A stretch of 28,962 nt of DNA from a virus, in IMG/VR virus record IMGVR_UViG_3300045131_000401, positions 1-28,962 of that record; one strand, 5' to 3'. This document shows positions 1-28,962 of the stretch, piece by piece. Below the pieces are notes generated by a model. The model did no database searches. It was not told the DNA's origin and worked only from the letters and a program-made list of their open reading frames with translations. The position numbers and the translations under genes are program-made. Position 1 is the first letter of the stretch, and the number at the start of each line of letters is the position of its first letter.

Positions 1-175
1 CACAGATGTTATGTCTGCTGAGGATGCGAAAACTTTACTGGGACTACCACCACAGCAACGCCTTGTTGCTGAAAGAACAGGTATTGTTCCTGATGGTCCT
101 GCAGCCGCTTCGGAGGAAACACCATTTGGTGGCGACGCTCCCGAGCAATCTGGTGCTGACGAACCAGAGGAGTAA
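1..175 (+). CDS. Portal protein, C-terminal fragment (partial)
   Basis: An open frame enters from the left edge (first complete codon at base 2) and ends with TAA at 173-175, giving 57 residues. The visible tail is low-complexity and acidic: a short helical stretch (SAEDAKTLLGLPPQQR) followed by a Pro/Gly/Glu-rich end (TPFGGDAPEQSGADEPEE). No portal core motif is inside the window. The call rests on position: this frame ends two bases before a MuF-type minor head protein, and portal genes usually precede MuF genes and often end in disordered acidic tails. It could be another head protein. The codon rhythm supports coding, and the stop sits directly before the next GTG. Confidence 0.6.
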   Translation, partial: TDVMSAEDAKTLLGLPPQQRLVAERTGIVPDGPAAASEETPFGGDAPEQSGADEPEE

Positions 176-177
176 AC

Positions 178-1287
178 GTGGCTTTGACATTTGGTGGTCG
201 TCGCCGGAAACGTCCCGGCGGTGGTCCTCCTTCTACTCCTTTAACTCCGCTGGAGCAGCGTCTCACCGACCGACTTGTCGCGGTGTTAAATTTGTTGTCA
301 CAGAGTCTTAAAGTCAGTGAGTACGAAACTGCTATCAACGAGTTGTCACCCGAATTGTTGGAACAACTTTTGGCTGAAAATAATATTGATCAAATTAGTT
401 CTTTGATTGAAGAAACACTTTCGGGCATTGTGATGTCTGGAGCCTTGAACGAGGCTAAAAACATTATCAGAACATCCCCGAGGATCGGCCAGAATCCATT
501 CAATGCCCTCGAATATGGTGGGCAGGTACTCCCTAGTGGAATCATTTTACCGAGGCCGCTAATCTCGTTACCGCCTGATGTTGAGTTTCTTATCGAAAAC
601 CCTGTCGAAAGAATGTTTAAGTTCGTTAACCAAAAGGCAGCGGATTACGCCCGTTTACGCTCAGCACAACTGGTGACCTCCATCTCCGAATCGAACAGGC
701 TTGCGATACGTCAAGTAATCTCGACGGCTTTCACTGGCACTCGCACAGTTGATCAAACTGCTAGGTCTTTACGCGACATTGTTGGGTTGCATCCTCGTTG
801 GGCTCGCGCAGTGGAAACATTTAAGGAAACAAACACGACTCGGCTTATCCGGGACGGAATGAGTACAGAGAGCGCTGCTCTCAAGGCTGAAGAGATGACT
901 CAGAAATATCGGAAGAAACTTATTCGTCGCCGTGCTGAAATGATTGCTCGCACAGAGATACAACAGGCACAGAATTTTGGCAGGGAAGCATCGTGGCAGG
1001 CTAGTGATCGCGCTGGTCTCATTGATCCAAGGGCTGAGAAAGAATGGCGCACAGCACCTCGGGGGAGCCGTTACGGGCCACCTTGTGACTTATGCACGGA
1101 GTTAAGTGGGAAGCGTGTTCCTTGGAACGGTTCATTCTCGAACGGTTACTCAATGCCACCCGCGCATCCTAATTGTCGTTGCACTGCGGTTCTTGTTCCT
1201 CCGACTCGTGGGCTTACTGGTTTACCATCTCAAGATATGGGTTCGTGGATAGATAAGTTGGATCAACTTGAAGCGGAAGAGGTTTAG
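178..1287 (+). CDS. MuF-type minor head protein (phage head morphogenesis)
   Basis: This 369-aa protein starts at GTG two bases after the upstream stop. The C-terminal third has the signature of the phage Mu gpF / SPP1 gp7 minor head family: a helical stretch with RRRAEMIARTEIQQAQNFGR, then C303-x2-C306 and the terminal H330-P-N-C333-R-C335 motif. In known phages these proteins are made next to the portal, enter the procapsid and are thought to assist head assembly and DNA ejection. The N-terminus is basic (GGRRRKRPGGG) and then helical. Unlike MuF proteins that carry a fused C-terminal toxin, this one stops about 34 residues after HPNCRC. The accessory domains instead lie on the next, separate genes. 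Family assignment is confident; the exact role in this phage is inferred. Confidence 0.9.
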   Translation: MALTFGGRRRKRPGGGPPSTPLTPLEQRLTDRLVAVLNLLSQSLKVSEYETAINELSPELLEQLLAENNIDQISSLIEETLSGIVMSGALNEAKNIIRTSPRIGQNPFNALEYGGQVLPSGIILPRPLISLPPDVEFLIENPVERMFKFVNQKAADYARLRSAQLVTSISESNRLAIRQVISTAFTGTRTVDQTARSLRDIVGLHPRWARAVETFKETNTTRLIRDGMSTESAALKAEEMTQKYRKKLIRRRAEMIARTEIQQAQNFGREASWQASDRAGLIDPRAEKEWRTAPRGSRYGPPCDLCTELSGKRVPWNGSFSNGYSMPPAHPNCRCTAVLVPPTRGLTGLPSQDMGSWIDKLDQLEAEEV

Positions 1288-1289
1288 TT

Positions 1290-3059
1290 ATGGTTGAGAT
1301 TCTTTTTGCTCCGGGGCTACGACCCGTTCTAAAGCATGGAAGTCATAACCAGCAAAACCATGCAGCAAAAACAGGTAGTGAAGACACAGGTTCAGGTTCT
1401 CCAAAATTAACAATTATGGGTAAGAACGATGGCACGAATAAGTTTTTTAATGAAGATACTCGTGTAGTTCGCCATCAGCCAGATGGAAAAGAACCTACGG
1501 ATTATGTTTTATATGCTCAAAAAAATTTTGTAGTCGCAATAGTTAAACCTAAAGACGGAACGACAATCAACGGATATAGCGAAGGCGGAACAAATAAAGG
1601 CGAAATTGGGCATTTAGATATTACTGGCGCTGGAAGTAATCCTTGGCGTAGTTCTGCTAAAAACGATAACAAAGCAACAATTACTGAAGTTGCTGTAGGT
1701 AAAGCGCACCAACGCCGAGGCTTGGCTTCAGCAATGCTTCGTTTCCATAGAGATAAATTTCCTGAGTTAGATGTGCAACATTCTGATGCTCAATTACCAG
1801 ACGGAAAAGCGTGGGCTGAAGTTGCCAAGCATGGAAGTCATGATCAAAAAACTCATGCAGGAAGAATCGGAGTTCACACCGGGCGGCGTACTGATTCTAA
1901 AAATCAACAGAAACTTGATCGAAACCTCATTTATGACGCCACAACAATGTCTGCTCTTCCGGCCCCGTTACGGAAAAAGATTGAAGGCTCCCTTGAGGTT
2001 TTGGGTGTCACGCAAAAACAGATGGAAGACAATGTGCAAGCGGTGCTTGATAGAGCGAAGGCCGCTAATGATCCACCTGAGGGTAGAGATTGGTACGAAC
2101 AAGCCAATAATGCAGCGCAGTCAATATCGGATAAGTATGGTTTAAGCAGGACTGAGACGGCGGGCATGATTGCAGCGATGAGTCCGCAGCAACCGTGGGG
2201 TGACAATGTTACGGCAGCGGAATATGTGGCAAAATCGTTGTCCGAAAAGCACGCTGTGCAGGTTGACGATTTGATGGGTCAGTCATTGACAAAAGGGGTT
2301 GGGCAGCCTGCTAAGCCTGTCACGAAAACAATGTATGAGTGGGCGCAGGCCGAAACTGATGGAGTTACAGGCACCCGCAAAATGGACGGGCAAACGCACA
2401 AGATGCCGGATCCCGATGAACTGCGTGGGAAAACTGTTGACCAGTTAGACCCTTATGTAGCGGCAGCGATTATCAAAGCACACGCTCAGATGGGTTATCG
2501 GGTCGCTGGGGTTGGAGATAATGTTGATGGTCAGCAATTAAAAACTATTGACGATCTTACGGGTCTCCCGGCTCCCGTGAAATTTACTTGCGGGGTTCAC
2601 CACATGGGCCGCGCCGTCAGAGTCGCGCAAGGCGAAAGTCCAGATGAGGTTTTGAACGGCCACAAAGTTCGATCCTTCTACAACAACATTTCCGGCGACA
2701 AGTCCGTTGGCACTTACTCGGACGATGTCACCGTAGATTCGCATGCTTTTAGTGTGGCGATGGGCGTAAAGTATGGTTCGGGTTCCGTTGAGTACGGATA
2801 TTTCGCTGGATCTAGTTGGCCTAACCCGGCGTCAACGAAAGAAAACAGGTTACCGCCGTTGCACAGTGCGGTTGGCAGCGCGACGCCCGGAGTTGCTGGA
2901 TCGTATGCCGCATTCGCTGACGCCTATCGAGAGGTTGGTCGGCGTAACGGTTTGTCGGCTCGCGAGGTGCAATCGATTACTTGGGTTCAGTGGCGGAAAG
3001 ATAACCCTGATCAAACAAGGGGTGGGCAGATGGCTGCAATGGAGGTAGAAAATGAGTGA
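1290..3059 (+). CDS. Tagged mosaic protein: GNAT acetyltransferase module plus phage C-terminal domain (putative virion cargo/effector)
   Basis: A 589-aa protein starting at ATG two bases after the MuF stop, preceded by GGAAGAGG. Residues 15-24 carry the tag KHGSHNQQNH. Residues about 30-170 form a GNAT-like acetyltransferase module with the acetyl-CoA-loop motif Q141-R-R-G-L-A (EVAVGKAHQRRGLASAML). A second tag, KHGSHDQKTH, lies at residues 180-189. The C-terminal ~390 residues show AAMSPQQPWGDN (295-306), KVRSFYNNI (from 459), TVDSHAF (481-487) and ITWVQWRKDNPD near the end. I associate this pattern with an uncharacterised phage family whose VDSHA segment recalls the catalytic VDTHV of HhH-GPD DNA glycosylases; that link is weak. 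The first module is clearly more AT-rich than the second. Substrates are unknown. The MuF neighbour suggests a head-associated protein, but this is inference. Confidence 0.7.
   Translation: MVEILFAPGLRPVLKHGSHNQQNHAAKTGSEDTGSGSPKLTIMGKNDGTNKFFNEDTRVVRHQPDGKEPTDYVLYAQKNFVVAIVKPKDGTTINGYSEGGTNKGEIGHLDITGAGSNPWRSSAKNDNKATITEVAVGKAHQRRGLASAMLRFHRDKFPELDVQHSDAQLPDGKAWAEVAKHGSHDQKTHAGRIGVHTGRRTDSKNQQKLDRNLIYDATTMSALPAPLRKKIEGSLEVLGVTQKQMEDNVQAVLDRAKAANDPPEGRDWYEQANNAAQSISDKYGLSRTETAGMIAAMSPQQPWGDNVTAAEYVAKSLSEKHAVQVDDLMGQSLTKGVGQPAKPVTKTMYEWAQAETDGVTGTRKMDGQTHKMPDPDELRGKTVDQLDPYVAAAIIKAHAQMGYRVAGVGDNVDGQQLKTIDDLTGLPAPVKFTCGVHHMGRAVRVAQGESPDEVLNGHKVRSFYNNISGDKSVGTYSDDVTVDSHAFSVAMGVKYGSGSVEYGYFAGSSWPNPASTKENRLPPLHSAVGSATPGVAGSYAAFADAYREVGRRNGLSAREVQSITWVQWRKDNPDQTRGGQMAAMEVENE
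1332..1365 (+). repeat. Tag-coding DNA repeat, copy 1
   Basis: Encodes KHGSHNQQNHA. The 15 bases AAGCATGGAAGTCAT (1332-1346) and the closing CATGCAG (1359-1365) recur exactly at 1827-1841 and 1854-1860, offset by 495 bp in the same reading frame. The two copies bracket the GNAT module. Diverged relatives of the tag occur at 3268, 6481 and 7045 in other genes. Confidence 0.85.
1827..1860 (+). repeat. Tag-coding DNA repeat, copy 2
   Basis: Encodes KHGSHDQKTHA. It is the second in-frame copy of the repeat at 1332, with 15 identical bases at the 5' end and 7 at the 3' end. It marks the junction between the AT-rich GNAT module and the GC-richer C-terminal domain of the same protein. Confidence 0.85.
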
Positions 3060-4539
3060 TGTTCGGATTTCTCCCAATACGGATCCTGATGAACTTGGGG
3101 ATCTTGTTGACCCGTGGGATGCGTGGCTGAATGGTGATATTGCAACGGAAGACCTCTCCGATGATTTGCAGAAATATGCTTTAGAGTTCACAGATTCCAC
3201 TTCTATGACTTCGCTTGTTTCTGAGCCTGTTGTTATTAAGTTTCAGGCTGGACTTAAACCGATTTTGAAGCATCTTCCGGGACAACATGATCAGTCTTCT
3301 CACGGGGGCGGCGGTGGACAGTTATCACTCCGAGGTGTTGGTGGTGCTGGTGCTTCAGGTGAATTTTCTGAGTGGGGTGATCGGGCTCCTGAGTTGATTG
3401 CTGCACGAGGTATTGGTCCTAGTCGAGATGAGTTAGAAGCGGCTATTGCCCGTAAGGTTTCTCGTCAAGAAGTGCGCGAAAGTATCGAATCAACTTTTAG
3501 TTACGATATCAAAACTGAAACTGATATTAGAATGCTTAGCAATGCACCGCGTGATATGGATGAAAAACAACGCGCCATCCTAAGAGATGAATTGTACGAA
3601 CGGGCTGTTGATAGATACGTTGAACAGTACGGGTTTGAGGCGCGAAGGCGTCTAATAGATAGAAATAGTACCGATATAGATCTGTCTTCTATGGAAGATG
3701 TTTACAGTGTTACGCATGAAGGTGTGACTCGTAATGGTGTGTCCGTTAGTTTACGTTCTGAAGTTACTTCCGTTGAAAAGTATGGATCAAATTCTTTTGA
3801 TGTGCAAGGACCGATTATAGATAATAAGACTGGAAGTGGGGTTGGTCGATTTAAAAGAAGTTTTGGTGCTGATGAAAATGGAAACCTGTCAGTCTCACAC
3901 GAATTCTTAGAGATAAGTGATGACTATCAAGGATCAGGTTTCGCTAAAACATTTAACAGGCAGGCTGAAAATTTCTACATCACCCGTGGTATCAACGATG
4001 TTTATGTTCACGCCGCTTTAGATGGTGGCGGTTACGCTTGGGCTTCTGCAGGATTCGATTGGGATCGCGGAAATCTAAATCAATCGGTCAATAACATTTC
4101 ACGCAGGATGGATACTTACTTAACGGATAAACCTAATATTCCAAGGACGATCAGAGCCGATATTCAATCAACTCAAACAAGGTTGAAGTCACTTCCCGTG
4201 GGCAGCCCTAACTATCCGACACCTAAAGAGATCTCTGACCTTGGTCGTATTGAAGGGGTAAATAATTGGCCGGGTAAAGAAATCATGCGTGGATCTAACT
4301 GGTACGGCAAGAAAACTTTACGTCCTGAGGGTGCGCGGGTTTCTACGACTCAAGCCGCTAAGGAATCTGAGAGGGCTCAGCAGCGGGAAATTCAACAGGA
4401 GCGTAATCGTGAGGCTGCTACGAGAGCGCCCGGTGTAGGACAGTTGACGATGGATAACAATTTTCTGGATGGGGCATTACGGCAGTCTCCTGCTTACCAA
4501 ACCCCATTAATTGAACCTATCCCCGGTATGGTACAATGA
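3052..4539 (+). CDS. Tagged mosaic protein with GNAT-like GGYAWA domain (putative virion cargo/effector)
   Basis: A 495-aa protein whose ATG overlaps the upstream stop by 8 bp. After an acidic ~60-residue start comes an extended tag: FQAGLKPILKH, then LPGQHDQSSH (K73 to H84), followed by a Gly-rich linker. The preceding gene has a matching lead-in (FAPGLRPVLKH). Residues about 240-340 look GNAT-like: DDYQGSGFAKTF with Q293-G-S-G, then GGGYAWASAGFDWDR (325-339). I have seen GGYAWA-type segments in MuF-associated and polyvalent phage proteins. A further conserved-looking piece, WPGKEIMRGSNWYGKKTL, lies near residues 405-425. The C-terminus is Gln/Arg-rich and probably coiled. Acetyltransferase activity is inferred from fold motifs only. 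Position and tag suggest the same destination as the 589- and 990-aa proteins. Confidence 0.65.
   Translation: MSDVRISPNTDPDELGDLVDPWDAWLNGDIATEDLSDDLQKYALEFTDSTSMTSLVSEPVVIKFQAGLKPILKHLPGQHDQSSHGGGGGQLSLRGVGGAGASGEFSEWGDRAPELIAARGIGPSRDELEAAIARKVSRQEVRESIESTFSYDIKTETDIRMLSNAPRDMDEKQRAILRDELYERAVDRYVEQYGFEARRRLIDRNSTDIDLSSMEDVYSVTHEGVTRNGVSVSLRSEVTSVEKYGSNSFDVQGPIIDNKTGSGVGRFKRSFGADENGNLSVSHEFLEISDDYQGSGFAKTFNRQAENFYITRGINDVYVHAALDGGGYAWASAGFDWDRGNLNQSVNNISRRMDTYLTDKPNIPRTIRADIQSTQTRLKSLPVGSPNYPTPKEISDLGRIEGVNNWPGKEIMRGSNWYGKKTLRPEGARVSTTQAAKESERAQQREIQQERNREAATRAPGVGQLTMDNNFLDGALRQSPAYQTPLIEPIPGMVQ
3268..3303 (+). other. Histidine-rich tag, variant with LPGQ insert
   Basis: Codes for KHLPGQHDQSSH. 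It matches the KHGSHDQxxH tag of the neighbouring genes, with LPGQ in place of GS. It is followed by GGGGG, probably a flexible linker. Confidence 0.75.
4521..4537 (+). promoter_or_regulatory. Promoter P1 (CCCCGGTATGG box + TACAAT)
   Basis: The box CCCCGGTATGG (4521-4531) directly abuts a -10-like TACAAT (4532-4537), giving an extended -10 (TGG-TACAAT). It lies in the last codons of the upstream gene, 18 bp before the ATG at 4556. The same arrangement occurs at 7836-7852 and 9030-9046. A TTGAAC at 4511 is only 15 bp upstream of the -10, so a standard -35 is doubtful. Confidence 0.6.
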
Positions 4540-4555
4540 TTGTGGGAGGAAAACT

Positions 4556-4798
4556 ATGAACAGAGAACAAGAATTAGCGCGAGTTTCCGACGTCAACGAA
4601 AAATGGCTACGGACGTTTAAAGACACACCAAACTTCGATCCAGACAATCCAACACTGGAGCAATCCGATGAAGAGTACCGTTTAACAAAAGAAGAGTTTG
4701 GTCAAGTTGGTGTGGGAGAGTTCGCAGAGTCCGTAGCGAAAATGAGTGAAGAAGAATTAGCGGAATTGCGTAAATCGCCAATTTATCAAGATATATAG
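4556..4798 (+). CDS. Small acidic protein, function unknown
   Basis: An 80-aa protein. I chose ATG 4556 because GGGAGGA (4544-4550) lies 5 bp upstream; an upstream in-frame ATG at 4511 would overlap the previous gene and has no comparable site. The product is acidic and mostly predicted helical (KMSEEELAELRKSPIYQDI at the end), with no cysteines, signal peptide or membrane segment. I recognise no family. It has its own promoter-like element immediately upstream and sits directly after a toxin-like GNAT-domain gene. That is the arrangement of an immunity or regulatory partner, but nothing in the sequence proves that role. Confidence 0.75.
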   Translation: MNREQELARVSDVNEKWLRTFKDTPNFDPDNPTLEQSDEEYRLTKEEFGQVGVGEFAESVAKMSEEELAELRKSPIYQDI

Positions 4799-4857
4799 GT
4801 CGTAGGTCTTTAATCCCCTATCCTTGACTCGTAGCACTTCGCAGAAGAGGATGGCAT

Positions 4858-7830
4858 GTGAACAAGACTGATACACGACTAGCAGGTTTGAGCGATGCTC
4901 AACTAATTGCTACACACAATGGTCTCGACGATCAGGTATCAGCCGACGCTGCAATCATTGAAGCACACCATTTAGTGGCAATCGAAATGTTGAAAAGAAA
5001 CATTCCTCACGGTCACATTGATGATGCGTGGGTCGATGCTGTAGTCCTGATTGAAAAAGTTGCAGTCGACAGCCCTGAGGATATTGCTGCACCTGCAGGA
5101 ATTGAGAAGGCGTGGTCTCAAGCCTTGGTTAAGGGCGGAACTGTTTCTGTTTTGTTGACTACCAATGGTTATGTTTTGAAGGCGGACCCAACGGTATCCG
5201 ACGTGCATGTCGATGCTGTCATGGGCAGTGGGCGTCGCCGTAAACCTCAGGCCAACATTTTTGATCTGCAAAAAACGATTAAGGAAGAAGACGGGAAATT
5301 CACCGTTTACTCGGAGGACGGTGCCCGGAAGTTTGGCACTTATGCGTCTTTAGAAGAGGCTGAGGCCCGTTTGCGGCAGATAGAGCGTTTCTCTAAGGCC
5401 GAGGGTTATTCGGTCCCTAGCGGGGTTCAGGAGGCTGCTAAGCGGGCTGTTGCGTGGATTCAAGATGGCAAGGCGGGCGATGGGTTCACTAGCGTCGGTC
5501 GTAACAGGGCCAGTCAACTGGCTTCCGGTGGCGTGATTGGTCAGGCGACTCTGGTAAAGATGCGTGCCTATTTTGCACGTCACGGTAAGCAACGCGGGAA
5601 TCATGATGCTCTGGTCGATGGTGAGCCAACACCGTGGAGGGTGGCGTGGGATGCGTGGGGCGGTGACGCTGGTAGGGCGTGGGTCAACCGTGTTCTAGGT
5701 GCCGTGGAGAAGCGTGCTACTCCTGAGCCAATCATTGACTTGCATTTGAATCTTGAGAACCGGCAGCACGCGATTGACGAGTATTTGTACGGACCGATGA
5801 ATCCTGATGAACCGGGCGACTATTGGGATCGTCTTGGTGAAGTGTGGGGGGTGTCTGGCGATGAGGCTTCGACGACCCGTTGCGGGAATTGTGCGGCTTT
5901 CAATGTGAAGTCGGAGATCAAGGATGCAATGGGCGATGCGATTAGCGAGGAGGGCGAGGAGGTAGTTGATCTTGCGGATCTCGGTTACTGCGAGTTGTTG
6001 CAGTTCAAGTGCGCTGGCAGTCGCTCGTGTTCCGTCTGGTTGACGGGTGGGCCGATTAGTGACGATTTTGAGGGCAGCGACGACGAAATTGAGTTGCTGG
6101 AATCAATGGATGCTGAGGATTTTGCTGAGTTTGCTGCGTATGCTTATTTGGCTGATGAGATGGAAGAAGAATTTGAGAAGCGCGGTAATCCTGAGGCTTT
6201 GCGGGACTACTGGCGTAAAGGCGGTAAAGGTAAGATCCCGTGGGGTGCCGGTGGTGATTTCACGGCTTGTGTCGCTGCAGTGGGTAAGTACATGTCGTCG
6301 GAGCAGGCTAAGGGCTATTGCGCTATTCGTCATCGTGAGGTCACTGGTATGTGGCCGGGTGATAAGAGGAATCGCACTAAGAAGTCCCGTGAGGCGACAG
6401 CGAAGTTCACCCTTCCCGGTGGTGCCACTTACGAATATAGCCTCCCAGTGGACTTCACAGGGGATTTAGAGACCATTTTGAAGCACGGTAGCCATGATCA
6501 GAAGGCTCACGCGGGCAAGGGTGGTGCTTCGGGTGATGTTGACCCAGAAATCGCCGCTTCAATTGTTGAACGTGTGCGGGCTAACGGCGGGTTAAGTGTC
6601 AACATGGTTGATGGTTCTGAGCCGCCAAGTGGTTACATGGTTGCTCGTGTTGGAGTTAAGGCAGCAATTGTTGATGCCGATGATTTTTATGACACTGAAA
6701 AAGGACCGGCTGCATTATCGTCTTTTATGAAGGACAATAAAGCCGAATTATCCGGGGGTGACTACCTCGGGGTATGGCACGATACTGATGGGGGTAAGGT
6801 GTACCTCGACGTATCACAAAATGTTGCAAGCCGATCCACTGCTATACGGTTTGGTGAAGAAAGAAATCAACTCAGTATTTGGGATGTAGTAGAGGGAATG
6901 GAGATACCAACTGGTGGCACAGGAGAACTTGAAAAAGCAAAAGCCTTTAGAGGCGATCAAGTTGCCGGATCTGTCGAAGATGACGGACGAGGAGATCGAC
7001 GCTTACGCGAAAGAGATTTGGTTGAACTTCAGCCAGAAATAAATAAGCACCTAAAAGGTAAGCACGATCAGAGCAGTCACTCTCGTGGTGGAGGCAGAAG
7101 TGATACCACGGTTCAAAGTGGTGGCGCTGGGGCAGTCGAGTATGGCGGCTATAAATTAAATGCGCCTGACAATCCTGCCGGTGAGACTGCAAAGCGCGGT
7201 GCCGATTCTATTGCCGCAGCAAAAAAAGAACGGGCTAAAGTTGCTTCTATTGAGCCAGAGATTACTCGGGACATGATTGATGTGGCGAACGCTAATGGTG
7301 CAAAAATGGATGGGCTTGATCAACGTTTAAAATCTGAGAAATCATTGGCCCGGAAAATAGATGATGAAAAAGATTCCGACTTTGATGGTGATGCAACAAA
7401 GACCGCTGAAAACATGTCTGACGTTGCTCGTTACACGATGACGTACAAAGACAGTGATTATGTTTCCGGTGCGAATCGAGTGGTTGAGGATTTGCGGGAA
7501 AAAGGCTATGAGATGCGTGTTAAAAATTATTGGCAAGATGGTGACCCGTATCAGGGCATCAACATCAGCGCGGTTCATCCAAACGGCACTAAGTTTGAGT
7601 TGCAGTTACATACGCCAACGTCTCTTGATTTTAAGGAGCCTACGCACGCAAAGTATGACAAGTATCGTGAGTCAACTAGCCCTCAAGTTCGGTACAAGGA
7701 ATACACCAGCATGAGGCGTATTGCTCGACAGATTCCAAAACCACCACCTCCTGATGGATTAAGTGCCATTGGTGATGCTAAGTTCCAGCCCTTTACCCCG
7801 ACGCCTGAGTCAGCCCCTGTCGCCATATGA
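4858..7830 (+). CDS. Large tagged mosaic protein ending in a RelA/SpoT-like domain (putative virion cargo/effector)
   Basis: A 990-aa protein starting at GTG after AGAAGAGG. Modules in order: residues 112-122 carry TVSDVHVDAVM, resembling the capsid N-terminus. Residues 182-281 (SVPSGVQEAAKRAV ... YFARHGKQ ... WDAWGGDAGRAW) match a segment common in phage head proteins. A cysteine cluster follows (C342-x2-C345, C378, C385, C391), probably metal-binding. Residues about 447-505 (DYWRKGGKGKIPWGAGGDF ... GYCAIRH ... MWPG) are another recurrent phage module. Tag KHGSHDQKAH sits at 542-551, then a domain with YLGVWHDTDGGKVYLDVS and RNQLSIWD, then tag KHLKGKHDQSSH at 730-741. The C-terminus resembles RelA/SpoT nucleotidyltransferases: Y898-Q-G-I-N, F913-E-L-Q-L-H-T and H930-A-K-Y. 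Activity is not demonstrable here. Domains of this type are known at the ends of MuF-linked polymorphic toxins. Confidence 0.7.
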   Translation: MNKTDTRLAGLSDAQLIATHNGLDDQVSADAAIIEAHHLVAIEMLKRNIPHGHIDDAWVDAVVLIEKVAVDSPEDIAAPAGIEKAWSQALVKGGTVSVLLTTNGYVLKADPTVSDVHVDAVMGSGRRRKPQANIFDLQKTIKEEDGKFTVYSEDGARKFGTYASLEEAEARLRQIERFSKAEGYSVPSGVQEAAKRAVAWIQDGKAGDGFTSVGRNRASQLASGGVIGQATLVKMRAYFARHGKQRGNHDALVDGEPTPWRVAWDAWGGDAGRAWVNRVLGAVEKRATPEPIIDLHLNLENRQHAIDEYLYGPMNPDEPGDYWDRLGEVWGVSGDEASTTRCGNCAAFNVKSEIKDAMGDAISEEGEEVVDLADLGYCELLQFKCAGSRSCSVWLTGGPISDDFEGSDDEIELLESMDAEDFAEFAAYAYLADEMEEEFEKRGNPEALRDYWRKGGKGKIPWGAGGDFTACVAAVGKYMSSEQAKGYCAIRHREVTGMWPGDKRNRTKKSREATAKFTLPGGATYEYSLPVDFTGDLETILKHGSHDQKAHAGKGGASGDVDPEIAASIVERVRANGGLSVNMVDGSEPPSGYMVARVGVKAAIVDADDFYDTEKGPAALSSFMKDNKAELSGGDYLGVWHDTDGGKVYLDVSQNVASRSTAIRFGEERNQLSIWDVVEGMEIPTGGTGELEKAKAFRGDQVAGSVEDDGRGDRRLRERDLVELQPEINKHLKGKHDQSSHSRGGGRSDTTVQSGGAGAVEYGGYKLNAPDNPAGETAKRGADSIAAAKKERAKVASIEPEITRDMIDVANANGAKMDGLDQRLKSEKSLARKIDDEKDSDFDGDATKTAENMSDVARYTMTYKDSDYVSGANRVVEDLREKGYEMRVKNYWQDGDPYQGINISAVHPNGTKFELQLHTPTSLDFKEPTHAKYDKYRESTSPQVRYKEYTSMRRIARQIPKPPPPDGLSAIGDAKFQPFTPTPESAPVAI
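6481..6510 (+). other. Histidine-rich tag, first copy in the 990-aa protein
   Basis: Codes for KHGSHDQKAH, almost identical in protein to the 1827 copy but with different codons (AAGCACGGTAGCCATGAT), so it is not a recent DNA duplication of it. It precedes the GVWHDTDGGKVYLDVS domain. Confidence 0.8.
7045..7080 (+). other. Histidine-rich tag, second copy in the 990-aa protein
   Basis: Codes for KHLKGKHDQSSH, the longer tag variant also seen at 3268 (KHLPGQHDQSSH). It is followed by an SRGGG linker and precedes the region that ends in the RelA/SpoT-like domain. Confidence 0.75.
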
Positions 7831-7835
7831 ACATA

Positions 7836-7852
7836 ACCCGGGTTGGTATAAT
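7836..7852 (+). promoter_or_regulatory. Promoter P2 (ACCCGGGTTGG box + TATAAT)
   Basis: A consensus TATAAT (7847-7852) with extended TGG in front and the box ACCCGGGTTGG (7836-7846). AACCCGGGTT (7835-7844) is a perfect 10-bp palindrome. The ATG of the protease gene lies 21 bp downstream, after an AAAGGA ribosome site. It matches P1 (4521) and P3 (9030). Confidence 0.7.
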
Positions 7853-7873
7853 GTCTTTAGAAAGGAATTGACG

Positions 7874-8500
7874 ATGGAAATACGATATTTCGTAATGACA
7901 GATAAAGACGATCAACCGTTGACGCTTTTGCGTCTCAGAATTGATGACACAGCCGAAGAGTTGTATGAAGAAGAGTGGAAAAATGATTGGCAAGAATCCA
8001 AACGGCTAATGCTGTACATCACTGACGGTGATCCCAGACTGATTGAGATAACAGAGACTGAGGCCCGTGAAACTTTTCCTTCAGCGTTTTCGGAAGCGAC
8101 ACTAATTTCGAAGGCTGTCGATGAACGCATGTTCACCCTTGGTCCTATGTATATTCCAAACGTGATGGATGCTCATAACGAGTGGACGGATCCTGATGAG
8201 TTGCAAAAGGCTGTTTGGGATTATGTGCAAAAAGGTGATCGTCGGATTCGTTTGCAGCATGATCGGGATAAGATCGCTGGCGAGTTTGTTGAGATCATGA
8301 CTTGGCCTTATGAGGTTGAGGTTCCTATGCTGATGAAAAACGCGACCGAGAAAAAACTTAAGTTCCCGGCTAACACTGTTTTTCTTGGGGTTGTTTGGGA
8401 GCCGTGGGCATGGAAGATGGTAAAGGACGGTAAACTTAGAGGATATTCGATTGGTGGTCGTGCTGAGAGACTCTTGGCGGATCTTCCTGATGAGGAGTGA
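7874..8500 (+). CDS. XkdF-like prohead/head-maturation serine protease
   Basis: A 208-aa protein. ATG 7874 is chosen because AAAGGA lies 7 bp upstream and promoter P2 lies between the previous stop and this start. Residues about 75-200 follow the XkdF-type (S78-like) phage protease pattern: ERMFTLGPMYIPNVMDAHNEW, a charged helix, LQHDRDK with candidate catalytic H129, then W-PWAWKMVKDGKLRGYSIGG with candidate nucleophile S192. Such proteases act inside the procapsid, cleaving scaffold and capsid N-termini before DNA packaging. The scaffold and capsid genes lie downstream in this window, as expected. Family assignment is good; the catalytic residues are my reading of the motifs. The histidine-tagged proteins next door are possible additional substrates, which is speculation. 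Confidence 0.85.
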   Translation: MEIRYFVMTDKDDQPLTLLRLRIDDTAEELYEEEWKNDWQESKRLMLYITDGDPRLIEITETEARETFPSAFSEATLISKAVDERMFTLGPMYIPNVMDAHNEWTDPDELQKAVWDYVQKGDRRIRLQHDRDKIAGEFVEIMTWPYEVEVPMLMKNATEKKLKFPANTVFLGVVWEPWAWKMVKDGKLRGYSIGGRAERLLADLPDEE

Positions 8501-8502
8501 CA

Positions 8503-8820
8503 GTGTTTCTTTCTAACGATGACGGCAAGCCTTTAACTATTAAGCCACGGACGGTTGTGAAAGCGTCTTACAAGCAAGGCGATTTTGCTTCGTGGAATAG
8601 TAGCGGTGGTATGGCTCGTGGAACTGTTGAACGTATTCTCACTGAAGGCGTGTTGAATATTCCTGATAGCAGTTTCAAGATCAATGCTGAGGAAGATGAT
8701 CCTGCTGTTTTGTTGCGCGTTTACCGTAAGTTCGGTGATGGTTGGCGTAAGACCCCTACTTTGGTTGGTCACAAGATGAGTACGTTGACAAAGATTGAAC
8801 CGTTGAAGATCGGTGAATAG
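8503..8820 (+). CDS. HVA1-type Tudor-like small protein
   Basis: About 105 aa. GTG 8503 is favoured because GAGGAG (8492-8497) sits 5 bp upstream. GTG 8497, which overlaps the previous stop, is an in-frame alternative adding two residues. The body (YKQGDFASWNSSGGMARGTV, a variable loop, EEDDPAVLLRVYRK, LVGHKMSTLTKIEPL) matches the pattern of small HVA1/Tudor-like proteins often found in phages and bacteria, with a compact barrel suggested by alternating hydrophobics. Its role is not known. It is translationally coupled to the protease, and the same protein type is often found fused or adjacent to XkdF-like proteases, so a head-assembly accessory role is plausible. Confidence 0.7.
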   Translation: MFLSNDDGKPLTIKPRTVVKASYKQGDFASWNSSGGMARGTVERILTEGVLNIPDSSFKINAEEDDPAVLLRVYRKFGDGWRKTPTLVGHKMSTLTKIEPLKIGE

Positions 8821-9010
8821 TCAAGAAAAAAGGCTCCCTGATGCTTTGAGGGCGTGGATTGAGCAGTTGCTGGAGCCTGAGATCACCCGGTTGTTTGATG
8901 TGTTTCCTGATGCTCAGATTGATGTTCGTTTGACGGCTTCCAAGGGAAAGGTTCGCCGTACTCCTTCGATCACGATTAATGGTGGTCCTGTTGAGATGAT
9001 TGATCCCTAA
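8813..9010 (+). CDS. Hypothetical small protein
   Basis: 65 aa, starting at GTG 8813 and overlapping the upstream stop by 8 bp, which indicates translational coupling. It has an N-terminal helix (LPDALRAWIEQLLEPEITRLFD) and a short basic and beta-prone second half (QIDVRLTASKGKVRRTPSITINGG). I recognise no family. There are no cysteines and no export signal. It is the last gene before promoter P3, so it probably closes the protease transcription segment. Confidence 0.6.
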   Translation: MNSQEKRLPDALRAWIEQLLEPEITRLFDVFPDAQIDVRLTASKGKVRRTPSITINGGPVEMIDP

Positions 9011-9026
9011 CCCCCCTGCATTACTA

Positions 9027-9052
9027 AACCCCGGGTATGCTATACTGGGGTT
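9027..9052 (+). promoter_or_regulatory. Promoter P3 inside an inverted repeat
   Basis: The -10-like TATACT (9041-9046) follows CCCGGGTATGC (9030-9040), as in P1 and P2. The whole element is framed by AACCCC (9027-9032) and GGGGTT (9047-9052), with inner arms GTAT (9035-9038) and ATAC (9042-9045) around GCT. This could be an operator over the promoter or an RNA hairpin. The ATG of the next gene is 25 bp downstream of the -10, after an A/G-rich ribosome site. Confidence 0.65.
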
Positions 9053-9071
9053 GTAAGGGAAAGGGGAAATC

Positions 9072-10223
9072 ATGACAAAACGAGAAATCCAAATCGACCC
9101 AAGTCTTGATCTGCAAACCACCAAAATCAAAGCCCAAAAAATAGCCGCCCGCGCCTTGAAAAAGGGATTGTCCGGGGGCTACACCATCACCACTGAATTG
9201 CGTCAAGAAACCAATTCACAAGGTGTCACTTTTGAACAGGCTTACTTGATCATTGAAGGCGAGCCCGCCAAATTCAACGGCTACACTTTCGTTGCAGTAG
9301 TTGAATGGGTAGGCGGAAACCCAGTAGTCACTGGAAGCCCCTACTACTCTGGAAAGCCCGTTGACCGTTCCGTCTTGGTTGAGGGTGCCTGCGATGACTG
9401 CGGAGTCAACCGCAACCGCAAGGCAGTCGTCATCGTTGAAAACGAAAACGGTGACCGTTTACAGGTTGGCAAGCAATGCCTAAAAGATTACTTAGGCAAC
9501 TTTTTAAGCGCCTCATGGTTCAACACCGAAGACGTCTTCGAAGAATTCGCAGGCTACAGCGGTAGTGGTAAAGAATTCAAAAACCTGTTGAAAACCTTGG
9601 CCGCCGCCTCATCCGTCGTTCGTCAACGTGGATGGGTATCAAAAGCAAACGCCCAGTTAAACGAGAAGGTTTCTACCGCTTCACTGGTCCAACTGGTTTC
9701 CTACCCTCGCCCCGGCGGAACTGCCGATGGCAACGAATGGGACGCATTGCGCGACGGTTTCGACGAGGTGGCCGACAATGAGTTTGCAGCCGCCGCACTG
9801 CAGTTCGGAAAATCTTTACAGGCCGGAAGCGATTACGTCGACAACCTGCAAGCGGTCATCGCTCAAGATGCTTTCGATTCCAAATTCTTTGGACTTGTCG
9901 TCTCTCTGGTGGGCGTGTACCAGAACTCATTGGACAAAAAAGCCGAGGAAGCCGCTGACCCAGTAAGTGAAGAAGAGTTCGGTCAGGTCGGTGAAAAGGT
10001 CACAGTCACCTTAAAGGTTGTTTCAGTTCGATCATTCGAGAGCGCTTACGGCGTCAACTTCGTCAACACTTTCACTGGTGAAGGACGCAGGTTCAAGTGG
10101 ATCACTGGTTACGGTTTTGAGCAAGGACAAACGGTCACTTTGAAGGGCACCATCAAGAAATATGACGAATACAACGGCAAATTGTTCACCGTGTTGACTA
10201 GGTGCAAGGAAGTTGCCGCATAA
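9072..10223 (+). CDS. Zinc-binding, OB-fold-like protein of nucleic-acid type
   Basis: A 383-aa protein with ribosome site AAGGGGAAA before ATG. A zinc-ribbon-like unit is visible: C107-x2-C110-GVNRNRK, then VGKQC136-LKDYLG. The C-terminus (VTVTLKVVSV ... GQTVTLKGTIKKYDEYNGK ... LTRCKE) has the alternating pattern of an OB fold. I have seen this C-x2-C ... VGxxCLxD(F/Y)LG plus KGTxKxxxEYxGxxxTxLTRCK layout in phage and plasmid proteins without a settled function; binding single-stranded nucleic acid would fit. It is unlike its neighbours: 17 of 19 Asn codons are AAC and 13 of 14 Tyr codons are TAC. It has its own promoter and sits between two head-gene groups, so it may be an acquired, separately expressed (moron-like) gene or simply highly expressed. 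Confidence 0.6.
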   Translation: MTKREIQIDPSLDLQTTKIKAQKIAARALKKGLSGGYTITTELRQETNSQGVTFEQAYLIIEGEPAKFNGYTFVAVVEWVGGNPVVTGSPYYSGKPVDRSVLVEGACDDCGVNRNRKAVVIVENENGDRLQVGKQCLKDYLGNFLSASWFNTEDVFEEFAGYSGSGKEFKNLLKTLAAASSVVRQRGWVSKANAQLNEKVSTASLVQLVSYPRPGGTADGNEWDALRDGFDEVADNEFAAAALQFGKSLQAGSDYVDNLQAVIAQDAFDSKFFGLVVSLVGVYQNSLDKKAEEAADPVSEEEFGQVGEKVTVTLKVVSVRSFESAYGVNFVNTFTGEGRRFKWITGYGFEQGQTVTLKGTIKKYDEYNGKLFTVLTRCKEVAA

Positions 10224-10232
10224 ATTGATTTC

Positions 10233-10256
10233 GGGGTTGGTTGAAACTCCATCCCC
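10233..10256 (+). terminator. Possible weak terminator hairpin after the OB-fold gene
   Basis: GGGGTTGG (10233-10240) pairs with CCATCCCC (10249-10256) over eight positions with one mismatch and an 8-nt loop, 9 nt after the stop codon. No T run follows, so termination would be inefficient or factor-dependent. Confidence 0.35.
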
Positions 10257-10268
10257 CCTCCATGATTG

Positions 10269-10277
10269 TGCTAATCT
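10269..10277 (+). promoter_or_regulatory. Possible extended -10 promoter for the scaffold/capsid genes
   Basis: TGC followed by TAATCT forms an extended -10-like element about 80 bp upstream of the scaffold start. It lacks the CCCGGG box of P1-P3 and has no clear -35, so support is modest. If real, it would produce the structured leader at 10295-10337. Confidence 0.35.
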
Positions 10278-10294
10278 ACAAGTTATCGAGACCT

Positions 10295-10337
10295 GCGGGT
10301 TGTTGTTTAACGCATAAGGCGTTAAATGATTGCCCGC
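10295..10337 (+). promoter_or_regulatory. Nested hairpin in the 5' leader of the scaffold gene
   Basis: A perfect 8-bp stem TTTAACGC (10306-10313) / GCGTTAAA (10319-10326) closes on an ATAAG loop. Outside it, GCGGG (10295-10299) pairs with CCCGC (10333-10337) across a symmetrical 6x6 internal loop. The structure ends 10 nt before the AGGAGG site at 10348-10353 in an otherwise gene-free gap of 134 bp. An RNA-level control or stability element is likely; no known riboswitch class is recognised. Confidence 0.55.
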
Positions 10338-10357
10338 TCTTTCATGTAGGAGGATCG

Positions 10358-11173
10358 GTGGGACGACCGGCTCGCAAGATGGTTAACCTTTCCATCGAAG
10401 AAACGTCGGGTGTTGATCACCCGGCACACTTGCATGAAGGTTGGCTCGTAATGAAAGCCGCCTCGGAGGACGCAGTTGCAGTTGCACTCGATAGTGCCGC
10501 TGTAGAGATCCCGAGTGAAGATACAGATAAGTCCACCGAGGAGGATGTCGTGGAAGAAACCACAATTGAGAAGGCTGAAAAGCCATCTTATGAGGATCTA
10601 ATGATGGCCCTCAAGAAGGCTGAAGAGCGTCTTGTTGAGATGGAAAAAGAAATGAATGGGATGAAGAAGCCCAAAGAAGCGATGGTAGATGAAGAAGAAG
10701 ACATGATGAAGTCTGCTCCTGAGTCTGTTCGCAAGGCATTCGAAGATATGCAAAAGGCTGTTGAAGACGCGAAGGCTCAGGCTGACGTCGCTGAAACAGA
10801 ATTGCGTAAAGAACGTGGCGAGCGTGCCGATGCAGATGCAATCGTCAAAGCCCGTACTTCTTTCGCATCTCTTGGTCTTGATGCCGAGCAGGTTGGCCCA
10901 GCATTGCGCCGCCTTGCAGATAATGATTCTGATCTTGCTAAGTCCGTCGAGGATGTTTTGACTGCTGCTAACGCAAAAGTTGAGTCCGCTGACATTTTTA
11001 GTGAGATTGGTAAGTCGACTCGTGTAGCGGGTTCGGTTTACGAAAAGGCTGAGGCTATGGCTAAAGCCGCCGTTGTGGACGGGAAGCATTCCACAATCGA
11101 GCAGGCGTTGACCGATGTGTTTACTTCGGACAGCGATCTGTACAAGTCATATCTCGCCGAGCAGGGAAAGTGA
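10358..11173 (+). CDS. Capsid scaffolding-type protein
   Basis: 271 aa. GTG 10358 is chosen because AGGAGG (10348-10353) lies 4 bp upstream; the only later in-frame start nearby, ATG 10379, is too far from any ribosome site. The N-terminus (SIEETSGVDHPAHLHEGWLVMK) resembles the start of phage scaffold and head-protease-associated proteins. The middle is strongly charged, with Met/Lys/Glu-rich helices typical of scaffolds (EEDVVEETTIEKAEK, MALKKAEERLVEMEKEMNGM) and a predicted coiled coil to about residue 165. The C-terminal part is helical and ends SDLYKSYLAEQGK. It precedes decoration and capsid genes, the normal scaffold position, and is a likely substrate of the XkdF-like protease. The role is inferred from composition and position. 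Confidence 0.7.
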   Translation: MGRPARKMVNLSIEETSGVDHPAHLHEGWLVMKAASEDAVAVALDSAAVEIPSEDTDKSTEEDVVEETTIEKAEKPSYEDLMMALKKAEERLVEMEKEMNGMKKPKEAMVDEEEDMMKSAPESVRKAFEDMQKAVEDAKAQADVAETELRKERGERADADAIVKARTSFASLGLDAEQVGPALRRLADNDSDLAKSVEDVLTAANAKVESADIFSEIGKSTRVAGSVYEKAEAMAKAAVVDGKHSTIEQALTDVFTSDSDLYKSYLAEQGK

Positions 11174-11183
11174 GTGCCTAAAC

Positions 11184-11582
11184 ATGGCCTACGAATTCAG
11201 TAATTACGCAGTAAAGGCCACGCTTGTTGCAGGCGCGGATCTTTCTGAGAAGCAATACCATTTCGTTAAGATTGACAATGGCACCGGAAGGGCCGTCATT
11301 GTTAGTGGAGCAACTGATCGTCCCGTAGGTGTTCTTCAGAACAATCCTACAAGCGGTCAAGAGGCTGAAGTTTTGATCGTTGGTGGCACGAAAGTTGCTG
11401 CTGGTGGAACTGCTTCCGCTGGTCAGGCGCTTTTTGCTAATGCATCTGGACAGGGTGTAACTCTTGCATACGGAACCACTGGTTCTGCTGCATTTTCTGT
11501 CGGAACATTTATTACCGCCGGGTCCGCAAGTGCAATTGTGACCGCCGTTATCGACTGCGCTGCTGCAAGTCGCGGACTCTAA
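11184..11582 (+). CDS. Capsid decoration/stabilising protein (DUF2190-like)
   Basis: 132 aa. ATG 11184 is the only sensible start after the scaffold stop; the ribosome site is weak (GGGAAAGTGAG about 10 bp upstream). The sequence is small-residue-rich and beta-stranded: DRPVGVLQNNPTSGQEAEVLIVGGTKVAAGGTASAG. This matches the pattern of small phage proteins of the DUF2190 type that decorate or stabilise heads. It sits between scaffold and major capsid genes and ends at the ribosome site of the capsid gene (AAGGAG overlaps its stop), suggesting coupled expression in high amount. Family name is a recognition by eye; decoration function is well supported by position. Confidence 0.75.
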   Translation: MAYEFSNYAVKATLVAGADLSEKQYHFVKIDNGTGRAVIVSGATDRPVGVLQNNPTSGQEAEVLIVGGTKVAAGGTASAGQALFANASGQGVTLAYGTTGSAAFSVGTFITAGSASAIVTAVIDCAAASRGL

Positions 11583-11595
11583 GGAGAACTGAAAA

Positions 11596-12573
11596 ATGCC
11601 ACAACCAACAATCAGCGACGTCCATATTGACGCGATTCTGACGAACATTTCTGTTGCATACATGCAAAAAGCAGAAAACATGATCGCAGATAAGGTCTTT
11701 CCGGTCGTCCCAGTTGATAAGAAGTCAAACAAATATTTTACTTATGACAAGAATGACTGGTTCCGTGACGAAGCACAGCGTCGCGCACCGGGCACTGAGT
11801 CTGCTGGTGGCGGGTACAACCTGTCCACAACTACCTATTCGGCTGATGTTTTTGCATTCCACAAGGATGTAGACGATCAGACTCTTGCTAACGCTGATAC
11901 GCCACTTAACCCGTTGCGTGAGGCTGCAGAGTTTGTGACAAGCCGTTTGCTTCTTCGCCGTGAGGTTCAGTTTATTTCTGACTTCATGACGACTGGAGTT
12001 TGGGCAACTGACGCCACTGGTGTTAGCGGATCCCCAAGCAGTGGTGAATTCCGTCAGTGGAACGACTACACCAATTCAGATCCGATTGAGGATATTGAAG
12101 AAGCAAAAGAGGATATCCTTTCAACCACGGGTTACGAGGCCAATACTCTTGTTCTTGGTTATCAGTCGTTCCGCCAGTTGAAGAACCATCCTGATGTTGT
12201 TGACCGCTACAAGTACACAACTTCAAGCGTGATCACTGAGGAAATGTTGGCACGCTTGTTTGGTGTTGATCGTATCCTCGTGGCAAAGTCAGTTCGGGCA
12301 ACCAACAATGAAGGTCTCACTCCTGCTTACGGATTCAATTTCGGCAAGAGTGCATGTCTCCTCCACGTTGCACCAAATCCCGGTTTGATGACACCTTCCG
12401 CTGGTTACATCTTTGCTTGGACCGGCGTTTCGGGTGGGCTTGGTTCCACTATCGGTACTTCACAGTTCCGTATGGAAAGCCTGCGTGCCGCTCGCATTGA
12501 GGCTGAGGTTGCCTTCGACAACAAAGTTGTTGCAAGCGATCTTGGTTATTTCTTTGCTAGTTGCGTGGCTTAA
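11596..12573 (+). CDS. Major capsid protein
   Basis: 325 aa with a good ribosome site (AAGGAG, 9 bp before ATG). The N-terminus reads SDVHIDAILTNISVAYMQ, then FPVVPVDKKSNKYFTYDKND and GYNLSTTTYSADVFAFHKDVDD. This is a pattern I recognise from a widespread family of siphovirus major capsid proteins. The C-terminal half has the expected mixed alpha/beta composition and ends in hydrophobic strands (VVASDLGYFFASCVA). It forms the icosahedral shell, presumably of HK97 fold, though the fold cannot be shown here. There is no obvious long N-terminal delta domain, consistent with a separate scaffold gene. It is followed by a strong terminator, as often seen after capsid genes. Confidence 0.9.
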   Translation: MPQPTISDVHIDAILTNISVAYMQKAENMIADKVFPVVPVDKKSNKYFTYDKNDWFRDEAQRRAPGTESAGGGYNLSTTTYSADVFAFHKDVDDQTLANADTPLNPLREAAEFVTSRLLLRREVQFISDFMTTGVWATDATGVSGSPSSGEFRQWNDYTNSDPIEDIEEAKEDILSTTGYEANTLVLGYQSFRQLKNHPDVVDRYKYTTSSVITEEMLARLFGVDRILVAKSVRATNNEGLTPAYGFNFGKSACLLHVAPNPGLMTPSAGYIFAWTGVSGGLGSTIGTSQFRMESLRAARIEAEVAFDNKVVASDLGYFFASCVA

Positions 12574-12593
12574 TTTCATAGCATTACCCTTGG

Positions 12594-12637
12594 AGGGGGT
12601 CGGCGGGTTTGATTCCTGTCGACCCCCTTTATTTTTA
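12594..12637 (+). terminator. Strong intrinsic terminator after the major capsid gene
   Basis: AGGGGGTCGGCGGG (12594-12607) pairs with CCTGTCGACCCCCT (12615-12628) over 14 bp with two G-T wobbles, closing a TTTGATT loop. It is followed by TTATTTTT. It lies 20 nt after the capsid stop, and its T tract runs into the ribosome site (AGGAG at 12637-12641) of the next gene, so downstream genes must rely on read-through or another promoter. Confidence 0.85.
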
Positions 12638-12647
12638 GGAGATAGTT

Positions 12648-13058
12648 TTGACTTGGTCTTATAGCGGGAATCCGGCATCATCGGATAAAGATAAGGTTCG
12701 TTTCCTTATTGGTGACACTGACACCACTGATCAGTTGCTCAGTGATGAAGAGATCAATTACACGATTACGGAATCTGGATCCATTTATCAGGCTGCTCAC
12801 GATAGTGCTTACGCGATTGCTTCTACTTTTGCTCGTATGGCATCTAGTAAGAGTGTTGGAGACTTGTCGCTTTCTTACAATGATAGGGCTACTACTTACT
12901 ATCAGGTTGCTGATCGCATGTTGCAGTTGCAGGCTAAGCGTCAACCTCCGACGCCTTGGATTAGCCCCGATAATATTATTCGTGCTGCAGAGAAAACTAT
13001 TCCTCCCGCGAATGGAACCGAGTTTTACACGGGTCAACAGGATTATTTGAGGCCGTAG
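12648..13058 (+). CDS. Head-tail connector/adaptor protein
   Basis: 136 aa. TTG 12648 is used as start because AGGAG (12637-12641) is 6 bp upstream and the frame opens there. The N-terminus DKVRFLIGDTDTTDQLLSDEEI is the hallmark of small helical phage adaptor proteins (HK97 gp6-like). The rest is a helical bundle (AAHDSAYAIASTFARMASSK ... ATTYYQVADRMLQLQAKR) with a disordered Pro-rich C-terminus. Such proteins form a ring under the portal. Directly downstream are the head-closure, neck and tail-terminator genes in the usual order. Asn codons here are all AAT (5 of 5), unlike the OB-fold gene upstream. Confidence 0.8.
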   Translation: MTWSYSGNPASSDKDKVRFLIGDTDTTDQLLSDEEINYTITESGSIYQAAHDSAYAIASTFARMASSKSVGDLSLSYNDRATTYYQVADRMLQLQAKRQPPTPWISPDNIIRAAEKTIPPANGTEFYTGQQDYLRP

Positions 13059-13060
13059 TC

Positions 13061-13393
13061 ATGGGTATTCCTTCTGAGTTTTTACCAATGATGCGAGAGA
13101 CCGTGGTATTGAAGGCTAATACAACGATGGATGCATACGGTAAGCAATCTTTTGCTGCTTCGGGTGTTTCTTATAATGCGCGTCTTATTTTTGATGTTCG
13201 AATGGTTCGAGATGCTGATGGGCGTGAAGTTGTTCAGGCGGGTAAAGCAATTATTTATGGCGCTGTTGCTTCGTTGAATCCTTCATGGCAAATAACTTTG
13301 CCTGATAATACTAATCCAAAAATTACTTTTGTTGACACGATTCAGGATGAGGATGGGGATCATCATTCTGTTGTTGGGTTTGGTCAAGGCTGA
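13061..13393 (+). CDS. Head-closure (stopper)-type protein
   Basis: 110 aa, ATG two bases after the upstream stop. A small beta-rich protein (ETVVLKANTTMDAYGKQSF ... YNARLIFDVRMVRDADGREV ... AIIYGAVASLNPSWQITLPD) ending VDTIQDEDGDHHSVVGFG. This beta-barrel pattern and its location between the adaptor and the HK97 gp10-like gene fit head-closure proteins of the SPP1 gp16 kind, which seal the portal after packaging. The call depends on gene order as much as on sequence. Confidence 0.7.
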   Translation: MGIPSEFLPMMRETVVLKANTTMDAYGKQSFAASGVSYNARLIFDVRMVRDADGREVVQAGKAIIYGAVASLNPSWQITLPDNTNPKITFVDTIQDEDGDHHSVVGFGQG

Positions 13394-13803
13394 TGGCTCG
13401 CACTGTGCGGTTGCGTAATCTTGATCGGTTGCAGGCAGCGTTTATTACTGCAGGTAAGGATGCTCCTCGTTTTGCGGCTCGTGCTTTGTTGGAGGAGACT
13501 CAGGAGGCTTTTATTCTTTCTCAGGAGGTTGTCCCTGTTCGTACTGGGGCTTTAGCAACCTCGGGTATGGTAAATGGTCCTTTTGTTAAGGGCTCAAAAG
13601 TGTCAACCAGTATTGAGTATGGTGGGCCCGCTGCAGGTTATGCGATTTTTGTTCATGAGTTGCCTCCTGCTCGTGCTAGTCATGATTACCCTACGCGGTG
13701 GAAGTTCCTTGAGAATCCGGTAAGGCTTTACGCTGAGGGCATGGGTGATCGTATGACTACTAGAGTTTTAGACATGATTGCTAAAAGATTCGAGATGAGT
13801 TAA
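13393..13803 (+). CDS. HK97 gp10-like neck/tail-completion protein
   Basis: 136 aa, starting at ATG inside the previous stop (ATG overlaps TGA by one base). It carries the family motifs VPVRTGALATSGMV, a beta stretch around YGGPAAGYAIFVHELPP, and HDYPTRWKFLENPV, followed by a C-terminal helix. These are typical of HK97 gp10-type proteins that join head and tail. The next gene starts within its stop codon (TAATG), so the neck genes are translationally coupled. Confidence 0.85.
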   Translation: MARTVRLRNLDRLQAAFITAGKDAPRFAARALLEETQEAFILSQEVVPVRTGALATSGMVNGPFVKGSKVSTSIEYGGPAAGYAIFVHELPPARASHDYPTRWKFLENPVRLYAEGMGDRMTTRVLDMIAKRFEMS

Positions 13804-14204
13804 TGGCTACTATTTTGGAAGCGGTCGGCGATTATTTAGTTTCTCAGGGTCAGGGGACTTTGGGTACTAACTTGTTTTTGACTGTGATGCCGGAGAGTCC
13901 TAATGCTTGTGTTGCTGTGTTTGAGAATGCAGGTGGCCGCCCTTCAATGACGATGGGTTCGGCACCGTGGGCTATTGATCGTCCTTTGATCCAAGTGATT
14001 TGTCGGGGTAATAAGAGTGATTATCTTTCGGCTCGTGATAAGGCCGAGACAATAAGGGCTTTGTTGGGGGCTATCACTGATCAAACTATTTCTGGTATCA
14101 ATATTATGCGAATGGAGTCTCAGGGTTCTGTCATCCCTATGGGGGAGGATGAGAATCAACGTCCGATGATATCGATTAATTTCGATTGCATGGTGAGACC
14201 GTGA
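13803..14204 (+). CDS. Tail terminator (phage minor capsid-type) protein
   Basis: 133 aa with ATG overlapping the upstream stop. The start LEAVGDYLVSQGQGTLGTNLF, the middle PSMTMGSAPWAIDRPLIQVICRG, a helix SARDKAETIRALLGA and a final strand with MISINFDCMV match the small proteins often annotated as phage minor capsid or tail terminator. They cap the tail tube and dock it to the head. Gene order (adaptor, stopper, gp10-like, terminator) supports the call. The next gene begins at the GTGA overlapping its stop. Confidence 0.75.
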   Translation: MATILEAVGDYLVSQGQGTLGTNLFLTVMPESPNACVAVFENAGGRPSMTMGSAPWAIDRPLIQVICRGNKSDYLSARDKAETIRALLGAITDQTISGINIMRMESQGSVIPMGEDENQRPMISINFDCMVRP

Positions 14205-14341
14205 CGGATCCTTATGGGAGAAATGTTGTTACAGATGATAGCCCAAGGTGCTGGAGATGCAATAGGGTATTAGCGTTCTTCGTTTCTCGACCGTGGTCCG
14301 TCCAGTGCTCACGGTGTAAAGCGGAGAACCGTAGCCAGTAG
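14201..14341 (+). CDS. Com-like zinc-ribbon miniprotein
   Basis: 46 aa, starting at GTG 14201 that overlaps the previous TGA. It has two CxxC knuckles: C17-W-R-C20-NRVLAFF, then VQC36-S-R-C39-KAENRS. The spacing and the CxRC-N-x-x-L ... CxRCKxxN wording closely resemble the Com family of Mu-like phages. In Mu, Com binds mRNA and activates translation of the DNA-modification gene mom. No mom-like gene is visible here, so the target is unknown. It may act on the following genes or another transcript. The frame is short but well supported by the four cysteines, coupling to the upstream stop and a stop just before the next ribosome site. Confidence 0.75.
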   Translation: MTDPYGRNVVTDDSPRCWRCNRVLAFFVSRPWSVQCSRCKAENRSQ

Positions 14342-14352
14342 AGAGGTGCCTC

Positions 14353-14607
14353 ATGGATCTTGACGGTGAGTTAGACGTATTGCTGGCTTCTGAAGTTAAA
14401 TCTGGAGCAAGTATTTGTACCATGAGTTCTATTTTAAATAGTTTGCCTGAGGATCAGAGAATTAAATTAGAGGCTTTAATTTCTGCTGAGATTGTTCCTG
14501 CACCAAAGATCGCTGAAGTTTTAAATAAGTATGGTTTCATAATTAAACATAAGTCTATTTCGAGGCATCGTCGACGTTTCAGGGGCGGTGGATGTTTATG
14601 CCCATAG
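14353..14607 (+). CDS. Helix-turn-helix DNA-binding protein (small-terminase-like type)
   Basis: 84 aa; ATG 14353 follows GAGAGG. The second half reads APKIAEVLNKYGFIIKHKSISRHRRRFRGGGCLC, a helix-turn-helix with a basic recognition helix and a C-x-C end. I know similar small proteins from actinophages, where an RRHRR plus C-x-C ending occurs in HTH proteins sometimes annotated as terminase small subunit. In this genome it lies far downstream of the portal, which is unusual for terminase, so a regulatory or DNA-tethering role is equally possible. Its stop overlaps the next gene. Confidence 0.65.
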   Translation: MDLDGELDVLLASEVKSGASICTMSSILNSLPEDQRIKLEALISAEIVPAPKIAEVLNKYGFIIKHKSISRHRRRFRGGGCLCP

Positions 14608-14858
14608 AAAACAACATCATGATCCTTGCTGTAGATGGTCGTATTTGGATTGATAGTTTTTCTTTAATCTCTTACTTGAGAGATGTTGAAATTCAAGCGG
14701 ACACTCATTTGAAAATTGCTGAAGATAAAGGTGACTACAAAAAGGCTATTGCCGCTTACTCAGTTGGGGATTCAATAAGGCAAATTGCCGATGGCCTTGT
14801 CCTGACTTCAATGGTCGCTGATGAAACGATTAGGAGTCGACGTGAGTCTCGAAGATGA
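14592..14858 (+). CDS. Hypothetical helical protein between HTH and phosphoesterase genes
   Basis: 88 aa from ATG 14592 (ATG 14598 is also possible), with AGGGG about 6 bp upstream and a 16-bp overlap with the preceding gene. The sequence starts with a beta-like segment (IMILAVDGRIWIDSFSLISYL), followed by helices (IQADTHLKIAEDKGDYKKAIAAYSVGDSIRQIADGL) and a basic end RSRRESRR. I recognise no family. Tight overlap on both sides suggests it functions with the HTH protein and the phosphoesterase. Confidence 0.6.
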   Translation: MFMPIENNIMILAVDGRIWIDSFSLISYLRDVEIQADTHLKIAEDKGDYKKAIAAYSVGDSIRQIADGLVLTSMVADETIRSRRESRR

Positions 14859-16035
14859 TTTGAATTCTTTAAGTGATCCGGGTGACAGAAGTAATTATCG
14901 TCAGAGCGTGATGGCTAAACATCCGTCTGGGTGGGAGCCGGGTGTTGCATGGAATGGTGACTCTGGCACTTTAACGTCTCAGCCTCTTAATGCTGAGCCG
15001 AATGACTGGTCTGAGTTGTTGGCGGTGTGGGATTTGGATCCTGAAGTGTTTGAGGTTGTCGAGCCTGTCCAATATAGGGCTTGGGATGCACCTAACCCTG
15101 AGGGTGGTCTTCGTAGACTGTTTTACTACAGGGCGACGATTAGAAGGCGCGTAGAGTCGCGAGCGTCGGTGGCTGAGTTGTTAGCCGTGTTAAAGGAGAA
15201 GCGTCCCCGTACAGCCTCTTATGAGGCTTCTGAGGATGGTTTTATGTATGTGGTCCCTGCCGGTGATCTCCAGATAGGCAAGCCTGATGGGGATGGTAGT
15301 GAGGGAACTATCCGCAGGTTTGTTGAGAAAACTGATTTGTCAGTAATTCGCTTGAAGGAACTTCGGCGTCTTAAACGCCCGATTTCGGGTGTGATGTTGC
15401 CGTGGCTGGGTGATTGTATTGAGGGTTTAGTGAGTCAGGGTGGTGCGTTGGCTGCCGCAGGCCGCCTTGATTTGACTATGAGCGAGCAGTTGAGAGTGTA
15501 TCGACGCCTCATGCTGTATCAGATTCAGCAGTTCGCTGGTTTGACGGACAGGATTATCGTGCCGGTGGTGCCGGGTAATCATGATGAGGTACAGAAAGCG
15601 GGCAAGGTTGTCCGGCGCTTTGATGATTCTTGGGCCATAGAAGGGGCTGTAGCGGTCGCTGACGCCCTAAAACTGAGTAGTCAATACGATCATATATCTT
15701 TTGTTTTCCCCGGCGTAGATGAGTTAACAATCACTTTGGACGTTGCCGGTACTCCTGTAGGTTTCGCTCACGGGCATCAGTTCGGCAGGGATCCCATGAA
15801 ATGGTGGGCTGGTCAGGCTCACGGAATGCAAGACATCGGTTCAGCGACTCTCCTGTTAGGTGCCCACCTGCACCATTTAAGGATTGAACAGGGTGGCGCT
15901 AAGACGTTTATCCAGATCCCCGCTATGGATGGTGGTTCAACGTGGTGGCGTCACAAGACAGGTCAGGATGCTCCTGCCGCTATGGTCTCAATGCTGATCG
16001 GTCACGGCGGATGGACTGACTTGGCTATTATGTAA
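14842..16035 (+). CDS. Calcineurin-like metallophosphoesterase
   Basis: 397 aa. GTG 14842 is preferred because AGGAG (14832-14836) is 5 bp upstream; an in-frame ATG at 14821 has no such site. The C-terminal domain shows the metal-ligand series of the superfamily: D142-L-Q144 (Q where many members have H), WLGDC with D191, GNHDE with N246-H247, H310 in AHGHQFGR, and GAHLHH with H342/H344. A helical ~120-residue N-terminal region (SNYRQSVMAKHPSGWEPG ... RRLFYYRATIRRRV) precedes it. Related enzymes cleave phosphodiesters, often DNA ends (SbcD/Mre11-like), but substrate cannot be read here. In actinophages such a gene often follows a CxC-ending HTH gene, as it does here with one gene between. It is an odd insertion between neck and tail-tube genes. 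Confidence 0.85.
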   Translation: MSLEDDLNSLSDPGDRSNYRQSVMAKHPSGWEPGVAWNGDSGTLTSQPLNAEPNDWSELLAVWDLDPEVFEVVEPVQYRAWDAPNPEGGLRRLFYYRATIRRRVESRASVAELLAVLKEKRPRTASYEASEDGFMYVVPAGDLQIGKPDGDGSEGTIRRFVEKTDLSVIRLKELRRLKRPISGVMLPWLGDCIEGLVSQGGALAAAGRLDLTMSEQLRVYRRLMLYQIQQFAGLTDRIIVPVVPGNHDEVQKAGKVVRRFDDSWAIEGAVAVADALKLSSQYDHISFVFPGVDELTITLDVAGTPVGFAHGHQFGRDPMKWWAGQAHGMQDIGSATLLLGAHLHHLRIEQGGAKTFIQIPAMDGGSTWWRHKTGQDAPAAMVSMLIGHGGWTDLAIM

Positions 16036-16070
16036 TACGGAATAATTCATATTAAAGGGAGGGGCTTGGC

Positions 16071-16292
16071 ATGACTAGTGAAGAGCACGCCGATGATGTG
16101 CAAGCGACTGTAGAATCCTTAAGGTCAAGAATTTTGGGTATAGGGGCTGATCAATATGATGATGGTTCTGGTGTTCAGCGTTTTGAGACTAAGACGCTGG
16201 AACATATTCGTGGAGATGCTATTGAGGAAATTGATGACTTGATCGTTTACCTGTGTCAGATACGAATGCGCCTCTTATCACTTTTGTTGTAA
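16071..16292 (+). CDS. Small helical protein, possibly MazG-like
   Basis: 73 aa; ATG preceded by GGGAGGGG. The middle QYDDGSGVQRFETKTLEHI and the helix AIEEIDDLIVYLCQIRMRLLSLL resemble the second half of short phage proteins with an EExxD helix, related to MazG-like nucleotide pyrophosphohydrolases. The first E-rich metal helix is much less clear here, so enzymatic activity is doubtful. It is the last gene before the 149-bp regulatory gap. Confidence 0.5.
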   Translation: MTSEEHADDVQATVESLRSRILGIGADQYDDGSGVQRFETKTLEHIRGDAIEEIDDLIVYLCQIRMRLLSLLL

Positions 16293-16441
16293 GGCGTAAA
16301 AACAAACTCCCTGCCTTCCCTTAAATTGCCTTAGACTAAGGATGTAGTAGATCGTGCCCCTAGTGGGTCCAATCCGTCACTACGTCGTGATCCGAGTGAT
16401 CCGTGAGGCGGTGCGGATTCGCGCTGCCATCAGGAGGATAA
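16293..16441 (+). promoter_or_regulatory. Regulatory gap upstream of the tail genes
   Basis: A 149-bp stretch between the cassette and the tail genes. It holds a perfect palindrome CCTTAGACTAAGG (16329-16341) that contains a -10-like TAGACT (16332-16337), a direct repeat GTGATCCG (16387-16394 and 16396-16403), and a hairpin GGCGGTGCG/CGCGCTGCC with a GATT loop (16407-16428) just before AGGAGG (16432-16437). This looks like an operator or promoter followed by a structured leader, parallel to the scaffold leader at 10295. Confidence 0.5.
16407..16428 (+). promoter_or_regulatory. Leader hairpin next to the ribosome site of the first tail gene
   Basis: Nine paired positions (two G-T wobbles) around a GATT loop, ending 3 nt before AGGAGG. 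It is followed by no T run, so it is not an intrinsic terminator. It could modulate ribosome access or protect the mRNA 5' end. Confidence 0.5.
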
Positions 16442-16648
16442 GTGCCTTATCAGGTGCTCACCGGATTGTCATACCCGCCGGACAAGCGTGCCGAGGTCGG
16501 GGACATCGTTGACGATCTTCCATCAAAGTCAATTCAATGGCTAATAAACAGTGGTCATGTTGAAAAAGTGACAGGAAATACTTTTAATCCCACACCTGCT
16601 TCGATAGCCTCGCCGGAGCCTGAAACTATTGAGAAAGACGGTGAGTAG
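16442..16648 (+). CDS. Small tail-region protein of unknown function
   Basis: 68 aa from GTG 16442, with AGGAGG (16432-16437) 4 bp upstream, the same spacing as the scaffold gene. The core reads YQVLTGLSYPPDKRAEVGDIVDDLPSKSIQWLINSGHVEKV. This YPP-x-KRAExGDxVDDLP ... WLxxxGxxExV pattern is common in small phage proteins next to tail or head-connector genes, with no function known to me. It is two bases upstream of the first tail-tube gene and clearly in the same operon. Confidence 0.75.
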   Translation: MPYQVLTGLSYPPDKRAEVGDIVDDLPSKSIQWLINSGHVEKVTGNTFNPTPASIASPEPETIEKDGE

Positions 16649-16650
16649 TC

Positions 16651-17376
16651 ATGCCATTTCGTCACGGTAAATCCACGGGTGTCTTCTATAACGGAGCAGA
16701 CCTGTCGTCCTATTTTAATGAAGCATCCGTTTCCGAAGATGTTGAAACCGCTGAAGTAACTACTTTTGGTAGTGATTCAAAAAGTTATATTGTCGGGTTA
16801 GCCGATGGAACTATCAGTGCCGCTGGAATGTTTGATGGTAATGAAGGCGCTGTAGACCAAATTTTGTCATCCACTCTTGGCAACGATTCTGCGGATACTG
16901 TTACGGTGGCTCCCGATGGTGTCACTTTTGGGCGCAGGTCTTTTTCTGCGGCGGCCATCGAAACATCATATGAAATTTCATCACCTGTATCTGACGTTGT
17001 TTCTGCGAACCTTGAAATTCAAGCGACGCAAGGAATCGATTCAGGTGTTCTTCTCGCAGGTCGAGTTACGGTTAGCGGTTCCGCTTCTGGTTTCAGCGCT
17101 ACTCTCGATCAAGGAGCATCCTCCACAAACGGGGGAATAGGTTACTTGCACGTCACCTCAAACACCAGAGATGGTGCTTCGACGTTCAAGGTGCAGGATT
17201 CCGCTGACGGTGTCACGTTTGTTGATCGCATAACATTCGCCAGCGTCTCGGCTTCTGCAACTGTCGGCAGCAAAGTTGCCGTCACGGGTTCGGTCGATCG
17301 TTATGTCCGAGCCTTGCATGACCCCGGAGTATTTACCGGGTCCGTCACATACACACTGGCGTTTGCCCGTAAATAA
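16651..17376 (+). CDS. Major tail tube protein paralogue A, with extra C-terminal domain
   Basis: 241 aa. Residues 1-130 are a tail-tube-type domain (MPFRHGKSTGVFYNGADLSSYF ... ETAEVTTFGSDSKSYIVGLADGTISAAGMFDG). Residues about 140-241 form an additional beta domain (GGIGYLHVTSNTRDGASTFKVQDSADGVTF ... VTGSVDRYVRALHD) of a type often appended to tail tube proteins. The first half is clearly paralogous to the next gene (shared ETAEVTTFGS and GL-DGT-S). It probably polymerises into the tail tube, with the added domain facing outward as surface decoration. Which paralogue is the main subunit cannot be decided from sequence. Confidence 0.8.
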   Translation: MPFRHGKSTGVFYNGADLSSYFNEASVSEDVETAEVTTFGSDSKSYIVGLADGTISAAGMFDGNEGAVDQILSSTLGNDSADTVTVAPDGVTFGRRSFSAAAIETSYEISSPVSDVVSANLEIQATQGIDSGVLLAGRVTVSGSASGFSATLDQGASSTNGGIGYLHVTSNTRDGASTFKVQDSADGVTFVDRITFASVSASATVGSKVAVTGSVDRYVRALHDPGVFTGSVTYTLAFARK

Positions 17377-17389
17377 GGAGTAAAAAAAA

Positions 17390-17818
17390 ATGGCATTTAT
17401 TCATGGTAAGAAGTCACTGTTCAAGATTGACAACAGCGCCGGAGCACTCATTGACATTTCTGCTTTCTGCGAAGAAGTCAGCCTGTCACGAGATATCGAA
17501 ACCGCTGAAGTCACCACTTTTGGTAGTGGCACAAAGGCATACATCACGGGACTTTCTGACGGTACTGTCAGTATTTCAGGTAAGTTCGATTCAGTTAACG
17601 CTTCAGCAGTGGATCCAGTTTTGACGGGGATCCTTGGTCAAGATGCGACTGTTTCATGGGCATACCGTGTCAACAGTGCTTCAGTGAGTTCCACCAATCC
17701 TGAGTACCAAGGTGAAGCAATCCTCACTTCGTATGAGGTTTCCGGTGCTGTCGGAGATGCCGTGACTTTCTCGGCTGAACTGCAATGCACAGGTGCTATC
17801 ACTCGGGCCACTGCTTAA
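17390..17818 (+). CDS. Major tail tube protein paralogue B
   Basis: 142 aa; AAGGAG (17375-17380) overlaps the upstream stop and is separated from ATG by a run of nine A residues. It has the same tail tube domain as paralogue A (MAFIHGKKSLFKIDNS ... SRDIETAEVTTFGSGTKAYITGLSDGTVSISGKFDS ... ILTSYEVSGAVGDAVTFSAELQ) but no added C-terminal domain. Located right before the tail assembly chaperones, the normal place for the main tube protein. Two tandem tube paralogues suggest a mixed tube or specialised use at one end. Confidence 0.85.
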   Translation: MAFIHGKKSLFKIDNSAGALIDISAFCEEVSLSRDIETAEVTTFGSGTKAYITGLSDGTVSISGKFDSVNASAVDPVLTGILGQDATVSWAYRVNSASVSSTNPEYQGEAILTSYEVSGAVGDAVTFSAELQCTGAITRATA

Positions 17819-17844
17819 TCTAAGATAGACAGGAAGTCCTAATC

Positions 17845-18252
17845 GTGGGTCAAGCACCCCCTATGGAAAAGAGAAAAAAAGTGTCCCTACGCGAAAAGAT
17901 CCTTGCAGCAGATGACATTGCATCAGAGATGGTTGAAGTTCCCGAGTGGGATGTCACCGTTGAGGTGCGAGGAATGAACGGTGCAGATCGTTCACGCATT
18001 CTGGAAACTGCTGCATCAAGTGAGGATGGCAAGATTGGTATCGGCACTATGTACGTCGAGACCGTGATTGCCAGCACCTACGACCCAGAAACGGGTCTGC
18101 GGGTATTTACCGACGCTGATCGTGATGATCTTATGTCCAAGAGTGCTTCTGCTATTGATCGTCTCGCGACGATTGGTATGCGGTTGTCTGCGATGGATGG
18201 TAAGGCGGCTGATGACGCGAAGGTCACGTTTCCTGAAAAACCCGCATCGTAG
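17845..18252 (+). CDS. Tail assembly chaperone, short form (G-like)
   Basis: 135 aa from GTG 17845 (weak AGGAAG site upstream). An N-terminal basic helix (MEKRKKVSLREKILAADDIAS), a beta region (VEVPEWDVTVEVRGMNGADRS), and a helical acidic middle (TDADRDDLMSKSASAIDRLATIGMRLS) match the first of the two overlapping chaperone genes before tape measure genes. Another frame carrying the second chaperone half runs through its end, implying a programmed frameshift at about 18235-18250. It binds the tape measure and tail-tube subunits during assembly, by analogy with lambda gpG. Confidence 0.8.
   Translation: MGQAPPMEKRKKVSLREKILAADDIASEMVEVPEWDVTVEVRGMNGADRSRILETAASSEDGKIGIGTMYVETVIASTYDPETGLRVFTDADRDDLMSKSASAIDRLATIGMRLSAMDGKAADDAKVTFPEKPAS
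18235..18252 (+). other. Predicted +1 (or -2) programmed frameshift site
   Basis: In the zero frame the end reads GAA AAA CCC GCA TCG TAG. The chaperone extension lies in the frame reached by +1 (CCC slipping to CCG at 18242-18244) or by -2 (AAA moving back within GAAAAA). The usual -1 frame hits a stop codon about 30 bases later (TAG at 18263-18265) and does not lead into the extension. The stop at 18250-18252 is just two codons past CCC, as in other +1 sites. Confidence 0.65.
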
Positions 18253-18415
18253 GTTCCTGTTCGAATTAGCAGAAAAGTTAGGTCGAACAGTAGGTGAATT
18301 GCTTTATGGGTCAACTTCTCATAGGCCGATCACTTCGTCCGAGTTGACGCAGTGGTCGGCTCTGTGGGAATTGAGGGCTTACGAAATGGAGCAAGCGTCC
18401 AAGAAACGTAGATAG
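18242..18415 (+). CDS. Tail assembly chaperone extension (T-like part of G-T fusion), reached by frameshift
   Basis: 57 codons in the +1 frame relative to the short form, with no good start codon or ribosome site of their own. The peptide PHRRFLFELAEKLGRTVGEL, then a short Ser/Thr stretch, LTQWSALWELRAYEME and a basic end is the typical C-terminal half of tail chaperone fusions (FxxxLAxxLGxTVxEL ... EWxA). The product would be a fusion of about 190 residues made in small amounts relative to the short form. It ends 16 bp before the tape measure gene. Confidence 0.7.
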   Translation, partial: PHRRFLFELAEKLGRTVGELLYGSTSHRPITSSELTQWSALWELRAYEMEQASKKRR

Positions 18416-18430
18416 GTTGGAGGTGTCGGC

Positions 18431-21400
18431 ATGGCTGTTGTTAGCACTGTTGAGGCGCGATATGTAGCCGACACTTCCGCCTATGTCCGTGGTTTGCAAC
18501 AGGCAACTCAAGCAACCAACAAGTTGGCTAATGCCATACCAATGGTTGAAATTGCTAACCGCAGTGCAACAGTTTCTGGTTTAGCACTTGGTGCCGCAGT
18601 CGGTACATTAGGTGCTCAGGTTTTCGCAAAGGCAACTGGCGCGGTAATGAAATACGCGCAACAAGGTATTGCTGCGGCTAAACAGTACGAGCAAACTGTT
18701 ATTTCCATTGAAGGTATTTTTGCTGGTACTGGAATGGAAATAGAAGAGGCTGCTGCCAAAACCCAGACTTATCTTGGTGAGTTGCGTGACTTTGCGGCGA
18801 GGACTCCGTTCGAGTTACCTCAAACTCTTGACGCGGTCAAGCGTCTTCTCTCTATTGGTTACGCGGCTGATGATGTCAAAGATCGAATGTTGCCTGCCAT
18901 CGGTGACATCGTTTCCGCATTAGGTCAGCCACCTGCTGCGATTAGTGCCATTGTTTATGCCTTTGGTCAGATGAAGTCTGCCGGTCGTGTCATGTCACAA
19001 GACTTAATGCAGATCGGTAATGCTCTTCCGGGCTTCAATGCCAAGATGGCTCTTGCTACCGAGTTGTTCGATGGCGACATGATGGCCTTAACCAAGGCGA
19101 CAGAATCAGGTTCTTTGGATTCCGTCAAGGCTATTGACACACTCATTACTGCCATGACTAAATTTGGTGGTGCCGCTGGGGCAATGGATAGGCAATCCAA
19201 AACACTCGCCGGAACATTGTCTACTTTCAACGACACGGTAAACAATGCTCTTATTGATGGTTTGATGCCGAGTCTTCCTGTTCTCAGCGACACTTTAAAT
19301 CAAGTTATGCCTGCTGTCGAGGCATTGGCGACATCGTTTGCTCAGGCTCTTGGTCCCGCTTTGATTGATGGTGCCGATGTTTTGGGTCAGTTGGCTCCTA
19401 CGTTATCGGCTTTACTTCCTCCTGTTATTGATTTGGCTTCGCAACTTCTTGTTTTTAGTGATGTTATTGTCGCGCTTTCTCCTGTATTAGAATTGATGGC
19501 TGACAGTATGGGTGCTGTTGCTAATGTTTTGAAAATGCTTCCTGACCCTATTTTTGCTGGCATTGCAGCGCTCATCGTTTTCCGAATGGCGATGAAGAAA
19601 CTACAAATCGATAGCACTGTTGCTGCTACTGGTGTGCTCGGTGCTTTCTTGCGAATGAAAGCGTCTGCCATAAGCACCAGTATTGAAATTCGTTCTGCTT
19701 TCGCTTTTGCCGGTCTTTCTTTGAAGGCTTTTAGTATGGCTGGAATGACGATGGCTGCCACTTTCCGCGCCGCAATGGTTTCAATAAAAATTGCGGCAAG
19801 AAGCATGATGGCTTCGCTTGGCCCTGTTGGTATAGCAATTGCTATAGCAACTGTTGCAATGGAATTCTTTATGAATTCGTCTAAAGACACTACTCACATT
19901 GTGGATGCTTTAAAAGATAGTGTTGATGAAACAACCGATTCTTTCGGTAGGTTGTCTGCTTCTGTTGCTGCTGAGAATTTCCGTGCAGACTTGTCGCCTG
20001 AGGGTTTGAAGGATCTTTCAGAGGCAGGGATTTCTGTTGCAGAAATTTCTTCTGCTGCACTTGCAGGGGGTGATGCTGCAGAACAAATGAAAGTAAAACT
20101 TTACGAGTTGAGTCTTACAAAAGCGGCCCTTGTCGGTTTCGCGGATACTTTCATGGATGTTGCAACTTCCGCTGTTACGGCGCAAAAACAAATTGCCGTT
20201 GAAACTGCTGCCACTGCTGATGCTGCTGTAGTTGCCGCCGAAATGCATGCGCGTGCAGGTGAATTAACACAGCACACAAACAAGGTTACTGCTCAAGAAA
20301 CAGTTAATGCTCGAAACAAAATGACGGCTGCAGAGAGGGCTGCCGCAGATTTTGTTGTTAAGGCAGAGGCCGCAATGGAGCGGGCTCGTCTAAAAGGTAA
20401 AGGCGCTATTGAGGCTGTCAATTCTGCTTTACAAAATCTTAGTAAGGCTTTGGAGTCTGAAGCAACTTACGACAATGCGCGTAAGGGTATTAATGATTTA
20501 AATAAAGAATTGGCTGAAGGCAAGAAAAATATCAAAGGTTATTCTGACGAGGCTATGACTAATCGTGCCGCTATTCGTGATGCGGCACAAGGTTACATTG
20601 AATACGCGAACAATCTTACAGATCCTATTGAAAAACAAAAGGCTTTAGAAGAGGGACAAGAAAAAATTCGTAAATCCTTGAAGAAGGCTGGGATTAAGGC
20701 TAAAGATACCGACATTTTTCAAATTTTTAAAGAACAGACTGAGCAATCAGGTAAGACTGTTGATGAGTTTGCTGGTCAAAGATTAGCCGCTTTAAGTTAT
20801 GGTAATCAAGTTGGTGTCAATTTCATTGACGGAATAATTAAAGAATTAGAAGCCGGTAAAAAAGAAATTGAAACCACTGCTACCGAAGTTGGTGCAACAC
20901 TTCCTGCAGCGGCTAATGCTGCGATTGATGCTTCGTCACCTTCAAAAGAAGCAATGAAGGTCGCCAAAAACTTTATTGACGGTTTAACTATTGGTTTAAA
21001 TAACGGTAAGAAGAGTGCTGGGGGTGCTGCGGCAACTGTTGGATCTTCTCTGCTGTCTGGTATTAAAACAGCGCTGACAAGTGGTAGCGATATTTCTAGT
21101 GTTCTTTCAAACGTGTTTGGTTCAATGCCTTCTATGCCTACCCCACTGGAATCGGCTTTGGGTAAAGATGGTGCCGAGAAGTTTTTGAAGAAGCATGAAA
21201 AAGAATTACTTGTTTTGCAAAAGGCTTTCGCTGATGTTGATGTGATTGTAAATACTATTCGTAGTGCTAACAGTGCTCTTTCTGAGGTTGGTGCGGCTTC
21301 CAAGCAAATATCTGGAACTTACAAAGATGGGATTGTTTCTGCACCTTCAGCAATCATGAATGCTCTCGGTGGTGAGGGTGATCTTTCTTCCGCTATTTCT

Positions 21401-22969
21401 ATGTTGGATCAGTTGGCGGCTTCAGCAAATACCGCTCTGGATGCTTTGATTTCTATTTCTTCTGGTAAGGAAAGGAAACAACTCAGGGGTAGAAAGAATG
21501 ATCTTAGAGGTTATTTAGATGGTATGAGGGATGAGATTGCGGGTTACATGATTCGCCGTGATCAGATTACTTCTGAACTAAGTGCTTTAGAAGATACTTA
21601 CAGTAAAAAACTTGATGAAATAAACGAGCATTACGATGGTCTTGATAAGGCTGCAGGTATTGCTGTCTCAGGTATTGAGAGTAAATTTAATGGAATTATC
21701 CCCGGTCTTAAGTCAGCATTAGATGCTGCGAATCAAGCATTTGATAAAGAGAATGCTGTTCTTGAAAAATTGATTAGTGAGCGTGACGGTTTCCTTAAGC
21801 GTGTGGGAGATGGTTTAAAATCTTTCGCAAATGATTTGAGTAGTACAAATAAATCTGTCCGTACAATCGTCAAGAACATTGGTAACGGGATAACGATCAC
21901 AACGCAGGAAGAGGTTGTAGAACCGGGTTCTTTCCGTGCTTCTCTTGAGAGTCGTCTGGCAACTGTTAGAGAATTTACTTCTAACATACAGAATCTTTTG
22001 GCTCGCGGTTTGGATCCTTCACTGGTTCAGGATTTCATTTCGGCAGGTGTTGGTTCGGCTGGTGGGACGGTTGCTGCTCTGGCTGCTGGTTCGTCTGAGG
22101 ATCTTGCTGCGATAAATGCTTTGCAGTCTAGTTTGGCTTCTGAGATTTCATCGTTCCAGCAGTCTACTTCGGCACAGTATTTTGATTTGGGTATTGCTCA
22201 ACAGGAGGCTGTTGTTGGGCCTTTGCGTGCGGCTGCTGCTAACGCTCAGGCCGCGTTGGCTTTGGCTGAGGAAGCAAGAACCACTGAATTAAATGCTGCT
22301 CTGGCTCATCAGCAAAAATTGAAGGATGATCGTGATAAGGCTATAGCAGATGAGAATGCTGCCTACAAGACTCAAAGGGACGTTTTGACGGCTGAGGCTG
22401 TTCTCATTGATGCTGAATTAAGTAAGCGTGCCGCTGCCGTTCAAAAGTATTTCACTGACTTGATGGATCCTGTCACTGGTGTTCCAGCGGACATGTTCAA
22501 GTTAGGTAAGCAAGCGGTCAACGGAATCATCAACGGTATGAAGGATAGAGAGAAAGCCTTAATAGCCTACGCTACTGAATTAGGTAACGTCATTAGAAAT
22601 ACTTTAAGGGATTCCTTGCAGGTTTCTAGCCCCTCGAAGGTTACTCGTACCATTGGTGAACAGATTGCTCAGGGTCTTGTTGATGGGATGAGGGCGAGTG
22701 AGGATTCTGTTGCTAGGGCTGCAGATAGTCTTGCGAATCAAGTCATGTTGCCTTTGGAGACACCGAATTTTTCTGGTGTTTCGGCTGCCCCATCAGTAAG
22801 TGTGAATGGTGGACCCAGTGCCGGTTTCCGGGCAAGCGTTGTAAACAATTACACGGTGAACGTGCAATCACTGGCTGGAGATAAACGCCAGATTGGCCGT
22901 GAAGTTGTTGAGGCTATTAAAGCATTTGAGAAGTCTTCTGGTCCTGTGTATCAGCAGGTGAGTGTGTAA
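18431..22969 (+). CDS. Tape measure protein
   Basis: 1512 aa; GGAGGTG (18419-18425) lies 5 bp upstream of ATG. The N-terminal ~270 residues have the tape-measure domain pattern (YEQTVISIEGIFAGTGM ... TYLGELRDFAARTPFELPQT ... SAGRVMSQDLMQIGNALPGF). Hydrophobic helices lie at about 290-410 and 425-485 (GPVGIAIAIATVAMEFFM). Long Ala/Lys/Glu helices follow. The motif SSPSK-x(5-6)-G/N-x-FIDGL or GLVDG occurs twice (near 835 and 1398). The protein spans the tail lumen during assembly and is ejected into the host envelope. At about 0.15 nm per residue it would set a tail of roughly 220 nm. No lytic domain is recognised inside it. Confidence 0.9.
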   Translation: MAVVSTVEARYVADTSAYVRGLQQATQATNKLANAIPMVEIANRSATVSGLALGAAVGTLGAQVFAKATGAVMKYAQQGIAAAKQYEQTVISIEGIFAGTGMEIEEAAAKTQTYLGELRDFAARTPFELPQTLDAVKRLLSIGYAADDVKDRMLPAIGDIVSALGQPPAAISAIVYAFGQMKSAGRVMSQDLMQIGNALPGFNAKMALATELFDGDMMALTKATESGSLDSVKAIDTLITAMTKFGGAAGAMDRQSKTLAGTLSTFNDTVNNALIDGLMPSLPVLSDTLNQVMPAVEALATSFAQALGPALIDGADVLGQLAPTLSALLPPVIDLASQLLVFSDVIVALSPVLELMADSMGAVANVLKMLPDPIFAGIAALIVFRMAMKKLQIDSTVAATGVLGAFLRMKASAISTSIEIRSAFAFAGLSLKAFSMAGMTMAATFRAAMVSIKIAARSMMASLGPVGIAIAIATVAMEFFMNSSKDTTHIVDALKDSVDETTDSFGRLSASVAAENFRADLSPEGLKDLSEAGISVAEISSAALAGGDAAEQMKVKLYELSLTKAALVGFADTFMDVATSAVTAQKQIAVETAATADAAVVAAEMHARAGELTQHTNKVTAQETVNARNKMTAAERAAADFVVKAEAAMERARLKGKGAIEAVNSALQNLSKALESEATYDNARKGINDLNKELAEGKKNIKGYSDEAMTNRAAIRDAAQGYIEYANNLTDPIEKQKALEEGQEKIRKSLKKAGIKAKDTDIFQIFKEQTEQSGKTVDEFAGQRLAALSYGNQVGVNFIDGIIKELEAGKKEIETTATEVGATLPAAANAAIDASSPSKEAMKVAKNFIDGLTIGLNNGKKSAGGAAATVGSSLLSGIKTALTSGSDISSVLSNVFGSMPSMPTPLESALGKDGAEKFLKKHEKELLVLQKAFADVDVIVNTIRSANSALSEVGAASKQISGTYKDGIVSAPSAIMNALGGEGDLSSAISMLDQLAASANTALDALISISSGKERKQLRGRKNDLRGYLDGMRDEIAGYMIRRDQITSELSALEDTYSKKLDEINEHYDGLDKAAGIAVSGIESKFNGIIPGLKSALDAANQAFDKENAVLEKLISERDGFLKRVGDGLKSFANDLSSTNKSVRTIVKNIGNGITITTQEEVVEPGSFRASLESRLATVREFTSNIQNLLARGLDPSLVQDFISAGVGSAGGTVAALAAGSSEDLAAINALQSSLASEISSFQQSTSAQYFDLGIAQQEAVVGPLRAAAANAQAALALAEEARTTELNAALAHQQKLKDDRDKAIADENAAYKTQRDVLTAEAVLIDAELSKRAAAVQKYFTDLMDPVTGVPADMFKLGKQAVNGIINGMKDREKALIAYATELGNVIRNTLRDSLQVSSPSKVTRTIGEQIAQGLVDGMRASEDSVARAADSLANQVMLPLETPNFSGVSAAPSVSVNGGPSAGFRASVVNNYTVNVQSLAGDKRQIGREVVEAIKAFEKSSGPVYQQVSV

Positions 22970-24210
22970 TGGCTGGTTTTGATCCACGCACCTTTTATGA
23001 AGGCACACAACTTTATGAGTCCGGCGGCTTGTATGACGGTTGGGATTATCGGGGTGAGAATCCGGGACCGTGGTATGTGGAGTTGGGTGCGGATTTGTCT
23101 GCTAATGGTATTGGTGATTGGTTTACTTTAGATGATCCTGTTAAGGGTGAATTGAATAACATAGTTTATTTGTTGACGGGTGATTTGTTTGTTGATATTA
23201 CTCGTTACGTTCGTAGTTTAAGTGTGAAGCGTGGAAGGTCACGTTTTCTGGAGAAGTTTATTACGGGGGCGTGTGAGATCGTTCTTGATAACAGGAACAG
23301 ATTGTTTGATCCTACTTTGACAGGTGCTCCTTTTACTGGACAAATTATTCCCCGTAAACCTTTAAGAATTTTTTATGATACGTTCCCTGTTTTTACGGGT
23401 AACGTGCAGGACTGGGATTTTGATTACTCTGTTAAGGACGCTACTGCTACCGTCAAATGTTTGGATGCTTTTTCTACTTTGGCTACGCAAACGGTTCCTG
23501 CTCAAACTATGACTACTCAGTTGACTGGTGCAAGAGTGAATTATGTTTTAGATCAGGTTGGTTTCCCTGCGGAATTGCGTAGCGTTGAGTCGGGTACGGC
23601 TTCTGTTGCGGCAGATACTGTGGGAGACAGTGTTAATGCTTTAGCCTATTTGCAAAAAATAGAGGTAAGTCAAAACGGTTTATTTTTTATGTCTGCTGAT
23701 GGTTTGATCACGTTTGAGGATTCTTTCACTGGAACACCAACCCCGGTTGAGGTTGGTGATGGGGGTGTGCCTATTAGCGATTTAGATGTGGTTTTTGGGG
23801 CTGAAGAATTAACTAACAGGGTCACAGTAAATTATTATTCTGGATCTGTTCAAACTTCTCTGATCATTGATTCTACGCCTAGTCAAGATAAATATGGCTT
23901 GTTTGATACCTCAGTGGACACATTATTGAGTGGTTCTGTTTCGGCAAGTGCCTTGGGTGTTCTTCTCGTGAATCGGTATGAAGAACCTCAGTATAGGATT
24001 GATTCAGCGGTTTTTAATGTTGCGGGTTTGGATACTTCTGGGCAAAACCAAATTCTGTCGCTGGAGTTAGGTGATCAAATTTTATTAAAGTTTCGCCCTT
24101 TAGGTGTTGGTGAGACTATTGAACGTAATGTTCTCGTGGATGCGATTGACCATTCTGCGGCACCTAAGACGCACACGGTATCGTTGGCTTTGACTGACCT
24201 CGGGATTTAA
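22969..24210 (+). CDS. Minor tail protein (tail tip/baseplate)
   Basis: 413 aa; ATG overlaps the tape measure stop (TAATG). Residues about 75-165 read ITRYVRSLSVKRGRSRFLEKF, then CEIVLDNRNRLFDP, IIPRKPLRI and VFTGNVQDWDFDY, a pattern I know from minor tail proteins directly after tape measures in actinophages. The rest is beta-rich with a C-terminal IDHSAAPKTHTVSLALTDL. It likely forms part of the tail tip ring or hub. Because no separate small Dit-like gene follows the tape measure, this may combine distal-tail and hub functions; that is inference. Confidence 0.8.
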   Translation: MAGFDPRTFYEGTQLYESGGLYDGWDYRGENPGPWYVELGADLSANGIGDWFTLDDPVKGELNNIVYLLTGDLFVDITRYVRSLSVKRGRSRFLEKFITGACEIVLDNRNRLFDPTLTGAPFTGQIIPRKPLRIFYDTFPVFTGNVQDWDFDYSVKDATATVKCLDAFSTLATQTVPAQTMTTQLTGARVNYVLDQVGFPAELRSVESGTASVAADTVGDSVNALAYLQKIEVSQNGLFFMSADGLITFEDSFTGTPTPVEVGDGGVPISDLDVVFGAEELTNRVTVNYYSGSVQTSLIIDSTPSQDKYGLFDTSVDTLLSGSVSASALGVLLVNRYEEPQYRIDSAVFNVAGLDTSGQNQILSLELGDQILLKFRPLGVGETIERNVLVDAIDHSAAPKTHTVSLALTDLGI

Positions 24211-24231
24211 TGATGATAGATTGGAGTTGGA

Positions 24232-25272
24232 GTGCCTAACTTTACGGCAAATACTACGTTGTCTGCTGCCGCTTTAAACACGGCTTTTAATCAGGCAGAT
24301 GTAAACGTACAAACATCAACCACTTATACGCTTTTGTTGGCGGATCAAGGGAAACTAATTTCTTTGGATAATGCAAGCGCGGTGACTTTAAGTATTCCTC
24401 TTAACTCTTCAGCCGCTTTTCCAACTAATACGGTGATTGGATTGCTGAATAAGGGTGCTGGATTAGTAACTGTTACTCCTATATCCGGGGTTACTTTGAA
24501 TCCTGCCGTGAGGGTTCTTGCACAGAATGAAGCGGCATCTTTAATCAAAACTGACACGAATACTTGGTATTTTGTTCAAGGTGGTGGCCTCCCAAAAGCA
24601 ATAGTCTCGTCTAGCACAGCCGCTTCAGTTACAGCGGTGACGGTAGGCGGGCTGCCCGCGAAGGTTTACAAGTTTACTGGTACAGGTTCAATCACTTTAT
24701 CAAAGGCTGGTCTTGTGGATGTGATTGCTCAAGGGCCGGGTGGTATAGGTTCATTCGGTTCCGGTGGTGCCGGGGGTTTTATCGAGAAATCAAACGTGTT
24801 TGTTGCTGCTGGTTCTAACGCTGTTTACATTGGTGCGGGTGGAAGCGTTTCGCTGGCTCAAGGGACTGCGGAGTCATCGCACTTTAATGGAATTGCTGCA
24901 ACGGGTGGAGGATCTGGGGCGCAATACACGGACAGGCAACCGTCAGGTGGGGCTTGCGGTGGAGGCTCTGGCCCATTCGCTTCCGCTAACTCGGGCGTAG
25001 GCGCAAGGTTCCAAGGTCTTATTGTTGTTTCGGCTGGCGTGACTCGCGGCGGTAACGGTGCAGGCGTGAACGGTGGCGGGGGTGGTGGCGTGAACGGTGA
25101 CGGTTCTGGCGGTACGGGCGGCGCTGGCACTACCCCGGACGCGACTTGGGGTTCACCCGGAACTTTAGGTCGTGGTGGAGGTGGTGCTTCTATGACGGCT
25201 AATACTGGTAACGGTGGCAACTTGGGTGCAAATGGTAATAGCGGAATAATTTTGATAAGGGTGATGGACTAA
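24232..25272 (+). CDS. Tail fibre protein with glycine-rich C-terminal domain
   Basis: 346 aa from GTG 24232 after TTGGAG. The first ~120 residues are beta-rich (FTANTTLSAAALNTAFNQAD ... TYTLLLADQGKLISLDNASA ... TNTWYFVQGGGLP). From residue ~140 a strand pair (YKFTGTGSITLSKAGLVDVI) leads into a glycine-rich domain with GGxGxGGGGG runs, closing in GNSGIILIRVMD. The same module recurs at 27245 and 27997. Glycine-rich domains of this sort form receptor-binding tips in T4-like phages (polyglycine sandwiches in gp38-type adhesins), so a host-recognition role is likely. Confidence 0.75.
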   Translation: MPNFTANTTLSAAALNTAFNQADVNVQTSTTYTLLLADQGKLISLDNASAVTLSIPLNSSAAFPTNTVIGLLNKGAGLVTVTPISGVTLNPAVRVLAQNEAASLIKTDTNTWYFVQGGGLPKAIVSSSTAASVTAVTVGGLPAKVYKFTGTGSITLSKAGLVDVIAQGPGGIGSFGSGGAGGFIEKSNVFVAAGSNAVYIGAGGSVSLAQGTAESSHFNGIAATGGGSGAQYTDRQPSGGACGGGSGPFASANSGVGARFQGLIVVSAGVTRGGNGAGVNGGGGGGVNGDGSGGTGGAGTTPDATWGSPGTLGRGGGGASMTANTGNGGNLGANGNSGIILIRVMD

Positions 25273-25577
25273 TGGCTCATTTTGCAAAAGTTATTGACGG
25301 AATCGTTGAGTCGGTTATTGCGCTCGATAACAAAGACTGCGGGGGTGGGGACTTCCCTGATTCTGAGCCTATCGGCAACGAGTTTCTTAACGATAACGGG
25401 TTTACTGGCGAGTGGTTGCAATGCTCGTATTCAAACTCTTTTAGATATTGGATGCCTGCCCCCGGCTACACATGGAACGGTGAAGCCTTTGTTTGCCAAT
25501 CACCGGGCAACGGTTGGACTCTTGACGAGGAAACGTGGCAGTGGGTTTCTGGTTCAGGCTCTCGGATACCAAGTTAA
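25272..25577 (+). CDS. Small fibre-associated protein (MAHFAK family)
   Basis: 101 aa; ATG overlaps the previous stop. The start MAHFAKVIDGIVESVIALDN, the middle FTGEWLQCSYSNSFRYWMPAPGYTW and the end GWTLDEETWQWV fit a small family common in cyanophages and other aquatic phages near tail-fibre genes (MAHFAKI-xNxIVxxVI ... W-QTSYN ... GYTYD ... WxLxEDTCxW). Function is unknown; probably a virion or fibre-assembly component. It is an environmental marker more than a functional clue. Confidence 0.7.
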   Translation: MAHFAKVIDGIVESVIALDNKDCGGGDFPDSEPIGNEFLNDNGFTGEWLQCSYSNSFRYWMPAPGYTWNGEAFVCQSPGNGWTLDEETWQWVSGSGSRIPS

Positions 25578-25583
25578 GGACGG

Positions 25584-25589
25584 TACAAT
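25584..25589 (+). promoter_or_regulatory. Possible leaderless promoter (TACAAT) before a fibre gene
   Basis: TACAAT lies 6 bp before ATG 25596, so a start site 7 nt downstream would coincide with the ATG. There is no well-spaced ribosome site (AAGGA is 15 bp away). Leaderless transcripts are common in Actinobacteria. No -35 is visible, so this is tentative. Confidence 0.3.
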
Positions 25590-25595
25590 TACATT

Positions 25596-26885
25596 ATGGC
25601 TTCTACATATCCCGGCACGGTTGATAACCTAACTAATCCAACAGCGGTCGATCCGTTATCTAGTCCTGCTCATGCGGGGCAACACACTAACGCTAATGAT
25701 GCGATTGAGGCCATAGAAACAACTCTTGGGGTGAATCCTCAAGGGGCTTATGCAACTGTCGCTGCTCGCATGGCGGTCGTTGATAGTGCTGCCGCTTCAG
25801 CCGCCGTATCCGCTTCTGCCGCTGCCGTTTCTGCTTCAGCCGCTTTAGTCAGCCAACTGGATGCGGCACAGTCATCTAGTGACGCTCAGGAATGGGCAAT
25901 CAAACTTGTTGATCCGGTGTCGGGTTCGGATTATTCAGCAAAATTTAACGCTAACCTTGCGGCTACTTCGGCTTCTCTCGCGGCTAGTCTTTACGATCAA
26001 TTTGATGACAGGTTCTTGGGAGCAAAATCGGTGCCTCCCACCGTCGACAACGACGGAGATCCTCTGGTTGCTGGGCAATTGTATTTTGACACCGTTTATG
26101 TCGCTATGAAAGTTTACACGGGTTCAGCGTGGATAGATGCCGCTACTTCTCTTTACTCGTGGACTGGTCCGGTGACTATTGCTGCTTCTGGTTCCGTTAC
26201 TGCGTTGCGTGTAACGCAAACGGGTACGGGTGATGCTCTGCTTATTGAGGATTCGGCTAACCCTGATGCGACACCGTTTGTGGTGGATGCAAGCGGCAAT
26301 GTTGGTATTGGTGAGAGTAGTCCTTCAGAGAAATTTCAAGTTTCAGGAAATATTAAAACTACAGCAGATGTGAATTCAGTAATGTTGGTCGGTAGGTATA
26401 GCGCAGGAGTTCCCGGCTCATACATTGATGCGTACTCACCATCAACGTATTTGGCTTTCCAAGTTCAAGCCTCAGAACGTATGCGTATCACTTCCGCTGG
26501 CAATGTTGGTCTGGGCGTACAAGCGCCAACACAAACGATTCACGCTTACACGGCTGTGACAGGCGGCTCCCCCGCCGCTTCAGGATCGGGAAATGATCCG
26601 AACGCTACTGCTCGTTTCCAAATGTCGAGCGTTGCGCTAGATGTTGGCACGACTGCTGCTGGTGGGGCATGGCTTCAATCCAGACAGTTCAATAACTACG
26701 CCACCAATTTCCCTCTGCTTCTAAATCCGAATGGCGGCAATGTCGGTGTAGGTACAACGACACCGGGTTACAAATTGGATGTTAACGGTACAGTTAATGC
26801 GTCAGCCGTGTTTGTTAATGGCGCTCCTGTTAGTGCCGGTGGTGGCGCTGGTTTGCAGGATGTTTTCTTTTTAATGGGCGCTTGA
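25596..26885 (+). CDS. Tail fibre protein with neck and repeat shaft
   Basis: 429 aa. The N-terminus (YPGTVDNLTNPTAVDPLSSPAHAGQHTNANDAIEAIETTLGV) matches the start of many phage fibre proteins (PxTxDxLxNPxxxDxL ... HxxxHxxANDAIxAIExxLG). An Ala/Ser-rich segment follows (DSAAASAAVSASAAAVSASAA), then beta-rich shaft pieces with repeated GNVGIG / GNVGLG / GNVGVGTTTP motifs (residues about 235, 305 and 385), typical of fibre shafts. The C-terminus is hydrophobic (GLQDVFFLMGA). No intramolecular chaperone is obvious. Confidence 0.75.
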   Translation: MASTYPGTVDNLTNPTAVDPLSSPAHAGQHTNANDAIEAIETTLGVNPQGAYATVAARMAVVDSAAASAAVSASAAAVSASAALVSQLDAAQSSSDAQEWAIKLVDPVSGSDYSAKFNANLAATSASLAASLYDQFDDRFLGAKSVPPTVDNDGDPLVAGQLYFDTVYVAMKVYTGSAWIDAATSLYSWTGPVTIAASGSVTALRVTQTGTGDALLIEDSANPDATPFVVDASGNVGIGESSPSEKFQVSGNIKTTADVNSVMLVGRYSAGVPGSYIDAYSPSTYLAFQVQASERMRITSAGNVGLGVQAPTQTIHAYTAVTGGSPAASGSGNDPNATARFQMSSVALDVGTTAAGGAWLQSRQFNNYATNFPLLLNPNGGNVGVGTTTPGYKLDVNGTVNASAVFVNGAPVSAGGGAGLQDVFFLMGA

Positions 26886-26909
26886 CAATTACTAACTGAA
26901 AGGCTCAAA

Positions 26910-27242
26910 ATGGCAACGGCATACAAATATTCACAGGTACAAGGAACAGCAAGCACTGGCACTTACGCCACGTTGTACACCACCCCTGTAGCAACTCAAG
27001 CAGTGATCTCTTCACTCGTTATGACCAACCAGTCTTCGTCTGCGGTTACGGTACGGATTGGTATGGACACTACGGCTGGTACACCGGGTGCTAGTGAGTT
27101 CCTTGTGTATGACGCTGCTATCGCTGGTAACGATACGGTTGCACTTACACTGGGTATTACTATGCCTGCAAGCAATTTTATTCGTGTGGCCTCGTCAGCA
27201 AGTACTTGTAACTTTACTGCGTTCCTATCAGAGATTTCGTAA
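26910..27242 (+). CDS. Small beta-rich virion/fibre accessory protein
   Basis: 110 aa; ATG preceded by GAAAGG. The sequence is alternating hydrophobic: YATLYTTPVATQAVISSLVMTNQ, then TVRIGMDTTAGTPGASEFLVYD and TVALTLGITMPASNFIRVASS. It matches the pattern of small phage proteins (x-LYTVPxGTQAVxSxLxVxNxS ... DSxALTLGxxL) found among tail-fibre genes and thought to be structural. No more exact function is known to me. Confidence 0.65.
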   Translation: MATAYKYSQVQGTASTGTYATLYTTPVATQAVISSLVMTNQSSSAVTVRIGMDTTAGTPGASEFLVYDAAIAGNDTVALTLGITMPASNFIRVASSASTCNFTAFLSEIS

Positions 27243-27244
27243 CT

Positions 27245-27997
27245 ATGGCAATAAACAGTTTCAAGAGGGCAGGTTTAGCAAACACTAATACTGCTCAAAT
27301 AATAAACGCAAACTTTTCTGACACTGCTACTGGAACTTATACCGATACTTACAATTACAAGTATTTGACTTTTAATGCTTCTGGTACTTTAACGGTAACA
27401 ACTGCCGGTAACGCGGATCTACTCGTAATAGCGGGAGGTGGGGGTGGAAACAGCAACGGTAACTTTACTTCCGGTAGTGGTGGTGGAGGTGGATACGTTG
27501 AACAAACAATTTATTTGACCGTGGGAACTTGGACGGTAACCGTTGGTGGTGGAGGTTCTTCCGGTTCTGCTGGTACTGATTCTTTATTTGTTGCTGGTAC
27601 GACTGGGCTTCGTCCGGGTATAGTGGCACGAGGTGGTGGACAAGGTGGAACAGGCGACAGTGGCGGTGGTGGGGGTAATGGTGGAACCGGCGCTTCAGGT
27701 GGTGGAGCGGGTTACGCGGCTGCAAGCGGAGGAACCGCACTTTATTCTGGTTCTCAAGGATTTAATGGTGGCGCTGTATCTGGATCTAATCGTGGCGCTG
27801 GTGGTGGCGCTGGTGGCGCTGCTTCCGGTGCTACTGCCGGTGTAGGTAAAGCATCTTCAATAACAGGCACAGCGGTAACTCGTGCTGCTGGTGGCCCCAG
27901 TTCTGGTGCAGGAACCGCTAATACTGGAAATGGCGCTGGTGCTGGTACAAATGCTGGTGGTTCTGGCATAGTAATCGTTCGAGTGAGGACAAACTAA
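27245..27997 (+). CDS. Glycine-rich tail fibre/adhesin
   Basis: 250 aa; ATG two bases after the previous stop. A short N-terminal region (INSFKRAGLANTNTAQIINAN) is followed by YKYLTFNASGTLTVTTAGNADLLVIA and GGGGG, long Gly/Ser/Ala runs, TWTVTVGGGG, and closes in GGSGIVIVRVR. This is the same module as the C-terminal part of the 24232 gene and the whole of the 27997 gene. Probably a receptor-binding adhesin using polyglycine helices. Proline-rich frames on the opposite strand here are codon shadows. Confidence 0.75.
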   Translation: MAINSFKRAGLANTNTAQIINANFSDTATGTYTDTYNYKYLTFNASGTLTVTTAGNADLLVIAGGGGGNSNGNFTSGSGGGGGYVEQTIYLTVGTWTVTVGGGGSSGSAGTDSLFVAGTTGLRPGIVARGGGQGGTGDSGGGGGNGGTGASGGGAGYAAASGGTALYSGSQGFNGGAVSGSNRGAGGGAGGAASGATAGVGKASSITGTAVTRAAGGPSSGAGTANTGNGAGAGTNAGGSGIVIVRVRTN

Positions 27998-28962
27998 TGA
28001 CTATTACTAAACTTTCAACTGCTCTCGGTGCAGGGTCAGCAATCCCAACAGCGGGTCGTTTCGCACAAATTAGTAGCGGTGGAACTGTTACGAGTTATAC
28101 GGATTCTGGTATCACCTATGAAGTGAGGACGTTTACTTCTAGTGGTTCGCTGGTGGTGTCTTCTTCCGGTGTCGTTGATGTTTTGGTTGTTGCCGCAGGC
28201 GCAGGCGGCGGTGGTGGCGCTCGTGGTGGTGGAGGTGGTGCGGGTCAAGCCTTAGTTTTTAACAGTTTGTTTTTGACGGCTGCAACTCACACTGTAACGA
28301 TTGGCGCTGGTGGAACTGGTGGAAGTTCAAACAACGTTGGACTTTCCGGGTCGGGTTCTCGTTTAGGTTCTTTAGAATCTTGCGGTGGTGGTGGTGGTGG
28401 TTCTAATTACGTGACAGCAGGCACCATCTCTGCAATGGTTACAAAGGGCAGGGATGGCGGTAACGGTGGCGGTGGCGGTGGTGATGCTTCTTCAGCCGGT
28501 GGCCTAGCGTTAGTTACTTCAGGTTTTGCTGGTGGAACTGCGGCTAACCCTCAAGGTTCCGGCGGTGGCGGTGGCGGAGCAGGCGCTGTTGGTAGCGCCG
28601 GTTCAGGAACAGCCGGTGGTGCTGGCGGCGCTGGGATTTCCTCGTCCATAACTGGTTCTTCAGTTAGTTATGCCGGTGGAGGTGGTGGCGCGGGTGTTAC
28701 GACAACTGGTTCTGCTGGCGCTGGCGGGGCTGGTGGCGGTGGTGCTGGAAATATAACTAGCAGCGGAACGGCGGGGTCGGCCAATTTTGGAGGTGGTGGC
28801 GGTGGTGCTGTTGCCACTGGTGGAGCCGGTGGCTCTGGTGTTGTGATCGTCCGAACAATTACTGCCGGTTCAGCAGCGGGTGTAAATGCTACTGGTGGAA
28901 CGGTTACGACTTACACGGGTGATGGTACGAATGGTGTGAACGGTCAGTTGTATCGTGTTCAT
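27997..28962 (+). CDS. Glycine-rich tail fibre/adhesin, C-terminus beyond the window
   Basis: At least 322 codons open to the right edge with no stop. ATG 27997 overlaps the previous TAA by one base. The N-terminal lead GGTVTSYTDSGITYEVRTF is followed by the glycine-rich module (VDVLVVAAGAGGGGG ... THTVTIGAGG ... GGSGVVIVRTITAG). Then a second lead, GGTVTTYTGDGTNGVNGQLYRVH, begins at the edge. This implies a second copy of the module or another domain downstream. A longer version of the 27245 adhesin. Confidence 0.75.
   Translation, partial: MTITKLSTALGAGSAIPTAGRFAQISSGGTVTSYTDSGITYEVRTFTSSGSLVVSSSGVVDVLVVAAGAGGGGGARGGGGGAGQALVFNSLFLTAATHTVTIGAGGTGGSSNNVGLSGSGSRLGSLESCGGGGGGSNYVTAGTISAMVTKGRDGGNGGGGGGDASSAGGLALVTSGFAGGTAANPQGSGGGGGGAGAVGSAGSGTAGGAGGAGISSSITGSSVSYAGGGGGAGVTTTGSAGAGGAGGGGAGNITSSGTAGSANFGGGGGGAVATGGAGGSGVVIVRTITAGSAAGVNATGGTVTTYTGDGTNGVNGQLYRVH

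What the first reader, a model, noticed from the sequence alone, without database searches (positions are those of the whole stretch)
1332..7080. Shared histidine-rich tag (K-H-x(2-4)-H-[DN]-Q-x-x-H) in three adjacent mosaic proteins
Five copies are seen: KHGSHNQQNH (589-aa protein, residue 15), KHGSHDQKTH (same protein, residue 180), KHLPGQHDQSSH (495-aa protein, residue 73), KHGSHDQKAH (990-aa protein, residue 542) and KHLKGKHDQSSH (same protein, residue 730). Two also share the lead-in GL[RK]P[VI]LKH. Each copy precedes a different enzyme- or toxin-like module, and four of the five are followed by small or Gly-rich linkers. I have seen KHxxHDQxxHG-like strings in other phage head proteins but know of no assigned function. 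A plausible idea is a signal for procapsid loading, protease processing or metal-triggered release of effectors injected with the DNA.
Basis: partly seen in the sequence, partly recalled or inferred. Interest (0 to 1): 0.78.

Follow-up and report, generated by a model that had tools for sequence, protein, structure and literature searches.

The report
Shared peptide tag on phage effectors
A short histidine-rich peptide, without a family model of its own in the databases searched, sits just before each toxin- or enzyme-like block in a set of phage proteins made beside the virus head genes, and it looks like a portable address label for proteins that the virus carries into its host.

Summary
The tag is a real conserved element. 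Two DNA patterns for it fetched loci from uncultivated phage contigs; the 210 loci then held (one is part of the window) contain 750 tags in 478 ORFs. One pattern reversed hit nothing. Matches in bacterial genomes look like chance.

Tags sit N-terminal to mosaic modules of about 200 residues: ADP-ribosyltransferases, alarmone synthetases, acetyltransferases, a zeta toxin. They lie mostly between the MuF gene and the head protease, and AlphaFold2 gives them low confidence. Most codon choices show selection on the peptide. Tags vary together within a genome even before different modules, which suggests one phage-encoded partner per lineage.

Best reading (0.5): a docking peptide that loads injected effectors into the head, working like T4 or P1 capsid-targeting sequences. 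Tags occur in records with proteases of three families, which weakens the cleavage-site rival. MuF-fused cargo keeps the tag, which counts against a simple loading signal. I have no virion data, and two tag queries found nothing in isolated phages.

The parts
178..1287 (+). MuF-type minor head protein (369 aa), no tag; immediately upstream of the tagged genes
   Evidence: Pfam PF04233 1.4e-9; own MuF profile 3e-119
1290..3059 (+). 589-aa tagged protein: tag1, GNAT-like module, tag2, DUF7178 module
1332..1361 (+). tag copy 1, KHGSHNQQNH, lead-in GLRPVLKH
   Evidence: tag profile 19.0 bits
1362..1826 (+). module after tag 1, GNAT-like (weak)
   Evidence: Pfam Acetyltransf_1 E 0.015, below cut-off; clusters 27 and 21
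1827..1856 (+). tag copy 2, KHGSHDQKTH
   Evidence: 27.5 bits
1857..3056 (+). module after tag 2, DUF7178 / phrog_3842
   Evidence: PF23802 3.4e-35, phrog_3842 1.5e-36
3052..4539 (+). 495-aa tagged protein
3268..3303 (+). tag copy 3, KHLPGQHDQSSH, in a stretch of pLDDT below 50 (residues 68-102), inside the full-length model
   Evidence: 36.3 bits
3304..4536 (+). module after tag 3, helical region plus GNAT fold
   Evidence: AF2 model; Foldseek best NatD and GmvT at 5e-4 to 6e-4, AtaT and TacT lower
4858..7830 (+). 990-aa tagged protein: untagged leader, tag4, unknown module, tag5, alarmone-synthetase-like module
4858..6480 (+). N-terminal leader region, phrog_2859 / phrog_6439 family
   Evidence: phrog_2859 5.8e-84; cluster 4
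6481..6510 (+). tag copy 4, KHGSHDQKAH; block mean pLDDT 44-46, near the start of the modelled fragment
   Evidence: 21.9 bits
6511..7044 (+). module after tag 4, well-folded alpha/beta domain; no PDB match by sequence (E 0.2 or worse) and none by Foldseek at E 0.001
7045..7080 (+). tag copy 5, KHLKGKHDQSSH; block mean pLDDT about 50 at the very end of the modelled fragment
   Evidence: 26.0 bits
7081..7827 (+). module after tag 5, RelA/SpoT-type synthetase related to the C-terminal domain of some phage head proteins
   Evidence: 8vx3 SaSAS 2.4e-31, Tas1 0.0035; tblastn to head-annotated proteins of Streptococcus, Pasteurella and Mannheimia phages
7763..8500 (+). XkdF-like head protease (Peptidase_S78_2), untagged here
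   Evidence: PF14550 2.2e-12; 2.5e-97 to own profile
10241..11173 (+). phrog_13547 family protein (function not shown), untagged
11596..12573 (+). major capsid protein, untagged
   Evidence: 6.7e-189 to a profile of a family whose exemplar matches phrog_1005 major head protein

Best explanation
The tag is a portable docking peptide (a short linear motif) that makes whatever module follows it cargo of the phage head. Shown: it is one conserved element under protein-level selection, outside the confidently folded modules in two models, placed N-terminal to effector-like modules that shuffle freely behind it, concentrated in the portal-MuF-protease-capsid gene block, and varying together within each genome. 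Inferred: a head component encoded by the same phage, most likely at the portal/MuF vertex, binds the tag during procapsid assembly, so that each tagged effector is enclosed and later injected with the DNA to reprogram or poison the host. It would work like a T4 or P1 capsid-targeting sequence, but one conserved across many effectors and repeated before each module.
For: (1) Reality: 712 tags in the tagged phage proteins, 0 when the same proteins are read backwards; 705 in 448 ORFs once the window's own copies are dropped; the DNA pattern read backwards gives 0 stretches in the viral collection, against a scan stopped at 119. (2) Protein-level: codons for K, H and Q stay near the background of the same ORFs; the GAC excess of the D codon matches GATC avoidance elsewhere in them. 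(3) Outside the folds: tag 3 lies in an internal stretch of pLDDT below 50, tag 4 at block means of 44-46, tag 5 at about 50; the modules have long stretches above 90. (4) Polarity and mosaicism: 312 of 325 complete ORFs have 100 or more aa after the last tag; inter-tag gap median 200 aa; the commonest module family follows the 1st, 2nd, 3rd, 4th or 5th tag; 234 architectures among 452 ORFs. (5) Cargo: ART with conserved R, S-T and E-x-E, and an Alt-like PHROG hit; alarmone synthetase; zeta toxin; GNAT fold. (6) Place: 128 of 128 tags on the MuF strand, 106 between MuF and protease; tags in 0 of 87 portals, 0 of 40 capsid proteins, 0 of 57 phrog_13547-type proteins. (7) Partner: tags before different modules in one locus agree 0.599 against 0.466 (sd 0.006, maximum 0.481 of 200 shuffles that keep module identity). 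In one lineage (L127, L197, L204 share an S78-type protease of 88% identity or more; L202 shares five untagged genes of 85-92% identity with L197) 23 of 24 tags are acidic before the last His, against 6 of 261 in XkdF-type loci; the same ART family has 7 of 7 acidic tags there and 0 of 75 elsewhere.
Against: MuF proteins already fused to a cargo module keep the tag (23 of 27 with a C-terminal extension of 120 aa or more, 22 of them with a tag after MuF), which a pure loading signal should not need. One record carries two small proteins with coiled-coil-like starts, one with an intact and one with a degenerate tag, away from the head block, and in G019, G032, G040 and G043 some tags lie upstream of MuF. 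The acidic variant marks one lineage, not S78 proteases as such: two other records with an S78 hit have S or T. No partner was identified: Mantel r is highest for MuF 0.64 and portal 0.62, but shared ancestry confounds it and locus sets differ. Concerted variation could also come from gene conversion or from vertical descent of tag-module cassettes; in the ART tree a single origin of the acidic-tag group is not ruled out. The tag's Ala codon is skewed to GCT (60% against 32%) without explanation. I have no virion proteomics for any tagged protein, and two tag queries found nothing in 50,697 phage records.
Confidence: 0.5

Rival explanations
1. The tag is a processing site: the head-maturation protease encoded next door cuts at each tag, releasing modules from MuF and from each other inside the procapsid, as T4 and P1 proteases process head proteins.
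For: XkdF-like protease in 30 of 48 long tag-bearing records (28 over the cut-off); MuF-fused and multi-module proteins have a tag at the junctions; V, I, L or M stands two before the K in 601 of 705 tags; 14 of 70 genes matching the protease profile carry a tag themselves, some by short partial matches.
Against: Similar motifs occur in records with S78_2, S78 and ClpP-type proteases; S78 and S78_2 may be distant relatives (recalled), ClpP is not. A conserved stretch of 14-16 residues is longer than head-protease sites that I recall. N-terminal tags need no separation of modules.
Confidence: 0.22
2. The tag acts after ejection: an unfolding, refolding or host-factor handle that helps each domain through the tail or engages a host protein.
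For: About one tag per domain, glycine-rich linker after it (G 15.6% in the 25 residues after, against 8.7% overall); retained even when fused to MuF.
Against: Concerted changes by phage lineage fit a phage partner better than a host factor, though hosts may differ between lineages too.
Confidence: 0.13
3. Metal- or pH-responsive switch: the His/Asp cluster binds Zn or another metal and triggers release or assembly.
For: Three His plus Asp in a compact pattern.
Against: G-x-W-A, T/S and upstream hydrophobic positions, also conserved, are not typical metal ligands; the middle His is replaced in some otherwise intact tags.
Confidence: 0.07
4. A mere recombination linker: a stretch of DNA homology or neutral linker along which modules are swapped, without function of the peptide.
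For: Extensive mosaicism at the tag.
Against: Synonymous codons of K, H and Q vary freely while the residues do not; polarity is strong; only 11 further degenerate copies were found by profile in the tagged ORFs, four of them cut off by a locus edge, against 711 on regex tags, though the loci were chosen by intact tags.
Confidence: 0.06

Closest known systems
T4 and P1 capsid-targeting sequences (T4 internal proteins, P1 DarB)
   Same: A peptide at the N-terminal side of injected proteins routes cargo into the head; the first 30 residues of DarB direct a reporter to the P1 capsid (PMC9024508, passages seen).
   Different: Here one motif is shared by many unrelated modules and phages, also lies inside proteins, and is repeated before successive modules; capsid routing is not shown.
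MuF polymorphic toxins, including Apk2
   Same: Head-cluster location and the same class of C-terminal alarmone synthetase; MuF fusions occur in related loci (PMC5576092 and PMC12226406, passages seen).
   Different: In the window the toxin-like modules are on separate proteins without MuF, joined to tags; the word 'linker' occurs 0 times in the main text of either paper, and 'motif' 0 times in the first.
Phage-type polyvalent proteins (Iyer et al. 2017)
   Same: Several enzyme domains per polypeptide, encoded with head genes and proposed to be packaged and injected (PMC5512222, passages seen).
   Different: No repeated peptide separating the domains in the passages seen; here a tag precedes most modules.
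Phage T4 Alt
   Same: A packaged and injected ADP-ribosyltransferase (PMC5512222 passage); the commonest tagged module is an ART, and its exemplar has an Alt-like PHROG hit.
   Different: No tag of this kind is known to me in Alt (recalled, not tested).

Membership tests
T4/P1-type capsid-targeting sequence | Lies at the N-terminal side of the cargo | tested here: met
   164 of 325 complete tagged ORFs have the first tag within 40 aa of the start; 312 of 325 have 100 or more aa after the last tag. Many further copies are internal, unlike T4 and P1.
T4/P1-type capsid-targeting sequence | Sufficient to bring a reporter into the capsid | not testable with these tools
   Needs an experiment
T4/P1-type capsid-targeting sequence | Head protease encoded in the same genome (indirect; cleavage itself not testable) | tested here: inconclusive
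   PF14550 in 30 of 48 records; of the other 18, PF04586 in 4 and PF00574 in 1; 13 show none of the three, but records may be fragments
MuF polymorphic toxin | MuF domain N-terminal in the same polypeptide as the toxin | tested here: not met
   The three window proteins have no MuF hit; MuF is a separate ORF at 178-1287. In the fetched loci 25 of 107 MuF genes do carry a tag.
MuF polymorphic toxin | C-terminal toxin domain | tested here: met
   RelA/SpoT-type module related to domains of phage head proteins; activity not tested
Polyvalent phage proteins | Two or more disparate effector domains in one polypeptide encoded in a head gene context | tested here: met
   589-aa (GNAT-like weak, plus DUF7178) and 990-aa proteins (unknown fold plus synthetase); MuF, protease and capsid genes near by
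Any catalogued protein family for the tag itself | A Pfam, PHROG or NCBIfam model of the tag | tested here: not met
   No model of the tag alone (PHROGs and NCBIfam were given part of the proteins); only the large phrog_2859 profile spans a tag, with tag-sized hits such as residues 396-417 of L012's protein

The most novel reading that the evidence does not exclude
A group of uncultivated phages uses a universal cargo tag: any domain placed behind this peptide becomes an injected effector, read by a single head receptor that co-evolves with the tag in each phage lineage. This would be a modular protein-delivery code in which effectors are swapped like cassettes.
Probability: 0.4. Interest if true: 0.9.

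Novelty: new variant of a known kind. Interest (0 to 1): 0.74.

Why it matters
If the tag routes proteins into the head, one regular expression would list candidate injected effectors of uncultivated phages, many without known function, and would give a short peptide for loading chosen proteins into phage particles. It would also turn the open question of how phages select internal effectors into a direct binding test: one peptide against a few head proteins. The catalogue of modules behind the tag (ART, alarmone synthetase, GNAT, zeta toxin and unnamed folds) is a resource for finding host-takeover enzymes.

Tried and rejected
Rejected: DNA recombination site (codon test). Universal T4-like leader: the F-x-[PAEV]-G-L-x-P-like lead-in precedes 53 of 221 N-terminal and 38 of 424 internal tags and is commonest before one GNAT-fold module family (31 of 40), so it is not general. 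Cleavage site of one protease, weakened rather than excluded (one search found phrog_3017 in 0 of 8 records). Substitute for covalent fusion to MuF. Bacterial chromosomal proteins: 47 of 119 fetched genome loci have a regex match, none followed by G-x-W; that scan too stopped at its limit.

Led nowhere: PDB fold search of the module after tag 4 (no match at E 0.001 or below, best E 0.26; VIA-align best Z 3.6). Plasmid search with a tag peptide (none). String searches of the literature: 0 papers; 26 papers hold one of the strings, 10 listed, none of those titles about phage proteins; topic searches showed me no paper on the motif in their listings. Phages E3, Sebata, DSL-LC01 and Jera: no tag in the regions read. 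A search for a paper on phage E3's virion listed nothing relevant.

Limits: loci were chosen by DNA patterns that fix K-H..H-D-Q..H (and G-G in one), so only the other positions (upstream hydrophobic, T/S, W, A, linker) are free evidence. Scans stopped at 119 rows. In one search, 10 of 14 stretches of a codon-restricted pattern were already held, so the first sample is roughly 70% of its kind; that is an estimate. The tag profile was meant to leave the window out, but loci L098 and L074 carry identical copies, so up to five or so of its 619 rows are the window's own. In one search the window's ORFs were dropped as duplicates of those loci; the counts leave both loci out. Several loci come from one contig, so loci are not all independent. 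L202 was first put into the acidic-tag group by its tags; one search then showed by untagged genes that it is a close relative of L197. In one search tags 4 and 5 lie at the ends of the modelled fragment, where confidence is low anyway; tag 3 is the cleaner case.

Full report
Observation. The five tags are exactly where stated. Twenty thousand residue shuffles of the three proteins gave one match in total. The window is the complete IMG/VR record. Identical sequence occurs in loci L098 and L074, the latter part of a 52,860-base record.

The tag is a real element. The 210 loci then held, L001 being part of the window, contain 750 regex tags in 478 ORFs. The first pattern reversed finds 0 stretches. 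Reading the tagged proteins backwards gives 0 tags against 712. Among 658 distinct phage tags, 606 are followed by G and 479 by G-x-W. In bacterial genomes, 47 of 119 fetched stretches have a regex match in an ORF of 40 aa or more, and 0 of 47 have the W, as expected of chance. After dropping the window's copies there are 705 tags in 448 ORFs: V, I, L or M two before K in 601, T or S before the last His in 635, W in 526. Positions fixed by the search patterns (K, H, H, D, Q, H, partly G) are not independent evidence.

Selection acts on the peptide. Codons for K, H and Q in tags stay near those of the same ORFs. The D codon is skewed to GAC (584 of 692), but D codons elsewhere that are followed by C show nearly the same skew (1691 of 2160 GAC, against 4733 of 13668 when not followed by C), which is avoidance of GATC. 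The Ala codon after W is skewed to GCT (60% against 32%), which I cannot explain. AlphaFold2 leaves tag 3 in an internal stretch of pLDDT below 50; tags 4 and 5, at the ends of a modelled fragment, have block means of 44 to 50. The modules have long stretches above 90.

Architecture. Of 325 complete tagged ORFs, 312 have at least 100 residues after the last tag and 79 have at least 100 before the first. Inter-tag gaps centre on 200 residues (167 of 183 between 120 and 400). Splitting 452 tagged ORFs at their tags gives 884 segments of 50 aa or more in 196 families and 234 architectures; the commonest family follows the first, second, third, fourth or fifth tag. So tag plus domain behaves as a cassette.

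What the modules are. The commonest (82 segments) is an ADP-ribosyltransferase with R, S-T and E-x-E conserved in 40 aligned members and hits to solved ART toxins; its exemplar hits an Alt-like phage family. In the window: a weak GNAT-like domain and DUF7178, a GNAT fold, an unnamed fold shared with other phage proteins including actinophage ones, and a RelA/SpoT-type synthetase. The last matches proteins annotated as head proteins of Streptococcus, Pasteurella and Mannheimia phages. In prophages of these hosts a MuF-fused domain of this kind has been shown to be a toxic (p)ppApp synthetase (PMC12226406, passages); that the window's module has this activity is inference. A zeta toxin also follows a tag. 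Module family 8 has a 48.7% identical homologue in Rhodococcus phage E3, annotated as a structural protein, without tag. Many module families have no named hit.

Genome position. In 48 long tag-bearing records the pattern matches in 46, on one strand in each, up to 19 times, with 0 reversed matches. MuF is found in 36 of 48 and XkdF-like protease in 30 of 48. In 20 loci with both, all 128 tags are on the MuF strand, 106 between MuF and protease and 22 within 4.7 kb after it; in 105 loci with a tag after MuF the first lies a median 98 bp after the MuF domain. Portal, capsid and phrog_13547-type proteins bear no tag (0 of 87, 0 of 40, 0 of 57); MuF genes do in 25 of 107 and genes matching the protease profile in 14 of 70. 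Exceptions: in G019, G032, G040 and G043 some tags precede MuF; those of G032 are the two small coiled-coil-like proteins of L159, one with an intact and one with a degenerate tag. Neighbour families were named by PHROG (portal, MuF, protease, major head protein).

Which mechanism. Tags before different modules in one locus are more alike (0.599) than when tags are shuffled among loci within each module family (0.466, sd 0.006, maximum of 200 shuffles 0.481). The clearest case is one lineage: L127, L197 and L204 share an S78-type protease (88% identity or more), and L202 shares five untagged genes of 85-92% identity with L197. In these four loci 23 of 24 tags have D or E before the last His (in the three loci with the protease 15 of 16), against 6 of 261 in loci with the XkdF type. 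For the ART family this is 7 of 7 against 0 of 75, five of the seven being from L202. Those ART modules are very divergent from one another (end branches 1.2 to 3.2), yet the tags agree. The acidic form marks this lineage, not S78 proteases as such: two other records with an S78 hit have S or T at that position, and the record with a ClpP-type protease has K. The tree does not exclude a single origin of the group, and gene conversion could also homogenise tags, so this supports but does not prove a shared partner. Tag make-up correlates with MuF (r 0.64, 85 loci) and portal (0.62, 70 loci) more than with protease (0.44, 53), phrog_13547-type (0.45, 41) or capsid protein (0.29, 27 loci, not beyond permutation), confounded by ancestry.

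The main rival, a protease site, is weakened because the motif also sits in records with S78 (4 of 18) and ClpP-type (1 of 18) proteases; tag changes between lineages could also follow a change of protease. Thirteen of the 48 records show none of the three families, but may be fragments. The main point against loading is that MuF fusions keep a tag (23 of 27; after MuF in 22). I therefore give docking/loading 0.5.

Novelty. The Pfam, PHROGs and NCBIfam scans gave no model of the tag, except that the large phrog_2859 profile spans one, so some catalogued virus proteins must carry it. Two tag queries of 29 and 43 residues found nothing in 50,697 isolate records at E 10, while a 30-residue control from phage E3 found 193 records, including matches at 60% identity and below; degenerate tags could still be missed. 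String searches of the literature library showed me no paper on it; most subscription journals and all preprints are missing there. The functional class, head-targeting peptides for injected proteins, is known from T4 and P1 (PMC9024508, passages), hence 'new variant of a known kind'.

Noticed in passing
L159:8724-9856 (-): Two small proteins with an N-terminal coiled-coil-like stretch, one with an intact and one with a degenerate tag, sit next to tail-fibre-like and M23-peptidase-like genes (names recalled from sequence, not searched), outside the head block.
   Followed up: partly
L002-L210, tagged ORFs: Strong avoidance of GATC at Asp codons followed by C (GAC 1691 of 2160 against 4733 of 13668 otherwise), as if the hosts carry a GATC-directed restriction system; three of the window's four tags with Asp contain GATC or a GAT codon.
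   Followed up: partly
L204:6067-8040 (-), L197:3653-5830 (+), L127:11134-12219 (-): S78-type head protease fused in one ORF to tagged modules; nearly all tags of these phages are the acidic variant.
   Followed up: partly
window 7763-8500: PHROG families labelled 'RNA ligase' (phrog_14859) and 'DNA methyltransferase' (phrog_1530) match the XkdF-like protease domain here; the labels look carried over from fused domains.
   Followed up: no
window 6511-7044: Confidently predicted alpha/beta domain (pLDDT over 90) without a solved-structure match, found also as small proteins in Gordonia and Microbacterium phages and within a larger Mycobacterium phage protein.
   Followed up: partly
cluster 0 ART family, e.g. 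L023, L040, L051, L060, L106: Two ART subfamilies recur together in the same loci as a pair of tagged ART modules (tree).
   Followed up: no
window 4511-4798: Small untagged 95-aa ORF between the 495-aa and 990-aa tagged genes, no Pfam or PHROG hit; could be a partner or immunity-like protein.
   Followed up: no
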